DNA from: Blastococcus tunisiensis
GTDB lineage: Bacteria > Actinomycetota > Actinomycetes > Mycobacteriales > Geodermatophilaceae
Assembly: GCF_900112815.1 (NCBI RefSeq)
Contig: NZ_FOND01000001.1
Span: forward strand, 1 to 64,000
Reading direction: 5' to 3'
Length of the DNA: 64,000 bases
Part shown: piece by piece, positions 1 through 64,000 of the stretch
How positions within the stretch are numbered: the stretch's first letter is position 1
Layout of the letters: the number at the start of each line of letters is the position of its first letter
Notes under the pieces: generated by a model
What the model saw: the letters and a program-made list of their open reading frames with translations, nothing else
What the model was told of the DNA's origin: nothing
Database searches by the model: none
Position numbers and translations under genes: made by a program

Positions 1-1383
1 GGTGCCGGCATCGGCGGGGGGTTGCGGTCTCGGGAGCAGGCCCAGGGCGTAGGCCAGTTCCCGGACCAGCGCCGCCGGGACGGGCTGGCCGTCGACCTCC
101 CCGGGCTCATCGCCCCCGGCGAGGGTGCCGGCGGAGGCCACGATGGTCAGGTGCGCCTGCACCGGTGGCCGGCCGGCGGCGTCGGGGCGCAGCAGCAGAT
201 CGACCAGGCAGTCCAGCATCCGCTGGTCGGTGCTGCGCTCGTCGCCGGGGAAGGTGCACTCCCGCGCGTACTGGCGCAGCACCCCCTCGCACGCCCGCAG
301 CACCGGCAGCGGCATCGACGCCGACAGGGTGCCCATGCCGTCCTTGTCCGGATAGGCCCGCACCGCCCGGCGCTTGATGGCCGCGGCCAGCCGCCGGACC
401 GCCGCCGAGGCGTCCGCGCGCAGCACCGCCCGCTGCGCGGAGACCCGCAGCTGCCCGACCGTGCGCCCGCCGGCCCCGGCCAGCAGCCGGGCCTCCACCG
501 ACGCCCGCAGCGCGTCGTCGGTGAGCAGGGACAGCTCGTGGGCCAGCATCCGGGCGTGCGCCCAGGAGATGGTGCCGGCCTCCACCGCGGCCACGGTGGC
601 CGGGAACTGCTCCACCAGCACCACCGACTCGCCCAGCAGCGTCGACGCCGCCCGCGAGGACAGCGCCAGGGCCACCATCACCTCGTCCACCGCCCACTCG
701 CTGACCCCGGTCAGCGCCGCCGGTCGGGCCGCCCGCGACGCCGCGGCCGCCGCCCCCACCTCCCCGTCGGGGCGGTCCATCGCCGCCGCCGGCCGGGCCG
801 CGGCGAACGCCGCCAGCGCCCGCGCCTGCCGCGCCGCCTGCCGGCCCTGCGCCCGGTAGGCCGCCCCCGCCTCGGCCAGGTGCGCGGCCCCGGCCTCCAG
901 CAGCCCGGCCAGCGCCGCGCACTCCGGCTCCACCTGCGCCCCGCCCGGATCGGCCGCGCCCACCTCGCCGGCGCCAGCGGCGGCCGCGCCGACCTCGGCA
1001 GCATCGGCGGCGCCCGCCTCGACCGCGCCCGCATCGGCCGACCCAGCGTCGGACTCAGCCGCCTCGGCCGCGCCCGCATCGGCCGATCCAGCGTCGGACT
1101 CGTCCGCAGCAGGGGTGCCCACCGGAGCGCCCGACTCCGGTTCGGCACCGGCTGCGGTGTCCTGCCCGGCCGCCGAGGGCTGCGGTTCGGTCGCGGCAGC
1201 GGCGGACTCCAGGGACGCCCTCATCGCCGGGCGGGAGATGTGCGGGGAGAAGCTGTCGAGCAGCACCCGCCGCCGCGGCGCGTACGACTCCGCGGGCGCC
1301 GACCGGCCGGCCAGCGTGGCGCGCAGCAACGCCTCGAGGACCGAGGGCCGGTCCTCCACGCTCAGCCGCGACTGATCGAACAT
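1..1383 (-). CDS. DUF222 (13E12-type) protein, 3' end outside window
   Basis: The minus-strand frame is open from the ATG at 1383 to the window edge: 461 codons with no stop. The first 75 residues (MFDQSRLSVEDRPSVLEALL onward) are followed by an Ala/Glu/Asp-rich spacer at about 85-150. The spacer holds a duplicated ESDAGSADAGA unit. From about residue 215 comes a DUF222-like helical region with motifs such as WAVDEVMVALAL, TISWAHARMLAHEL and DKDGMGTL. Proteins of this family usually end in an HNH nuclease domain, which would lie beyond the edge and cannot be seen. The family is multicopy in actinobacteria; nuclease activity is inferred from relatives. The start is supported by an upstream TGGTCA-N17-TATCCT promoter placing the transcript start at or next to the ATG. 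The next gene (1625-2953) runs the same way and is separated by a strong hairpin. Confidence 0.85.
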   Translation of the reverse strand, partial: MFDQSRLSVEDRPSVLEALLRATLAGRSAPAESYAPRRRVLLDSFSPHISRPAMRASLESAAAATEPQPSAAGQDTAAGAEPESGAPVGTPAADESDAGSADAGAAEAAESDAGSADAGAVEAGAADAAEVGAAAAGAGEVGAADPGGAQVEPECAALAGLLEAGAAHLAEAGAAYRAQGRQAARQARALAAFAAARPAAAMDRPDGEVGAAAAASRAARPAALTGVSEWAVDEVMVALALSSRAASTLLGESVVLVEQFPATVAAVEAGTISWAHARMLAHELSLLTDDALRASVEARLLAGAGGRTVGQLRVSAQRAVLRADASAAVRRLAAAIKRRAVRAYPDKDGMGTLSASMPLPVLRACEGVLRQYARECTFPGDERSTDQRMLDCLVDLLLRPDAAGRPPVQAHLTIVASAGTLAGGDEPGEVDGQPVPAALVRELAYALGLLPRPQPPADAGT

Positions 1384-1390
1384 GCGTTCG

Positions 1391-1396
1391 AGGATA
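1391..1396 (-). promoter_or_regulatory. -10 hexamer of the DUF222 gene, probably leaderless
   Basis: TATCCT on the minus strand lies 7 nt before the ATG at 1383. A TGGTCA -35-like hexamer sits 17 bp further upstream. No Shine-Dalgarno fits between them, so the mRNA probably begins at the start codon. Confidence 0.55.
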
Positions 1397-1552
1397 TCCA
1401 CTCCGCACCGATCTGACCAGCGGGAATCCCGACTGTGGACACACGGGTCAGCTGTGGACGGCCGACCGCCTCAGATCGGGGCGACCGCCGACCATCGCAC
1501 CGTGACCTCGCCGTGCCGCCCCCTCGCCCCTACCCCCGCCCCCACGACAGCA

Positions 1553-1588
1553 CAGTGGCCCGGCACCGTGATCGGTGCCGGGCCACTG
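1553..1588 (-). terminator. Intrinsic terminator after the solute-binding protein gene
   Basis: A perfect 16-bp inverted repeat (1553-1568 with 1573-1588) has a TGAT loop (read on the plus strand). It starts 36 nt after the stop codon at 1625. There is no U-tract, as is common for actinobacterial terminators. It also insulates the DUF222 gene downstream. Confidence 0.8.
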
Positions 1589-1624
1589 CGATGGTTCACC
1601 GGGTCGGGGACCCGGGGAACGGGA

Positions 1625-2953
1625 TCAGCGCTGCGGGCCGATGCCGTTCTGGTTGAGCCCCTCGATGATCCGCGAGGACTCCTCGAACCCGATGACCACG
1701 ATGGCGTCGGGGTTGAAGTCCACCATCTCCTGGACCTCGGAGTCGAAGTTCGCGGCCTGGGGGTCGTAGGTGATGCTCTGGATCGCGTCCTCCGACAGAC
1801 CGGCGTCCATCAGGTTCTGCACCGTGTTCTCCGCGAGGCCCGTGCCGTACGGGTCGTTCAGGGCCAGGATGCCGACGGTGTTGTTGCCGTCCTCGATGAT
1901 CAGGTCGGCCAGCGCCCGAGCCTGCAGCGTGTCCGGCGGCGCCGTGCGGAAGTACAGGTTGTTGTCGTTGTACGTCGTGAACTGGTCCGACGTGTTCGCG
2001 GGCGAGATCTGCATGACGCCGGCCTGCGTGATGGCGTCGATGACGGTGAGGCTCACGCCCGAGGACGCCGCGCCGACGATCGCGTCGACACCGCTCTGCA
2101 GCAGCCGGTCGACCGTCTGGGTGGCGGTGTCGGTCGAGGCGTCACCGGAGTCACCCTCGATCAGCTGCACCGGCTGGCCGAGGACCCCGCCGGCGGCGTT
2201 GATGTCCTGGACGGCCAGAGCCGCACCCGCGACCTCCGGGGGGCCGAGGAAGGCCAGGTTGCCGGTCAGCGGCAGCAGCGTGCCGATCACCAGCGGGTCA
2301 CCCGTGGCGCCGGCGGGCGCCGGAGCCGGGCCCTCGTCGGTGGCGGCGTTGTCCTCGTCACCGGCGATGACGAACGAGGTGAGCTCGTCGTCGAGGGTGT
2401 TGTCGTCACCGAACTGCAGGAGACCGAAGCTCGCCTCCGCGGGCTCGCCCGGGTCGGCGAAGCTCAGCGGACCCGAAGCACCGTCGTAGTCGACGTTGCC
2501 GCCGGCGTCGAGGATCTCCTTGCACGACGCGAAGTCGGTGCAGGTGTCGCCGCCGAAGGTGAGGCCGTTGACGTACTCCTTGAAGACGTTGGCTTCCGTG
2601 CTGCCGGCGGCCTGGGCGGCCAGCGCCGTCAGGATCACCGCGTCGTACGTCTCACCGGCGTAGTTGTAGTCCTGCAGATCGGGGTCGATCTCGAGGAGAC
2701 GGTTCTTGAAGTCGTCGGAGAGGTCGGTGAGCGGCGTGGTGCCCTTCATCCCGGCCAGTGCGCCTTCTTCGGAGAAGTCCTCGCCGAGGGCGTTACCCAT
2801 GTTGCCGTCGGTGCCGTAGACGTTGACCTGCTTCTCACCGCTGTCGGCGCCGGCGTCGGTGCTGCCCTCGTCATCGCTACCGCCACAGGCGGTGATGGCG
2901 AGGAGGGCGGCACCGGTGACGGCGATGCTGCGGGCAGTGGTGCCAGTGCGCAT
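1625..2953 (-). CDS. Lipoprotein solute-binding protein, circularly permuted branched-chain-amino-acid (LivJ) type
   Basis: 442 aa. The signal peptide ends in lipobox ITAC, with acylated Cys23. The order of the mature part is unusual. Residues 43-196 (VNVYGTDGNMGNALGEDF, then YDAVILTALAAQAA, SGPLSF, ASFGLLQF) correspond to the C-terminal part of LivJ/LivK-type binding proteins. A Pro/Ala linker follows at about 197-218. Residues 219-442 (DPLVIGTLLPLTGN, DINAAGGVLGQPV, ending GLNQNGIGPQR) correspond to the usual N-terminal part. In unpermuted relatives GIGPQ-type sequence would lead straight into VYGTDGN. So the chain looks cut in the second lobe and rejoined through the natural ends. The start is ATG 2953 with GGGAG 7 nt upstream; a TTG three bases earlier is too close to that site. 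No permease or ATPase gene is adjacent, so this is an orphan. A ligand such as an amino acid or amide is likely but unproven. Confidence 0.85.
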   Translation of the reverse strand: MRTGTTARSIAVTGAALLAITACGGSDDEGSTDAGADSGEKQVNVYGTDGNMGNALGEDFSEEGALAGMKGTTPLTDLSDDFKNRLLEIDPDLQDYNYAGETYDAVILTALAAQAAGSTEANVFKEYVNGLTFGGDTCTDFASCKEILDAGGNVDYDGASGPLSFADPGEPAEASFGLLQFGDDNTLDDELTSFVIAGDEDNAATDEGPAPAPAGATGDPLVIGTLLPLTGNLAFLGPPEVAGAALAVQDINAAGGVLGQPVQLIEGDSGDASTDTATQTVDRLLQSGVDAIVGAASSGVSLTVIDAITQAGVMQISPANTSDQFTTYNDNNLYFRTAPPDTLQARALADLIIEDGNNTVGILALNDPYGTGLAENTVQNLMDAGLSEDAIQSITYDPQAANFDSEVQEMVDFNPDAIVVIGFEESSRIIEGLNQNGIGPQR

Positions 2954-3014
2954 CAAGGAACTCCCAGTGTCATCGTTCTCTGCGTTCCGATGGGCGATCC
3001 ACGAGCCGGAACCG

Positions 3015-3046
3015 CCGATCGGACGCCGATCGGTGCGGAGAACCTA
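3015..3046 (-). promoter_or_regulatory. Candidate promoter and operator of the solute-binding protein gene
   Basis: A TAGGTT hexamer (minus strand, 3046-3041) could be the -10. Just downstream lie two copies of the palindrome CCGATCGG (3026-3033 and 3015-3022), 11 bp apart, so on the same DNA face. The regulator is unknown. Confidence 0.35.
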
Positions 3047-3208
3047 ACTGCCAAAGGAAGGGATGCACCCGGCCTCGCACCGATAGTGATGAGGTCGTGA
3101 TCTAGCCGATTTCCGCCGGTGCGGCGGCAGGAAGGCGGGGGACGGAACACGGATCGGCCGGCAGACGCCCCACGGGGACACGCCGGGGCCGACGGCCCGA
3201 CACGCCGG

Positions 3209-3832
3209 TCAGACGGTCGGGTCCTCCGCCGCGGTGCCCGGCAGGGCACCGGCCGGGAGCCCGGCATCCACGATCGCCTGGGCGAGGGCCTTCATCGAGG
3301 TGCGCTGGTTCATCGCGGTCTGCTGGATCCAGCGGAACGCCTCAGCCTCGGTGAGGGACTGCTCGGCCATGAGCAGCCCCTTCGCCTTCTCCACCACCTT
3401 CCGGGTCTCCAGCCGCTCCTCCAGCGTGCGGACCTCGCCGTCGAGCGCCGTCATCTCGGCGAACCGGGCGCGCGCGACCTCGATCGCCGGAACCAGGTCG
3501 TTCTTCGAGAACGGCTTCACCAGGTAGGCCATGGCACCGGCGTCACGGGCCCGCTCGACGAGCTCCCGCTGGCTGAACGCGGTCAGCACGATCACCGGGG
3601 CGACCCGGGCGGCAGCGATCTGCTCGGCCGCGGACAACCCGTCCAGCACCGGCATCTGGATGTCGAGGATGACCAGGTCGGGGCGGAGCTCGGTCGCGCG
3701 GTCCACGGCCTGCTGGCCGTCGCCCACTTCCGCGACGACGGAGTAGCCCTCCTCCTCCAGCATCTCCTTCAGGTCCAGGCGGATGAGCGCCTCGTCCTCG
3801 GCGATGATGACCCGGATCGTCTCGCTGCTCAC
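3209..3832 (-). CDS. pdtaR: ANTAR-domain response regulator (PdtaR type)
   Basis: 207 aa. The N-terminal receiver domain has the acidic pocket at E12/D13, phospho-acceptor Asp57 (ILDIQMP), Thr84 (VLTAF) and Lys106 (VKPF). A coiled linker leads to an ANTAR RNA-binding domain at about 127-190 (RKVVEKAKGLLM, EAFRWIQQTAMNQR). Family knowledge: ANTAR regulators bind paired stem-loops in nascent mRNA and block terminators; mycobacterial PdtaR pairs with histidine kinase PdtaS. No kinase gene is next to it here, which is usual for this regulator. Neither do I see a clear dual-hexaloop target nearby. The start is GTG 3832, with TAGGCT 6 nt upstream and no Shine-Dalgarno, so the transcript is probably leaderless. 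It is divergent from the tRNA gene at 3905. The same regulator-tRNA pairing appears near Rv1626 as I recall it. Confidence 0.9.
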   Translation of the reverse strand: MSSETIRVIIAEDEALIRLDLKEMLEEEGYSVVAEVGDGQQAVDRATELRPDLVILDIQMPVLDGLSAAEQIAAARVAPVIVLTAFSQRELVERARDAGAMAYLVKPFSKNDLVPAIEVARARFAEMTALDGEVRTLEERLETRKVVEKAKGLLMAEQSLTEAEAFRWIQQTAMNQRTSMKALAQAIVDAGLPAGALPGTAAEDPTV

Positions 3833-3838
3833 GGCGGC

Positions 3839-3844
3839 AGCCTA
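3839..3844 (-). promoter_or_regulatory. -10 hexamer of pdtaR, probably leaderless
   Basis: TAGGCT lies exactly 6 nt before the GTG start at 3832 on the minus strand. The intervening bases (GCCGCC) hold no ribosome-binding site. Confidence 0.55.
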
Positions 3845-3904
3845 TCCAGGCCGGCCCACCGGCACCTCACCGCTAGGCTGCTGCGGCGGCCGGGTGACCG
3901 GCGA

Positions 3905-3978
3905 GCCCCCGTACCCCAATCGGCAGAGGGAGCGGATTCAAAACCCGCGCAGTGTGCGTTCGAGTCGCACCGGGGGCA
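3905..3978 (+). tRNA. Atypical tRNA with CAA anticodon (tRNA-Leu by anticodon)
   Basis: 74 nt. A perfect 7-bp acceptor stem pairs 3905-3911 (GCCCCCG) with 3971-3977. The discriminator is A3978 and no CCA is encoded. The T-arm is perfect (3954-3958 with 3966-3970, loop TTCGAGT). The anticodon loop TTCAAAA (3937-3943) reads CAA at 3939-3941, for Leu codon TTG. Two features are odd. The variable region is only 5 nt (3949-3953), although bacterial leucine tRNAs carry a long variable arm. The anticodon stem closes with an A3936-C3944 mismatch, and the D stem is imperfect. I recall a similar short Leu(CAA) tRNA beside pdtaR in mycobacteria, which would make it conserved rather than decayed. Confidence 0.85.
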
Positions 3979-3990
3979 CTCCGCGATCTT

Positions 3991-4008
3991 GTCGTCCTGC
4001 CGGACGAC
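3991..4008 (+). terminator. Hairpin after the tRNA gene
   Basis: A 7-bp perfect stem (GTCGTCC / GGACGAC) with a TGCC loop begins 13 nt after the tRNA 3' end. It is a likely terminator or processing signal. The rest of the stretch to 4181 has no gene I can support. Confidence 0.5.
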
Positions 4009-4181
4009 GACCGCCTCCACGTGCCGTCCCCACCTGCGTCGAGCCGTTCCCCGCGCTACCTCGGGGAGCCTCCGGCCCCCGCTCGGCAGCTTGCCTCGCA
4101 GGGCGGCTCGCGTTCCAGCGCCTTCGTCCTGCCGCCGCCTCGCTCGTCGGGGACCCCTCGGGCCCCGCTCCTCGCGGGCAA

Positions 4182-4187
4182 TACTGT
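4182..4187 (+). promoter_or_regulatory. -10 hexamer of the decarboxylase gene, probably leaderless
   Basis: TACTGT ends 6 nt before the GTG at 4194, and no Shine-Dalgarno intervenes. This supports GTG 4194 over the in-frame ATG at 4215. Confidence 0.55.
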
Positions 4188-4193
4188 GATCTG

Positions 4194-5975
4194 GTGACCG
4201 AGCCCGTTCCGCACATGACCCCCGAGCAGTTCCGGCAGCACGGCCACGAGGTGGTCGACTGGATCGCCGACTACTGGTCGCGGGTGGGCGATCTCCCGGT
4301 CCGCTCGCAGGTGTCCCCCGGCGACGTCCGCGCGACCCTGCCGGCGCAGGCGCCGGAGCAGGGCGAGCCTTTCTCCGCCGTCCTCGCCGACCTCGACCGC
4401 GTCGTCCTCCCGGGGACGACGCACTGGCAGCACCCCGGCTTCTTCGGCTACTTCCCCGCCAACACCTCAGGCCCCTCCGTGCTCGGCGACCTGGTGTCCG
4501 CCGGTCTCGGCGTCCAGGGCATGTCGTGGGTGACGAGCCCGGCGGCGACCGAGGTCGAGCAGCACGTCATGGACTGGTTCGCCGAGCTCCTCGGCCTGCC
4601 GTCCTCCTTCCGCTCCACCAGCACCGGCGGGGGCGTCGTCCAGGACTCCAGCTCCGGTGCGAACCTGGTCGCCCTGCTGGCGGCGCTGCACCGGACCAGC
4701 ACCGGTGCCACCGTCCGGCACGGCGTCGACCCCGACCGCGCCACCGTCTACGTCTCCGCGGAGACCCACTCCTCCATGGAGAAGGCGGTACGCATCGCCG
4801 GGCTCGGCAGCGACGCCGTCCGCATCGTCGAGGTCGACGCGGACCTGGCCATGCGACCCGCCGCGCTGGCCGCCCGGCTCGAGCGGGACGTCGCCCGCGG
4901 CTACACCCCGGTGCTGGTCTGCGCGACGGTCGGGACGACGTCGACGACGGCGATCGACCCGCTGGCCGAACTGGGGCCGATCTGCCAGAAGTACGGCGTC
5001 TGGCTGCACGTGGACGCCGCCTACGCGGGCGTGAGCGCGATCGTGCCCGAGCTTCGCGAGCTGCAGGCCGGCGTCGAGTGGGCCGACAGCTACACCACCG
5101 ACGCCCACAAGTGGCTGCTCACCGGGTTCGACGCCACCCTGTTCTGGGTCGCCGACCGCGCGGCGCTCACCGGGGCGCTGGCCATCCTCCCCGAGTACCT
5201 CCGCAACGCGGCCACCGACGCCGGCTCGGTCGTGGACCTCCGCGACTGGCAGATCCCCCTCGGGCGCCGCTTCCGGGCGCTCAAGCTCTGGTTCGTGCTC
5301 CGCTGGTACGGCGCCGAGGGCCTGCGCGCCCACATCCGCTCGCACGTCGCCATGGCCCAGCAGCTGGCCGGGTGGGCCGGCGCCGACGAGCGCTTCGACG
5401 TCGTCGCACCGCACCCCTTCTCGCTGGTCTGCCTGCGGCCGCGCTGGTCGGCCGAGGTGGACGCCGACGTCGCGACCATGACCCTGCTGGAACGCCTCAA
5501 CGACGGCGGCGAGGTCTTCCTCACGCACACCACCGTCGGCGGCCGGGCGGTGCTGCGGGTCGCCGTCGGCGCCCCGGCGACCACGCCGGCCCACGTCGAG
5601 CGGGTGTGGGCGCTGCTGCGCGAGAACCACGACTTCCTGGCGACCGACTTCGCGGCGGCGGCAGCCGAGCGGGAAGCCCAGCGGGCGGCGGAGCGGGCGG
5701 CGGCAGAGCAGGCCGCAGTCGAGCGGGCGGCAGCCGAGCAGGCAGCGGCAGAGCAGGCCGCAGTCGAGCGGGCGACAGCCGAGCAGGCAGCGGCAGAGCA
5801 GGCCGCAGCCGAGCAGCCAGCCGCCGAGCAGGCACCAGCCGAGCAGGCAGCGGCAGACCGGGCCGCAGCCGAGCAGGCACCAGCCGAGCAGGCAGCGGCA
5901 GACCGGGCCGCAGCCGAGCAGACGGCAGCGGAGGACGCCGGCGAGGAGTCCGTCAGTCCTTCAACGACCGGATGA
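4194..5975 (+). CDS. PLP-dependent group II amino acid decarboxylase with Ala-rich repetitive C-terminal tail
   Basis: 593 aa. The first 485 residues form an aromatic-L-amino-acid-decarboxylase-like fold (Pyridoxal_deC). It has an N-terminal dimer segment (HMTPEQFRQHGHEVVDWIADY), the HPGFFGYFPA substrate-pocket motif, ETHSSMEKA, the cofactor-binding LHVDAAYAG Asp and the Schiff-base lysine in TTDAHKWLLTGFD. Tyr, Trp, DOPA or related amino acids are plausible substrates; the exact one cannot be read from sequence. From about residue 487 to 585 the protein carries about 100 residues of AAEQA/AADRA/AAVER pentads absent from ordinary family members. This tail is highly charged, probably helical, and encoded by tandem DNA repeats. 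It is transcribed alone; its stop overlaps the convergent tesB end by 23 bp. The start is GTG 4194, chosen from the promoter spacing. Confidence 0.85.
   Translation: MTEPVPHMTPEQFRQHGHEVVDWIADYWSRVGDLPVRSQVSPGDVRATLPAQAPEQGEPFSAVLADLDRVVLPGTTHWQHPGFFGYFPANTSGPSVLGDLVSAGLGVQGMSWVTSPAATEVEQHVMDWFAELLGLPSSFRSTSTGGGVVQDSSSGANLVALLAALHRTSTGATVRHGVDPDRATVYVSAETHSSMEKAVRIAGLGSDAVRIVEVDADLAMRPAALAARLERDVARGYTPVLVCATVGTTSTTAIDPLAELGPICQKYGVWLHVDAAYAGVSAIVPELRELQAGVEWADSYTTDAHKWLLTGFDATLFWVADRAALTGALAILPEYLRNAATDAGSVVDLRDWQIPLGRRFRALKLWFVLRWYGAEGLRAHIRSHVAMAQQLAGWAGADERFDVVAPHPFSLVCLRPRWSAEVDADVATMTLLERLNDGGEVFLTHTTVGGRAVLRVAVGAPATTPAHVERVWALLRENHDFLATDFAAAAAEREAQRAAERAAAEQAAVERAAAEQAAAEQAAVERATAEQAAAEQAAAEQPAAEQAPAEQAAADRAAAEQAPAEQAAADRAAAEQTAAEDAGEESVSPSTTG
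5653..5940 (+). repeat. Coding tandem repeat (AAEQA-type pentads)
   Basis: Repeated 15-nt units encode pentapeptides such as AAEQA, AADRA and AAVER. A 45-nt block at 5834-5878 is repeated at 5879-5923 with one mismatch. This points to recent slippage or unequal exchange inside the reading frame, with the frame preserved. Confidence 0.8.
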
Positions 5976-6831
5976 GGCCCTCCTGGGCGACCGTGGCGAC
6001 GTGCGTGCCGTCGGCCGACCAGATCGTGCCGAAGCACAGGGCCCGGCCCGCCGAGGCGGCCGGGCTGTCGGTCTCGTAGAGGAACCAGTCGTCGGCACGC
6101 ACGGGCTGGTGGAACCAGACCGCGTGGTCGAGACTGGCGCCCACGAAGTCCGGCCACCCGCCGCCGAGCCGCGCGAAGCCCGCCGACAGCAGCGTCAGGT
6201 CGCTGACGAAGGTGAGCGCCGCGGCATGAACCGCGGGGTCCTCCCCCAGCTCGCCGGCGACCCGCAGCCAGGTGCGTGTCTGCGTGTCCGGCGGCGACTT
6301 GGGCGGCGCCGTGAACGGGTCCTGCAGGAAGCGCTGGTCGACCACGTTGCCCATGGCCGCCATCCACGCGGCGCGCTCGCCGTGCGCGGCGACGATCTCG
6401 TCCGTCCCGGGCAGGGTCTCCGGGCCGGGGACGTCGGGCATCGGCGTGGCGTGCTCGGCGACCGCCTGCTCGCCGGCGTGGAAGTCAGCGGTCAGGGCGA
6501 AGATCGCGACGTCCTCCCCCTTGCGGTGCTGCCGCGCGACGACGCGCCGCGTCGTGAACGACCGCCCGTCGCGGATCCGGTCCACCTCGTAGCGGATCTC
6601 CTCGAACGGGTCGCCGGGGCGCAGGAAGTAGGAGTGCAGCGAGTGCACCGCGCGGTCCTCCGGGACCGTGCGCCCGGCGGCCATCAGGGCCTGCCCCGCC
6701 ACCTGCCCACCGAAGATCCGCTGCCGCTCGGTGCTCGGGGTCCGCCCCACGAACACGTCGCGCTCGCGCTCCTCCAGCTCCAGGACAGCGAGCAGCGCGG
6801 CGGCCTGGCTGCCCCCCGTGGCAGCGCTCAC
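5953..6831 (-). CDS. tesB: Acyl-CoA thioesterase II
   Basis: 292 aa with the double hot-dog layout of TesB. The N-terminal hot-dog has QRIFGGQVAGQAL and VHSLHSYFLRPGD, and the C-terminal one has LTFVSDLTLL, GASLDHAVWFHQP and DDWFLYETDSPAA. It hydrolyses acyl-CoA to free acid and CoA in the cytoplasm; chain-length preference is not readable. The GTG start at 6831 overlaps the pyruvate kinase stop as GTGA, so translation is probably coupled. The pyk-tesB pair also occurs in mycobacteria. Its end overlaps the end of the convergent decarboxylase gene by 23 bp, leaving no room for a separate terminator; transcripts from both sides must run into each other or end inside the genes. Confidence 0.93.
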   Translation of the reverse strand: MSAATGGSQAAALLAVLELEERERDVFVGRTPSTERQRIFGGQVAGQALMAAGRTVPEDRAVHSLHSYFLRPGDPFEEIRYEVDRIRDGRSFTTRRVVARQHRKGEDVAIFALTADFHAGEQAVAEHATPMPDVPGPETLPGTDEIVAAHGERAAWMAAMGNVVDQRFLQDPFTAPPKSPPDTQTRTWLRVAGELGEDPAVHAAALTFVSDLTLLSAGFARLGGGWPDFVGASLDHAVWFHQPVRADDWFLYETDSPAASAGRALCFGTIWSADGTHVATVAQEGLIRSLKD

Positions 6832-8243
6832 GAGTCGGTGCCCACCTCGTGCACGCGGATCAGGTTCGTCGAGCCGACGGTGTTGGGCGGGCTGCCCGCG
6901 ACGACGACCACCCGGTCACCCACCCGGAGCCGGCCGATGGACAGCAGCGAGAAGTCGACCTGGGCGACCATGTCGTCGGTGTGCTCGACCTCCGGCACCA
7001 GGAACGTCTCCACACCCCAGGACAGCGCCAGCTGGCTCCGGACGCGCGCGTCGACGGTGAAGGCCAGGAGCGGCTGCCGCGGGTGCAGTGCGGCCAGCCG
7101 GCGCGCGGTGTCCCCGGTCTGGGTGAAGGTCGCCAGCGCCTTGACGTCGAGCGTCTCGCCCACGTCCTTGGCGGCCCGCACGATGGCCCCCGACCGGGAC
7201 CGGGACACCCGCACCACGTCCGGGACCCACAGGTGGTCGCTCTCGACGGCGTCGATGATCCGCTCCATCGTGCGCACGGCACCGACGGGGTGCGCCCCCA
7301 CCGAGGTCTCCCCGGAGAGCATGACCGCGTCCGCGCCGTCCAGGACGGCGTTGGCGACGTCGGAGGCCTCGGCGCGGGTGGGCCGCGAGTTGGTGATCAT
7401 GGACTCGAGCATCTGGGTGGCCACGATGACCGGCTTGTTGCGTTCGCGGGCGGCCTGGATCGCGCGCTTCTGGACCAGCGGGACCTGCTCCAGCGCGAGC
7501 TCCACGCCGAGGTCGCCGCGGGCGACCATGATGCCGTCGAAGGCCTCGACGATCGCCTCGAGGTTCTCGACCGCCTCCGGCTTCTCCAGCTTCGCGATCA
7601 CCGGGACGGTGACGTCCTCCTGGCGCATGATGTCGCAGACCAGCTCGAAGTCCGCCGGCGAGCGGACGAAGGACAGCGCGATGAAGTCCACGCCGAGGTG
7701 CAGGGCGAAGCGGAGGTCCTCCTCGTCCTTGTCCGACAGCGCCGGGACGCTCACCGCCACCCCGGGCAGGGACAGCCCCTTGTTGTTCGACACCTCGCCG
7801 CCCTCGACGACCAGGCAGAAGACGTCGGGGCCGTCCACGCGCACGACGGTGAGCGCCAGCTTGCCGTCGTCCACCAGGAGCCGGTCGCCGACCTGGACGT
7901 CGTCGGAGAGGTTCTTGTAGGTGGTCGACACCCGCTCGGCGGTGCCCTGGACGTCCTCGGTCGTGATGCAGACCTGCGCGCCGGTCGGCCAGTCCACCGG
8001 CCCGTCGGCGAAGGTTCCCAGCCGGATCTTGGGCCCCTGCAGGTCGGCGAGGATGGCGACGGCGCGGCCGGTGGCGTCCGAGGCCTCGCGGACCAGCCGG
8101 TAGGCGTTGGCGTGGTGCTCGTGGGCCCCGTGGCTGAAGTTCAGCCGGGCCACGTCCATCCCGGACTCGACGAGGGCCGTGACCTGCTCCGGGGAACTGG
8201 TCGCGGGCCCGAGGGTGCAGACGATCTTGGCGCGGCGGGGCAT
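6828..8243 (-). CDS. pyk: Pyruvate kinase
   Basis: 471 aa, full length. It converts phosphoenolpyruvate and ADP to pyruvate and ATP, the last step of glycolysis. Visible motifs are the N-terminal KIVCTLGPATSS, ARLNFSHG, the metal/substrate segment LADLQGPKIRLG, the active-site signature IAKLEKPEAVENL, MVARGDLGVE and ATQMLESM with SRPTRAEASDVANAV. The C-terminal allosteric domain starts near residue 355. ATG 8243 is preceded by TAGCGT at 7 nt without a Shine-Dalgarno, so the transcript is probably leaderless. It is first in a two-gene unit with tesB. A strong terminator at 8279-8329 separates it from gltD upstream. Confidence 0.96.
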   Translation of the reverse strand: MPRRAKIVCTLGPATSSPEQVTALVESGMDVARLNFSHGAHEHHANAYRLVREASDATGRAVAILADLQGPKIRLGTFADGPVDWPTGAQVCITTEDVQGTAERVSTTYKNLSDDVQVGDRLLVDDGKLALTVVRVDGPDVFCLVVEGGEVSNNKGLSLPGVAVSVPALSDKDEEDLRFALHLGVDFIALSFVRSPADFELVCDIMRQEDVTVPVIAKLEKPEAVENLEAIVEAFDGIMVARGDLGVELALEQVPLVQKRAIQAARERNKPVIVATQMLESMITNSRPTRAEASDVANAVLDGADAVMLSGETSVGAHPVGAVRTMERIIDAVESDHLWVPDVVRVSRSRSGAIVRAAKDVGETLDVKALATFTQTGDTARRLAALHPRQPLLAFTVDARVRSQLALSWGVETFLVPEVEHTDDMVAQVDFSLLSIGRLRVGDRVVVVAGSPPNTVGSTNLIRVHEVGTDS

Positions 8244-8250
8244 GGTGATA

Positions 8251-8256
8251 ACGCTA
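8251..8256 (-). promoter_or_regulatory. -10 hexamer of pyk-tesB, probably leaderless
   Basis: TAGCGT on the minus strand lies 7 nt before ATG 8243, with no ribosome-binding site between. Confidence 0.5.
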
Positions 8257-8278
8257 GTGGCTAGACGAACTGCCGGCC

Positions 8279-8329
8279 CCGGCGGCCCGGGTCCTGCCCG
8301 CGTGTCGGCGGGGGGACCCGGGCCGCCGG
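8279..8329 (-). terminator. Terminator of the gltBD operon
   Basis: A perfect 16-bp inverted repeat (8279-8294 with 8314-8329) has a 19-nt loop. It begins only 4 nt after the gltD stop codon. Confidence 0.85.
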
Positions 8330-8333
8330 CTGC

Positions 8334-9824
8334 TCATCGCAGGGCGACCATCGTGGGCGTCACCGGCGCCGGCAGCATCGACTCGCCGGTCAACCAGGTG
8401 TCGGCCGCGGCGGCCGCGGCGCGGCCCTCCGCGATCGCCCACACGATCAGCGACTGGCCGCGGCCCATGTCACCGGCCACGAAGACGCCCGGCTCGGTCG
8501 ACATGAACGCCTCGTCGCGGGCCACGTTGCCCCGCCCGTCGACCTCCACGCCCAGGCCGTCGACGAGACCCTCGCGCTGCGCACCGGTGAACCCCATGGC
8601 CAGGAAGACCAGGTCGGCCGGCAGCTCGCGCTCGCTGCCCTCGATCTTGGCGAACCGGCCGTCGACCCGCTCGACCTCGTGCAGCAGGAGCGCGCGCACG
8701 GTGCCCGAGCCGTCGTCGACGAACTTCTCGGTGTTGACCGAGTACAGCCGCTCGCCGCCCTCCTCGTGCGCGCTGGAGACCCGCATGATCATCGGGTAGG
8801 TCGGCCACGGGTTGACGTCCTCGGCGCGGCGGTCCGGCGGCGCCGGCATGATCTCCAGCTGCGTCACCGAGGCGGCGCCCTGCCGGTGCGCGGTGCCGAG
8901 GCAGTCGGCGCCGGTGTCACCGCCACCGATGATCACCACGTGCTTGCCCGCGGCGTTGATCGGCGGGTCGTCCAGCTCGCCGAGCGCCTGCCGGTTGCCG
9001 TACGGCAGGTACTCCATCGCCAGGTGGATGCCGGCCAGCTCGCGGCCGGGCGCGGGCAGGTCCCGGCCGACCGTGGCGCCTCCGGCCAGCACGACGGCGT
9101 CGAACTGATCGCGCAGCTGCTCGGTGGACAGGTCGTCCTCACCCGGCCCGCCGACCTCGACGCCGGTCACGAACCGGGTCCCCTCGGCGCGCATCTGGTC
9201 CAGCCGCCGGTCGAGGACGGCCTTCTCCATCTTGAACTCCGGGATGCCGTAGCGCAGCAGCCCACCGATCCGGTCCGCCCGCTCGTAGACGGTCACGTCG
9301 TGCCCGGCCCGGGTGAGCTGCTGGGCCGCGGCCAGGCCCGCGGGGCCGGAGCCGACGACGGCGACCTTCTTGCCGGTCCGCTGGGCCGGCGTCTGCGGCT
9401 GGACCCAGCCCTCCTCGAACGCCCGGTCGATGATCTCCCACTCGATCTGCTTGATCGTGACCGGCGACTCCTGCAGGTTCAGCACGCAGGAGCCCTCGCA
9501 CGGCGCGGGGCACAGCTTCCCGGTGAACTCCGGGAAGTTGTTGGTCGCGTGCAGCCGCTCGATGGCGTCCTGCCAGTCGTCGCGGCGCGCGAGGTCGTTC
9601 CACTCCGGGATCAGGTTGGCCACGGGGCAGGCGTGGTGGCAGAACGGGATGCCGCAGTCCATGCACCGCGCCGCCTGCCTGCGGACCTCCTTGGTCGGGA
9701 AGAGCGGGTCCTCGCCGTGCTGGCGCGCGGTGTAGACGTCCTTCCAGTCCCGGATGCGGACCTCGACCGGACGGCGCGGCGGCAGGCCGCGGTCGTACTT
9801 CAGGAAACCGGTGCTGTCAGCCAC
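8334..9824 (-). CDS. gltD: Glutamate synthase small (beta) subunit
   Basis: 496 aa. This subunit passes NADPH electrons through FAD and 4Fe-4S clusters to the large subunit. The N-terminal ferredoxin-like region holds Cys motifs [14 protein letters not shown] and CPAPCEGSC. An FAD-binding [13 protein letters not shown] segment follows near residue 156, then a second nucleotide-binding [11 protein letters not shown] near residue 295. The C-terminal FAD motif is [19 protein letters not shown]. It starts at GTG 9824, which lies 8 nt inside the 3' end of gltB, so the two subunits are translationally coupled. A perfect hairpin ends the operon. Length and motifs are those of the standard NADPH-dependent enzyme. 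Confidence 0.96.
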
Positions 9825-12800
9825 GAGCTGCCTCCATCACTGCCAGGTCGACGTCGGTGCCGTTGGCCTCCGCCATCCGCTGCGCGTCGAGGGCGCGGCG
9901 GTAGTCGCGGGGCATGATCACGCTGAACTGCTCGGACCACCGGCCCCAGTCGGCCAGCAGCGCCTGCGCCACCGTGGACTCGGTCTCGGCGGCGTAGCGC
10001 ACGAGGACGTCGCGCAACCACTGCGCGGACTCGCCGTCGAGCCGGTCGATGTCGACCATGTCGGGATTGACCCGGTGCCGGGCGAGGTCGAGCACGTAGC
10101 CGACGCCACCGGACATGCCGGCCGCGATGTTGCGGCCGGTCGCGCCGAGGATCACCGCACGGCCGCCGGTCATGTACTCCAGGGCGTGGTCGCCGACACC
10201 CTCGACGACGGCCAGCGCGCCGGAGTTGCGCACGCAGAACCGCTCGCCCACCCGGCCGCGCAGGAAGATCTCCCCTCCTGTGGCCCCGTAGCCGATGACG
10301 TTGCCGGCGATGACGTTGTCCTCGGCCGCGAAGGACGCCTCGCGGGACGGCCGGACGACGATCCGACCGCCGGAGAGACCCTTGCCGACGTAGTCGTTGG
10401 CGTCGCCGAACAGCCGCATGGTGATGCCGCGCGGCAGGAACGCGCCGAAGGACTGGCCGGCCGACCCGCCGAAGGTGAGGTCGATCGTCCCGTCGGGCAG
10501 GCCCTCCCCGCCGAAGCGGCGGGTGACCATCGAGCCGAGCATCGTGCCCACGGTCCGGTTCACGTTCCGCACCGGCAGCTCCAGGCTGACCGGGCGGGCG
10601 TCGAGCAGCGCGCCCTCGCAGAGCTGGATGAGCGTCTGGTCCAGGGCGATGTCCAGCCCGTGGTCCTGCTCCTTCACCCGGCGCAGCGGGGCACCCTCGG
10701 GCAGCTCGGGGACCACCAGCATCGGCGAGAGGTCCAGCCCCTGCGCCTTCCAGTGCCCCACGGCCTTGCGGGTGTCCAGCAGCTCCGCGTGGCCCACCGC
10801 CTCGTCGATCGAGCGGAAGCCCAGCTCGGCGAGGTAGGACCGCACCTGCTCGGCCAGGAACTCGAAGAACGTGACGACGAACTCCGGCCGGCCGGTGAAC
10901 CGCTTGCGCAGCTCCGGGTTCTGCGTCGCCACGCCGACCGGGCAGGTGTCGAGGTGGCAGACCCGCATCATGACGCAGCCGGAGACCACCAGCGGCGCCG
11001 TCGCGAAGCCGAACTCCTCGGCGCCCAGCAGCGCCGCGATCACGACGTCCCGGCCGGTCTTCATCTGGCCGTCCACCTGGACGGTGATGCGGTCCCGCAG
11101 GCCGTTGGCCAGCAGCGTCTGCTGGGTCTCCGCCAGGCCGAGCTCCCACGGCGAGCCGGCGTGCTTGAGCGAGGTCAGCGGCGCGGCGCCGGTTCCGCCG
11201 TCGTGCCCGGAGATCAGGACGACGTCGGCGTGGGCCTTGCTCACCCCCGCCGCGACGGTGCCGACCCCGACCTCCGACACCAGCTTGACGTGCACCCGCG
11301 CGTCGTTGTTGGCGTTCTTGAGGTCGTGGATGAGCTGCTTGAGGTCCTCGATCGAGTAGATGTCGTGGTGCGGCGGCGGGCTGATCAGCCCGACCCCCGG
11401 CGTCGAGTGCCGGGTCCGCGCCACCCACGGGTAGACCTTGCTGCCGGGCAGCTGGCCGCCCTCGCCGGGCTTGGCGCCCTGCGCCATCTTGATCTGGATG
11501 TCGTCGGCGTTGACCAGGTACTCGCTGGTGACGCCGAACCGGCCCGAGGCGACCTGCTTGATCGCCGAGCGGCGGAGGTCGCCGTTCGGGTCGGGGGTGA
11601 AGCGGTCGGGGTCCTCACCGCCCTCGCCGGTGTTGGACCGGCCGCCGATCCGGTTCATCGCGATGGCGAGGGTCTGGTGGGCCTCCTGCGAGATGGAGCC
11701 GTAGCTCATCGCGCCCGTGTTGAACCGCTTGACGATCTCGCTCGCCGGCTCGACCTCCTCGATCGGCACCGGCGGGCGGACGCCGGTGCGCAGCGTGAAG
11801 AGCCCGCGCAGGGTGGCGGCCTCCTCGGAGAGCTCGTCGACGGTGCGGGTGTACTTCTCGAAGACGTCGAACTGCCGCGAGCGGGTGGCGTGCTGGAGCA
11901 GGAACACCGTCTCGGGGTTGAACAGGTGCACCTCGCCCTCGCGGCGCCACTGGTACTCCCCGCCGACCTCGAGGCGGCGGTGCGCAGTCTCGGTCGGGTT
12001 CTCCGGGTAGGCCCGCCGGTGGCGCATGGCGACCTCCTCGGCGAGGACGTCGATGCCGACGCCGCCCAGCGGGCAGGAGGTGCCGGTGAAGTACTCCTCG
12101 ATCAGGTCCTGCGAGAGCCCGACGGCCTCGAAGATCTGCGCCATCGTGTAGGAGCCGACGGTGCTGATGCCCATCTTGCTCATGACCTTGAGGACGCCCT
12201 TGCCGAGCGCCTTCACCATGTTGCGGACGGCCTGCGCCGGCTCGATGCCGGTGAGCGCGCCGTCGCGGATCAGGTCCTCGATGGACTCGAAGGCCAGGTA
12301 GGGGTTGACCGCGGCCGCGCCGTAGCCGAGCAGCAGCGCGACGTGGTGCACCTCGCGGCAGTCGCCGGACTCGACGACGAGACCGACCTCCATGCGGGTC
12401 TTCTCCCGCACCAGGTGGTGGTGCACCGCGGCGGTCATCAGCAGCGACGGGATGGGGGCGCGCTTCTCGTCGCAGTCGCGGTCGGACAGCACGATGATCC
12501 GCGCCCCGGCGGCGATGGCCTTGCTGACCTTGGTCCGCAGCTGCTCGACCGCCTCGGCCAGCGCCGCTCCCCCGCCGTTGACGTCGAAGTGGCCGGTGAT
12601 CCGGACGGCGGCGTAGCCGGGCAGGTCGCCGTCGTCGTCGATGTGCAGGATCTTGGCGAGCTCGTCGTTGTCGATGACCGGGAACGGCAGGAACACCTGG
12701 CGGCACGAGGCCGGCGTGGCCTGCAGCAGGTTCTGCTCCGGCCCGAACGTGCGGCCGAGGCTGGTCACCAGCTCCTCGCGGATGGCGTCCAGCGGCGGGT

Positions 12801-14472
12801 TGGTCACCTGCGCGAACAGCTGGCCGAAGTAGTCGTAGAGCAGCCGGGACCGGTCGGACAGGGCGGCGACCGGGGTGTCGGTGCCCATCGAGCCGATCGG
12901 CTCGGCGCCGGAGGACGCCATCGGCGTCACCAGGACGCGCAGCTCCTCCTCGGTGTAGCCGAACAGCATCTGCCGGCGGACGACGGACTCGTGGCTGGGC
13001 CGGGACCGGCGGCGCTCGGGGAGGGAGGGCAGGTGCACCAGGCCGGCGTGCAGCCAGTCCTCGTAGGGGTGCTCGGCGGCCAGCGCGCCCTTGACCTCCT
13101 CGTCGGAGACGATCTTCCCCGAGGCGGTGTCGACCAGGAACATCCGGCCCGGCTGCAGCCGCCCCTTCGCGACCACGTCCGCGGGCGGGATGTCCAGCAC
13201 CCCGACCTCGCTGGCCAGCACGACGACGTCGTCCTTGGTGCGCCACCAGCGGCCCGGCCGCAGGCCGTTGCGGTCGAGGACGGCGCCGATCAGCGTCCCG
13301 TCGGTGAAGCAGACCGCGGCCGGCCCGTCCCACGGCTCCATGATCGAGGAGTGGAACCGGTAGAAGGCCCGGCGGGCCGGGTCCATCTCGTCGTGGTTCT
13401 CCCACGCCTCCGGGATCATCATCAGGACGGCGTGCGGCAGCGACCGGCCGGACAGGTGCAGCAGCTCGAGCACCTCGTCGAAGGTTGCCGAGTCGCTGAA
13501 GTCGCTGGCCGTGACCGGGAAGATCCGGTCCAGCCCCAGCTCCGACGACGGCCCCGCGGGGCCGTCGAAGAACTCGGTGTCCAGCTTCGCCTCGCGGGCC
13601 CGCATGCGGTTGCGGTTGCCCTTGATGGTGTTGATCTCGCCGTTGTGCGCGATGAAGCGGAACGGGTGGGCCAGCGGCCAGCTCGGGAAGGTGTTGGTCG
13701 AGAAGCGGCTGTGCACCAGGGCGATCGCCGACTCGTAGCGCTCGTCGCGCAGGTCGGGGAAGAACAGCGGCAGCTGGTCGGTGGTCAGCATGCCCTTGTA
13801 GGTGATCGTGCGCGAGGACAGCGAGGCGATGTACAGCGAGCTGCCGGCCTCGACCGCGGCCCGCTCGGCCCGCTTGCGGAGCACGAAGGAGCGCCGCTCG
13901 AGCCGGGTCACGCCGTTGCAGGTGACGTTCCCGCCGAACGCCGTCTCGTCGGCCCGGCCGCCCATGGTCTCGGCCACGAACAGCTGGGCGAAGTGCGGCA
14001 TGACCGCGCGGGCCGTGGGCCCCAGGTCGGCGCCGTCGGGATCGACGGGCACGTCCCGCCAGCCCAGGACGGTCAGCCCCTCCTCCTCGGCCAGCCGGGC
14101 CACGTCGGCGTAGCGGGCTTCTCGCTCGGCCTCGTCGGCGGGCAGGAAGGCGATGCCGACGGAGTACTCGCCCAGCGGCGGCAGGTCGAAGTCCACGCCC
14201 GCGCGCAGCAGCGCGTCGGGGACCTGCGTGAGGATCCCCGCACCGTCCCCGGAGTTCGGCTCCGACCCGGCGGCGCCGCGGTGGTCGAGGTTGTGCAGCG
14301 CCGTGAGGCCCTGGGCGACGATGGCCCGCGAACGACGGCCACGGGCGTCGGCCACGAAGGCGACACCGCAGGCGTCCTTGTCGTTCGCCGGGTCGTAGAG
14401 CCCCGTCCTCGCCGGGACGGCGGAGAAGGGAACTGCTGACGTCGCAGCGGCGGGGGCGGTGAGGTCGGGCAT
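9817..14472 (-). CDS. gltB: Glutamate synthase large (alpha) subunit
   Basis: 1551 aa from ATG 14472. It makes two glutamates from glutamine and 2-oxoglutarate. A short propeptide precedes the catalytic N-terminal Cys35 (DACGVAF), which becomes residue 1 of the class-II amidotransferase after cleavage. Then come the central domain, the FMN barrel ([40 protein letters not shown]) and the 3Fe-4S motif C-x5-C-x4-C ([16 protein letters not shown]). The GXGXG beta-helix is C-terminal. I chose ATG 14472 because GGGAG precedes it by 4 nt and the resulting propeptide (34 aa) is of normal size. An in-frame ATG at 14604 would add 44 low-complexity residues and has no ribosome-binding site. The gene is followed by gltD with an 8-nt overlap. 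Confidence 0.95.
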
Positions 14473-14919
14473 GTCACTCCCGTCGTCGGCGGCCGTCCGC
14501 GCCTCGGAGGAGGTCGCGGGCGGGGGCTCGTGGCCCGGGCCGGGGGTCTGAGGGGCCGGTGTCTGCAGGGCCTGCGTGGAGCGGGGCCTGCTCTGGAGGG
14601 TCATGGCGGGGCGGCACTGCGGAGGCCGGCGGCCGGGGGACGTCTATCCCGCCGCGGCAGGCTGGAGCCCATCGGTGGGTGGCCGACGGGCTGTCGTCCG
14701 CGGGGCGACGCTGGCCCGGTCCGACGGTGCGACCCGGCCAGGATCACCGGCGGGTCTGAGCGAAGGGTACACAGCCGTAACACGTGCCTCACCCGCCCAA
14801 ACCCCGCGGCGCGGCGCGTCGGCAGGATCGCTGCGGTCACCGGCCGCCGTCGGGCGGCTGCGGGGGCCCCGGCCGGTGATCATCCTCACCGAGGGGATTC
14901 TCACCGGGCCGCCGGCGCC
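14473..14919 (-). promoter_or_regulatory. gltB upstream region with long structured leader
   Basis: This is the longest stretch without a confident gene. A TACCCT hexamer (minus strand, 14769-14764) could be the gltB -10, giving a leader of about 285 nt. Inside it lies an 11-bp hairpin with one mismatch (14711-14721 with 14731-14741). GTTAC-N6-GTACC near the -10 resembles half of a GlnR box, but the match is weak. The segment 14473-14604 is open in the gltB frame. The side near 14843-14907 holds the lgt terminator. Confidence 0.4.
14843..14907 (-). terminator. Terminator region after lgt
   Basis: Two inverted repeats lie 13-77 nt after the lgt stop. One is CCGGTGA/TCACCGG (14873-14879 with 14901-14907). 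The other is a 6-bp GCCGCC/GGCGGC stem with a 4-nt loop (14843-14858). They probably end the trpCBA-lgt transcript. Confidence 0.5.
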
Positions 14920-15870
14920 TCAGCCGGGTCCGGCCCGGCGGGAGTCGTCGTCGTGCACGGGATCGGGCTCGGCTGCCGGTTCGCCGGTCCGGTCGGCCGT
15001 CGCCGGAGGGACGTCCGCCTCGCCGCGGGTGATCACCTCGCGGGGCTTCCCGCGCTGCCAGAAGAAGTAGCCCAGCGCCAGCAGCCCGACCACGATCGAG
15101 GTGAACACGTTGAGCCGGACGCCGAAGAACGTCTCGGCCGGGTCGGTGCGCAGCAGCTCGATCCACAACCGGCCGGTGCAGTAGGCGACGACGTAGAGCG
15201 CGAAGGCCCGCCCGTGGCCGAGCCGGAACCGGCGGTCGGCCCAGATGACGAAGACCGCGGCCGCGAGGTTCCACAGCAGCTCGTAGAGGAACGTCGGGTG
15301 GAACGTGCCGAGCAGGATGGGCTCGCCGTCCGCGCCGAGCACGGCCCGGCCGCCGCTCCACTGGTAGATCTCCAGGGCCCACGGCAGGTCGGTGGGCCCG
15401 CCGTAGAGCTCGTTGTTGAACCAGTTGCCCAGCCGGCCGATGGCCTGCGCCACCAGCAGCCCGGGCGCCAGGGCGTCGGCGAACGCCGGCAGCGGGATCC
15501 CGCGCCGCCGGCAGGCGATCCAGGCGCCGACCCCGCCGAGGGCGATGGCCCCCCAGATCCCGAGCCCGCCCTCCCAGATGGCGAACGCCCGCATCGGGTC
15601 CCCGCCCTCGCCGAAGTAGGCGCGGGGACTGGAGATCACGTGGTAGATCCGGCCACCGACGATCCCGAACGGCACCGCCCACACGGCGATGTCCAGCACG
15701 TCGCCGGGTGCTCCCCCGCGCGCCACCCAGCGCTTCTCGGTGAGCAGCACGGCGGCGACGATGCCGGCCACGATGCAGAGCGCGTAGGCCCGCAACGGCA
15801 GCGGCCCGAGCTCCCACACGCCCTGGGTCGGGCTGGGGATCGCGGCCAGTGTGTCGACGACGCCGGTCAC
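14920..15870 (-). CDS. lgt: Prolipoprotein diacylglyceryl transferase
   Basis: 316 aa, an integral membrane enzyme. It moves diacylglycerol from phosphatidylglycerol to the lipobox cysteine of prolipoproteins, the first step before LspA. Several hydrophobic helices are visible, with family motifs GGRIYHVI, WEGGLGIWGAI, the signature region GRLGNWFNNELYGG and HPTFLYELLWN. The C-terminal 35 residues are hydrophilic and charged (about 282-316). The GTG start at 15870 overlaps the trpA stop as GTGA. Location directly after trpA is the conserved actinobacterial arrangement. This gene and lspA in the same window would serve lipoproteins such as those at 1625, 51036 and 60811. Confidence 0.95.
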   Translation of the reverse strand: MTGVVDTLAAIPSPTQGVWELGPLPLRAYALCIVAGIVAAVLLTEKRWVARGGAPGDVLDIAVWAVPFGIVGGRIYHVISSPRAYFGEGGDPMRAFAIWEGGLGIWGAIALGGVGAWIACRRRGIPLPAFADALAPGLLVAQAIGRLGNWFNNELYGGPTDLPWALEIYQWSGGRAVLGADGEPILLGTFHPTFLYELLWNLAAAVFVIWADRRFRLGHGRAFALYVVAYCTGRLWIELLRTDPAETFFGVRLNVFTSIVVGLLALGYFFWQRGKPREVITRGEADVPPATADRTGEPAAEPDPVHDDDSRRAGPG

Positions 15871-16697
15871 GGCCGCACTCCCTTCGCCAGGTCCTGGGAC
15901 AGGGCCCGCACGCCGTCGGCGCCGCGGCCCTCGATCAGCTCCCGCACGTACGCCGAGCCGACGATCACGCCGTCGGCGAAGGAGGCGACCTCGGCCGCCT
16001 GGTCGCCGTTCGAGACGCCGAGCCCGACGCACACGGGCAGGCCGGGCGCCGCCTCACGGGTGCGGCGCACCAGTTCCTCCGCCGCGTCGCCGACCGTGGC
16101 GCGGGTGCCGGTGACGCCCATGGTCGAGGCGGCGTAGACGAAGCCGCGGCAGGCCGCCGTGGTCGAGCGCAGCCGGGCGTCGGTGGAGGACGGCGCGACG
16201 AGGAAGACCCGGTCGAGGTCGTGCCCCTCGGCGGCCGCGATCCAGTCGGCGGCCTCGTCGGGGATGAGGTCGGGCGTGATGGCGCCCGCTCCCCCGGCCG
16301 CGGCCAGGTCGGCGGCGAACCGCTCGACGCCGTAGCGCTCGATCGGGTTCCAGTAGCTCATCACGACCGGGACGGCCCCGGCCCCGGCGACCGCGGCGAC
16401 CGCGCGCAGGACGTCGCGGATGCCCACGCCGGCCCGGACGGCGGCGTCCACCGCTTCCTGGATCACCGGCCCGTCCATCCCCGGGTCGCTGTACGGGACG
16501 CCGATCTCGACGATGTCCGCACCACCCTCGACCGCGGCCACCATCGCGGCGATCGACTCCTCGACGGTCGGGTACCCCACGGGGAGGTAGGCGATCAGCG
16601 CGGCCCGGTCCTCCGTCCGCGCGGCGGCGATGCGGTCGGCGAGTCGACTACCTCGACTCCCGGCTCGCTCCCCTCGCTCGCCGGCGCTCGCTGCCAT
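15867..16697 (-). CDS. trpA: Tryptophan synthase alpha subunit
   Basis: 276 aa. It cleaves indole-3-glycerol phosphate to indole and glyceraldehyde 3-phosphate; indole is channelled to TrpB. Motifs are ALIAYLPVGYP, the catalytic Glu in VEIGVPYSDPGMDGP, the substrate loop ITPDLIPDEA with the catalytic-type Asp, YAASTMGVTG and VGLGVSNGDQA. I prefer ATG 16697, which has GGGGGAG 5 nt upstream. A GTG at 16730 overlapping the trpB stop (GTGA) is an alternative that adds 11 residues ([11 protein letters not shown]). It is co-transcribed with trpB upstream and lgt downstream, overlapping the latter by 4 nt. Confidence 0.94.
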   Translation of the reverse strand: MAASAGERGERAGSRGSRLADRIAAARTEDRAALIAYLPVGYPTVEESIAAMVAAVEGGADIVEIGVPYSDPGMDGPVIQEAVDAAVRAGVGIRDVLRAVAAVAGAGAVPVVMSYWNPIERYGVERFAADLAAAGGAGAITPDLIPDEAADWIAAAEGHDLDRVFLVAPSSTDARLRSTTAACRGFVYAASTMGVTGTRATVGDAAEELVRRTREAAPGLPVCVGLGVSNGDQAAEVASFADGVIVGSAYVRELIEGRGADGVRALSQDLAKGVRP

Positions 16698-16726
16698 GCT
16701 CACTCCCCCGTCGTTCTCGGCAGCGC

Positions 16727-18079
16727 TCACAGCTCGTCCCCGGCGGCCGGCCCGGCGACCGCGTCGCCCTGCGTCACGGCTCCGTCGGTCGGCTGCTGGT
16801 CGGTGTCCAGGCCGGGGCCCGGGTCGACCTCCTCGCGGTCGCCCAGACCGAACCACCGGGACGCCGTCTCGACGTCCTTGTCGCCGCGGCCGGAGAGGTT
16901 CACCAGCAGCAGCGCGTCCGGCCCCAGCTCCCGGCCCAGGACGAGTGCGCCGGCGAGCGCGTGCGCGGATTCGATCGCCGGGATGATGCCCTCGGTCCGG
17001 CAGAGCAGCGCGAAGGCCTCCATCGCCTCGGCGTCGGTGACCGGCCGGTACTCCGCCCGGCCGATGTCGTGCAGGTAGGAGTGCTCCGGCCCGACGCCGG
17101 GGTAGTCCAGGCCGGCGCTGATGGAGTGCGACTCCGTCGTCTGGCCGTTGTCGTCCTGCAGCAGGTAGGACCGGGCGCCGTGCAGGACGCCGGGCGTGCC
17201 GCCGGTGATCGTGGCCGCGTGCCGGCCGGTGTCCACGCCGTCGCCGCCGGCCTCCAGCCCCACCAGCCGCACGCCGTCGTCGGGGACGAAGGCGGTGAAG
17301 ATGCCGATGGCGTTGGAGCCGCCGCCCACGCAGGCCAGGACGGCGTCGGGCAGCCGCCCCTCGCGCTCGAGCACCTGCTCGCGCGCCTCGTCGCCGATGA
17401 CCCGTTGGAAGTCGCGGACCATCGCCGGGAACGGGTGCGGGCCCGCGACGGTGCCGAAGACGTAGTTCGTGGTCTCCACGTTGGTCACCCAGTCGCGGAA
17501 GGCCTCGTTGATCGCGTCCTTGAGGGTGCGCGAGCCGGTGGTCACCGGGATCACCTCGGCGCCGAGCAGCCGCATGCGGGCGACGTTGAGCGCCTGGCGC
17601 CGGGTGTCCTCCTCGCCCATGTACACCGTGCAGGACAGGCCCATGAGCGCGGCGGCCGTCGCCGTGGCCACGCCGTGCTGCCCGGCGCCGGTCTCCGCGA
17701 TGACCCGCTGCTTGCCGATCCGCTTGGTGAGCAGGGCCTGACCCAGCACGTTGTTGATCTTGTGCGAGCCGGTGTGGTTGAGGTCCTCGCGCTTGAGCAG
17801 GATCCGGGCGCCGCCGGCGTGCTCGGCGAACCTGGGCACCTCGGTGACCGGGCTGGGGCGGCCGGTGTAGTCGCGCTGCAGGCGGTCGAACTCGGCGAGG
17901 AAGGCGGGGTCCACCCGCATCGCCTCGTAGGCCTCGGTCAGCTCGTCGAGGGCGGCGATCAGCGCCTCGGGCACGAACCGGCCGCCGAAGATGCCGAAAT
18001 GGCCCGTGGCGTCTGGCCAGTCCGGGCGCGCCGGCAGGACACGTTCCCCGGGCTGCGTCGTCGGACTGGTCGTCGTCAT
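16727..18079 (-). CDS. trpB: Tryptophan synthase beta subunit
   Basis: 450 aa. This PLP enzyme condenses indole and serine to tryptophan. Motifs are the N-terminal [15 protein letters not shown], the Schiff-base lysine in [26 protein letters not shown], the phosphate-binding [23 protein letters not shown] and the C-terminal NLSGRGDKD. About 40 extra acidic residues follow the last motif ([10 protein letters not shown] onward), somewhat longer than usual. It starts at ATG 18079, 43 nt after trpC, so it is in the same transcript. No trpX-like small gene is seen in this gap. The enzyme works as an alpha2beta2 complex with the trpA product encoded next. Confidence 0.96.
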
Positions 18080-18122
18080 GCCACAAGTGTCCCGCGCCGC
18101 GCCCCGCCTGCGGTGCCGGGGG

Positions 18123-18932
18123 TCAGCGCGTCGTGCGCGGTGTCGCGGGATGGCTGCCGGCCGTGACCAGGTCGGCGACCGCCTGCCGGGCGTCCCCGGC
18201 GGTGACCAGCCCCTCCCCGACCAGCACGGCGTCGGCGCCGGCCGCCGCGTAGCCGATCAGGTCGTGCGGGCCGCGCACGCCGGACTCGGCCACCTTCACG
18301 ACGCCCGACGGCAGGCCGGGAGCGATCTTCTCGAAGGTGGAGCGGTCGACCTGCAGCGTGGTGAGGTCGCGGGCGTTGACGCCGATGACCGATGCACCGG
18401 CCTCCATCGCCCGGTCGGCCTCGGCCTCGGTGTGCACCTCGACCAGCGCCGTCATGCCCAGCGACTCCACCCGCTCGAGCAGGCCCACGAGCGCGTTCTG
18501 CTCGAGCGCCGCCACGATCAGCAGGACGACGTCGGCACCGTGCGCCCGCGCCTCGTGCACCTGGTAGCTGGTGACCACGAAGTCCTTGCAGAGGACCGGC
18601 ACGTCCACCACGGCGCGCACGGCGTCGAGGTCGGCCTGCGAGCCGCCGAAGCGACGGCGCTCGGTGAGCACCGAGATGACCCGCGCTCCCCCGGCCGCGT
18701 ACTGCTGGGCGAGGTCGGCCGGGTCGGGGATGTCGGCCAGGTCGCCCTTGGACGGGCTGCGCCGCTTCACCTCGGCGATCACCCCGACGCCGGGGGCGCG
18801 CAGGGCGGCCAGGGCGTCGAGCGCGGGGCGGGCGTCCAGCGCGGCGGCCTTGACCTCCGCCAGCGGGGTCGCCGCCTCGCGGACCGCGAGGTCCGCGCGG
18901 ACGCCGGCGACGATCTCGTCGAGCACGTTCAC
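18123..18932 (-). CDS. trpC: Indole-3-glycerol-phosphate synthase
   Basis: 269 aa, a TIM barrel that closes CdRP to indole-3-glycerol phosphate. Motifs are [14 protein letters not shown] (catalytic Lys and Glu region), [18 protein letters not shown] with the general-acid Lys, [25 protein letters not shown] and VAESGV. The enzyme is monofunctional, without a TrpF domain. The GTG start at 18932 overlaps the stop of a short upstream reading frame (18929-18970) as GTGA. The weak GGCAGG ahead of the GTG suggests that translation depends on that coupling. trpC is separated from the trpE unit by a hairpin and has its own promoter candidate at 19030-19035. Confidence 0.95.
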
Positions 18933-18970
18933 GACCGCGAGCCTGCCGATGCCGCTGTGCGGAAGCTCAC
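18929..18970 (-). CDS. 13-aa leader reading frame coupled to trpC
   Basis: GGAGG (18980-18976) is followed 5 nt later by GTG 18970 and 13 codons ([13 protein letters not shown]). The TGA stop overlaps the trpC GTG as GTGA. This ribosome-binding site is the best in the region, and the trpC start itself has only a poor one. The peptide has no Trp codon, so it is not a classical Trp attenuator. It more likely delivers ribosomes to trpC or senses general translation. There is no homology evidence. Confidence 0.45.
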
Positions 18971-19029
18971 GCGGTCCTCCGGATGTCGCACGAGAAAACG
19001 TCCCCTCACCGGGCGGATGGGTGCGATCC

Positions 19030-19035
19030 ACTGTA
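19030..19035 (-). promoter_or_regulatory. -10 hexamer for trpCBA-lgt
   Basis: TACAGT on the minus strand, about 60 nt before the leader reading frame. It follows the hairpin at 19051-19068, so trpC appears to start a new transcript. Confidence 0.4.
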
Positions 19036-19050
19036 GAGGCGACGATCTCG

Positions 19051-19068
19051 CGCCCCGGCCGGGGGGCG
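19051..19068 (-). terminator. Hairpin after the trpE transcript
   Basis: CGCCCC/GGGGCG stem with a 6-nt loop, 25 nt after the stop of the Trp-associated membrane protein gene. A GC-rich terminator without a U-tract. Confidence 0.45.
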
Positions 19069-19093
19069 GCTGAACCGGTGTCGACCGGTTCCG

Positions 19094-19684
19094 CTATGCG
19101 GTCGGGTCCTCGCCCCGGTCCAGCGCCTTCCAGGCCGCCTGGGCCCGGTCCTCCTCGGTCTCCCGGCGGCCGGCCGCCGCCCGCTCCGGGGACCGCTCGT
19201 ACCGCCGTCCCATGCCGGGCCAGGCCCGGCCGCGCAGCACGACGACCAGCCCCGCGGCCACGGCCAGGACACCGGCGAGGGCGGCCAGCACCGGCCCCGC
19301 CGCGCTCACGTCGGTGCTCGTCACCGCCCCGCCGGCCCCGTCGAGCAGGCCGGCCCCCAGCCCCCCGGACAGCGCCCGGATCCCCGACCACGCCAGCACG
19401 CCCCCGGCGACGGCCATCACCAGGCCGAGCCCCACCCGCGCGACCGAGCGCACGGCCAGCAGCGCCAGCGCGGCGGCGAGCAGCAGCAGGCCGGCCGCGG
19501 GGACGAGCGGTGCCGCGTCGGCGCCGGGGAACGCCTCGACCAGCGGAGGCAGCGGTGGCACCCGCTCCGCGGTCACCTCGACCCACGTCTGGCCGCCGGC
19601 GACGAGCGCCAGGGCCCCGGCCAGCCCCGAGCCGCCGACGGCAGCGGTCAGCTCGCGCCGCGCCGCCGTGGGCGTGGCGCTCAC
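19094..19684 (-). CDS. Trp-operon-associated membrane protein (TIGR02234-like)
   Basis: 196 aa. About four hydrophobic helices are visible: [54 protein letters not shown], and [19 protein letters not shown]. The TWVEV segment after the first helix and the position between trpE and trpC match the family annotated as tryptophan-biosynthesis-associated membrane protein (the equivalent of Rv1610). The function is unknown; a role in tryptophan or precursor transport has not been shown to my knowledge. The tail is hydrophilic and charged. The GTG start at 19684 overlaps the trpE stop as GTGA, indicating co-translation. Confidence 0.85.
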
Positions 19685-21177
19685 CGCAGCTCCTGCAGGC
19701 CCTCGGCCGTGGCGATCGCCGACAGCACCGCGCGCGCCTTGTGCCGGGTCTCGGCCTCCTCGGTGGCCGCGTCGCTGTCGGCGACGATGCCGGCCCCGGC
19801 CTGCACGTAGGCGCGGCCCTGGTGCAGCACCGCAGTGCGGATGGCGATCGCCATGTCCATGTCGCCGCCGGCGTCGACGTACCCCACGGTGCCGGCGTAG
19901 AGCGCCCGGCGGGTGGGCTCCAGCGACTCGATGATCTCCATGGCCCGCGGCTTGGGCGCCCCGGACACGGTGCCGGCCGGGAACGTGGCGTCGAAGACGT
20001 CGAGGGCGTCGTGCTCCGGCGCCACCGTCCCGGCCACCGTCGACACCAGGTGCATGACGTGGCTGTAGTGCTCGACCCGCATGAAGTCGGGCACCTCCAC
20101 CGTGCCCGGGACGCACACCCGGCCCAGGTCGTTGCGCGCGAGGTCGACCAGCATGACGTGCTCGGCCCGTTCCTTGGGGTCGGCCAGCAGGCCCTCTGCC
20201 AGCCGCACGTCCTCCTCCGGCGTCGCGCCGCGCGGCCGGGTGCCGGCCGGCGGGTGCACGACGGCGGAGCTGCCCGTCACGGTCACCAGCGCCTCCGGCG
20301 ACGAGCCGACGACGTCGAACGGCGAGCGGCGGCCGGCGAAGCGCAGCAGGTACATGTAGGGCGACGGGTTGGTCGCCCGCAGCACCCGGTAGAGGTCCAG
20401 CGCGTCGACGTCGGTGGCCAGCTCGAACCGCTGGGCCAGCACCACCTGGAAGGCGTCCCCGGCGCGGATGTGCTCGCGGATGCGCTCCACGCCGTCGGCG
20501 TAGGCGCCGGGCGCGAGGTTGCTGGTCACCGGCGGCGGGTCGGCGCGCTCGAGCACCGCCACCCCCGGCGGTGTGCCCCGGGTGAGGTCGGCGGCCATGG
20601 CGTCCAGGCGCGCGACGGCGTCGTCGTAGCCGCCTCCGCCCCGCAGGACGTTCGCGATCAGCAGCACCGAGCCGTCGGTGTGGTCGAGCACGGCCAGGTC
20701 GGTCACCAGCATCATCGCCAGCTCGGGCATGCCGAGGTCGTCCGCGCTGGTCCGCGGGAGCCGCTCCAGCCGGCGGACGACGTCGTAGCCCAGGTACCCG
20801 ACCAGTCCCCCGGTCAGCGGCGGCAGCCCGTCGCGGTGCGGCGACCGCAGCCGCCGGGCCAGGGTGCGGACGGCGGCGAGCGGGTCCTCCGGCAGGTCGT
20901 CGGTGAGCCCCGGAAGGTCGTCGCCCAGCCACTCGGTGACGCCGTCGCGCTCGGTCAGGACGCCGGCGCTGCGCACCCCGACGAAGCTGTAGCGCGCCCA
21001 CCGCTTGCCCTGCTCGGCCGACTCCAGCAGCACCGTGCCCGGCCGGTTCCGGGCCAGCTTGCGGTAGACGCCGACGGCGGTCTCGCTGTCGGCCAGCAGC
21101 TTGCGGGTGACCGGGACGACCGCCCCGTCGAGCGCGGCGAACTCCTCGGCGGAGGGAGTGGTGACGCCGAACCTCAT
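19681..21177 (-). CDS. trpE: Anthranilate synthase component I
   Basis: 498 aa. It converts chorismate plus ammonia (from a TrpG partner not in this window) to anthranilate. The N-terminal domain carries the tryptophan-binding LLES segment ([20 protein letters not shown]). The C-terminal chorismate-binding domain has [26 protein letters not shown], the conserved [21 protein letters not shown], and [21 protein letters not shown] 21177 overlaps the hisI stop as ATGA. I found no Trp-codon leader peptide or attenuator in front of it, because it sits inside a longer operon behind hisI. It is followed with a 4-nt overlap by the membrane protein gene. Confidence 0.96.
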
Positions 21178-21566
21178 CGCTGCCCCGCCCCCGCCGGGTC
21201 GCCCTCCACCGCCGGGACGGTCCGGAAGAAGCAGCTGCGCTCGCCGGTGTGGCAGGCAGCGCCCTCCTGGTCGACGAGCAGGAGCAGCGCGTCGCCGTCG
21301 CAGTCCACGCGGACCTCCCGCACCCACTGGCGGTTGCCGGACGTCTCGCCCTTGACCCAGTACTCGCCCCGGCTGCGCGACCAGTAGGTGGCGCGGCCCG
21401 TGGTCAGGGTGCGCCGGAGCGCCTCGTCGTCCATCCAGGCCACCATCAGCACCTCGCCGGTGTCGTGCTGCTGGACGACGGCGGCCACCAGGCCGGCGTC
21501 GTCGTGCGTCAGCAGTGCGGCGACCTCGGGATCGAGGGCGGGTTCGGCGGACGGAGCGGTGGACAT
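21174..21566 (-). CDS. hisI: Phosphoribosyl-AMP cyclohydrolase
   Basis: 130 aa. It opens the purine ring of PR-AMP in histidine biosynthesis (third step) and is a zinc enzyme. Motifs are [51 protein letters not shown] and the Zn/active-site [11 protein letters not shown]. It is a stand-alone cyclohydrolase without a HisE domain. ATG 21566 is taken as start; the ribosome-binding site is weak. It lies 26 nt downstream of the membrane protein at 21593 and overlaps trpE by 4 nt, so histidine and tryptophan genes share a transcript here. Confidence 0.95.
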
Positions 21567-21592
21567 GCCGTCCAGTCTGCCGTGCCGGGCCC

Positions 21593-22288
21593 TCAGGCCC
21601 GCGCGGTGCCGTCGAACCAGCGCCGGCCCGGACCGGCGAGGAGCATGCCGAGGCCGACGAGCGGGCCGGCGGCGAAGAAGAGCGCGAAGGCCGCGATGGT
21701 CCCCTCGGTCTCGTAGCCGCCCACCTCGCTGTTCAGCCGCACCGCCCAGTACACCGCGAGCAGCACCTGCAGGCCGAGCGCGGTCTGCAGCAGGACCCCG
21801 GCCGCCCGTCGGCGGCTGTTGAGCGCCCACACCCCGGCGCCGATGAGCAGCACCGCCGACAGCAGCTGCACGAGCGCCAGCGCGGTGCCCTCGGAGGCCA
21901 GCGCGTCCACGGTCCCGGGCGCGTAGATCCCGCCGGCCTCCGCCGCGGCCAGCTCGGCCACGGAGGCGAAGAACCACAGGTACAGCGAGGCGACCAGCAC
22001 CACGAGGGCCTGGGCGAACGCCAGCACCGCCGCGGTGACGACCTGGCCGGGCCGCTGCGGGCGGCGCGGCCCGGGCGGGTAGCCGTACGGGGGCGGCCCC
22101 CACTGCGGGGCCCCCCAGGGCTGACCCGGCGGGCCGTAGGCGGGCGGGCCGTACGCGGGCGGGCCGGTCGGCGGCGGGCCCGGGTAGGGCGGGCCGGGCT
22201 GCGTCGGCGTGGCCGGGTCGGCCCACGGGCTCGACCCCGGCGGGCCCCAGCCGCCAGGTCCGCTCACCGTGCCGCCGGGTCCGCTCAC
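21593..22288 (-). CDS. Pro/Gly-rich four-helix membrane protein, unknown function
   Basis: 231 aa, family not recognised. The first 80 residues are a Pro/Gly/Tyr-rich cytoplasmic-type segment with repeats of PPAYGPP. About four transmembrane helices follow: [57 protein letters not shown] and [18 protein letters not shown]. Such low-complexity heads on small membrane proteins are common in actinobacteria. The GTG start at 22288 overlaps the stop of the FAD dehydrogenase gene as GTGA, so it belongs to the transcript that continues into hisI-trpE. No function is proposed. Confidence 0.75.
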
Positions 22289-23958
22289 AGCGCCGCCGCG
22301 GCGGCCCGGCCGGCCGTCCGGCCGGAGAACAGGCAGCCGCCGAGGAACGTGCCCTCGAGCGAGCGGTAGCCGTGCATCCCGCCGCCGCCGAAGCCCGCCA
22401 CCTCACCGGCGGCGTACAGCCCCGGGAACACCTCGCCGCCGGGCCGGAGCACCCGGCCGGAGAGGTCGGTCTCGAGCCCGCCGAGCGTCTTGCGGGTGAT
22501 GATGCTCAGCCGCACCGCGATCAGCGGACCGGCCTCGGGGTCGAGGATCCGGTGCGGCTGGGCCACCCGGATGAGCTTGTCGCCGAGGTAGTTGCGCGCC
22601 GCCCGCATGGCGTTGACCTGCATGTCCTTGCCGAACTCGTGGGCCATCTCGCGGTCCCGGGCGACGATCTCCCGCTCGATCCGGCCCAGGTCGAGCTCCG
22701 GCGTGCCACCGGTGATCCGGTTCATCCCGGCGACCAGCTCGGGCAGGGTGTCGGCCACCACGAAGTCCTCGCCCCTGTCGAGGAAGGCCTGCACCGGCGC
22801 GGCCATGCCGGCCCTGACCCGGGTGGCGAGGAGCCGGACGTCCTTGCCGGTCAGATCGGGGTTCTGCTCGGAGCCGGACAGCCCGAACTCCTTCTCCACG
22901 ATCTTGTGCGTCGCGATGAACCAGGTGTGCTCGTAGCCGGTGGTGCCGATGTGGGCCAGGGTGCCCAGGGTGTCGAACCCGGGGAACAGCGGGACCGGCA
23001 GCCGGTTGCCCGTGGCGTCGAACCACAGCGACGACGGGCCCGGCAGGATCCGGATGCCGTGGTTGGCCCAGACCGGCGAGTGGTTGGCGATGCCCTCGGT
23101 GTAGTGCCACATCCGGTCGCCGTTGACCACGCTGGCACCGGCGTCCTGCGTCGCCTGGAGCATGTGGCCGTCCACGTGCGCCGGGACACCCGAGAGCATC
23201 CGGGTGGGCGCGGGGCCCAGCCGGGCCGGCCAGTTCCGGCGCACCAGGTCCGGGTTGCCGCCGATGCCCCCGGCGGTGACGACGACGGCCTGCGCGGTGA
23301 TCTCGAAGTCGCCGACCTCGGTCCGCGAGCTGGCCTCGCCGCGGGCGACGCCGCTGGGCTCCAGCACCGCACCCCGGACCCCGGTCACTGCCCCGTCGGT
23401 GATCACCAGCCCCGACACCCGGTGCCGGAAGCGCAGCTCCACCCGCCCGGCCGCGACCGCGGCCCGCACCCGCCGTGCGAAGGCCTCGACGATGGCCGGG
23501 CCCGTGCCCCAGACGATGTGGAACCGGGGCACCGAGTTGCCGTGCCCGGTGGCGGTGTACCCGCCGCGCTCGGCCCAGCCGACCACCGGGAAGAAGCCGA
23601 TGCCCTGCTCCTTGAGCCAGGAGCGCTTCTCCCCCGCCGCGAACTGCAGGTAGGCCTCGGCCCACTGCCGCGGCCAGTGGTCGGAGTCGCGGTCGAACCC
23701 GGCGGTGCCGAACCAGTCCTGCCGGGCCAGCTCGAGCGAGTCGTGCACCCGCAGCCGCCGTTGCTCGGGCGAGTCGACCAGGAAGAGCCCGCCGAAGCTC
23801 CAGAAGGCCTGCCCGCCCAGGGACGCCTCGGGTTCCTGGTCCAGGAGGATCACCCGTCGGCCGGCGTCGGCCAGTTCCGCGGTGGCGACCAGGCCGGCGA
23901 GGCCCGCTCCCACCACGACCGCGTCCGCTTCCGCCCGGCCCGTCTCGTTGCTCGTCAC
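22285..23958 (-). CDS. FAD-binding dehydrogenase (KstD / fumarate-reductase flavoprotein type)
   Basis: 557 aa. The N-terminal dinucleotide-binding motif is [16 protein letters not shown], with acidic [17 protein letters not shown]. The middle has [20 protein letters not shown], and the C-terminal FAD motif is [29 protein letters not shown]. This is the pattern of the COG3573-type dehydrogenases related to 3-ketosteroid dehydrogenase and fumarate reductase flavoproteins; the substrate is unknown. It is the first gene of the transcript running into hisI-trpE. The start is GTG 23958, with TAGCGT 7 nt upstream and no Shine-Dalgarno. No steroid-catabolism neighbours are present, so a steroid role is not indicated. 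Confidence 0.85.
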
Positions 23959-23965
23959 GGGAGCG

Positions 23966-23971
23966 ACGCTA
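23966..23971 (-). promoter_or_regulatory. -10 hexamer of the FAD dehydrogenase gene, probably leaderless
   Basis: TAGCGT on the minus strand, 7 nt before the GTG at 23958; no ribosome-binding site between. Confidence 0.45.
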
Positions 23972-24041
23972 GCGGCTGCCCACCCGTTCCCGCCGTCCCC
24001 CGGGGGAACGACGCGCCTCACCTGCCGTCGGCCTGCCGCCG

Positions 24042-24449
24042 TCAGGGCGCCGTGCGCCGGGCCGCCACCCAGGAGCGGACGCGGGGCAGGACGGCGAGGA
24101 CCGTCGTCAGCAGCGGCACCAGGACGACGAAGACGCCGAACGCGCCGGCGCCCCAGCCCCCGGAGGCGTACCCGTAGAGCAGCAGCGCGGTGAGCAGGCC
24201 GGCGGACAGCGCCAGCACCAGCCAGGACCGGCCGAGCAGCAGCAGCAGCCCGCCCACCAGCAGTCCCAGGACCAGCAGCACGGGCACGGCGATCAGCAGC
24301 CAGTCGGGGCCCTCGAGCTCCCCGCCGGAGAAGGCGAGGGCGGCCAGCGCGAACACCGCCGGCACGAAGGCGCTCAGCAGGGCGAGCACCGCGGCGGCGA
24401 TCGCCGGGGCGGGCGGCGTCCGGCGGACCGGGGCGGAAGGGCTCTGCAC
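24042..24449 (-). CDS. Small four-helix membrane protein, unknown function
   Basis: 135 aa, not recognised. A Pro-rich head (VQSPSAPVRRTPPAP) is followed by four predicted transmembrane helices: AIAAAVLALLSAFVPAVFAL, WLLIAVPVLLVLGLLVGGL, WLVLALSAGLLTALLLYGYA and AFGVFVVLVPLLTTVLAVL. The tail is basic. It lies 17 nt after the end of the ABC exporter pair on the same strand. The GTG 24449 start is chosen because TACGCT precedes it by exactly 6 nt. A CTG start overlapping the ABC gene stop is conceivable but lacks a ribosome-binding site. Confidence 0.7.
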   Translation of the reverse strand: MQSPSAPVRRTPPAPAIAAAVLALLSAFVPAVFALAALAFSGGELEGPDWLLIAVPVLLVLGLLVGGLLLLLGRSWLVLALSAGLLTALLLYGYASGGWGAGAFGVFVVLVPLLTTVLAVLPRVRSWVAARRTAP

Positions 24450-24455
24450 GGGCGG

Positions 24456-24461
24456 AGCGTA
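24456..24461 (-). promoter_or_regulatory. -10 hexamer of the small membrane protein gene, probably leaderless
   Basis: TACGCT on the minus strand lies 6 nt before GTG 24449. Confidence 0.4.
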
Positions 24462-24466
24462 AGGGG

Positions 24467-26299
24467 TCAGCCCGCCGCCGCGGCGCTGCCCGCGGAGGAG
24501 CGCCGCCACGAGGCGTGCAACCGGGCGTACGGGCCGTCCACATCGACGAGCTCGGCGTGCGTCCCCCGCTGGACGACGTGCCCGGCGTCGACCACGAGCA
24601 CCTCGTCGGCGCGCTCGGCGGTGGAGAGCCGGTGCGCGATGGTCAGCGTGGTGCGCCCGTCGGTCAGCCGGTCCAGCGCCCGGGTGAGCCGCTGCTCGGT
24701 CGCCGGGTCGACGGCGCTGGTCGCCTCGTCGAGCACCAGCAGGTCGGGGTCGGCCACGTAGGCCCGCGCGATCGCCACCAGCTGCCGCTCGCCCGAGGAC
24801 AGGGACTCCCCGCGCTGCCCCACCGCGGTGGCCACGCCGTCGGGCAGGCCGGCCACCCAGGCGTCGAGCCCGAGGTCGTCGAACGCCGCCGCGACCTCGG
24901 CGTCGGTCATCCCCGGACGGCCGTAGCGGACGTTGTCGGCGACGGTCGCGTCGAACAGGAACCCGTCCTGCGGCACCATCACCACCCGCGCGCGCAGCGA
25001 GGAGAAGGCCACCTCGTCCAGCGGCACCCAGCCCCCGTCGTCCGACCCGAGCAGCACGGTGCCCTCGACCGGGTCCATCAGCCGGGTGACGAGCTTGGCG
25101 AACGTGGTCTTGCCCGACCCGGTCTCCCCCACGACCGCGACCCGCCGGCGCGGGTCGATGGTGAGCGAGACGTCGTCCAGCGCGAGACGCGCGCCGGGCG
25201 CGTAGCGGAACGCGACGCCGTCGAAGCGCACGCCGAGCGGTCTGTCGGGCAGGTTCCGCGCCCGCTCCGGGGCGGCCACCGCCGGGTCGCGGACGTCGGG
25301 CGCGGTGTCGATGACGTCGAGCACGCGGCGGAAGCCGGCGACCGCGTTCTGCGCCTCGTTGAGCACCTCGCTCGCGGTCTGCACCGGCGCGACGAACAGG
25401 GTGACCAGGAAGAGGAAGGCCACCAGCGTGCCGGCCGTGATGTCCCCGGCCAGGCCGAGCAGCACGCCGACCACGACCACGGCGGCGTTGGCGAGGGCGG
25501 CCACGAACTCGCCGCTGATGAAGACCGCCGCGGTCACCTTCTGCGCGTCGACCTGCGCGCGGTACTGCCGGTCGATCGCGGTGTCGATGCGGCCCGCCGT
25601 CCGGGCGCCGACGCCGTAGGCGCGCACCGTCGGGGCGCCGACGACGGACTCCGCCACGGCACCGAGGACGTCGCCCACCCGCTCCCGCACCACGCCGTAC
25701 GCGGTCGCCAGCCGCTGGGCGAACCACCGGACCGCGATCCCCAGCGGGACGAAGCAGAGGAGCACCAGCAGCGTCAGCTGCCAGGAGTAGACGGCCATGA
25801 CCGCCGTCGCCACCACCAGCTGGCCCAGGCTGATCAGCCCCAGCACCCCGCCCCACTGCATGAAGGTGGAGAGCTGGTCGACGTCGCTGGTCACCCGGGA
25901 GACCAGCGACCCGCGGCGCTCGCCCTGCTGGTGCAGGACCGACAGGTCGTGCACGTGCCGGAAGGCGCGGACGCGCAGTCCCGCCAGCGCCGTCTCCGTC
26001 GTGCGGAACAGCCGGAGGTTCATCCGGTAGACCGCGACGGCCGTGATCAGCACGACGACGGCGCAGAGCGCCACCAGCCGGGTGATCAGCTCCATGTCGG
26101 CGCCGCCGTCGGCCAGCCCGCGGTCGATGACCTGCTGGACGGCGATCGGTACGACCACCCGGCCGGCGGTGGCCAGGAGCGCCAGCGCGAAGGTGGCCGG
26201 CAGCCCGCGCCGGAACTCGGGCATCATCCGCAGGCCACGGCGCAGGGTGGCCAGGGCGCCCTCGCACCGCGCGTCCGCGGGCACCACCACGTCGGTCAC
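24467..26299 (-). CDS. ABC exporter half-transporter, catalytically competent subunit
   Basis: 610 aa, one transmembrane domain (six helices, about 35-330) fused to an ATPase domain. Walker A is GETGSGKTT, Walker B is LLVLDEATSAVDP with catalytic Glu, and the H-loop is TIAHRLST. The signature LSSGERQ departs from LSGGQ. It forms a heterodimer with the product of the preceding gene, whose Walker B and H-loop are degenerate. The altered signature here belongs to that same degenerate site. This is the TM287/288 or BmrCD arrangement. The substrate is unknown; lipids or drugs are typical. The GTG start at 26299 overlaps the upstream stop as GTGA. Confidence 0.92.
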   Translation of the reverse strand: MTDVVVPADARCEGALATLRRGLRMMPEFRRGLPATFALALLATAGRVVVPIAVQQVIDRGLADGGADMELITRLVALCAVVVLITAVAVYRMNLRLFRTTETALAGLRVRAFRHVHDLSVLHQQGERRGSLVSRVTSDVDQLSTFMQWGGVLGLISLGQLVVATAVMAVYSWQLTLLVLLCFVPLGIAVRWFAQRLATAYGVVRERVGDVLGAVAESVVGAPTVRAYGVGARTAGRIDTAIDRQYRAQVDAQKVTAAVFISGEFVAALANAAVVVVGVLLGLAGDITAGTLVAFLFLVTLFVAPVQTASEVLNEAQNAVAGFRRVLDVIDTAPDVRDPAVAAPERARNLPDRPLGVRFDGVAFRYAPGARLALDDVSLTIDPRRRVAVVGETGSGKTTFAKLVTRLMDPVEGTVLLGSDDGGWVPLDEVAFSSLRARVVMVPQDGFLFDATVADNVRYGRPGMTDAEVAAAFDDLGLDAWVAGLPDGVATAVGQRGESLSSGERQLVAIARAYVADPDLLVLDEATSAVDPATEQRLTRALDRLTDGRTTLTIAHRLSTAERADEVLVVDAGHVVQRGTHAELVDVDGPYARLHASWRRSSAGSAAAAG

Positions 26300-28071
26300 G
26301 CGGGCACCTCCGCCTGCGCGTAGGCGCGCACCAGCGCGGCGTAGCCGGGCACCTCGCCGAGCAGCTGCTCGTGGCTGCCGCGGGCCAGCACCCGGCCCTG
26401 CTCGAGCCAGACCACCTCGTCGGCCAGGGAGATGGTGGCCTGCCGGTAGGCGATCACGACGACGGTCGCGGGCTCGTCGCTGTCGCGCAGCGCGTCGAGG
26501 ATGCGGGCCTCCACGGACGGGTCCACCGCGCTCGTCGCGTCGTCCAGGACGAGCAGCCGCGGCCGCCGGACGACGGCCCTCGCCAGCGCCAGGCGCTGCC
26601 GCTGCCCGCCCGACAGCGTCGCGCCCCGTTCCCCGACCCGGGTCTCGAGGCCGTCGGGCAGCGCGGCGACGAACTCGTCGGCGGCGGCCACCCGCAGCGC
26701 TGCCCACACCTGCTCGTCGGAGAACGGCTCGTCGAGGGTGACGTTCCCGCGGACCGTGTCGTCGAAGAGGAACGTGCCCTGGGCGACGAAGGCCGCCTGC
26801 CCGCTGACCTCGCCCTCGCGGAGCCGGCGCACGTCCACGCCGTCCAGGAGCACGGTGCCGTCGGCCGGGTCGACCAGCCGGACGAGGAGGCCGGCCAGCG
26901 TCGACTTGCCCGAACCGGTGGGCCCGACGACGGCGACCGTCGTCCCGGGCCGGACGTCGAAGGTGACCCCGCGCAGGGTCGGCGCGGAGGCGTCGGCGAA
27001 GGCGAAGTCCACGCCCGCGACCCCGACCGTGGCGCCCCCGGTGACCACGGCGGCGGCATCCGGGCCGTAGGGCGTCTCCCCGGTCGCCTCCAGCACCGGC
27101 GTGACCCGGTCGAAGCCGGCGAGGGCCCGGGGCAGGTCGGCCAGCACCCAGCCGATCGCGCGGATCGGCAGCGCCAGCAGGGTGAACAGGTAGGCGATGG
27201 AGACCAGCTCGCCGGCGTCGGTGCTGCCGTCGGCCACCCGCCCGGCGCCGATCAGCAGGACGGCGAGGGTGCCCAGGTTCGGCAGCGCCTCCATCAACGG
27301 GTCGAACAGGCCGCGCACACGGCCGACGGCGATCAGCCCGTCGCGCAGCTCCTCGGCACGGGCCCCGAAGCGCTCGCTCTCCGCCGACTCGCGGCCCAGG
27401 GTCTTGACCACCAGGGCGGCGTCGAAGCTCTCGTGGGCGATCTCGCTGACCTCGGCGCGCAGCTGCTGGGCGCGCTGCATGCGCGGGCTCATCACCTGCG
27501 AGTAGACGATGTTGACCAGGAAGACGAGCGGGAAGACGACCAGGCCGACGAGGGCCAGCAGCGGGTCGGTGAGCACCAGGGCGACCGAGGTGATCGCGAT
27601 CATCACCAGCGCGCCGACGGCGAACGGCAGCGGCGCGACGAAGTACCAGGACGCCTCGACGTCGGAGTTGGCGTTGGAGAGCAGCTGCCCGGTCGGGTGC
27701 CGCTGGTGCCACGACAGCGGCAGGCGGAGGTACTGACGCGTGACGCGGCGGCGGTACTCGGCCTGCAGCCGGTAGCTCATGATCCCGGCGAAGAGCCGGC
27801 GGCCGAGGATGCCGACGATCTTCAGCAGGGCCACGCCGACGATGGCGGCAGCGGCCAGGGAGAGGGCGGTGGCCGTGGTGACGCCGTCGTCGAAGGACGG
27901 CAGCAGCACGCGGTCGGTGACCTCACCGATCACGTAGGCGCTCGCCACGGTCATCGCGCCGTACAGGCTGCTGCCCAGCACCGCGAGGGTGAACATGCGG
28001 GGCTGCTCGACGATGCCGCGCCCCACGTGACGGAGACCGCGCCGGACGACGGCGTCTCGGCGGCGGGCCAC
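26296..28071 (-). CDS. ABC exporter half-transporter, degenerate-site subunit
   Basis: 591 aa. A six-helix membrane domain (about 25-300) precedes the ATPase domain. Walker A is GPTGSGKST and the signature is canonical LSGGQRQR. Walker B reads LLVLDDATSAVDP, with the catalytic Glu replaced by Asp, and the H-loop reads VVIAYRQAT, with Tyr for His. The site built on this subunit is therefore expected to bind ATP but hydrolyse poorly. Its LSGGQ completes the active site of the partner. The gene is first in the pair. GTG 28071 has a strong GAGGAG 4 nt upstream, and a TAGCAT -10 lies at 28105-28100. It is divergent from the gene at 28174. Confidence 0.92.
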   Translation of the reverse strand: MARRRDAVVRRGLRHVGRGIVEQPRMFTLAVLGSSLYGAMTVASAYVIGEVTDRVLLPSFDDGVTTATALSLAAAAIVGVALLKIVGILGRRLFAGIMSYRLQAEYRRRVTRQYLRLPLSWHQRHPTGQLLSNANSDVEASWYFVAPLPFAVGALVMIAITSVALVLTDPLLALVGLVVFPLVFLVNIVYSQVMSPRMQRAQQLRAEVSEIAHESFDAALVVKTLGRESAESERFGARAEELRDGLIAVGRVRGLFDPLMEALPNLGTLAVLLIGAGRVADGSTDAGELVSIAYLFTLLALPIRAIGWVLADLPRALAGFDRVTPVLEATGETPYGPDAAAVVTGGATVGVAGVDFAFADASAPTLRGVTFDVRPGTTVAVVGPTGSGKSTLAGLLVRLVDPADGTVLLDGVDVRRLREGEVSGQAAFVAQGTFLFDDTVRGNVTLDEPFSDEQVWAALRVAAADEFVAALPDGLETRVGERGATLSGGQRQRLALARAVVRRPRLLVLDDATSAVDPSVEARILDALRDSDEPATVVVIAYRQATISLADEVVWLEQGRVLARGSHEQLLGEVPGYAALVRAYAQAEVPA

Positions 28072-28099
28072 TGTTCTCCTCTGGTCGGCGAGCTCTCGG

Positions 28100-28105
28100 A
28101 TGCTA
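28100..28105 (-). promoter_or_regulatory. -10 hexamer of the ABC exporter operon
   Basis: TAGCAT on the minus strand, with a leader of about 22 nt carrying GAGGAG. It shares the 102-bp divergent region with the leaderless promoter at 28162. Confidence 0.45.
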
Positions 28106-28161
28106 CGTGATCGTGAGTCCGGCTAAGCGTCTGCCGGGAGGCCGCGTCACGGGCATCTCGG

Positions 28162-28167
28162 TAACCT
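28162..28167 (+). promoter_or_regulatory. -10 hexamer of the TIGR03085-type gene, probably leaderless
   Basis: TAACCT ends 6 nt before ATG 28174; no Shine-Dalgarno is present. Confidence 0.55.
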
Positions 28168-28173
28168 CCGCCG

Positions 28174-28785
28174 ATGCCCGCCTCTTCCCGTTCCTTCGCC
28201 GATTCCGAGCGCACCGACCTGGCCGACCTGTTCGACGAGCTCGGGCCGGACGCCCCCACCTGCTGCGCCGGGTGGACGACGGCGCACCTGGCCGCGCACC
28301 TGGTGACCCGCGACCGGCGTCCCGACGCCATGCCGGGCTTCGGTCTCGAGATGCTGCCCGGCGGCGCCCCGCTGGGCTCCTGGTCGCACCGGGTGGAGGA
28401 CCGGCTGCGCGCCGCCACCCCGTTCGCCGAGGTGGTCGACCGGTTCCGCGCGGGGCCGCCGGCGTGGTCGCCGCTGGCGTGGGGCCCGGTCGCCCGGGTG
28501 GTCAACACCGCGGAGTTCGTCATCCACCACGAGGACGTCCGCCGGGCGCAGCCGGACTGGCGGCCGCGTCCGCTCTCCCCCGCCCGGCAGGACGCCCTGT
28601 GGGCCCCCGCCACCCTCTACGCCCGGCGGGCCGCCGGGCGCCGCGGCCTCGTGCTGCGGCGCAGCGACGCGACCGGGGTGCAGAAGCGGATCGGGTCCGG
28701 CGGACGCACGGTCACCGGCGAACCGCTCGAGCTGCTGCTCTGGGCGTCCGGCCGCCGCGACGTCGCCCGCGTGGACGTCTCCTAG
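28174..28785 (+). CDS. TIGR03085-like metal-binding protein (DinB/maleylpyruvate isomerase superfamily)
   Basis: 203 aa. The N-terminal helical bundle has [22 protein letters not shown], which resembles the metal/thiol-binding start of mycothiol-dependent maleylpyruvate isomerase N-domains. [19 protein letters not shown] follows in the middle, with further His residues. Relatives are annotated as TIGR03085 metal-binding proteins of unknown reaction; a mycothiol-dependent transferase role is inference. The start ATG 28174 is set by the leaderless promoter. The TAG stop overlaps the convergent hisF stop (CTAG), so the two genes meet end to end. Confidence 0.75.
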
Positions 28786-29576
28786 CCGAGCGGGTGGTCG
28801 GTTTCCTGCCGCACCGGGATCCCGGCCGCGGCGAGGGCGGCCTTGACCTCGCCGACCCGCAGCATCCCGAAGTGGAAGACACTGGCCGCCAGGACGGCGT
28901 CGGCACCGGCCTCGACCGCGGGCGGGAAGTGCTCGGCCGCACCCGCTCCCCCGCTGGCGATCAGCGGCACGCGGACCTCGCGGCGCACCTGCCGGATGAG
29001 GTCGGTGTCGAAGCCGGCGCGGGTGCCGTCGGCGTCCATGGAGTTCAGCAGGATCTCCCCCGCCCCGAGCTCGGCGGCCCGGATGCACCACTCGACGGCG
29101 TCCTGCCCGATGCCCCGGCGCCCGCCGTGCGTGGTGATCTCGAAGCCGGACTCCGTCTGCGCCCCGTCCTGGCAGCGGCGGGCGTCCAGCGACAGCACCA
29201 GCACCTGGTTGCCGAACCGGTCGGCGATCTCGGCGATCAGCTCGGGCCGGGCGACCGCCGCCGTGTTGACGGCGACCTTGTCCGCACCCGCACGCAGCAG
29301 GCGGTCCACGTCCCCGGGCGTGCGCACGCCCCCGCCGACGGTCAGCGGGATGAACACGCTCTCCGCCGTCCGGCTGACCACGTCGTAGGTGGTGGCCCGG
29401 TCGCCGGAGCTGGCGGTGATGTCGAGGAAGGTCAGCTCGTCGGCGCCCTCGGCGTCGTAGACCCGGGCCATCTCCACCGGGTCGCCGGCGTCCCGCAGGT
29501 CGACGAAGTTCACCCCCTTCACCACCCGCCCGGCGTCGACGTCCAGGCACGGGATCACCCGCACGGCGAGGGTCAT
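28782..29576 (-). CDS. hisF: Imidazole glycerol phosphate synthase, cyclase subunit
   Basis: 264 aa TIM barrel. With HisH ammonia it turns PRFAR into IGP and AICAR. The first catalytic Asp lies in [16 protein letters not shown] (Asp12) and the second in [13 protein letters not shown]. Phosphate-binding segments are [10 protein letters not shown] and [22 protein letters not shown] is also conserved. It starts at ATG 29576, overlapping the ridA stop as ATGA, and is the last gene of the priA-ridA-hisF transcript. Its partner hisH is encoded about 5 kb away in a different transcript here. Confidence 0.96.
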
Positions 29577-29965
29577 GCGGGCACCCCGCGCACGGCCTCG
29601 GCCTCGATCTCCACCAGCATCGCGGGGTCGATCAGGGCGGCGACCTGCACCATCGTCGTCGCCGGGCGGATGTCGCCGAAGACCTCGCCATGGGCGCGGC
29701 CGACCTCCTCCCAGCGGGAGATGTCGGTGACGAACATCCGGGTGCGGACGACGTCGTTCAGCGTGAACCCGGCCCGCTCGAGGGACTGCTCGATGGTCCG
29801 CAGGCACTGCCGCGTCTGCGCCCCCGCGTCGCCGGGGTGCACCACCGCGCCGTCGACGGTGGCCGTCGTCCCGCTCACCCACGCGGCCTCGCCGCGGACC
29901 ACCACCCGGCTGTACCCCACGACGCCCTCCCAGGGGGCGCCCGACCCGAGGCGGATCACGCTCAC
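29573..29965 (-). CDS. RidA/YjgF-family protein
   Basis: 130 aa, complete. Family features are [52 protein letters not shown] and the C-terminal [16 protein letters not shown] with the conserved acidic residues. RidA proteins hydrolyse reactive enamines and imines released by PLP enzymes; some relatives have other roles. The Arg that binds the carboxylate in true RidA is plausibly the one in VVRTRMF. It overlaps priA by 4 nt at its GTG start (29965) and hisF by 4 nt at its end. So it is made together with the histidine enzymes, in the place where mycobacteria carry an inositol monophosphatase gene. Substrate unproven. Confidence 0.88.
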
Positions 29966-30696
29966 GGGCGGGCGTCCTCGGTCACCCGCAGCGCCTCGGG
30001 GAGGGTGAACGCGCCGGCGTAGAGGGCCTTGCCCACGATCGCGCCCTCGACGCCGACCGCGGTGAGCCCGGCCAGCGCCCGGATGTCGTCCAGCGAGCTG
30101 ACGCCGCCGGAGGCGACGACCGGCCGCGGGGTGGCCGCGCAGACCTCGCGCAGCAGGTCGAGGTTGGGCCCGCGCAGCGTGCCGTCCTTGGTGATGTCGG
30201 TGACCACGTAGCGGGCGCAGCCCTCGGCGTCCAGGCGGGCGAGGGTCTCGTAGAGCTCTCCGCCCTCCTTGGTCCAGCCGCGGGCGGCCAGCCGGGTGCC
30301 GCGGACGTCGAGACCGACGGCGATGCGGTCCCCGTGCTCGGCGATCGCGCGGGCGCACCACTCCGGGGACTCCAGGGCGGCGGTGCCCAGGTTCACCCGG
30401 CGGCAGCCCGTGGCCAGCGCGGCGGCCAGCGACTCGTCGTCCCGGATGCCTCCGGAGAGCTCGACGTCGACGTCGAGCTCGCCGACGACCCGCGCCAGCA
30501 GCTCGCGGTTGGTGCCCCGGCCGAAGGCGGCGTCGAGGTCGACCAGGTGCACCCACTCGGCGCCGTCGCGCTGCCACTGCATCGCGGCCTCGAGCGGGTC
30601 GCCGTAGGAGGTCTCGCTGCCGGCCTCCCCCTGCACGAGACGGACGGCCTGGCCGTCGGCGACGTCGACGGCGGGGAGCAGCTGCAGCTTCGGCAC
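29962..30696 (-). CDS. priA: Phosphoribosyl isomerase A (bifunctional HisA/TrpF)
   Basis: 244 aa TIM barrel with catalytic Asp11 ([10 protein letters not shown]) and the second Asp in [12 protein letters not shown]. In actinobacteria this enzyme isomerises both ProFAR (histidine) and phosphoribosylanthranilate (tryptophan). Support here: the loop [15 protein letters not shown] has the Arg-Gly-Trp arrangement important for dual specificity in the mycobacterial enzyme, and no separate trpF lies in the trp cluster. GTG 30696 is 7 nt downstream of TAGGCT, indicating a leaderless message. It starts the priA-ridA-hisF transcript, divergent from the nitroreductase gene. Confidence 0.94.
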
Positions 30697-30703
30697 GGTG
30701 AGC

Positions 30704-30709
30704 AGCCTA
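30704..30709 (-). promoter_or_regulatory. -10 hexamer of priA-ridA-hisF, probably leaderless
   Basis: TAGGCT on the minus strand, 7 nt before GTG 30696; no Shine-Dalgarno. Confidence 0.5.
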
Positions 30710-30761
30710 GGAGCGGACGCGTCGGACCCCTACGGCAGGCTGTCGTCCGTGGAGTGCTGGC

Positions 30762-31361
30762 ATGGAATTCGCTGACGTCGTCCGGCGACGGCGCATGGTG
30801 CGCGACTACGACCCCGGCCGCCCGGTGCCGGCGCTCGTGCGCGAGCGGCTGCTCGAGCACGCGATCCGGGCCCCGTCGGCCGGGTTCAGCCAGGGGTGGG
30901 CGTTCCTCGTGCTGGAGTCGGCCGACGAGCGCGACCGGTTCTGGGCCGCGACGACCGGTGGGGGTGCACCGGACGGCTGGCTCACCCGCATGAGCCGGGC
31001 TCCCCTGCTGATCGTCCCGCTGGCGAACAAGGGCGCCTACCTGGACCGCTACGCCGAGCCGGACAAGGGCTGGACAGACCGGGACGAGTCCCGCTGGCCG
31101 GTGCCCTACTGGGACGTCGACACCGGGATGGCGTCGCTGCTGATGCTGCTCACCGCGGTCGACGAGGGGCTGGGCGCCTGCTTCTTCGGGATCCCCGCGG
31201 ACCGCGTCGGCGCGTTCCGGGCCGCCTTCGGCGTCCCCGAGGCCTACCGGCCGGTCGGCTGCGTGTCGGTCGGCTACCCCGGGGACGGCGACCGCCGCTC
31301 CCCGTCCCTGCGCCGTGGCCGGCGCCCCGTCGAGGAGGTCGTGCACCGTGGCAGCTGGTGA
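30762..31361 (+). CDS. Nitroreductase-family FMN oxidoreductase
   Basis: 199 aa. The N-terminal FMN-binding pattern is FADVVRRRRMVRDYDPGRPVP, then IRAPSAGFSQGWAFLVL. Later come DTGMASLLMLLTAVDEGLGACFFG and the C-terminal PVGCVSVGYPGD. These features define the nitroreductase fold, a flavin dimer reducing nitro compounds, quinones or F420-like substrates; the true substrate is unknown. ATG 30762 has GGAG 7 nt upstream. It is divergent from priA and overlaps the following SDR gene by 14 nt, so the two oxidoreductases are probably co-expressed. They separate hisH from priA in what is elsewhere a continuous his cluster. Confidence 0.88.
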   Translation: MEFADVVRRRRMVRDYDPGRPVPALVRERLLEHAIRAPSAGFSQGWAFLVLESADERDRFWAATTGGGAPDGWLTRMSRAPLLIVPLANKGAYLDRYAEPDKGWTDRDESRWPVPYWDVDTGMASLLMLLTAVDEGLGACFFGIPADRVGAFRAAFGVPEAYRPVGCVSVGYPGDGDRRSPSLRRGRRPVEEVVHRGSW

Positions 31362-32109
31362 GGGACGGGCGGTGCTGGTCACCGGGGGCTCCCGCGGCAT
31401 CGGACGGGCCATCGCCCGGGCGTTCGCCGAGCGGGGCGACCGGGTGGCGGTGCACTGGGGCAGCTCCCGGGAGCGCGCCGAGCGGGTGCTGGCCGAGCTC
31501 CCCGGCGAGGGGCACGTGCTGGTGCAGGCGGACCTGGCCGACGCCGGCGCGGTGGCGGGCATGGTCGACGAGGCGGCCGCGGCGCTCGGCGGCCTGGACG
31601 TGCTGGTCAACAACGCCGGCGTGTTCACCGCGCACCCGCCGCTGGAGACGTCCTACGCCGACTGGCAGGCCGCCTGGTCGCAGACTCTCGCCGTCAACCT
31701 CGTGGGTGCGGCCAACGCCACGTTCCGCGCCGTGCCGCACCTGATCGCGGCCGGGGGCGGCGCGGTGGTCAACGTGTCCAGCCGGGGCGCCTTCCGCGGC
31801 GAGCCGGTCAACCCCGCCTACGGGGCGTCCAAAGCGGGGCTGAACGCGTTCGCGCAATCGATGGCGCTGGCCCTCGCACCGCACGGGATCTCGGTCACCT
31901 GCGTGGCCCCGGGCTTCGTGCAGACCGAGATGGCCCGCGAGGTGCTCGACGGCCCGGGCGGGGACGCCGTCCGCGCCCAGTCACCGTTCGGCCGGGTCGC
32001 GGTACCCGAGGAGGTGGCGTCGGCGGTGCTGTGGCTCGCCTCGCCGGAGGCACGGTTCTCCAACGGCACCGTCGTCGACGTCAACGGCGCCTCGTACCTG
32101 CGGACCTGA
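31348..32109 (+). CDS. SDR-family NAD(P)-dependent oxidoreductase (FabG-like)
   Basis: 253 aa. Cofactor motif TGGSRGIGRA at residues 12-21, NNAG (VLVNNAGVF), catalytic Ser in VNVSSRGAF, and Tyr/Lys in NPAYGASKAG. The C-terminal AVLWLASPEARFSNGTVVDVNG is the usual FabG-type ending. Substrate is unknown; 3-oxoacyl-ACP reductase-like chemistry is possible. The GTG start at 31348 lies within the nitroreductase gene; GAGGAGG is found 9 nt upstream. The stop TGA directly abuts the TCA (reverse stop) of the convergent M28 gene, forming TGATCA with no spacer. Confidence 0.9.
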   Translation: MAAGEGRAVLVTGGSRGIGRAIARAFAERGDRVAVHWGSSRERAERVLAELPGEGHVLVQADLADAGAVAGMVDEAAAALGGLDVLVNNAGVFTAHPPLETSYADWQAAWSQTLAVNLVGAANATFRAVPHLIAAGGGAVVNVSSRGAFRGEPVNPAYGASKAGLNAFAQSMALALAPHGISVTCVAPGFVQTEMAREVLDGPGGDAVRAQSPFGRVAVPEEVASAVLWLASPEARFSNGTVVDVNGASYLRT

Positions 32110-34440
32110 TCAGCCCAGCCGGGTGGTGGCGGCCACGTGGACGACGTCCGAGCTGTGCGACCCCGCCGCGTCCACCCCGGCGGGCCGTGGCTCGTGCCCG
32201 GGCAGGCCCGCCAGCCCGTCGCTGACCTCGACGACCCGCAGGGTCACCTCGCCGTCCCCCTCGATGCTGAACGACGCCGGCAGCCCGCCCTCGGGCGGCG
32301 CGTGGAACACGATCCACGCCCGGTCGCCCCCGAGCTCCCCGGCCGGCACGGGGCGGCCGCCGACGCGGGCCCCGGCGACGGTGCCACCGGCCACGCGCAG
32401 GTCGAGGACGAGCATCCGGACACCGGCGCGCTGCGGCGTGACGCGGACCGACAGCTCGCGGCGGGCGCCGACGGGCGAGTCGGCGACCGTCTCGACGACG
32501 GCGGCCGCGAGGTCGGCCGGCTCGGCCCGGCCGGACCACACGGGTCCGCCCAGGTAGGGGTACCGGGCGTCGAGCTCGGCCCGGGTGCCGACGAAGTCCA
32601 CCGTGTAGGACCCCGGGGACTGCTCCGTGCTCACCCAGGAGGCCTGGCCGGTGTCCCGGTCGAGGACGTAGGCCAGCCGGCTGGGCACCGGGTGATCGGC
32701 GTCGAACCGGTCCACGACCAGCCCGATCCCGGCGAAGGCGATGGCCGCCGCAAGTGCGGCCGCGGGCACCGCGGCGACCGACCAGGGCCGGTGGTCGTCC
32801 TCTCCCGGGAAGAGCAGGTCGAGCGCCGGCAGCAGCGCCACCAGCAGCAGCGCGGCGACCGCCGAGGGCGCCGCCGCCGCGCTCAGACCGAGGGCCGGGA
32901 AGAAGAGTGCGACGGTCGGCGCCAGGACCACGACGGCCACCGCGCCCCCGAGCAGCGCGGACAGCACGGTCAGTACCCGGGAACCGGAGGCCGAGGCGAC
33001 CAGCCCGGTCAGGGCGCCGGCGAGCGCCGGCCACACCGCGAGGTAGGAACCACCGGGTGCGACGCCGGCGAGCACCGCACCGAGCACGGCCAGCCAGACG
33101 AGGGCGCCGGTGGCCAGCGCGGCCGACCCCACCCGCCGGCGCAGCAGCGCCAACCAGCACAGCACCACTCCGGCCAGCAGGGCGACGGTCGCCAGCCGGA
33201 ACCAGCCGGGTCGCCACGGGTCCAGCAGCTGCCCGTACCCGGGGCGGACGGCGACCAGCAGCAGCCACAGCCCCTGGGCGGCCAGGAGCGCGAGGACCAG
33301 CGGCACGACGGCCAGCACCGTCGCGACCGCCGTCCGGCCGAGGGAGCTGATGCCCCGGCGGTGCAGCACGAGGACGAGCAGGCCCACCGCGGCCAGGGCG
33401 GCCCCGGCGAGCGGACGGACCAGCGCGTCCGAGTAGTGGACCAGCTCCCCGAGCACCGGGAAGTAGGTGGCGTCGGCCGCGCCCGGCTCGGCCAGGGCGG
33501 AGAGGTCGCGGTCGCCCAGTTCGCGGGCGACGGCCAGGGCGTTGTCCCCCATGGCCTGCAGCGATCCCCGGTCCAGCCGCTCGGGCACGTCCTGCGGGCT
33601 GTGGTAGGCGGCCGCGCCGTCGACGAAGGCGGTGTTGAGCCCGGTGAAGTCCCCGTCGGCCAGGAACACGCTGAAGTCGGTGAAGTTGGGCAGCGCCCGG
33701 TAGACCTCGACGGCGACGCTGCTGGCGACCGGGTGCGGCGCGGCCGCGGCGTAGGCCTGCGCCAGGGCGGCGTTGCCGGGCGAGGTCTCGAACATGATCG
33801 GCGGCCCGCCGGTCCCCCGGGCCTCGAGGTTCAGGACGACGCCGCCGGCCGAGCCGAGCGGGTGTGCCGCGGTGAACGCCTCCGCGCCGCAGGAGCAGGC
33901 CTCCTCGGCGTCGGTGAGCAGCACCACGACGTCGTTGCGCAGCGCCGGCTCGGCCGCCAGCGCGCGCACCGACTCGAGCACGGCGGCCACGCCGGCCGCG
34001 TCGTCGGCGGCCCCCGGGCCGGTCTCGACGGAGTCGTGGTGGGCGGTCAGGAAGAGCCGGCCGGTCGGATCGGTGCCGGGCAGCACGGCGACCACGTTGC
34101 GCACCCGCGCCATCCGGGTCTCCCCGGCGGCCGTGCGGGTCGCGCCGACGGCGTTCTGCACGCGGGTGTCCAGGCCCAGGCCGCGGAGGGTCTCGACCAG
34201 CCGGTCCACGACCCGTCCGGACTCCGCGCTGCCGACCACGTGCGGCTGCGCCGCGATCGCCTCGACGTGGCCGAAGGCGCGGGTGGCGCTGAAGTCCTGC
34301 GCCGGGGCGTCGGCGGGCGCGGGATCGGGCGGCCGCAGGCTCGCCACGCTCCAGGCCGCCAGGGCGAGCAGGACCAGCACGACGGCCAGCCCGGCGAGCC
34401 GGCTCGGCCGTCCGGCGTTCCGTGACCGGGTCGCTGACAC
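32110..34440 (-). CDS. M28-family metallopeptidase with polytopic membrane domain
   Basis: 776 aa. An N-terminal membrane anchor (LAVVLVLLALAAWSVASL) precedes a zinc aminopeptidase domain (about 55-325). Metal ligands are visible in LTAHHDSVETGPGAADDAAG, LLTDAEEACSCGAEAF, NLEARGTGGP and the C-terminal AAYHSPQDVPE. About eight to nine transmembrane helices follow (330-600) and then a beta-rich domain of about 170 residues. The layout resembles the ER peptidase Fxna/ERMP1 family, with catalytic domain and tail outside the membrane. The substrate is unknown. GTG 34440 is preceded at 6 nt by TAGGGT, so the message is probably leaderless. Its stop abuts the SDR stop. Confidence 0.9.
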   Translation of the reverse strand: MSATRSRNAGRPSRLAGLAVVLVLLALAAWSVASLRPPDPAPADAPAQDFSATRAFGHVEAIAAQPHVVGSAESGRVVDRLVETLRGLGLDTRVQNAVGATRTAAGETRMARVRNVVAVLPGTDPTGRLFLTAHHDSVETGPGAADDAAGVAAVLESVRALAAEPALRNDVVVLLTDAEEACSCGAEAFTAAHPLGSAGGVVLNLEARGTGGPPIMFETSPGNAALAQAYAAAAPHPVASSVAVEVYRALPNFTDFSVFLADGDFTGLNTAFVDGAAAYHSPQDVPERLDRGSLQAMGDNALAVARELGDRDLSALAEPGAADATYFPVLGELVHYSDALVRPLAGAALAAVGLLVLVLHRRGISSLGRTAVATVLAVVPLVLALLAAQGLWLLLVAVRPGYGQLLDPWRPGWFRLATVALLAGVVLCWLALLRRRVGSAALATGALVWLAVLGAVLAGVAPGGSYLAVWPALAGALTGLVASASGSRVLTVLSALLGGAVAVVVLAPTVALFFPALGLSAAAAPSAVAALLLVALLPALDLLFPGEDDHRPWSVAAVPAAALAAAIAFAGIGLVVDRFDADHPVPSRLAYVLDRDTGQASWVSTEQSPGSYTVDFVGTRAELDARYPYLGGPVWSGRAEPADLAAAVVETVADSPVGARRELSVRVTPQRAGVRMLVLDLRVAGGTVAGARVGGRPVPAGELGGDRAWIVFHAPPEGGLPASFSIEGDGEVTLRVVEVSDGLAGLPGHEPRPAGVDAAGSHSSDVVHVAATTRLG

Positions 34441-34446
34441 GGCGTC

Positions 34447-34452
34447 ACCCTA
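34447..34452 (-). promoter_or_regulatory. -10 hexamer of the M28 peptidase gene, probably leaderless
   Basis: TAGGGT on the minus strand lies exactly 6 nt before GTG 34440. Confidence 0.5.
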
Positions 34453-34480
34453 GGTGCGCGCGCGGCGCTCCCGGGTCAGG

Positions 34481-35119
34481 TCAGGCGAGTGTCCGCAGCC
34501 AGTTCGTGAGCAGCTGGGCCCCGGCGTCGCCGCTCTTCTCGGGGTGGAACTGCGTCGCCGAGAGCGCGCCGTTCTCCACGCCGGCGACGAACCGGTCGCC
34601 GTGCTCGGCCCAGGTCACCCGCGGCTTGGCCAGCGGCGTGGGCGGGCCGTCGGCGGCCAGCGGGAACTCGCGCACGCCGTAGGAGTGCACGAAGTAGAAG
34701 CGCTCGTCGGCCAGGCCGTCGAACAGCACGGTGTCCGCGGGGGTCTCGACGGTGTTCCAGCCCATGTGCGGGAGCACCGGCGCCTCGAGCTGCTCGACGA
34801 CACCGGGCCACTCACCGCAGCCCTCGGCGTCGTGGCCGTGCTCGACGCCGCGGTCGAAGAGGATCTGCATGCCCACGCAGATGCCGAGGACCGGCCGGCC
34901 ACCGGCCAGCCGGCGGCCGATCAGCCGGGGCCCGTCCACGGCCCGCAGACCGGTCATGCAGGCGGCGAACGCGCCCACCCCCGGGACGACGAGCCCGTCG
35001 GCGTCCAGGACCGCCTGCGGGTCGGCGGTCACCGTCACGTCCGCACCGACGCGGGCCAGCGCCCGCTCGGCCGACCGCAGGTTGCCCGACCCGTAGTCGA
35101 GGATCGTCACCTTCTTCAC
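34481..35119 (-). CDS. hisH: Imidazole glycerol phosphate synthase, glutamine amidotransferase subunit
   Basis: 212 aa class-I amidotransferase. Nucleophile Cys in [11 protein letters not shown], and the His/Glu pair in TQFHPEKSG. The N-terminal [16 protein letters not shown] and PGVGAF are typical. It supplies ammonia to HisF. GTG 35119 follows TAGCGT by 7 nt, and that hexamer lies in the 17-nt gap after the Nudix-like gene. So hisH seems to have regained its own promoter after being cut off from hisB by the insertion at 35137-36321. A GGCAGG just before the GTG could also act as ribosome-binding site. Confidence 0.95.
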
Positions 35120-35126
35120 GCCTGCC

Positions 35127-35132
35127 ACGCTA
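35127..35132 (-). promoter_or_regulatory. -10 hexamer of hisH
   Basis: TAGCGT on the minus strand, 7 nt before GTG 35119, between the Nudix-like gene and hisH. Confidence 0.4.
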
Positions 35133-35136
35133 CCGA

Positions 35137-36321
35137 TCAGCGCCTTGCATTCCCCCCGTGTTCCCCGGCGGCCACGTGGTCGACGCCACTCGCCGCTCGT
35201 CGACGGCCGCGACGGCGGCGGCCGGCAGGTTCCCGCGCGACCGTCCGGATCGCCTTCTCCACGCGCGCCCGGCCGTACTCGTTCGCCAGCGCGTAGAAGT
35301 ACAGCGGTGGACCGGTGGCCGTCCACCGGTCCCGCCGCTCGGGCGCGAGGACGAATCGGAAGACGTCCTCGGGCACGAATCGGACGAAGCAGTGGCGGTC
35401 GTGTTCCCAGGCGTCCGGTGCCCCCCGGGACCAACGCTCTTCCAACTCGGTGCTGGTCAGGCTGTGCAGACGGGCGACGAACGTCGCCCCCCACTGGTGG
35501 GTGGCCGTGTCGAGGCAGAACGTCAGGAGCTTCAGTCCATACTCATCGTCGTCAAGCGACAGCTCTTCGCACAGTCCCCGCCGAGCGACGCCGTGGAAGC
35601 TTGGTTCCTGCCGACCGGCGGAGTCGATGCTGCGCGAGAGCGCCTCGTTCGCCGACGAGGACCACAGCGACCGGGCCGTCTGGACCCGGTCGCTACGACG
35701 ACTGATCAGCAACCGGTGGTCGGCGGTGACGACCGCGATGTTCACCCCGAAACTGCTGGACATGAACGGCTCGACCTTCAGGGGGTCGCCGCCGAGGTAG
35801 CGCTCCCGGAGCGTCTGGCCGTCCGCGCCCACGACGTCAAGTTCCTGGGTGGCCAGGAACGTGAAGAAGTCGGAATGTCTGAGCCGAACGAACACCTCGG
35901 GCGCCTCGTCGTCCGGGCGACGGCTGACGGAGAACCGGGCGATCGCGTAGCTGGGTCCGTTCCAGGCGGCAGGCAGTCCTTCGGCCCGACGATGCGCCTG
36001 CTCGACGGCGATCTCCTCCCGCCGGGCGGCGACATCGGGCGGGAGGGTGACGAAGCTCGGTTCGACGATCACCGTGACCGATTCCTCGGCGATCTCCTGC
36101 ACCCCGTCGCCCTCGATCACCAGATGTGACGTCTTCAAGGGCCCGAGCGAGAAGGTCTCCCGTGGGGCCGGCGGACGTGCCCGCCGCCCCCGCACCCGGA
36201 CCTTGCGTCGGCCGCGGTAGAGGCCCTTCTTCAGCGTGTCCTCGAACAGCACGCTCAGTAGCAGTCCCACTGCGCCGCCGACAAGGAGGCCGGTCACCCC
36301 CGACGTGGCCCACTCCCCCAT
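35137..36321 (-). CDS. Membrane-anchored Nudix-like protein, apparently inserted in the his cluster
   Basis: 394 aa. One transmembrane helix near the N-terminus (residues 9-26, [18 protein letters not shown]) is followed by a very basic stretch (35-48). Next comes a region of about 140 residues of no recognised family. A Nudix-like domain lies at about 193-290. It has [18 protein letters not shown] as strand pair and [12 protein letters not shown] at 247-258 in place of the Nudix box REUxEExGU. The first Glu is Gly and the loop Gly is Ser, so catalysis is uncertain. The C-terminus is an Arg-rich tail. ATG 36321 has GGAGG 5 nt upstream. By eye the gene is lower in G+C (about 60-70% in sampled lines) and less codon-biased than its neighbours, suggesting transfer. 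Function unknown; a role in sensing nucleotides at the membrane is only a guess. Confidence 0.7.
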
Positions 36322-36462
36322 CGTCGCCTCCTGCCTGCTCCCGACTCCTGTGGGTCACCCGCTGGAAGCGGATGGTGCCGGCGGGGGGCGGCGAGCAGCA
36401 GTATCACCGGCAACGACACCGAACCGACGGTACGACCGCCGGGTGTCGGCCGCGGGAGCTAC

Positions 36463-36639
36463 TCAGACGAGGCGCAGGATGCCGGCCGCGCTGGCGATCA
36501 GGGCGGCGGCCAGCAGGACGACGGCGAGGGCGACCTGCGGACCGCCCCGGTCCGGGGAGTCCTCGTCGACCTGCCAGACGCTCCAGGCGCCGCCGAGCAG
36601 GAAACCGCCGACGAGGAGCAGGACCAGACCGGCCGTCAC
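36463..36639 (-). CDS. Small two-helix membrane protein after hisB
   Basis: 58 aa from GTG 36639, 3 nt after the hisB TAA; short enough to be easily missed. Two transmembrane helices (TAGLVLLLVGGFLLGGAW and QVALAVVLLAAALIASAAG) flank a short acidic loop (QVDEDSPDRGG). Composition and codon use match the host genes, unlike the Nudix-like gene that follows. Its position between hisB and hisH suggests a small gene that belongs to the ancestral his operon; family not identified. Confidence 0.65.
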   Translation of the reverse strand: MTAGLVLLLVGGFLLGGAWSVWQVDEDSPDRGGPQVALAVVLLAAALIASAAGILRLV

Positions 36640-36642
36640 CGG

Positions 36643-37239
36643 TTACAGGGCACCCTTGGTGGAGGGCACGTCCGTCACCCTCGGGTCGATCGCGACCGCC
36701 TGGCGCAGCGCCCGGGCCAGCGCCTTGAACTGCCCCTCGACGATGTGGTGGGCGTCGCGGCCGGCGTAGAGCACCCGCACGTGCAGGCTGATCCGCGCGT
36801 TGAAGGCGAAGGACTCCAGCACGTGCTTGGTCAGGCTGGTCGGGTAGTCCGGCCCGATCATCGGCGTCATGTCCTCGGGCTCGGCGTGCACGAAGTACGG
36901 CCGGCCGGACAGGTCGACGGCGGCCTGGGCGAGCACCTCGTCCATGGGGATGGTCGCGTCGCCGTAGCGGGTGATGCCGCGCTTGTCGCCGAGCGCCTGC
37001 GCGAACGCCTGCCCCAGGGCGATCGCGACGTCCTCCACCGTGTGGTGGGCGTCGATGTGCAGGTCGCCGTCGGCGCGCACGGTGAGGTCGATGCCGCTGT
37101 GCTTGGACAGCGCGGTGAGCATGTGGTCGTAGAACCCCACGCCCGTGCTGATCGAGCTGGTGCCGGTGCCGTCGAGGTCCAGCTCGACCACGAGCTTGGT
37201 CTCGTTGGTCTCGCGCTCCACGCGAGCGGTGCGGGTCAT
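36643..37239 (-). CDS. hisB: Imidazoleglycerol-phosphate dehydratase
   Basis: 198 aa, monofunctional. It dehydrates IGP to imidazole acetol phosphate. The two manganese-binding His clusters are visible: [14 protein letters not shown] near residue 64 and [13 protein letters not shown] near 161. The Glu/Asp-rich [17 protein letters not shown] segment and the C-terminal STKGAL are also typical. It starts at ATG 37239, 5 nt after the hisC stop, within the hisD-hisC-hisB transcript. Confidence 0.97.
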
Positions 37240-37244
37240 GGTGG

Positions 37245-38357
37245 TCAGTCTCCCTCAGGTCCGGGCTGGATCCGCGCGACCTCACCCAGCGCGGTGAGGA
37301 ACGCCTCCGTCTCCTCCGCCGTGCCGGCCGTCACCCGCAGCCAGCCGGGCAGGCCGACGTCGCGGACGAGCACCCCGCGCTCGAGCAGCGCGCGCCAGAC
37401 GGCCGGGGCGTCGGCGAACCGGCCGAACAGCACGAAGTTGGCGTCGCTGGGCACGCTGGTCAGGCCCATCCCGGGCAGGGCCGCGACGATCCGGTCGCGC
37501 TGTGCCTTCACCGCGTCGACGGTGGCCAGCAGCGCGTCGGTGTGCGCCAGGGCGGTGCGGGCGGCGGCCTGGGTGAGCGAGCTCAGGTGGTACGGGAGCC
37601 GCACCAGCTGGAGCGCGTCGACGACCGCCGGATCGGCGGCCAGGTATCCCAGGCGCAGACCCGCCATGCCGAAGGCCTTGCTCATGGTCCGGCTCACGAT
37701 CAGCCGGGGGCGGCCGGGCAGCAGCGTGAGCGCCGACGGCGTCCCCGCCCGGGCGAACTCGGTGTACGCCTCGTCGACGACCAGGACGCCGGTGGTCGCC
37801 GCGTACAGCTGCTCGATCGTCTCCAGGGCCACGGCGGTGCCGGTCGGGTTGTTCGGGCTGGTCACGAAGACGACGTCCGGCGCCGTCTCGCGGATCTGCT
37901 GCGCGGCCGCGGCGGTGTCGATGGTGAAGTCGGCGCGGCGGTGACCGTCCACCCAGGTCGTGCCGGTGCCGGCCGCCAGGATCGGGTGCATCGAGTACGA
38001 CGGGGTGAAACCCAGCGCCGTCCGCCCCGCGCCACCGAAGGCCTGCAGCACCTGCTGGAGCACCTCGTTGGAGCCGTTCGCGGCCCACACCTGCTGCGGC
38101 GTGACGGTCTCGCCGCTCGTGCGGGTGAGGTAGGCCGCCAGGTCCGCGCGCAGCGCGACCGCGTCCCGGTCGGGGTACCGGTTGAGCTCCAGCGCCGCAC
38201 GGCCCAGGGCCGCGCCGAGGTCGGCGAGCAGGTCCGCCGGCAGCGGGTGCGGGTTCTCGTTGGTGTTGAGCCGGTGGGTGGCCGGCGGCTGCGGGGCGCC
38301 GTAGGGCGAGCGACCGCGCAGCTCCGGCCGCAGCGGGAGCTCCTCCAGGCTCGTCAC
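37245..38357 (-). CDS. hisC: Histidinol-phosphate aminotransferase
   Basis: 370 aa, class I/II PLP aminotransferase. It converts imidazole acetol phosphate and glutamate to histidinol phosphate. Motifs are [54 protein letters not shown], and the Schiff-base lysine with phosphate-binding Arg in [17 protein letters not shown]. The C-terminal [15 protein letters not shown] is standard. The GTG start at 38357 overlaps the hisD stop as GTGA. Confidence 0.96.
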
Positions 38358-39658
38358 CGGGGCTGCCGGATCCTGACCGCGGCCGCGTGGGCCGGCAGGT
38401 CCTCGGCGCCGGCGAGGGCGTCGATGTGCCCGGCCACCCCGGCGAGGGCCGCCTCGTCGTACTCCACGACGTGGATGCCGCGCAGGAAGGACTGCACCGA
38501 CAGCCCGCTGGAGAAGCGGGCGCAGCCGCCGGTGGGCAGCACGTGGTTGGACCCGGCGCAGTAGTCGCCCAGCGAGACCGGGGACCAGGCGCCCACGAAG
38601 ATCGCGCCGGCGTTGCGCACCCGGGCCGCGACCGCGGCGGCGTCCCGGGTCTGGATCTCCAGGTGCTCGGCGGCGTAGGCGTCGACGACCTGCAGCCCGA
38701 CCTCGAGGTCGTCGACCAGCACGATGCCCGACTGGCTGCCGTCCAGCGCCGTGCTGATCCGGTCGGAGTGCTTGGTGGCCGCGACCTGCCCCGGCACGAG
38801 GGCGAGGACGGCCTCGGCCAGGGCCTCGCTCGGCGTGACCAGCACCGCGCCGGCGAGCGGGTCGTGCTCGGCCTGGCTGATCAGGTCCGCGGCCACGTGC
38901 GCGGGATCCGCGGTGTCGTCGGCGAGGATCGCGACCTCGGTGGGCCCGGCCTCGGAGTCGATGCCGATCCGGCCGCGCAGCAGCCGCTTGGCCGCGGTGA
39001 CGTACACGTTGCCGGGACCGGTGACCATGTCGACCGGCTCGCAGGAGCCGGCGCCGTAGCCGAAGACCGCCACGGCCTGCGCGCCGCCGACGGCGTACAC
39101 CTCCGTGATGCCGAGCAGGGCGCAGGCGGCGAGGACACCGGGATCGGGCAGCCCGCCGTGGTCGCGCTGCGGAGGCGAGGCCACCGCGATCGACTCCACC
39201 CCCGCGATCTGCGCCGGGACGACGTTCATGACGACGCTGGACAGCAGCGGCGCCAGGCCGCCGGGCACGTAGAGACCGACCCGGCGCACGGGCACCCAGC
39301 GCTCGGTGACGGTCCCGCCGGGGACGACCTCGGTGGTGACGTCGGTGCGCCGCTGGTCGGCGTGCACCGCCCGGACCCGGGCGATCGCCTCCTCCAGCGC
39401 GGCGCGCAGCGCCTGGTCGCACTCGGCGAGCGCCCGGTCCAGCGCGGCCTGCGGCACGGCGAAGTCCTCGGCGTCCACCCCGTCGAGCCGCGCGGTGATC
39501 TCCCGCACCGCCTGGGCACCCCGGATGCGCACGTCCTCGCACAGCGGCCGGACCGTCGCCATGACCGAGTCGATGTCGGTGCCGGCCCGCGGCAGCAGGC
39601 CGGCGAGGTCACGGCGTCCCGGCAGCGCGGATCCGCGCAGGTCGATGCGGGCGAGCAC
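38354..39658 (-). CDS. hisD: Histidinol dehydrogenase
   Basis: 434 aa. This zinc enzyme oxidises histidinol to histidine in two NAD steps. Motifs are [23 protein letters not shown]-binding [14 protein letters not shown], zinc-ligand region [12 protein letters not shown], the catalytic-type AEHLEI, and [17 protein letters not shown] 39658 has GGAGG 6 nt upstream. A TACGCT -10 at 39696-39691 gives a leader of about 26 nt. It is first in hisD-hisC-hisB-(small gene) and divergent from the LON-domain gene. Confidence 0.96.
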
Positions 39659-39690
39659 GGCATGCCTCCGGAGGGATGGGGTGAGCCTCC

Positions 39691-39696
39691 AGCGTA
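39691..39696 (-). promoter_or_regulatory. -10 hexamer of the hisDCB transcript
   Basis: TACGCT on the minus strand, with a short leader that carries GGAGG before hisD. Confidence 0.45.
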
Positions 39697-39728
39697 GCCA
39701 GCACCGGCGGCCGGGTCTCCTCCGCCCG

Positions 39729-39734
39729 TACGGT
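39729..39734 (+). promoter_or_regulatory. -10 hexamer of the LON-domain gene, probably leaderless
   Basis: TACGGT ends 6 nt before GTG 39741. It shares an 82-bp divergent region with hisD. Confidence 0.55.
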
Positions 39735-39740
39735 GGGCCG

Positions 39741-40577
39741 GTGCGCGAACTCATCCCGCTGTTCCCGCTGGGGACGCCGCTGTTCCCCGGGATCGTGCTG
39801 CCGTTGCAGATCTTCGAGCCGCGCTACCGCCGGTTGATGCGTGACCTGCTGGCGCACCCCGAGCACGGCGACCGGCGCTTCTTCGGCGTCGTCGCCATCC
39901 GCCAGGGCTGGGAGGTCGAGCGGGTGGCGCCGGCCGAGGCGCTCTACGACATCGGCTGCACCGCACGGGTGCAGGCGGTGCGCCCTCAGGCCGACGGCGG
40001 CTTCCGGATCGTCACCGTGGGCGGCGAGCGGTTCCGGCTGCACGACGTGGTCGTCGCCGAGGACCCGCCCTACCTGCAGGCCGAGGTGGAGTGGCTGGCC
40101 GAGGAGGAGGCCGCCGAGGAGGCCGCGGGCGACACCGACGGCCTGATCGTCCCCGGGACGGCGGACACCGCGCCGCCGTGCGACGACGGACTGGACGAGG
40201 TCGTCGCCTCCGTGGCCCGCGGCTCCCTGGACGTGCTCACCCGAGGGGTCCGGCACCTGTTCACCCGCTACGTCGCCGAGGTGTCCGTCCTGGGCAGCGG
40301 CGACCCGGACGACGAACCGGGCGAGCCGATGCTGGATGCGGAGACGACCGTGCTGCTCGACGCAGTCAGCGACGATCCCGCCGCGCTGTCCTACCTGGTC
40401 GCCTCCGCGGCGCTGCTGACCACCGAGGACCGGCAGGCGCTGCTCGCGGAGTCCGCCACCCGCCGGCGCCTGGCCATGGAGTCCCGCCTGCTGCGGCGCG
40501 AGCTGACGTTGCTGCAGGAGCTCGGGGCGGTGCCCGTGCCGCTCCAGCAGTTCGCCACCCCGATGACGGTCAACTGA
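39741..40577 (+). CDS. LON substrate-binding-domain protein
   Basis: 278 aa. The N-terminal LON (PF02190-like) domain is seen in [44 protein letters not shown] and [15 protein letters not shown] helical C-terminal half has the usual [25 protein letters not shown] pattern. There is no AAA+ or protease domain, so this is the stand-alone type whose function is unknown; protein-substrate binding is assumed. The GTG start is fixed by the leaderless promoter. Its stop overlaps the convergent gene at 40570 by 8 nt. Confidence 0.9.
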
Positions 40578-41247
40578 GCGCAGACCCCGCAGGGGCGGCC
40601 GGCTCGGGTTCGGTGCGGCCCAGGCCGTCGTCGGGCGCGTGGAGGACGGCCGCGACGTAGACGATCAGCGCGGTCACCGGCGCCAGCGCCAGCGCCGGCA
40701 GCGAGCCGAGCGTGAGCGAGGTGGTCACGACGGCGCCGACGTCGGCGAGCTCGGACTCCGTGGGCCCGGCGCCCAGCAGCTCGCCCACCTGCCAGGCCAC
40801 GATGCCGGTGAGGGCCCCGCCCAGCGCGAGCGCGAGCACCATCGCCACCCCCCGGCGCCGGCGGAGGAACCAGGCCGCGGCGCCCGCCAGCAGCCCGGCA
40901 CCGGCCAGGATCAGTGCCAGGACGGCGTCGTCGGCGACCAGCAGCTCCGGGGACGGCATCCCGACCGGGACCGGCCCGGTCGCGGTGATCCGGAAGTCCG
41001 CGCGTGGGGCCAGCGCCCACCACAGCAGACCGGCCGGCACACCGGCCAGCATCAGCGACAGCACGACGCCCGCCGCGCTGCCCAGGTCGGCCCGCAGCTC
41101 CGCGACGCCCCGCCAGGCGGCCGGCGCCCGACGGACGCCCCGGGGCCGGCCGGCACCCGGCCCGGGTGCCGGGGTGCTGCCGGCCGGGGTGCCGGCGGAC
41201 GGCACGTCGGTGGGGGGCGCGGGGTGGGTCACCGCCCCAGTGAACAT
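40570..41247 (-). CDS. Four-helix membrane protein (DUF2567-like)
   Basis: 225 aa. A Pro/Ala-rich head of about 50 residues is followed by four transmembrane helices: AAGVVLSLMLAGVPAGLLWW, AVLALILAGAGLLAGAAAWF, AMVLALALGGALTGIVAW and LALAPVTALIVYVAAVLH. The first and second helices are separated by a short extracytoplasmic loop. The topology, with a basic FLRRRRG turn after helix 2, resembles actinobacterial DUF2567 proteins; this is from memory. Function unknown. Start ATG 41247; GTG 41232 is an in-frame alternative. It follows dnaE on the same strand after 43 nt. Confidence 0.75.
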   Translation of the reverse strand: MFTGAVTHPAPPTDVPSAGTPAGSTPAPGPGAGRPRGVRRAPAAWRGVAELRADLGSAAGVVLSLMLAGVPAGLLWWALAPRADFRITATGPVPVGMPSPELLVADDAVLALILAGAGLLAGAAAWFLRRRRGVAMVLALALGGALTGIVAWQVGELLGAGPTESELADVGAVVTTSLTLGSLPALALAPVTALIVYVAAVLHAPDDGLGRTEPEPAAPAGSALS

Positions 41248-41290
41248 CGGCTTGCTGGCAGGCGCCTGGCCGGCGGCCGGTCCGGGCCGG

Positions 41291-44200
41291 TCACAGGATC
41301 GCCACGCTGGTCGGGCCCAGCAGCGCCTTGATGTCCCCCATGAGGGCCGTGCTGGGGCGGACCCGCAGCCCCTGGTCGAGGCGGAGCACCGTCTCCCGGC
41401 TGCCGTTGATGAGCTTCAGCTGCACCTCGGTGGTGCCGGGGTGGCTGCCCAGCACCTCGCGCAGCCGCTCCACGACCGGCGGCGTGCACCGCCCCGCAGG
41501 CATCGAGACCAGCACCGGGCCGCGCGGGCCCTCGGTCAGCTCGGGGACGCTGACCTCGGAGGCGAACAGCGAGGGCTGGTCGTCGCGCCGGCTGATCCGG
41601 CCCTTGATGGCGACGATCTGGTCGCGGACGATCTTGTCCGACACCTGGGCCCACGTCTTGGGGAAGAACAGCACCTCGATGCCGGCCTCGAGGTCCTCCA
41701 GGGTGGCGATCGCCCACGGAGCGCCCTGCTTGTTGGTGCGCGGTCCCACGGCGGTGAGGATGCCGGCGATGGTGACGTTCGCGCCGTCCTCCACCCCCCC
41801 GGCGTTGATCTCGGCGATCGGGGTGTCGGCGTGGGTGGTGAGCACGTGTTCCACGCCGTGCAGCGGGTGGTCGGACACGTAGAGGCCGAGCATGTCCCGC
41901 TCGAACACCAGCCGCTCGCTCTTCGACCAGTCGGCCGTCGGGATGGTGATGTCGAGGGCGCTGCCGAAGGGGTCGTCCTCGGCGGCCGCGCCGTCGCCGA
42001 AGCTGCCGAACAGGTCGAACTGGCCCTCGGCCTCCTTGCGCTTGAGCCCCATCGCGGAGTCGACGGCCTGGGCGTGGACGGCGACGATGCCCTGGCGGGA
42101 GTGGCCCAGGGAGTCGAAGGCGCCGGCCTTGGCCAGGGACTCGATGACCTTCTTGTTGCAGGCCACCGTGTCGATCTTGCGCATGAAGTCGGCGAAGTCC
42201 TTGAACGGCCCCTTCGCCTCGCGGGCCCGGACGATGGAGTCGACGACGTTGGTCCCGACGTTGCGCACCGAGGCCATGCCGAAGCGGATGTCGGTGCCGA
42301 CGGCGGTGAAATCCCACGAGGACTCGTTCACGTCGGGCGGGAGGACCTTGATGCCCATCCGGCGGCACTCGGCCAGGTAGATCGGGCGGCGGTCCTTGTC
42401 GTCGCCGACGCTGGTGAGCAGCCCGGCCATGTACTCGGCCGGGTAGTTGGCCTTGAGGTAGGCCGTCCAGTAGGAGATCAGCCCGTACGCCGCCGAGTGC
42501 GCCTTGTTGAACGCGTAGTCGGCGAAGGGGACGAGGATGTCCCAGAGCGTCTTGATCGCCGCGCCGGAGAAGCCGTTGGCCTTCATCCCGGCCTCGAACC
42601 CGACGAACTCCGCGTCCAGGACCGACTTCTTCTTCTTGCCCATCGCGCGGCGCAGCAGGTCGGCCTTGCCGAGGGAGTACCCGGCCACCTTCTGCGCGAT
42701 CGCCATGACCTGTTCCTGGTAGACGATCAGGCCGTACGTCTGGCCCAGGATCTCCTCGAGCGGCTCGGCGAGCTCCGGGTGGATCGGGGTGATCTCCTGC
42801 TGGCCGTTCTTGCGCAGCGCGTAGTTGGTGTGCGAGTTGGCGCCCATCGGGCCGGGCCGGTAGAGGGCGCCGACCGCGGAGATGTCCTCGAAGTTGTCCG
42901 GCCGCATGAGGCGCAGGAGCGAGCGCATCGGGCCGCCGTCGAACTGGAAGACGCCGAGCGTGTCACCCCGGCCGAGGAGCTCGTAGGTGGCCTTGTCGGT
43001 GAGGTCCTTGCTGATGTCGTCCAGGTCGACCGGCTCTTTGCCGTTCAGCACGATGTTGCGCAGCGCGTCGTCGAGGACGGTGAGGTTGCGCAGGCCGAGG
43101 AAGTCCATCTTGAGCAGGCCGAGCGTCTCGCAGGTCGGGTAGTCGAACTGCGTGATGACGGCGCCGTCGGACTCCCGGCGCATGATCGGGATGCTGTCGA
43201 TGAGCGGGTGCCGGCCGATGATCACGCCGGCGGCGTGCACGCCCCACTGCCGCTTCAGGCCCTCGAGCTTGCGGGCCTGGTCGACGACCTCGGCGGCGCC
43301 CGGGTCGGACTCGTACCGGGCCCGGAACTCCGTGGCCTCCTTGTACCGGGGGTGGGCCGGGTCGAAGATCCCCGACAGCGGGATGTCCTTGCCCATCACA
43401 CCGGGTGGCATGAGCTTGGTCAGCTCGTCGCCGACCGAGTACGGGCGGTCGAGCACCCGTGCGGCGTCCTTGATCGCGGCCTTGGCCTTGATCGTCCCGT
43501 AGGTGACGATCTGGCTGACCCGCTCCTCGCCGTACTTCTCCGACACGTAGCGGATGACCTCGCCCCGCCGGCGGTCGTCGAAGTCGATGTCGACGTCGGG
43601 CATGGAGACGCGCTCGGGGTTGAGGAACCGCTCGAAGATCAGCCCGTGCGCCAGCGGGTCGAGGTCGGTGATGCCCATCGCGTACGCGGCCAGCGACCCG
43701 GCGGCCGACCCGCGCCCGGGGCCCACCCGGATGCCGTTGTCCTTGGCCCAGTTGATGAAGTCGGCGACCACGAGGAAGTACCCCGGGAAGCCCATCTGGC
43801 AGATGATCCCGACCTCGTAGTCGGCCTGCTTGCGCACGTGGTCGGGGATGCCGCCCGGCCAGCGCTTGTGCAGCCCGCGCTCGACCTCCTTGACGAACCA
43901 GGAGGTCTCGTCCTCCCCCGGCGGCAGCGGGAAGCGCGGCATGAGGTCGGCGCCCTCGGTGAAGGTCACCTCGCACTGCTCGGCGACCAGCAGCGTGTTG
44001 TCGCACGCCTCGGGCATGTCGCTGAACAGCGCACGCATCTCGGCGGCGCTCTTGAGGTAGTAGCCGTCCCCGTTGAAGCGGAAGCGGTTGGTCTCGTTCA
44101 GCCGCGAGCCGGTCTGGATGCACAGCAGCGCGTCGTGCGCCTGCGCGTCCTCCTTGTGCGTGTAGTGCAGGTCGTTGGTGGCGAGCAGCGGGATGCCGAG

Positions 44201-44851
44201 GTCCGCGGCGATCGCCAGCAGGGCCGGCTTGGTCTGCTTCTCGATGGACAGGCCGTGGTCCATGATCTCGGCGTAGAAGTTCTCCTTGCCGAAGATGTCC
44301 TGGAAGTCCGCGGCCGCCTGCCGGGCGCGGTCCTCCTTGCCGGCCCGCAGCCACATGTTCACCTCGCCCGACGGGCAGCCGGTGGTGGCGATGAGGCCTT
44401 TCCCGTAGCGCTCCAGCAGGTCGCGGTCGAAGCGCGGCTTGCGGTACTGCCCCTCGAGGCTGGCCAGCGACGAGATGCGGAAGAGGTTGTGCATCCCCTC
44501 GGTCGTCCGGGCCAGCAGCGTCATGTGGGTGTAGGCGGCCTTGCCGCGGTTGTTCCCGCCGTCGCCCTCCTCGTCGAGGAGCTTGTCGCCGAAGTCGAAC
44601 GGCGCGCGGTCGAAGCGGGACCCGGGCGTGTAGTAGCCCTCCATGCCGATGATCGGCTTCACCCCGGCCGCGACGGCCTGCTTGTAGAAGTCGTAGGCGC
44701 CGAAGACGTTGCCGTGGTCGGTCATCGCCAGTGCCGGCATGCCCTGCGCCGCCGCGGCCGCGGTGACCTCGGGCAGCTTGGCCGCGCCGTCCAGCATCGA
44801 GTACTCGGTGTGGACGTGCAGGTGCGCGAACGAGTCGGACGAACTGCTCAC
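41291..44851 (-). CDS. dnaE: DNA polymerase III alpha subunit
   Basis: 1186 aa, replicative polymerase of the DnaE1 type. The N-terminal PHP domain is intact (HLHVHTEYSMLDG at residues 10-22, TDHGN, and further metal ligands), consistent with the proofreading exonuclease activity reported for actinobacterial DnaE1. The catalytic aspartates lie in MPDVDIDFDDRRR near residue 415-425. Other motifs are GPGRGSAAGSLAAY and GVFQFDGGPMRSLL, with an OB-fold near residue 1000 (VTIAGILTAVGPRTNKQG). GTG 44851 is preceded by GAGGAG 12 nt upstream, which is a long spacing. The 190-bp region up to 45041 should hold its promoter; I could not pick one with confidence. Confidence 0.97.
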   Translation of the reverse strand: MSSSSDSFAHLHVHTEYSMLDGAAKLPEVTAAAAAQGMPALAMTDHGNVFGAYDFYKQAVAAGVKPIIGMEGYYTPGSRFDRAPFDFGDKLLDEEGDGGNNRGKAAYTHMTLLARTTEGMHNLFRISSLASLEGQYRKPRFDRDLLERYGKGLIATTGCPSGEVNMWLRAGKEDRARQAAADFQDIFGKENFYAEIMDHGLSIEKQTKPALLAIAADLGIPLLATNDLHYTHKEDAQAHDALLCIQTGSRLNETNRFRFNGDGYYLKSAAEMRALFSDMPEACDNTLLVAEQCEVTFTEGADLMPRFPLPPGEDETSWFVKEVERGLHKRWPGGIPDHVRKQADYEVGIICQMGFPGYFLVVADFINWAKDNGIRVGPGRGSAAGSLAAYAMGITDLDPLAHGLIFERFLNPERVSMPDVDIDFDDRRRGEVIRYVSEKYGEERVSQIVTYGTIKAKAAIKDAARVLDRPYSVGDELTKLMPPGVMGKDIPLSGIFDPAHPRYKEATEFRARYESDPGAAEVVDQARKLEGLKRQWGVHAAGVIIGRHPLIDSIPIMRRESDGAVITQFDYPTCETLGLLKMDFLGLRNLTVLDDALRNIVLNGKEPVDLDDISKDLTDKATYELLGRGDTLGVFQFDGGPMRSLLRLMRPDNFEDISAVGALYRPGPMGANSHTNYALRKNGQQEITPIHPELAEPLEEILGQTYGLIVYQEQVMAIAQKVAGYSLGKADLLRRAMGKKKKSVLDAEFVGFEAGMKANGFSGAAIKTLWDILVPFADYAFNKAHSAAYGLISYWTAYLKANYPAEYMAGLLTSVGDDKDRRPIYLAECRRMGIKVLPPDVNESSWDFTAVGTDIRFGMASVRNVGTNVVDSIVRAREAKGPFKDFADFMRKIDTVACNKKVIESLAKAGAFDSLGHSRQGIVAVHAQAVDSAMGLKRKEAEGQFDLFGSFGDGAAAEDDPFGSALDITIPTADWSKSERLVFERDMLGLYVSDHPLHGVEHVLTTHADTPIAEINAGGVEDGANVTIAGILTAVGPRTNKQGAPWAIATLEDLEAGIEVLFFPKTWAQVSDKIVRDQIVAIKGRISRRDDQPSLFASEVSVPELTEGPRGPVLVSMPAGRCTPPVVERLREVLGSHPGTTEVQLKLINGSRETVLRLDQGLRVRPSTALMGDIKALLGPTSVAIL

Positions 44852-45041
44852 GGCTGGTCGGTGCTCCTCAGTGGTCGTGCGTGCCCGCCGGGAGGTGCTC
44901 CGGCAGGCGACCGGTGGGGAAGACCGGTGGATACGGGTGCCTGCGTTCGGTGGTGCGGGGGCGGTGGGTCGATCCTCGCACTCCCGGAGGTCTACTCCGA
45001 GGGTCTGACAGGACGTGTCTTCTCACAGGCGGACCGCTCCG

Positions 45042-45491
45042 TCACGGCCGTCCGGCGTCCGCCGCGGTGCGGCGCATCGTGACGTGCGCGATACCCGCCT
45101 CCTCGTACTCGGCCCCCTCGGCCACGTACCCGGTGCGCTCGTAGAAGCCGCGCGCGGTCACCTGGGCGTGCAGCTCCGTGGTGTGCACGCCGCGCAGGGC
45201 GGCCTGTCGGTGCAGCTCGGCGAGGACGGCCGCGCCGTGCCCCCGCCCACGGGCCGCGGCGTCGGTCGCCATCCGGCCGATCGTGGCCGTGCCGTCGCCG
45301 CGCAGGAGCAGCCGGCCGGTGGCGGCCACCGCGCCCGCCTCGTCGCGGCTCAGCACGTGGACCGCCGTCGCGTCGGCGGCGTCCTGCTCGATCTCGGCCG
45401 GGACGCCCTGCTCCCCGACGAAGACGCGGGTGCGCAGGGCGGTCACCTCCGGCCACTCGGCGGGCGTCATCACGGTCGCCGACGGTGTCAT
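45042..45491 (-). CDS. GNAT-family N-acetyltransferase
   Basis: 149 aa. The acetyl-CoA-binding motif is ARGRGHGAAVLAELHRQA, preceded by GTATIGRMATDAA and followed by LHAQVTARGFYERTGYVAEG. The N-terminal RTRVFVGEQGVPAEIEQD is the pattern of the ElaA-like GNAT group. The acceptor is unknown. ATG 45491 overlaps the stop of the CPBP protease gene as ATGA; a second in-frame ATG lies 7 codons later. It is the last gene of the lspA-rluA-CPBP-GNAT run. Confidence 0.88.
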   Translation of the reverse strand: MTPSATVMTPAEWPEVTALRTRVFVGEQGVPAEIEQDAADATAVHVLSRDEAGAVAATGRLLLRGDGTATIGRMATDAAARGRGHGAAVLAELHRQAALRGVHTTELHAQVTARGFYERTGYVAEGAEYEEAGIAHVTMRRTAADAGRP

Positions 45492-46270
45492 CCCGGCCGC
45501 CCGGCGGGCAGTGCCGCGGCCGGCACCAGGAGGAAGCGCAGGTCGATCAGCGCGTGCAGCAGGACGGGCAGCAGCAGGGACCCGGTGTCCAGGTAGATCG
45601 CGGCCATGATCCCGCCCAGCACGCCGGTGGTCACGATCCCGGCCGGGCCCTGGTAGGCGTGCGCCAGGCCGAAGGCGGCCGCCGCGACACCGACCAGGAC
45701 GCCGGTCGGCAGCCCCCCGGACAGCGCGGCGACCACCGCGAGGAAGAACCCCCGGTACAGCCACTCCTCGCACACGCCGGCGGTGATCCCGACCAGCGTG
45801 AACAGCCGCCGTTCACCGGCCGTGCGCGGCAGCAGGGCGAGCGTCGCCTGACCGGGCGCCTCGGCGTGGCGGCCCTCTCCCGGCCGGTGGACCGGCCTGG
45901 CCGCCTCGAGCAGCGCCCCGCCGCGCAGCGCCCGCGTCGAGACGGCGACGAACAGGAGCACCAGCACGAGCAGCACGGTGGTCAGCGGGCCCGGCCACTC
46001 CGGCGGCAGGCGCAACCCCACCGCGGCCGCGTCCACGCCCGGGGACGAGAGCCACACCACCAGGACGAGCACGGCCAGGCCCCACTCGAGCACGAGCAGC
46101 CGGCCGTAGAAGGAGCGGCGGGCGCCGGGGTCGGTGCGCAGCCGCCCCTCGAACCGGCGGTGCAGCACGTTGCCGACCATCGGCTCGCCGATCACCAGGT
46201 AGCCCGCCACCACGACCGCCGCGAACGCCGCGGGGCCGAAGTCGGCGAGGGAGACCGGCAGGTCGCTCAC
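45488..46270 (-). CDS. CPBP-family intramembrane metalloprotease
   Basis: 260 aa with about seven to eight hydrophobic helices. The three CPBP (Rce1-like) motifs are present: EExxxR in VCEEWLYRGFF, the FxxxH motif in AAFGLAHAYQG, and H-A-x-x-D in LLHALIDLRF. Family members cleave prenylated or other membrane substrates, or act in bacteriocin immunity; the role here is unknown. GTG 46270 lies 7 nt after the RluA-type gene, and its end overlaps the GNAT gene by 4 nt. Confidence 0.88.
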   Translation of the reverse strand: MSDLPVSLADFGPAAFAAVVVAGYLVIGEPMVGNVLHRRFEGRLRTDPGARRSFYGRLLVLEWGLAVLVLVVWLSSPGVDAAAVGLRLPPEWPGPLTTVLLVLVLLFVAVSTRALRGGALLEAARPVHRPGEGRHAEAPGQATLALLPRTAGERRLFTLVGITAGVCEEWLYRGFFLAVVAALSGGLPTGVLVGVAAAAFGLAHAYQGPAGIVTTGVLGGIMAAIYLDTGSLLLPVLLHALIDLRFLLVPAAALPAGRPG

Positions 46271-46277
46271 GCCGGGC

Positions 46278-47228
46278 TCAGGCCTCCGCGCGCAGCAGGG
46301 CCAGCGCGCCGGCGAGGTCGTCGGGGTACTCGCTGGTGAACTCGACGAAGCGGCCGTCGGCGGGGTGCGGGAGCCCCAGCCGCACCGCGTGCAGCCACTG
46401 GCGCTGCACGCCGAGGCGCGCGGCCAGCGTCGGGTCCGCGCCGTAGGTGGTGTCCCCCACGCAGGGATGGCGCAGCGCGGAGAAGTGCACCCGGATCTGG
46501 TGCGTGCGCCCCGTCTCCAGCCGGATGTCGACCAGGCTGGCGGCCGGGAACGCCTCCATCACCTCGTAGTGCGTCACCGAGGGGCGTCCGCCCTGCACCA
46601 CCGCGAACCGCCAGTCGTGCCGGGGGTGCCGGTCGATGGGCGCGTCGATCGTGCCCCGCGACGGGTCTGGGTGCCCCTGCACCAGGGCGTGGTAGCCCTT
46701 CTCGACGGTCCGCTCCTTGAACGCCGCCTTGAGGGCGGTGTAGGCGCGCTCGCTCTTGGCGACCACCATCACGCCGGTCGTCGCGGCGTCCAGCCGGTGC
46801 ACCACGCCCTGCCGTTCGGCGGCCCCGGAGGTGGAGATCCGGTAGCCGGCCGCCGCGAGGCCGCCGATGACGGTGGGCCCGTCCCAGCCCGGGCTGGGGT
46901 GGGCGGCGACGCCGACGGGTTTGTCGACCACCACCATGTCGTCGTCGTCGTGCAGGATCGTCATCCCGACGACCGGCCGGGGCGCGGCCGGCTCGCCCGG
47001 GGGCGGGGGCAGCTCGACCTCGAGCCAGCTGCCGCCGGTCAGCCGGTCGCCCTTGCCGCGGACGCGCCCGTCGACGACGACGTTCCCGGCGTCGGCCAGG
47101 TCGGCGGCCGCCGTCCTGGTCAGGCCGAAGAGCCGGGAGAGGGCCTGGTCGACCCGCTGCCCCTCCAGCCCGTCGGGCACCGGCAGCGCGCGCGTCGTTC
47201 CGGGTGCAGGGGTGCTCACGCTCCCCAT
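46278..47228 (-). CDS. RluA-family 23S rRNA pseudouridine synthase
   Basis: 316 aa. An N-terminal S4-type RNA-binding domain ([29 protein letters not shown]) is followed by the catalytic domain. The RluA signature is [17 protein letters not shown], with catalytic Asp, and [13 protein letters not shown] is also seen. This is the RluC/RluD layout; the exact uridine target cannot be told. In actinobacteria this gene lies next to lspA, as here (27 nt after lspA). Start ATG 47228; GTG 47219 is possible. Confidence 0.92.
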
Positions 47229-47255
47229 TGTGACGCGCCCGCGGCCGGGCGCCGT

Positions 47256-47828
47256 TCAGGCGGCGTCGCGGGCCGGCGCCTGGTCCTTGCCCGTCGAGCC
47301 GTCGAACTCGATCCCGCGCAGCGCCAGCAGGACGCCCAGGATGCCGCCGCACACGATCGCGGAGTCGGCGACGTTGAACACCGGGAAGACGCTGCCGTCG
47401 GGCCCGAACACCGAGAGGAAGTCGACCACTCCCCCGCGCAGGAATCCCGGGTCGCGGAACACGCGGTCGATCAGGTTCCCCAGCGCGCCCCCGAGGACCA
47501 GGCCGAGCGTCACCGCCCAGGCGGTGGAGAACAGCCGCCGCGCCGTCCGGACGATCACCACGGCCACGGCCGCGGCGACCAGGGAGAACACGACGGTGAA
47601 GCCCGCGGCGAAGGAGAAGGCCGCCCCGGTGTTGCGCAGGTTCGTCAGGTAGAGCACGCCGCCGAGCACCCGGATGTCCGCACCCGGCTCGATCGTGGCC
47701 ACCACGACCAGCTTGGTGGCCAGGTCGAGCACGAGGACTCCGGCGGCGAGCAGGAGCAGCAGCCGGGTCCGGGGCCGGCGTCGGGGTCCGCCGACAGGGG
47801 CCCCCGAGGGGTCGGGCTGGTCGCTCAG
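47256..47828 (-). CDS. lspA: Lipoprotein signal peptidase II, probable CTG start
   Basis: 190 aa if begun at CTG 47828, which has GAGGAG 6 nt upstream. From the next usable codon, GTG 47732, the protein would be 158 aa and would lose most of its first transmembrane helix (RTRLLLLLAAGVLVLDLATK). The extended form gives four helices, as in other LspA proteins. Conserved residues are NTGAAFSF, GNLIDRVF, and the two catalytic aspartates in GGVVDFLSV and FNVADSAI. LspA cuts the lipobox after Lgt has acted. Upstream is the terminator hairpin 47845-47884; TATCGT at 47887-47882 might be its -10. Confidence 0.85.
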   Translation of the reverse strand: MSDQPDPSGAPVGGPRRRPRTRLLLLLAAGVLVLDLATKLVVVATIEPGADIRVLGGVLYLTNLRNTGAAFSFAAGFTVVFSLVAAAVAVVIVRTARRLFSTAWAVTLGLVLGGALGNLIDRVFRDPGFLRGGVVDFLSVFGPDGSVFPVFNVADSAIVCGGILGVLLALRGIEFDGSTGKDQAPARDAA

Positions 47829-47844
47829 GACGCGCTCCTCGGCT

Positions 47845-47884
47845 CGTCGGGAGACGGCGGCCCCGCGGCCGCCGTCCCCCGACG
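47845..47884 (-). terminator. Terminator after sugC
   Basis: An 18-bp inverted repeat (47845-47862 with 47867-47884) with one mismatch and a 4-nt loop. It begins 13 nt after the sugC stop. It is GC-rich and nearly symmetric, so it might act in both directions. Confidence 0.75.
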
Positions 47885-47897
47885 ATAGCTGCCGCGG

Positions 47898-49178
47898 TCA
47901 GGCCGAGGCGGCCGTGGCACCGCCGGTCTGCTGGCTCGTCCCCGCCCGGCCCTGCGACTCCTCGAGCTGCTCGACCCGGTCCTGGCTCGCCAGCCGGGTG
48001 AGCTCGGCGCCGGCCTCGGCGTCGCGGGTGAGGTTGTCCCCCGACTCCGGGTCGAAGACGTGCACCTTCCGGCTGTCGAGCCAGAACTCCGCCTCGCGGC
48101 CCTCCCGGATCCGGCTGGTGGCGTCGATGGACACGATGGCCTGGGTGCGCAGCTCCTCGGAGTCCAGCTCCTTCGACAGCTCGCGCATCTGGCTCTGGAT
48201 CGACTCGGGCGCCTCGTAGGGGATGTAGGCGTACTGCGAGTCGCCGAGCCACTCGGTGACGTCGACCCGGGCGCGGAACACCGAGCCCAGCGGCCGCTTG
48301 GCCTCGTCGACCAGCGACGCGTCCTCGAAGTACTCCGGCCGGATGCCGACGAGCAGCAGGTCGTGGCCGGCGACGGCCTCGGCCCGCTTCTCGTCGAGCT
48401 CGACGTCCCCGAAGGGGGTCTTCAGCCGGTTGCCCTCGGGGGTGGCCGGCAGGAAGTTCATCGGCGGGGAGCCGATGAAGCCCGCGACGAAGAGGTTGAC
48501 CGGCTGCTCGTAGAGCTCCCGGGGGGAGGCGACCTGCTGGATCTTGCCCTTGCGCAGGACGCAGACCCGGTCCCCGAGCGTCATGGCCTCGGTCTGGTCG
48601 TGGGTGACGTAGACCGTGGTGATGCCCAGGCGGCGCTGCAGCCGGGAGATCTCGGTGCGCATCTGGCCGCGCAGCTTGGCGTCGAGGTTCGACAGCGGCT
48701 CGTCGAAGAGGAACGCCTCGGCCTGGCGGACGATGGCGCGCCCCATCGCGACGCGCTGGCGCTGGCCACCGGAGAGGTTGGCCGGCTTGCGCTCGAGGTG
48801 CTCCTTCAGCTCGAGCACGTCGGAGGCCTCGGTCACCCGGCGGCGCACCTCGTCGTCGGGCGTCTTGGACAGCCGCAACGGGAAGGCGATGTTCTCGTAC
48901 ACCGTCATGTGCGGGTAGAGCGCGTAGTTCTGGAACACCATCGACAGGTTGCGGTCACGCGGCGCGAGGTCGTTGACCCGCTTGCCGCCGATGACCATGT
49001 CCCCGCTGGTGATGTCCTCGAGGCCGACGATCATCCGGAGCAGGGTCGACTTCCCGCACCCGGACGGGCCGACGAGGATCATGAACTCGCCGTCGGCGAT
49101 GTCGAGGCTGACGTCGTTCACCGCCGGGAAGCCGTCGCCGTACTTCTTGACGATGTTCTTCATGTCGATGGAGGCCAT
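47898..49178 (-). CDS. sugC: Sugar ABC transporter ATPase (SugC/UgpC/MalK type)
   Basis: 426 aa. Walker A GPSGCGKST, Q-loop VFQNYALYPHM, signature LSGGQRQRVAMGRAI, Walker B FLFDEPLSNLDAKLR, H-loop YVTHDQTEAMTLGD. After residue 235 comes the MalK-type OB regulatory domain (GSPPMNFL, LVGIRPEYF). A charged C-terminal extension of about 50 residues ends GGATAASA, longer than usual. It is the last gene of an lpqY-sugA-sugB-sugC-ordered operon, 64 nt after sugB. The ATPase is likely shared with other importers, as is common. Trehalose as substrate is inferred from the binding protein. A strong terminator follows. Confidence 0.88.
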   Translation of the reverse strand: MASIDMKNIVKKYGDGFPAVNDVSLDIADGEFMILVGPSGCGKSTLLRMIVGLEDITSGDMVIGGKRVNDLAPRDRNLSMVFQNYALYPHMTVYENIAFPLRLSKTPDDEVRRRVTEASDVLELKEHLERKPANLSGGQRQRVAMGRAIVRQAEAFLFDEPLSNLDAKLRGQMRTEISRLQRRLGITTVYVTHDQTEAMTLGDRVCVLRKGKIQQVASPRELYEQPVNLFVAGFIGSPPMNFLPATPEGNRLKTPFGDVELDEKRAEAVAGHDLLLVGIRPEYFEDASLVDEAKRPLGSVFRARVDVTEWLGDSQYAYIPYEAPESIQSQMRELSKELDSEELRTQAIVSIDATSRIREGREAEFWLDSRKVHVFDPESGDNLTRDAEAGAELTRLASQDRVEQLEESQGRAGTSQQTGGATAASA

Positions 49179-49242
49179 CAGTGCTCGTCCCCTCGGTGGG
49201 ATGTGGATCGGGAGGTCGGGATCGCGGCCGCGGTCATGGCGA

Positions 49243-50076
49243 TCAGCCCTTGACCGCGCCGTTGGTGAGGCCGGCGACGATGCGCCGCTGGAAGAGGAGC
49301 ACCAGGACGACGACGGGGATCGTGACGATCACCGCGGCGGCCGAGATGGCGCCGGTCGGTTCCTCGAACTGGGAGGCGCCCGTGAACAGGCCCAGTGCCG
49401 CGGGCACCGGGCGGGCCGCCTCCGTGGAGGTGAGCGAGATGCCGTAGATGAAGTCGTTCCAGGCGATGAAGAACGCGATGATCGCCGTGGTGAACACGCC
49501 CGGGGCCGCCAGCGGGACGATCACCCTGCGGAACGCCTGCCAGGTGGTGGCGCCGTCGACCTGCGCCGCCTGCTCCATCTCCCACGGGATCTCGCGGAAG
49601 AACGCCGACATCGTCCAGATCGAGATGGGCAGCGTCAACGACAGGTACGGGATGATCAGCCCGGGCCAGGTGTCGTACAGGCCGATGTTGCGCCACAGGT
49701 TGAACAGCGGCGTCACGATCGAGATCACCGGGAAGATCGCCACCGCCAGGGCGGTGGACAGGATCAGCTTCTTGCCCGGGAAGTCCAGCCGGGCGATGGC
49801 GTAGGCGGCGAACATCGCCAGCAGGCAGGAGATCGCCGTGGCGATCAGGCAGATGCCGAAGGAGTTGCGCAACGCCGGCAGGAACAGGTCGCTGGCACCG
49901 CCGGTGAGGATGAGCTCGTAGTTCTGCCAGGTCACCTCCGAGGGCAGGAAGCTCTCGTTGGACAGGTCGCTGGGCGCCTTGAGGGAGACCGAGACGATCC
50001 AGGCGATCGGGAACAGGCAGTAGACGATGATCAGTGCGCTGCCGACGCCCCAGAGGACTTTCTTCCGCGTGGACAT
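49243..50076 (-). CDS. sugB: Sugar ABC transporter permease (SugB type)
   Basis: 277 aa with six transmembrane helices, beginning VLWGVGSALIIVYCLFPIAW. The EAA loop that contacts the ATPase is EMEQAAQVDGATTWQAFRRVIVP. The extracytoplasmic KAPSDLSNESFLPSEVTWQNYELIL segment is typical of the MalG/SugB group. It follows sugA after 3 nt. It forms the membrane channel with SugA and uses the ATPase SugC. Confidence 0.9.
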   Translation of the reverse strand: MSTRKKVLWGVGSALIIVYCLFPIAWIVSVSLKAPSDLSNESFLPSEVTWQNYELILTGGASDLFLPALRNSFGICLIATAISCLLAMFAAYAIARLDFPGKKLILSTALAVAIFPVISIVTPLFNLWRNIGLYDTWPGLIIPYLSLTLPISIWTMSAFFREIPWEMEQAAQVDGATTWQAFRRVIVPLAAPGVFTTAIIAFFIAWNDFIYGISLTSTEAARPVPAALGLFTGASQFEEPTGAISAAAVIVTIPVVVLVLLFQRRIVAGLTNGAVKG

Positions 50077-50079
50077 GGA

Positions 50080-51039
50080 CTACTCCCCCCGAGCCTGGGA
50101 CAGGTCGACCCTGAAAAGTTTGATGAAGGAGAAGGCGATCAGCACGACCGCGAGGAAGAGCAGCACCGACACCGCGGACCCCAGGCCGATCTCCAGCCGC
50201 GCGATGGTCTGCCGGTAGGCCAGGAACGAGACCGACTCGGTGCCGTTCGCGCCGTTGGTCATGATGAAGATGCTGTCGAACACCCGGAACGCGTCGAGGG
50301 TGCGGAAGAGCAGCGCCACCATGATCGCCGCCTTCATGTTCGGGAGCGTCACCCGCCACATCCGCTGCCACCGGGTCGCGCCGTCGACCTTGGCCGCCTC
50401 CTGCAGCACCTCGGGCACCTGGGCCAGGCCGGCGAGCAGGAGCAGCGAGATGAACGGCGTGGTCTTCCAGATCTCGGCCAGGCAGATGACCAGCAGCGCC
50501 GTCCAGCGGTCACCGAACCAGTCGGTGTTCTCCGAGACGCCGGGCAGCCAGGCGAACCACGAGTTCACGAAGCCGGACTGGATGTCGAAGGCGAACTGCC
50601 AGGCGAACGCCGAGACGACGGTGATGACCGCGTACGGGATGAGGATCGCCGCGCGGAGGACCGGCCGCAGCGCCCGGAGCGCCTTGACCATCACCAGCGC
50701 GAGCGCGAAGCCCAGGACCAGCTCGACGGCGACCGTCACCACCGTGATGAAGGCGGTGACGCCGATCGACTGCCACCACAGCGAGTCGGTGAGGATCACC
50801 CAGTAGTTGCTCAGCCCGACGAACGAGCGGTTCTCCGGGTCGGTGAGCCGGAAGTCGAACAGCGACTCGTACGTGGCCTGCAGGATCGGGTAGGCGGTCA
50901 CCAGCAGCATGACCAGGAACGCCGGCCCGGCCAGCAGCCAGCCGAGCTTGCGCTCGCTGCGGGCCCGGTCGCTGATGGCGGCCTTCGGCGCCGACTTCGG
51001 CTCGGTCTTCTTGGTCGGGGGGAGCGTCGTGGTACTCAC
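50080..51039 (-). CDS. sugA: Sugar ABC transporter permease (SugA type)
   Basis: 319 aa. A hydrophilic head (TTTLPPTKKTEPKSAPKAA) is followed by six helices, starting LGWLLAGPAFLVMLLVTAYP. The EAA loop reads EVLQEAAKVDGATRWQRMWRV. This is MalF/SugA-type without the large MalF periplasmic insert. The GTG start at 51039 overlaps the lpqY stop as GTGA, so binding protein and permease are translationally linked. Confidence 0.9.
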   Translation of the reverse strand: MSTTTLPPTKKTEPKSAPKAAISDRARSERKLGWLLAGPAFLVMLLVTAYPILQATYESLFDFRLTDPENRSFVGLSNYWVILTDSLWWQSIGVTAFITVVTVAVELVLGFALALVMVKALRALRPVLRAAILIPYAVITVVSAFAWQFAFDIQSGFVNSWFAWLPGVSENTDWFGDRWTALLVICLAEIWKTTPFISLLLLAGLAQVPEVLQEAAKVDGATRWQRMWRVTLPNMKAAIMVALLFRTLDAFRVFDSIFIMTNGANGTESVSFLAYRQTIARLEIGLGSAVSVLLFLAVVLIAFSFIKLFRVDLSQARGE

Positions 51040-52349
51040 AGCAGGTCCTCCTTCGCCAGCACCGCGTTGATCAGCTCGCTGGCCTGCTCACCGGTCTCCC
51101 CCGGGTCGACGGCCGACGGCGGGTGGTAGCTGCGCTGGATCCCGACCGAGATCTCGTTGTAGTACGGCGTCTGCGGCCGCGGCGCGGCCAGCTCCAGCGA
51201 TTCCCGGATCACCGGGGCCATCGGGAAGGCCTCGAGCACCTCGGGGTCGTCGTACACCGCGGTGGACGACGCCGGGTTGCCGTTGGTCACGAAGTAGTAG
51301 GCCTGGTTCTCGTCGGAGACGATGCACTCGGCCGCCTCGTAGGCGAGCTCGGGGCTCTCGCTGAAGGCGCTGACCCCGAGGTTGATCCCGCCGTAGGGCG
51401 GGGCGGCCGGCTCGTCCTCGTCCACCCGGGGGTAGATCGTCGCGGCGTAGTCCTCCGGCACCGACGGGTCGAGGGTCCCGGCCTCCGCCGCCCCCAGCGC
51501 GCGGGGGTAGACGAACGGGTAGTTGACCTGGAAGCCGCCGTTCTCGCTCTCGAAGCCGGTGGCGGTGGAGTCCTCGTTCGACGTCGAGAAGGCGGCGCCG
51601 GCCGCGTCGGACTCCGCGACCATCTGCATGACCTCCGCCGCACGCACCGCCGCGTCCGAGGTGAGCCCCAGCTCGATCTGCGCCGGGTCCTCCGGCGATG
51701 GGTCGGTGATGATCTCGCCGCCGGCGGACTCGATGAGGGCGTTGAACCACACGGTGAGCGACTCGGCGCGGGTGCCCTGGGCGCCGACGAGCGTGCCGGT
51801 CTCCTCGGCCGCCTGGACGATCTGCTCCCACGTCACGGGCTCGGACATGTCCAGCCCGGCGGCCTCGGCCACCGACTCCCGGTACCAGAGCACCTGGGTG
51901 TTCGCCCAGAACGGGACGGCGACCAGCTCGTCGTCCCAGGTGGACCCCTCGACCGCGCTGTCCACGACGTCCTCGGTGACCGCCTCGGCCACGTCCTCCG
52001 GCACCGGGGCCAGGAAGCCTGCCTGCGCGAACTCCGGGATGAACGGCGGGTCCAGGCTCATCAGGTCGATGGAGTTGTCGTTGGCCGCGAGCCGGCGGAT
52101 CAGCTGCTCGCGCTGCGAGGCGGCGTCGCGCGGCAGCAGCGCCGTCTCGATCGTGTAGCGCCCACCGGCGGCCTCCGTGCACCGGTCGGCGATCTCCGCC
52201 TGCCCACCCGCGTCGGGGTTGATGTACCAGGTGAGCGTGGAGGCGCCTCCGCCATCGCTGCCGCACGCGGCGAGCGTGCCGGCGGTGACGAGGAGAGCGG
52301 CCGCGCCGGCCACACCTCGTCGGGACCTCCCCCGCGCCGCCGGTCGCAT
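51036..52349 (-). CDS. lpqY: LpqY-type sugar-binding lipoprotein (probable trehalose)
   Basis: 437 aa. Signal peptide with lipobox LAAC (Cys about residue 29). The mature part (STLTWYINPDAGGQAEIADRC, GRYTIETALLPRDAASQREQ, RRLAANDNSIDLMSLDPPF) aligns well by eye with mycobacterial LpqY, the trehalose-binding subunit of LpqY-SugABC. The order lpqY-sugA-sugB-sugC is also the same. Trehalose recycling is therefore the leading guess. ATG 52349 has GAGGG 8 nt upstream; an earlier in-frame ATG at 52397 would put extra charged residues before the signal peptide. A TTGACA-N17-CACGCT promoter lies upstream with two operator-like elements. Confidence 0.85.
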   Translation of the reverse strand: MRPAARGRSRRGVAGAAALLVTAGTLAACGSDGGGASTLTWYINPDAGGQAEIADRCTEAAGGRYTIETALLPRDAASQREQLIRRLAANDNSIDLMSLDPPFIPEFAQAGFLAPVPEDVAEAVTEDVVDSAVEGSTWDDELVAVPFWANTQVLWYRESVAEAAGLDMSEPVTWEQIVQAAEETGTLVGAQGTRAESLTVWFNALIESAGGEIITDPSPEDPAQIELGLTSDAAVRAAEVMQMVAESDAAGAAFSTSNEDSTATGFESENGGFQVNYPFVYPRALGAAEAGTLDPSVPEDYAATIYPRVDEDEPAAPPYGGINLGVSAFSESPELAYEAAECIVSDENQAYYFVTNGNPASSTAVYDDPEVLEAFPMAPVIRESLELAAPRPQTPYYNEISVGIQRSYHPPSAVDPGETGEQASELINAVLAKEDLL

Positions 52350-52437
52350 CGTTTTCGCCCTCGTCCCGGGCGCTTCCTTGCCAGCCGCGTAGGGCACTGC
52401 GCATCGCCTCCGTTGGCGCGTCTGCGACGGTTGATCA

Positions 52438-52492
52438 CCGAGGTCCTCGGAGCGTGGTGCAGGTCACCAGGGGTGTCAATTCGAACCGTTAC
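52438..52492 (-). promoter_or_regulatory. Promoter and operator-like elements of lpqY-sugABC
   Basis: On the minus strand: TTGACA (52479-52474), 17-bp spacer, CACGCT (52456-52451). GTAACGGTT (52492-52484) lies just upstream of the -35. A 13-bp palindrome CCGAGGACCTCGG (52450-52438) covers the expected transcript start. GTAACGGTT recurs at 60673 in front of the second sugar importer. Confidence 0.5.
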
Positions 52493-52502
52493 GGTGCCGT
52501 GA

Positions 52503-53774
52503 TCAGGTCGTCGGTTCCTGCCTCGGGACCCCTCTCCCGGCGCCCGGCGTCAGTTCCGCCGCGACCGACGGGGTGGTGACCTCCTTGGGCGTCCGCGGCA
52601 GGACGTGGGCGATGTAGGACGTCGTCGCCTCCGCCGTCCCGACGTCGCGCTGGGCCTGCTCCGACAGGAACCACCGGTGCTCGAGCACCTCGTGGAACAC
52701 CTCCGCCGGCGCCAGCCGGCCGGCCAGCTCGCGCGGGACCGCGTCCACCACCGGCTGGTACACCTCGACCAGCCAGCGGTGGGCGGCGAACGCGTCGGTC
52801 ACCGGGTGCCCCTCGGTCTGCTCCAGGTGGGCGCGGTAGGCGACGATGTCGTTGAGCAGCCGCCGGGCCTGCCGCTCCTGCACCTCCAGGCCGGTCAGCC
52901 GCAGCAGCTCCCGGCGGTGCTGACCGGGCTCGGCGACCCGCGTCTCCACCCGCAGCTTCGCGCCCTCCGGCGAGGTGATCAGCTCGACCTCGCCGACGTC
53001 GAAGCCGAGGTCGTTGAGCCGCCGCAGCCGCTCGGTGATCCGCCACTGCTGCTCCTCGACCCCGAACACCTGCTCGGCGGTCACCTCCTCCCACAGCGCC
53101 TCGTAGCGCCCGGGCAGGCCCGCGGCGACCTCGATCGGGTCGATGCCCTCGGGCAGGAGGCCACCGAACTGCAGGTCCAGCAGCTCCGCACCCACCCGCT
53201 CCCGGGCCAGGTCGACGTCGTAGGCGCGCTGGCCGGGCGACAGCGCGGGGTAGCGCTCCGCGGTCTCGGCGTCGACCAGGTAGGCCGCCAGCGCCCCGGC
53301 GTCCGGCCGGAACAGCGTGTTGGACAGCGAGCAGTCACCCCAGAAGATGCCGGCCAGGTGCAGCCGGACCAGCAGCTCCACCATCGTGTCGAGGAGCCGC
53401 TCGGCGGAGTGCTCGGCCCGCGGGCTGGAGAACAGCCACCGGTAGGACATCGAGTACTCGAGGTACCGGGTCACCAGGATCGCCTCCTGGTCGTCCGGCC
53501 GGTCGACGCAGATCCCCAGCACGGAGACCGTCGGCAGGCCCTCCTCCTCGAACCGGCCCAGCAGGGCGTACTCGTGGCGGGCCAGGCGCTCGGTGATCTC
53601 CTTGAGGGCGAAGACCTGCCCGCCGGTGGCCACGAACCGCACCACGTGCCGCGAGATGCCCCGCTGGGGCACCTCGAGCAGCAGCTCCGGGTCCCACTCG
53701 GCCAGCGGACGCTCCCAGGGCAGGCTCAGCAGGCCCGTCGCCTCGGCGGCGGGGGGCCTGAACAGGAACCGCAT
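52503..53774 (-). CDS. DUF4032 protein, kinase-like fold
   Basis: 423 aa. The N-terminal half has a protein-kinase-like (Kdo/WaaP-type) pattern: VFALKEITERLARHEYALL with a possible nucleotide-binding Lys, ILVTRYLEYSMSYRWLF, and the catalytic-loop-like LHLAGIFWGDCSLSNTLF. The C-terminal part (about 220-400) is the DUF4032 region, with ELITSPEGAKLRVETRVAEPG and a HRWFLSEQAQRDVG segment. The phosphoacceptor is unknown. ATG 53774 has GGGAG 7 nt upstream. It lies between the sugar importer and the antiporter on the same strand, so a metabolic or envelope role is possible but not shown. Confidence 0.85.
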   Translation of the reverse strand: MRFLFRPPAAEATGLLSLPWERPLAEWDPELLLEVPQRGISRHVVRFVATGGQVFALKEITERLARHEYALLGRFEEEGLPTVSVLGICVDRPDDQEAILVTRYLEYSMSYRWLFSSPRAEHSAERLLDTMVELLVRLHLAGIFWGDCSLSNTLFRPDAGALAAYLVDAETAERYPALSPGQRAYDVDLARERVGAELLDLQFGGLLPEGIDPIEVAAGLPGRYEALWEEVTAEQVFGVEEQQWRITERLRRLNDLGFDVGEVELITSPEGAKLRVETRVAEPGQHRRELLRLTGLEVQERQARRLLNDIVAYRAHLEQTEGHPVTDAFAAHRWLVEVYQPVVDAVPRELAGRLAPAEVFHEVLEHRWFLSEQAQRDVGTAEATTSYIAHVLPRTPKEVTTPSVAAELTPGAGRGVPRQEPTT

Positions 53775-53859
53775 GTCCGCGCTCCCACCCGTGAAGGTCG
53801 CCGTCGCGCTCACGATGCCACGGCGGCGTCCCTCCTGCTGGGCCCGCCGCCCGCGCGGC

Positions 53860-53946
53860 GACGTCCTGGAACGGCCACCCTCCAGGGGCCCGCGCCGAGC
53901 CTGGTGACGTCCTGGAACGGCCACACTTCAGGGGCCCCCGCCGAGC
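53860..53946. repeat. Two 41-bp direct repeats in an intergenic gap
   Basis: Copies at 53860-53900 and 53906-53946 differ at 3 of 41 positions and are 46 bp apart. Each contains a CCTGGA...TCCAGG-type stem; the second copy keeps it through a G-T pair. A partial inverted relative (AAGGGTGGTCCTT region, about 53964-53977) follows. This looks like a REP-like intergenic element that may end the antiporter transcript. Confidence 0.6.
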
Positions 53947-53978
53947 GCGCGAGGCGTGGGGGGAAGGGTGGTCCTTCG

Positions 53979-55490
53979 TCAGTCCAGCCCGGTGGCCCGG
54001 CCGTCCTCGCCGCGCCAGCTGGCCAGCCGCCCGGCCCGGCTGACCGCCCGCAGCCGCCGCTCGGCCTCCGGCCTCGACCGCCGGGCCGAGACCAGCAGCG
54101 CCTGGTCGCCGCGCATCAGCCGGGTCGTCTCGTCGGGGACGAACGCGCGGCCCTCCCGCACGATCAGCACCACCGCCGCGTCCTCGGGCAGCCGCAGCTC
54201 GGGCAGGTACACCCCGTGCAGCCGGGAGCCGGCCGGCACGGTCAGCTGCATCAGGTCGGCGTCGAGCTCCTCCAGCGGAGCCGACTCCACGTCCACGTCC
54301 CTCGGCGTGACCGGTGCGGCGATCCGGAGCCGCCGGGCCACCCACGGCAGCGACCAGCCCTGCACCAGGGTGAAGACGACGACCAGCACGAACACCGTGT
54401 CGAAGATGTTCTCCGCGCCCGGCACGCCCGCGGTGAGGGGGAAGGTCGCCAGGACGATGGGGACGGCGCCGCGCAGCCCCGCCCAGGAGACGAAGGCTTG
54501 CTGCGCCCACGGCCAGCGGAAGGCGGCCAGGCTGACCACGACCGAGACCGGCCGCGCCACCAGCAGCAGGGCCCCGCCGACCACCAGGGCCGGCCCCAGG
54601 GCGTCGAGCAACCGGGAGGGCGAGGCCAGCAGACCCAGGAGCACGAAGAGGCCGATCTGGGCCAGCGACGCCATGCCCTCCGCGAAGCCGATGCTGGCCG
54701 AGCGGTGCGGCAGGGCGGCGTTGCCGAGCACCACGCCGGCGAGGTAGACCGCGACGATGCCCGAGGTGGCCGCCAGGGTGGCGACGGAGAAGGCCAGCAC
54801 GCACAGCGCGAGCATCGCCAGCGGGTAGAAGCCCGCGAGGGGCAGCGCGGACCGGCGGAGCAGCTCGGCGCCGCCCAGGCCGATCGCGACGCCCAGCACC
54901 GCGCCGCCGACCAGCTGGCCGACGACCTGCAGGACCACCAGCCACCAGACCGCGGCGTCGGAGTCGGTCAGGTAGGCGGCGAGCGTCGTGACGAGCAGGA
55001 TGGCCGGGGCGTCGTTGAGCCCGCTCTCGGCCTCGAGGGCGGCGGCGAGCCGGCGCGGCAGCGGGAGCCGGCGCAGGGCCGCGAACACCGCCGCCGCGTC
55101 GGTGGAGCCGATCACCGCGGCCAGGAGGAGGGCGAAGCCCCAGGTGGCACCGAGCAGCCAGACGGTGACCGCGGCCGTGATCCCCACGCTCACGGCCACC
55201 CCGACGGTGGCCAGGGTCAGCCCCGGGCCGATGGCGCGACGGACGTCGGTCCAGCGGGTGGTCAGACCACCCTCGGCGAGGATGATCACCAGGGCGGCCA
55301 CGCCGAGGTTCTGGGTGAGCTCGGCGTCGTCGAAGTTCACCCCCAGCCCGGCCTCCCCGATCGCCAGGCCGATGCCGAGGTAGATCAGCAGGCTCGGCAA
55401 CCCGAGCCGGTCGGCCAGCCGCAGGGCGACGGCGGCGACGAGCACGACGACGGCGCCGGCCGCCATGGCCACGGTGACCGTGGTGTTCAC
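53979..55490 (-). CDS. Potassium/proton antiporter (CPA1, CvrA/NhaP2-like)
   Basis: 503 aa with about 12-13 helices. The membrane domain includes the CPA1 ion-binding pattern GSTDAAAVFAALR, then AALEAESGLNDAPAILL, and SWAGLRGAVPIVLATFPL. A TrkA-C-like cytoplasmic regulatory domain follows from about residue 410 (LMQLTVPAGSRLHGVYLPEL, MRGDQALLVSARR). This combination is typical of K+/H+ antiporters of the CvrA group. GTG 55490 is taken as start. It is divergent from ileS and followed by the repeat element at 53860-53946. Confidence 0.9.
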   Translation of the reverse strand: MNTTVTVAMAAGAVVVLVAAVALRLADRLGLPSLLIYLGIGLAIGEAGLGVNFDDAELTQNLGVAALVIILAEGGLTTRWTDVRRAIGPGLTLATVGVAVSVGITAAVTVWLLGATWGFALLLAAVIGSTDAAAVFAALRRLPLPRRLAAALEAESGLNDAPAILLVTTLAAYLTDSDAAVWWLVVLQVVGQLVGGAVLGVAIGLGGAELLRRSALPLAGFYPLAMLALCVLAFSVATLAATSGIVAVYLAGVVLGNAALPHRSASIGFAEGMASLAQIGLFVLLGLLASPSRLLDALGPALVVGGALLLVARPVSVVVSLAAFRWPWAQQAFVSWAGLRGAVPIVLATFPLTAGVPGAENIFDTVFVLVVVFTLVQGWSLPWVARRLRIAAPVTPRDVDVESAPLEELDADLMQLTVPAGSRLHGVYLPELRLPEDAAVVLIVREGRAFVPDETTRLMRGDQALLVSARRSRPEAERRLRAVSRAGRLASWRGEDGRATGLD

Positions 55491-55594
55491 CGGGCGCCGT
55501 CCATGGGGCCAGTCTCCCGTACGGGAAGACGCCCACCGCCGCCGCTGCGGACGTGCCCCGCAACCCGTTTGGCGGGTCGGGGAGAATGGGCGCC

Positions 55595-58500
55595 GTGAGT
55601 TCTCCTTCCCCCGCCGGTCCCTTCGCCGCGCTGCCCCCGCAGGTCGACCTCCCGGCCATGGAGCAGCAGATCCTGCGGCGCTGGGAGGACGACAAGGTCT
55701 TCGCCCGATCGCTGGAGGCCACCGCCGGCCGGCCGCAGTGGGTCTTCTACGAGGGCCCGCCCACGGCGAACGGCCGGCCGGGGACGCACCACATCGAGGC
55801 CCGGGCGTTCAAGGACGTCTTCCCCCGGTTCAAGACGATGCAGGGCTTCTCCGTCCCCCGCCGCGCCGGGTGGGACTGCCACGGCCTGCCGGTCGAGATC
55901 GCCGTCGAGCAGGAGCTCGGCTTCGCCGGCAAGCCCGACATCGAGCGCTACGGGATCGCCGAGTTCAACGCCCGGTGCCGGGAGTCGGTCGAGCGGCACG
56001 TGGACTCGTTCTCCGAGCTGACCCGGCGGATGGGCTACTGGGTCGACATGTCCACGGCCTACTGGACGATGGACCCCGCCTACATCGAGAGCGTCTGGTG
56101 GTCGCTCAAGCAGATCTTCGACAAGGGGCTGCTGGTCGAGGACCACCGGGTGGCGCCCTACTGCCCGCGCTGCGGCACCGGGCTGAGCGACCACGAGGTC
56201 GCCCAGGGGTACGAGACCCTCACCGACCCCTCGGTCTACGTCCGGCTGCCGATCACCACCGGCGAGTGGGCGGGGAAGGCCGACCTGCTCGTCTGGACGA
56301 CGACGCCGTGGACGCTGCCGTCCAACACCGCCGTCGCCGTCCACCCGGACGTGACCTACGTCGTGGCGCGCGTGCCCGGCGACGGTCCGACCGCCGGCAC
56401 GTTCGTCGTCGCCGAGCCGCTGCTGACCGCGGTGCTCGGTGAGGACGTCGAGGTGCTCGCCCGCACCACCGGGCGGGACTGGGAGTACGTGCACTACCAG
56501 CGGCCCTTCGAGCTGGTCGCCTTCCCCGAGGCCGACCTGCCCGAGCAGGGGTCGCACTTCGTCGTCCTCGCCGACTACGTGACCACCGAGGACGGCACGG
56601 GGCTGGTGCACCAGTCCCCCGCGTTCGGCGCCGAGGACCTCGCCGTCTGCCGGGGCTACGGGCTGCCGGTGGTGAACCCGATCGACCCGAGCGGGCACTT
56701 CCTCGCCGAGGTGCCCCTGGTCGGTGGGCACTTCTTCAAGGCCGCGGACGCCGCGCTGGTCGAGGACCTGAAGAACTGCGGCGTGCTGTTCCGGGAGCTG
56801 CGCTACGAGCACAGCTATCCGCACTGCTGGCGCTGCCACACGCCGCTGATGTACTACGCGCAGCCGTCCTGGTACATCCGGACCAGCCAGATCAAGGACC
56901 AGCTGCTCGCCGAGAACGAGAAGACGAACTGGTACCCCGAGAGCATCAAGAACGGCCGCTACGGCGACTGGCTGACCAACAACGTCGACTGGGCGCTCTC
57001 CCGCGACAGGTACTGGGGCACGCCGCTGCCGATCTGGCGCAACGACGCCGACCCGGGCCGGATGGTCGCCGTCGGCTCACTGGCCGAGCTGTCGGAGCTG
57101 ACCGGCCGGGACCTCTCCGACCTGGACCCGCACCGGCCGTTCATCGACGAGGTCACCTTCACCCTCCCCGGTGAGGAGGGCACGTTCCGCCGGGTCCGGC
57201 AGGTCATCGACGCCTGGTACGACTCCGGGTCGATGCCGTTCGCGCAGTGGGGCGCACCGCACCGGAACCGGGCCGAGTTCGAGGCGTCCTACCCCGCGCA
57301 GTTCATCGCCGAGGCCATCGACCAGACCCGCGGCTGGTTCTACACGCTGATGGCCGTGGGCACGCTGGTGTTCGAGCGGAGCTCCTACGAGAACGTGCTG
57401 TGCCTCGGCCACATCCTGGCCGAGGACGGCCGCAAGATGAGCAAGCACCTGGGCAACATCCTCGAGCCCATCCCGCTGATGGACCGGCACGGCGCCGATG
57501 CCGTCCGCTGGTTCATGCTCGCCGGCGGCTCGCCGTGGTCGGCCCGCCGGGTCGGCCACGAGACGCTGTCCGAGGTCGTCCGCAAGGTGCTCCTGACCTA
57601 CTGGAACACCGCCAGCTTCTTCACCCTGTACGCCGAGGCCAACAGCTGGGACCCGGCGGCCGCTCCCCCGCCCCCGAGGGCCGATCGACCGCTGCTGGAC
57701 CGGTGGGCGCTGGCCGAGCTCGCCGCGGTGACCGACGGGGTCACCGCGGCGCTGGAGGACTTCGACACCCAGGGCGCCGGCCGGCTGATCGCCCGGTTCG
57801 TCGACGACCTGTCCAACTGGTACGTGCGCCGCTCCCGGCGCCGGTTCTGGGACGGCGACCCGGCCGCGCTGGGCACGCTGCACGAGGTGCTCGACGGGCT
57901 CACCCGGCTCATGGCCCCGTTCACGCCGTTCGTCACCGAGGAGGTCTGGGCCCGCGCGGTGCTCCCGGGCCTGGGCGGCCGCGGCGACGGCGCGGCCGCA
58001 CCGGACTCGGTGCACCTGGCCGCGTGGCCGGCGGTCGACGAGGGGGCCCGCGACGACGCGCTGGTGGCGCAGGTGGACCTCGTCCGCCGCCTCGTGGAGC
58101 TGGGCCGGTCGGCCCGGACGTCGGCGAAGGTGCGCACCCGTCAGCCGCTGGGCCGGGCGATCGTGGCAGCGCCGGGCTGGTCCGCCCTCCCCCGTGACCT
58201 GGTGGCGGAGGTGGCCGACGAGCTCAACGTCGTCGACGTGGCCGAGCTGCAGGCCGCGGAGGGCGGCCTGGTCGACGTCAGCCTGAAGGTGGACTTCCGC
58301 GCCGTGGGCCGGCGGCTGGGCAAGCAGGTGCAGGCCGTGGCACGGGCCGTGGCCGCCGCCGACGCCGCGGAGCTCACCGCCGCCTACCGCGCCGGCACGG
58401 CGACCGTCGAGGTGGACGGCGCGACGGTCCCGCTCGAGGACGGCGATCTCGTCGTCACCGAGACGCCCCGGGAAGGCTGGACGGTGGCCAGCGGGAACGG

Positions 58501-58795
58501 GCTGACGGTGGCGCTGGACCTGACGCTCACCCCGGAGCTCGAGCGGGCAGGGCTGGTCCGCGAGGTCGTCCGCCTGGTGCAGGAGGCCCGCAAGTCCAGC
58601 GGCCTGGACGTCAGCGACCGGATCGAGCTGTGGTGGACCGCCGACGGTCCGATGGCCGCTGCCCTCCGCGAGCACGGGGAGCAGCTCGACCGGGAGGTGC
58701 TCGCCTCCGCCAGCCACGCCGGGACGCCCGGCGAGGGGTCGGGGTTCGACGGACCGGAGGGGCTGCGCTTCTGGATCGCCCGGGCCAGCGGCTGA
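55595..58795 (+). CDS. ileS: Isoleucyl-tRNA synthetase, type 2, with GTHH in place of the HIGH motif
   Basis: 1066 aa. The catalytic domain starts near residue 45. FYEGPPTANGRPGTHH carries GTHH (residues 63-66, 55781-55792) where other enzymes have HxGH. The second signature is GRKMSKHLGN (KMSKH for KMSKS). Editing and zinc-type features are VLVWTTTPWTLPSN-like TTTPWTLPSN, ADYVTTEDGTGLVHQSPAFG, PYCPRCGTGLSDHE and SYPHCWRCHTPLMYY. Overall similarity by eye is closest to Thermus-like type-2 IleRS. Swapping HxGH to GxHH in type-2 IleRS has been reported to give mupirocin hyper-resistance. GTG 55595 is my start, with GAGAAT 7 nt upstream; ATG 55586 is an alternative. It is convergent with the gene at 58800. 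Confidence 0.95.
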   Translation: MSSPSPAGPFAALPPQVDLPAMEQQILRRWEDDKVFARSLEATAGRPQWVFYEGPPTANGRPGTHHIEARAFKDVFPRFKTMQGFSVPRRAGWDCHGLPVEIAVEQELGFAGKPDIERYGIAEFNARCRESVERHVDSFSELTRRMGYWVDMSTAYWTMDPAYIESVWWSLKQIFDKGLLVEDHRVAPYCPRCGTGLSDHEVAQGYETLTDPSVYVRLPITTGEWAGKADLLVWTTTPWTLPSNTAVAVHPDVTYVVARVPGDGPTAGTFVVAEPLLTAVLGEDVEVLARTTGRDWEYVHYQRPFELVAFPEADLPEQGSHFVVLADYVTTEDGTGLVHQSPAFGAEDLAVCRGYGLPVVNPIDPSGHFLAEVPLVGGHFFKAADAALVEDLKNCGVLFRELRYEHSYPHCWRCHTPLMYYAQPSWYIRTSQIKDQLLAENEKTNWYPESIKNGRYGDWLTNNVDWALSRDRYWGTPLPIWRNDADPGRMVAVGSLAELSELTGRDLSDLDPHRPFIDEVTFTLPGEEGTFRRVRQVIDAWYDSGSMPFAQWGAPHRNRAEFEASYPAQFIAEAIDQTRGWFYTLMAVGTLVFERSSYENVLCLGHILAEDGRKMSKHLGNILEPIPLMDRHGADAVRWFMLAGGSPWSARRVGHETLSEVVRKVLLTYWNTASFFTLYAEANSWDPAAAPPPPRADRPLLDRWALAELAAVTDGVTAALEDFDTQGAGRLIARFVDDLSNWYVRRSRRRFWDGDPAALGTLHEVLDGLTRLMAPFTPFVTEEVWARAVLPGLGGRGDGAAAPDSVHLAAWPAVDEGARDDALVAQVDLVRRLVELGRSARTSAKVRTRQPLGRAIVAAPGWSALPRDLVAEVADELNVVDVAELQAAEGGLVDVSLKVDFRAVGRRLGKQVQAVARAVAAADAAELTAAYRAGTATVEVDGATVPLEDGDLVVTETPREGWTVASGNGLTVALDLTLTPELERAGLVREVVRLVQEARKSSGLDVSDRIELWWTADGPMAAALREHGEQLDREVLASASHAGTPGEGSGFDGPEGLRFWIARASG

Positions 58796-58799
58796 GGCG

Positions 58800-59372
58800 T
58801 CAGTTCCCCGGGGCCGCCCGCCGCTCCCTCGCCCGCTGGGCCAGGTTCCGGTCGGGGGCGCAGTCCGCGCACGGGGTGAACCCGTCGGTGCGGGCCTCGT
58901 CGATCGGGACCGGGATCGTCTCCCGTCCGGCGAGGTGCCGGCACCCGGGGAGGTGGTACCGCGGGTGCTCGTCGACCACGAGCACCTCGTCGGTCAGGTC
59001 GACGACCAGCAGCAGGTCGGTGACCTCGACCTCCTCGACCGCGGGCTCGCCGCTCTCCTCCACGGGGGCCGCCGCCGCGGTGGCCCCGGTCGCGACCGCG
59101 GGGCCGCCGGCGTCGGCACCGCCAGGCGGGGGCTCCACCGGGGCCGCGGGGCCGGCGGAGGCCGCCGGTGCGGCGGCCGACGCCGCGGGTGACCCCTGCG
59201 TGGTGGCGCCCCGGGAGGCCGCGCTGATCGACCGCCAGGCCAGGAAGAGCAGGACCGCCGCGATGACGCACACCGCGACGCAGCCCCAGTAGAAGGCGGT
59301 CGTCCCGGTCAGGATGCCGCCGACGAAGAGCCCGAGCCCGACGAGCACCAGGAGCCCGGCCGAGATGATCAC
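58800..59372 (-). CDS. Membrane protein with C-terminal Cys/His (Ada-like) zinc-binding motif
   Basis: 190 aa. Two N-terminal helices (IISAGLLVLVGLGLFVGGIL and YWGCVAVCVIAAVLLFLAW) are joined by an Ala/Pro/Gly linker of about 65 residues to an acidic segment. The C-terminal module has PRYHLPGCRHLAG...GFTPCADC (residues 137-170). The spacing C-x(about 27)-CxxC with a preceding H resembles the metal-binding module of Ada-type proteins. Function unknown; a tethered metal or redox site is possible. GTG 59372 lies 6 nt after TAGAGT, so the message is probably leaderless. It ends 4 nt after the ileS stop, tail to tail. Confidence 0.75.
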   Translation of the reverse strand: MIISAGLLVLVGLGLFVGGILTGTTAFYWGCVAVCVIAAVLLFLAWRSISAASRGATTQGSPAASAAAPAASAGPAAPVEPPPGGADAGGPAVATGATAAAAPVEESGEPAVEEVEVTDLLLVVDLTDEVLVVDEHPRYHLPGCRHLAGRETIPVPIDEARTDGFTPCADCAPDRNLAQRARERRAAPGN

Positions 59373-59378
59373 AGGCGA

Positions 59379-59384
59379 ACTCTA
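59379..59384 (-). promoter_or_regulatory. -10 hexamer of the 58800-59372 gene, probably leaderless
   Basis: TAGAGT on the minus strand, exactly 6 nt before GTG 59372. Confidence 0.55.
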
Positions 59385-59415
59385 GGCGCCGACCGCGCCG
59401 GTTGCGCGGCGCAGG

Positions 59416-60528
<1,113 letters not shown>

Positions 60529-60672
60529 GGTTCCTTCCTGCACCGGTGACGGTCGGCCCACTGTGGCACGCGGCACGGGCGCCGAACCAGGGTCGGAGGG
60601 CGCCGGGGACTCTCCCGGGCCCCAACCGTGACCCGCCTGTGACCTGCGGCTTCACCCGGGGGTGACGCCTTG

Positions 60673-60722
60673 GTAACGGTTGCGGAACCGTCCCGTGACC
60701 GAGCCCGCTCCGACGCTATGGT
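60673..60722 (+). promoter_or_regulatory. Promoter and operator-like palindrome of the second sugar importer
   Basis: GTAACGGTT (60673-60681) begins a perfect palindrome ACGGTTGCGGAACCGT (60676-60691). It sits just upstream of a GTGACC/TATGGT promoter (-35 at 60695-60700, -10 at 60717-60722, 16-bp spacer). The leader of about 80 nt then reaches ATG 60811. The rest of the divergent region holds nothing else I can support. Confidence 0.5.
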
Positions 60723-60810
60723 CCCCCGGCGGGCATCCCGGCCGGCGCGGCCGACCGTGCCCGCGGAGAGCCAGCGATGCGGCGACGACGCCGCAGAGGA
60801 AGGGAAGCTC

Positions 60811-62190
60811 ATGACCATGCGTGCGAGAGGCCGGCGTTCGGCCCTGGCCGGCGGCCTGGGTGTGGCACTGCTGCTCACCGGCTGCGGCGCCGACGAGATC
60901 GACGGCGGCGACAGCGGGGGTGGCGGCGCCGAGGCCGCCGAGTTCGAGCTCGACTGCGCGCCCTACGAGGAGTTCGGCGACCTCGAGGGCGAGACGGTCA
61001 ACGTCTACACCTCGATCACCGACCCCGAGGACCAGCCGCACATCGACTCCTACGTGCCCTTCGAGGAGTGCACGGGGGTCGACGTCCAGTACGAGGGCTC
61101 CCGCGAGTTCGAGGCGCAGCTGGTCGTGCGCGTCCAGAGCGGCAACGCGCCGGACATCGCGTTCATCCCGCAGCCCGGTCTGCTCGGCACGCTCGTCGAG
61201 ACCGGCGCCGTCGTCCCCGCCCCGGAGCAGGTCGAGGCGAACGTCGACGAGTACTGGGAGGAGAGCTGGAAGGAGTACGGCAGCGTCGACGGCACCTTCT
61301 ACGCCGCCCCGCTGGGCGCGAACGCCAAGTCCTTCGTCTGGTACTCCCCGTCGATGTTCGACGAGGCCGGCTACGAGATCCCCGAGACGTGGGACGACAT
61401 GATCGCCCTCTCCGAGGAGATCGCGGGCACCGGCGCCAAGCCGTGGTGCGCCGGCATCGGCTCCGGCGAGGCCACCGGCTGGCCGGCGACGGACTGGCTG
61501 GAGGACGTGCTCCTGCGCACCGCCGGCCCGGAGGTCTACGACCAGTGGGTCAACCACGAGATCCCGTTCAACGACCCGCGCGTGGTGGAGGCCCTGAACA
61601 CCGCCGGCGAGATCCTCAAGAACCCCGAGTTCGTCAACGGCGGACTCGGCGAGGTGCAGTCCATCGCGTCCACGGAGTTCGGTGACGCGGGGCTGCCGAT
61701 CCTCGACGGCAGCTGCTGGATGCACCGCCAGGCCTCCTTCTACCAGGCCAACTGGCCGGAGGGCACCGAGGTCGGCCCGGACGGTGACGTCTTCGCGTTC
61801 CCGCTGCCGCCCATCGGGGACGAGGGTGCCCCGCCGGTCCTCGGTGGTGGTGAGTTCACCGCCGCGTTCAGCGAGGAGCCGGCCGTCCAGGCGTTCCAGA
61901 CCTTCCTGTCCTCCCCGGAGTGGGCCAACATCAAGGCCCAGACCTCCGGGCCGGGCTGGGTCAGCGCCAACACCGGGCTGGACCCGGAGAACCTGGAGTC
62001 CCCGATCGACCAGCTGGCCGCGGAGATGTTCCAGGACCCCGACGCGGTGTTCCGGTTCGACGGCTCGGACCTGATGCCCGGCGAGATCGGTGCCGGGGCG
62101 CTGTGGTCGGAGCTGACCAGCTGGATCGCCAACGACAAGTCCAGCGAGGCCGTGCTGACCGACGTCGAGAACGCCTGGCCGGCGTCCTGA
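60811..62190 (+). CDS. Sugar-binding lipoprotein of an alpha-glucoside-type ABC importer
   Basis: 459 aa. Signal peptide with lipobox LLTGC (Cys25), then an acidic Gly-rich stretch. The cluster-D-type binding fold shows GETVNVYTSITDPEDQPH, FEECTGVDVQYEGSREFEAQL, NAPDIAFIPQPGLLGTLV and the late GGGEFTAAFSEEPAVQAFQTFL. It resembles the AglE-like group of rhizobial alpha-glucoside importers, but the sugar cannot be assigned with confidence. ATG 60811 is preceded by GGAAGGGAAG. Two hairpins after the stop probably raise the amount of binding protein over the permeases. Confidence 0.85.
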   Translation: MTMRARGRRSALAGGLGVALLLTGCGADEIDGGDSGGGGAEAAEFELDCAPYEEFGDLEGETVNVYTSITDPEDQPHIDSYVPFEECTGVDVQYEGSREFEAQLVVRVQSGNAPDIAFIPQPGLLGTLVETGAVVPAPEQVEANVDEYWEESWKEYGSVDGTFYAAPLGANAKSFVWYSPSMFDEAGYEIPETWDDMIALSEEIAGTGAKPWCAGIGSGEATGWPATDWLEDVLLRTAGPEVYDQWVNHEIPFNDPRVVEALNTAGEILKNPEFVNGGLGEVQSIASTEFGDAGLPILDGSCWMHRQASFYQANWPEGTEVGPDGDVFAFPLPPIGDEGAPPVLGGGEFTAAFSEEPAVQAFQTFLSSPEWANIKAQTSGPGWVSANTGLDPENLESPIDQLAAEMFQDPDAVFRFDGSDLMPGEIGAGALWSELTSWIANDKSSEAVLTDVENAWPAS

Positions 62191-62196
62191 TCCGGA

Positions 62197-62270
62197 CGGT
62201 CCCGCGGCCGGCCGGCTGACGGGACCGCTGCACCCACGGGAGCCGGGGGATCGCCACCGCGATCCCCCGG
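62197..62270 (+). terminator. Two hairpins between the binding protein and permease genes
   Basis: Stem 1: CGGTCCCG/CGGGACCG (62197-62204 with 62220-62227). Stem 2: a perfect 12-bp stem with a CACC loop (62243-62254 with 62259-62270). They probably act as partial terminators or 3'-end stabilisers within the operon. Confidence 0.65.
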
Positions 62271-62301
62271 CCTCCCCCGGTCGAGGAGAGAGCGCAGCGC
62301 G

Positions 62302-63291
62302 ATGCAGTGGTTCCTGGAGGCCAACTCCGTCGGGCACAAGATCGCCCTGATGGTGTTCGCCATCCTGCTGTTCGCCGTCGTGATGGGCGGCATCCTTCTC
62401 GCGGTGGACCGGCCGAAGCGGGTGCCGACCTGGGTGGTCGTGGCCGGCTTCCTCGGTCCCACCCTCGCCCTGCTGCTGCTCGGCCTGGTCTACCCCGCCC
62501 TCGAGACGGTGCGCGGCTCGTTCTACGACCGCAGGGGCGAGGAGTTCATCGGCTTCGACAACTACGTCACGGTCTTCACCGAGGACGGCTTCCAGACCGT
62601 GCTGCGCAACACCGTCCTCTGGGTCGTGCTGGTGCCCGTGATCACCACCGCCCTGGGACTGGTCTACGCCTACCTGGTCGACCGCACCAGGTTCGAGTCG
62701 CTGGCCAAGGCGCTGGTCTTCCTGCCCATGGCGATCTCCATGGTCGGCGCCGGCGTCATCTGGCGCTTCGTCTACGAGTTCCGCCCCGACCAGCCGGGGG
62801 TCAACCAGATCGGGCTGCTCAACCAGGCGCTCGTCCTGTTCGGGATCGAACCGCAGCAGTTCCTGATCGACGCACCGAGCAACACCTTCTACCTGATCGT
62901 GGTGATGATCTGGATCCAGGCCGGGTTCGCCATGACCGTCCTCTCGGCGGCGATCAAGGCCATCCCCGACGACGTCGTGGAGGCCGCCCGGCTCGACGGC
63001 GTGAGCGGTGTGCAGATGTTCCGCTACGTCACCGTGCCCAGCATCCGGCCGGCACTGGTGGTCGTCCTGACCACGGTCGCGATCGTCACGCTCAAGGTCT
63101 TCGACATCGTGCGCACGATGACGGGCGGGAACTTCGCCACCAGCGTCGTGGCCAACGAGTTCTACACGCAGGCGTTCCGGCAGTTCAACTTCGGCCTCGG
63201 CGCCGCCCTCGCCGTCCTGCTGTTCATCCTCGTCATCCCGATCATCGCCTACAACGTCCGCCAGCTGCGCCTCTCGGAGGAGATCCGATGA
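62302..63291 (+). CDS. Sugar ABC transporter permease (MalF/AglF type)
   Basis: 329 aa. It has an extra pair of hydrophobic helices at the N-terminus (IALMVFAILLFAVVMGGILL, VVVAGFLGPTLALLLLGLVYP) before the usual transport core. That is longer than most sugar permeases and typical of AglF-like proteins. The EAA loop is DVVEAARLDGVSGVQMFRYVTVP. ATG 62302 has GAGGAG 12-17 nt upstream. Its stop overlaps the next permease start as ATGA. Confidence 0.9.
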   Translation: MQWFLEANSVGHKIALMVFAILLFAVVMGGILLAVDRPKRVPTWVVVAGFLGPTLALLLLGLVYPALETVRGSFYDRRGEEFIGFDNYVTVFTEDGFQTVLRNTVLWVVLVPVITTALGLVYAYLVDRTRFESLAKALVFLPMAISMVGAGVIWRFVYEFRPDQPGVNQIGLLNQALVLFGIEPQQFLIDAPSNTFYLIVVMIWIQAGFAMTVLSAAIKAIPDDVVEAARLDGVSGVQMFRYVTVPSIRPALVVVLTTVAIVTLKVFDIVRTMTGGNFATSVVANEFYTQAFRQFNFGLGAALAVLLFILVIPIIAYNVRQLRLSEEIR

Positions 63292-64000
63292 CCACGACGA
63301 CGCCGGTCATGGCGCCGGTGCCGCCGGGGGACCGCGAGACCGGCCGCCCGCGACGGCGAGCGGCGAGGGCGAGGCGCCGGCTGAGCTCCCCGGCCGCCTC
63401 GACGATCGCCGTCGTCATCGCCGTCCTCTGGACGGTCCCGACCTTCGGGCTGCTGATCACCTCGCTGCGCCCCGAGCTCGACATCCGCCGGTCGGGCTGG
63501 TGGACGTTCTTCACCGACCCCGAGTTCACCCTCGACAACTACAACCAGGTGCTCTACGGCGGCGGCACGGACTTCTCGACCCTGTTCGTGAACTCCCTCG
63601 TCATCACGCTGCCGTCCGTGGTCATCCCGATCACCCTGGCCCTGCTGGCGGCCTACGCCTTCGCCTGGATCAAGTTCCGGGGCCGCAACGTCCTGTTCGT
63701 GGCCGTGTTCGCCCTGCAGGTGGTGCCGATCCAGGTCACCCTGATCCCGCTGCTCACGCTGTACGTCGACGGCGGGCTGGCCGGCTCCTTCTGGACCATC
63801 TGGCTGTCGCACTCGATCTTCGCCCTGCCGCTGGCGATCTTCCTGCTGCACAACTTCATGAAGGACATCCCCGCCTCGCTGGTCGAGGCGGCCCGGATGG
63901 ACGGCGCCGGGCACGTGCGGGTCTTCTTCCAGGTGCTGCTGCCGCTGCTCACCCCCGCCATCGCCGCCTTCGGGGTCTTCCAGTTCCTGTGGGTGTGGAA
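63288..64000 (+). CDS. Sugar ABC transporter permease (MalG/AglG type), 3' end outside window
   Basis: 237 codons are visible and the frame is open to the window edge. A hydrophilic Arg-rich head (GDRETGRPRRRAARARRRL) is followed by AASTIAVVIAVLWTVPTFGLLITSLRPE, typical of the second permease of sugar importers. Later come LVITLPSVVIPITLALLAAYAFAW and the EAA loop LVEAARMDGAGHVRVFFQV. It starts at ATG 63288 with GGAGGAG 5 nt upstream, overlapping the previous stop by 4 nt. The final helices are missing because of the edge, not a mutation. Confidence 0.92.
   Translation, partial: MTTTTPVMAPVPPGDRETGRPRRRAARARRRLSSPAASTIAVVIAVLWTVPTFGLLITSLRPELDIRRSGWWTFFTDPEFTLDNYNQVLYGGGTDFSTLFVNSLVITLPSVVIPITLALLAAYAFAWIKFRGRNVLFVAVFALQVVPIQVTLIPLLTLYVDGGLAGSFWTIWLSHSIFALPLAIFLLHNFMKDIPASLVEAARMDGAGHVRVFFQVLLPLLTPAIAAFGVFQFLWVW

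Follow-up and report, generated by a model that had tools for sequence, protein, structure and literature searches.

Does the gene near the start of this Blastococcus tunisiensis contig encode a substrate-binding lipoprotein whose halves stand in reversed order, and is it one odd gene or a member of a wider class? The window (the whole stretch analyzed, 64,000 nucleotides from the start of contig NZ_FOND01000001.1) had been described from sequence alone, and this initial annotation placed at 1,625–2,953 a LivJ-type protein with the usual C-terminal part (residues 43–196) ahead of the usual N-terminal part (219–442). The coordinates are right and the gene lies on the minus strand, as do all its parts given below. 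Its 442 codons run from the ATG at 2,953–2,951 to the stop at 1,627–1,625, and the ORF, Pfam and profile comparison together identify a permuted substrate-binding lipoprotein gene. The annotated open frame and ribosome-binding site can both be read from the sequence, a Shine-Dalgarno-like GGGAG (2,961–2,965) standing 7 nt before the ATG. The lipoprotein signal is likewise intact at residues 1–23 (2,885–2,953) and ends in ITAC with Cys23, which reads as a lipobox. A spacer rich in Gly, Ser and Asp (residues 24–42; 2,828–2,884) leads from Cys23 to the fold. The usual C-terminal part now comes first (2,366–2,827; about columns 216–369 of the conventional profile introduced below) and begins close to Asp49 (codon at 2,807–2,809), a residue 26 positions past the lipidated Cys that aligns with D226 of 3ipc via the conventional relative L165. 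The linker (residues 197–218; 2,300–2,365) consists of the old C-terminal tail followed by the Pro/Ala-rich stretch already noticed, and the usual N-terminal part closes the protein (1,628–2,299; profile columns 2–220). Both motifs cited for the reversal were seen in the translation, VYGTDGN beginning at residue 45 and GLNQNGIGPQR forming the C-terminal end. Of the proposed terminator, what stands is an 18-bp perfect hairpin 3′ of the gene (1,551–1,590, minus strand; −44.2 kcal/mol, z −6.2, 61 nt folded), terminator-like but without a T run; a pattern scan reported neither this hairpin nor any promoter. Upstream lies an ANTAR response regulator gene (3,209–3,832, minus strand), which Pfam and locus comparison assign to the conserved neighborhood. 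The window also holds, at 3,783–5,975 on the plus strand, a Pyridoxal-dependent decarboxylase (Pfam) with a long Ala/Glu/Gln repeat tail.

The Peripla_BP_6 match (Pfam) covers residues 221–440 only and corresponds to positions 2–217 of the 343 in the profile (127.6 bits, cut-off 31.7). No co-linear match over the whole profile was found, the two parts matching in crossing order. Residues 43–200 alone matched ANF_receptor at 226–350 of 353 (E-value = 2.4e-5), with 24.0 bits just missing the cut-off of 25.4. At E up to 1, the protein matched Peripla_BP_6, ANF_receptor, Peripla_BP_5 and a sub-cut-off Fe-ADH only. The match of the conventional L165 to Peripla_BP_6 is collinear (2–314); for the window protein and the four relatives tested, the best Pfam match leaves about half the protein uncovered. 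We built a conventional profile of 375 columns from 62 conventional relatives, all of which match it in one piece. The window protein matched this profile in two crossing pieces (178.5 and 345.2 bits), and its in silico rotation gave a single collinear match of 536.9 bits across columns 2–369. The pairwise check suggested with the annotation agrees, as the rotated sequence scored above the native order against 62/62 conventional relatives (best single BLASTP alignment; gain 104 bits in the median and never below 53). Conventional relatives pass from the first segment into the Y.xDGN segment within a few residues, and the two ends of the window protein fall at this junction. Two crossing pieces were also obtained for each of 68 listed of 79 distinct permuted proteins, and for 25 further ones (including L192, from the same contig as L088).

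Structural comparisons bear mainly on the second half of the protein. The best matches of a PDB sequence search were bacterial Leu/Ile/Val-type binding proteins, whose first 200–220 residues align from about residue 221 onward. Residues 43–200 alone found no relative in that search (best E-value = 0.2, unrelated aminopeptidases), and the conventional L165 found none at 1e-20 and 15 sequences at 1e-6. The rows of a structural aligner run on the predicted model mainly cover residues 217–442; a missing first part is expected if sequence order is kept and is evidence neither way. The fold comparison accordingly concerns residues 217–442, and how the first part packs is taken from the predicted model. 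With the order read from the sequence and the fold as predicted by the model, the window protein is confirmed as a circularly permuted type I binding protein. In alignment, its cut falls near residue 220 of 3ipc, which by the lobe limits of that structure places the new ends in the second lobe, as the annotation held. The positions that contact the ligand in LIVBP (S, T, Y, aromatic, acidic) are kept at profile columns 79, 102, 150, 202, and 228 in 42 representatives. Two cut positions occur among the permuted proteins. The early-cut form has a first piece from columns 214–220 to 363–372 and a second from 1–3 to 217–221; in the late-cut form the pieces run from 228–241 to 366–373 and from 1–3 to 239–242, the late cut lying about 21 residues beyond the early one.

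In the window's family, 95 of the 112 genomes have a match at E up to 1e-40. As counted by eye, 92 of the 112 match both parts in the order of the window protein, so that the ortholog search suggested with the annotation does find the same order, and the other three give partial rows (G066, G067, G073). Twelve of the 92 are single-contig genomes. No match at 1e-40 was obtained for the remaining 17, and 12 of these, rechecked at 1e-8, yielded only distant matches (six genomes, 23–31% identity) or none (six); because of this the gene is dispensable in some genomes of the family. The named loci come mostly from Blastococcus, Geodermatophilus, Modestobacter, and Klenkia, with one record labeled Bacillus and marked ‘unverified’. 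With pN/pS of 0.26–0.37 over the gene in five ortholog pairs, the gene evolves under purifying selection. Permuted order was counted in about 280 genomes and in seven families of the phylum Actinomycetota (f1, f13, f16, f30, f43, f84, f126), the cut position being read directly at fetched loci and the order elsewhere deduced from a collinear match. The early-cut form is present in one of five genomes of f13 (60% identity) and in 99/150 genomes and 29/44 genera of f16, a family of the same order (39–50% identity). The late-cut form was found in 83/221 genomes of f43 (Acidimicrobiia; counted by eye, five with a match shorter at one end), a family that includes the Ilumatobacteraceae contig of L088/L192, and in 2/35 genomes of f30. 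With L128 as query, 395 genomes drawn from across the class gave three of f84 and one of f126, besides f43. The description is to be amended: this is a conserved class with seven families and two cut positions, rather than one odd gene. At L203 (G957:C22:9700–14300), a tandem pair of permuted late-cut genes is 41–42% identical to the window protein.

The neighborhood was compared at 51 named loci (L037–L087), of which 50 belong to the window's family and one, L086, is an f13 contig. The permuted gene is preceded on its own strand by an ANTAR response regulator in 49/51 (Pfam on L038 and the window) and is faced from downstream by livF in 48/51; the misses are the short contigs L079, L084, and L085, and L054 has a 4-kb flank without livF. 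Relatives carry a conventional gene in the same neighborhood (L103 and L104 of Nocardioidaceae; L165–L171 of the same order), and therefore the permuted gene occupies the place of the conventional one. The livFGMH genes of the window's own genome are found at C25:538–4608, the start of another contig. A DUF222 gene (window 1–1,383, minus strand) runs off the contig start, contig C28 beginning inside DUF222, and our guess is that a single repeat gene broke the assembly, leaving the binding-protein gene on C28 and the liv genes on C25. The C25 start shows an HNH-like stretch by eye, for which Pfam gave nothing in the submitted frame. Elsewhere, L091 and L093 have tandem conventional genes beside livFGMH (about 3,350–5,920). 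The upstream copy is divergent, and such a pair may show what a duplicated state looks like.

What can be seen is that a single lipoprotein signal precedes the two parts in reversed order, that a linker connects them, and that orthologous loci keep this arrangement. From this we infer, with high confidence, a putative working binding lipoprotein of the branched-chain/hydrophobic amino-acid type serving a LivHMGF ABC importer and permuted in place. A misjoin in the assembly would also produce a reversed order, and the contig does break 1.6 kb from the gene, inside the DUF222 gene. The break, however, lies outside the gene and leaves the frame unaffected, and the order recurs in the 92 genomes above, including the single-contig ones, so that an artefact is virtually excluded; this part of the annotated claim, that the gene looks functional and is no artefact, stands, and the gene is putatively functional. 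The protein could instead be permuted and repurposed as a sensor or decoy, no longer a transporter subunit. In f16, none of 10 loci (L155–L163, L180) has liv genes within about 5 kb by tblastn at 1e-10, and one genome of that family, G312, additionally has a conventional copy (L164) beside liv genes, elsewhere than the permuted gene. Against a repurposed protein stand livF facing the gene at 48 of the 51 named loci, one of the 51 being the f13 contig, and the livFGMH set of the window's own genome, and we regard it as improbable. As a subunit of the importer, the permuted chain would close into the usual two-lobed fold, according to the predicted model, and its lobes would clamp an amino acid in the usual way before delivery to LivHM.

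How often the permutation arose was addressed with trees. A first tree of 98 rows (LG+F+R5) already set the permuted forms apart, after which the long-branch L091b and L093b were dropped and identity thinning left 78 rows, of which 36 are conventional and 42 permuted, with the rows nearest L107, L113, and L115 chosen for display rooting. The clade of f43 and f84 adjoins a clade of the window's family, f16 and the conventional L132 and L168 (bootstrap 95). AU and SH tests were run on the free tree in a first round, then with longer constrained searches, and then on the same trees under C20. That the late-cut form arose only once was rejected by AU (0.033; 0.012 under C20) and not by SH (0.064–0.074). 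Taking all permuted forms but f30 as one group gave a marginal to negative AU result (0.0485; 0.0147 under C20) and no rejection by SH (0.42, 0.33). Trees of the separate parts have many weak nodes. A chimera of two paralogs was considered and rejected, as both part trees give the permuted groups broadly similar neighbors; the exception is L086, which the usual N-terminal part places next to L164 (bootstrap 70).

One permutation might nevertheless have spread by descent and transfer, with the cut later moving by about 21 residues and with some lineages reverting. The early-cut form may indeed be one clade, its single origin not being rejected (AU 0.38–0.45 across rounds), and the large late-cut clade of f43 and f84 groups beside it. 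Yet one origin for all permuted forms was rejected by AU (0.0038 in the first round, 0.0058 with longer searches, 0.0043 under C20) and, alone among the hypotheses, by SH (0.0146; 0.0232 under C20). The f30 pair, moreover, falls with conventional Acidimicrobiia relatives in each tree: beside L093 and L100 in the maximum-likelihood tree (bootstrap 99) and in that of the usual C-terminal part (94), and beside L093, L100, L142, and L145 in that of the usual N-terminal part (90). We hold a single permutation to be unlikely. The placements suggest that permuted forms arose two or more times in Actinomycetota, three being the likelier number; three origins hold if reversion is excluded, and the leniency of SH together with possible reversion leaves that number not firm. 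As to the route, a tandem duplication with fusion, followed by loss of the front of the first copy and the back of the second, would probably account for each event, permutation by duplication being a usual model in the available portion of PMC3320104. The same portion names fission and fusion as one of two main models; separate genes for the halves, fused again in the other order, seem about as unlikely here as a single permutation. Among the matches listed, no genome was noticed to carry both halves as free genes, but searches of this kind would hardly have brought one to light. The duplication route is one we infer, since the flanks of 101 permuted genes (1.2 kb downstream and 1.5 kb upstream, three frames of the gene strand, conventional profile) contain no remnant of a duplicated copy, the only significant matches being both members of the L203 tandem pair. 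In late-cut L088/L192, L193, and L205 the two pieces overlap by 7–12 profile columns, which might be a duplication remnant or only over-extended local alignments.

The new N-terminus sits on lobe 2 near D49, the acidic ligand residue, so the membrane tether would pull on this lobe instead of lobe 1. We offer, as a tentative idea that may well prove wrong, that permutation was selected at least three times in this lipid-anchored amino-acid-binding lineage, with cuts flanking the lobe-2 strand that bears the acidic ligand residue, because a tether attached to lobe 2 or the hinge in place of lobe 1 alters docking on, or sampling by, LivHM. Conventional and permuted forms, with parts 31–68% identical, are found in the same neighborhood facing the same importer genes and with two cuts, and such pairs let one ask whether the tether point matters for transport. 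They are also a case for how a permutation gets fixed in a working gene.

Proteins of the LivJ/LivK type (Peripla_BP_6, HAAT; 3ipc, 4n0q, 1z15) share with the window protein both fold parts, the ligand-contact positions, the lipoprotein signal and, in the window's family, the livHMGF partners; they differ in having the ordinary order of parts, whereas the window protein has new termini in lobe 2 and hence, presumably, its tether there. The annotation knew of no such permuted protein, and within the open-licence PMC literature, the scope of our search (subscription papers and preprints fall outside it), no report of this permuted form was found. A precedent does exist in another family: TpMglB-2 (Tp0684), the only natural permuted binding protein among the matches listed from that literature, is a permuted type I glucose-binding lipoprotein for which ‘Type Ic / Cluster Bc’ was proposed, and the available part of the report has its authors raising membrane tethering as a possible reason for the permutation (PMC4990184). 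Laboratory permuted constructs of a type I binding protein, as far as the available text describes them, indicate that the pieces can fold, but are no natural genes. Permuted type I binding proteins are already known, and what differs here is the family, the lobe and the cut. TpMglB-2, by the same part of its report, resembles the window protein in being a type I binding lipoprotein that is circularly permuted in nature, and differs in belonging to the glucose-binding MglB family, to whose sugar-binding proteins the window protein showed no sequence homology (Pfam, E up to 1), and in being cut in the N-lobe, whereas the window protein is cut in lobe 2. The moved segment of TpMglB-2 aligns with its ordinary counterpart at only 13%, whereas the parts of the window protein are 31–59% (usual C-terminal) and 40–68% (usual N-terminal) identical to those of its conventional relatives.
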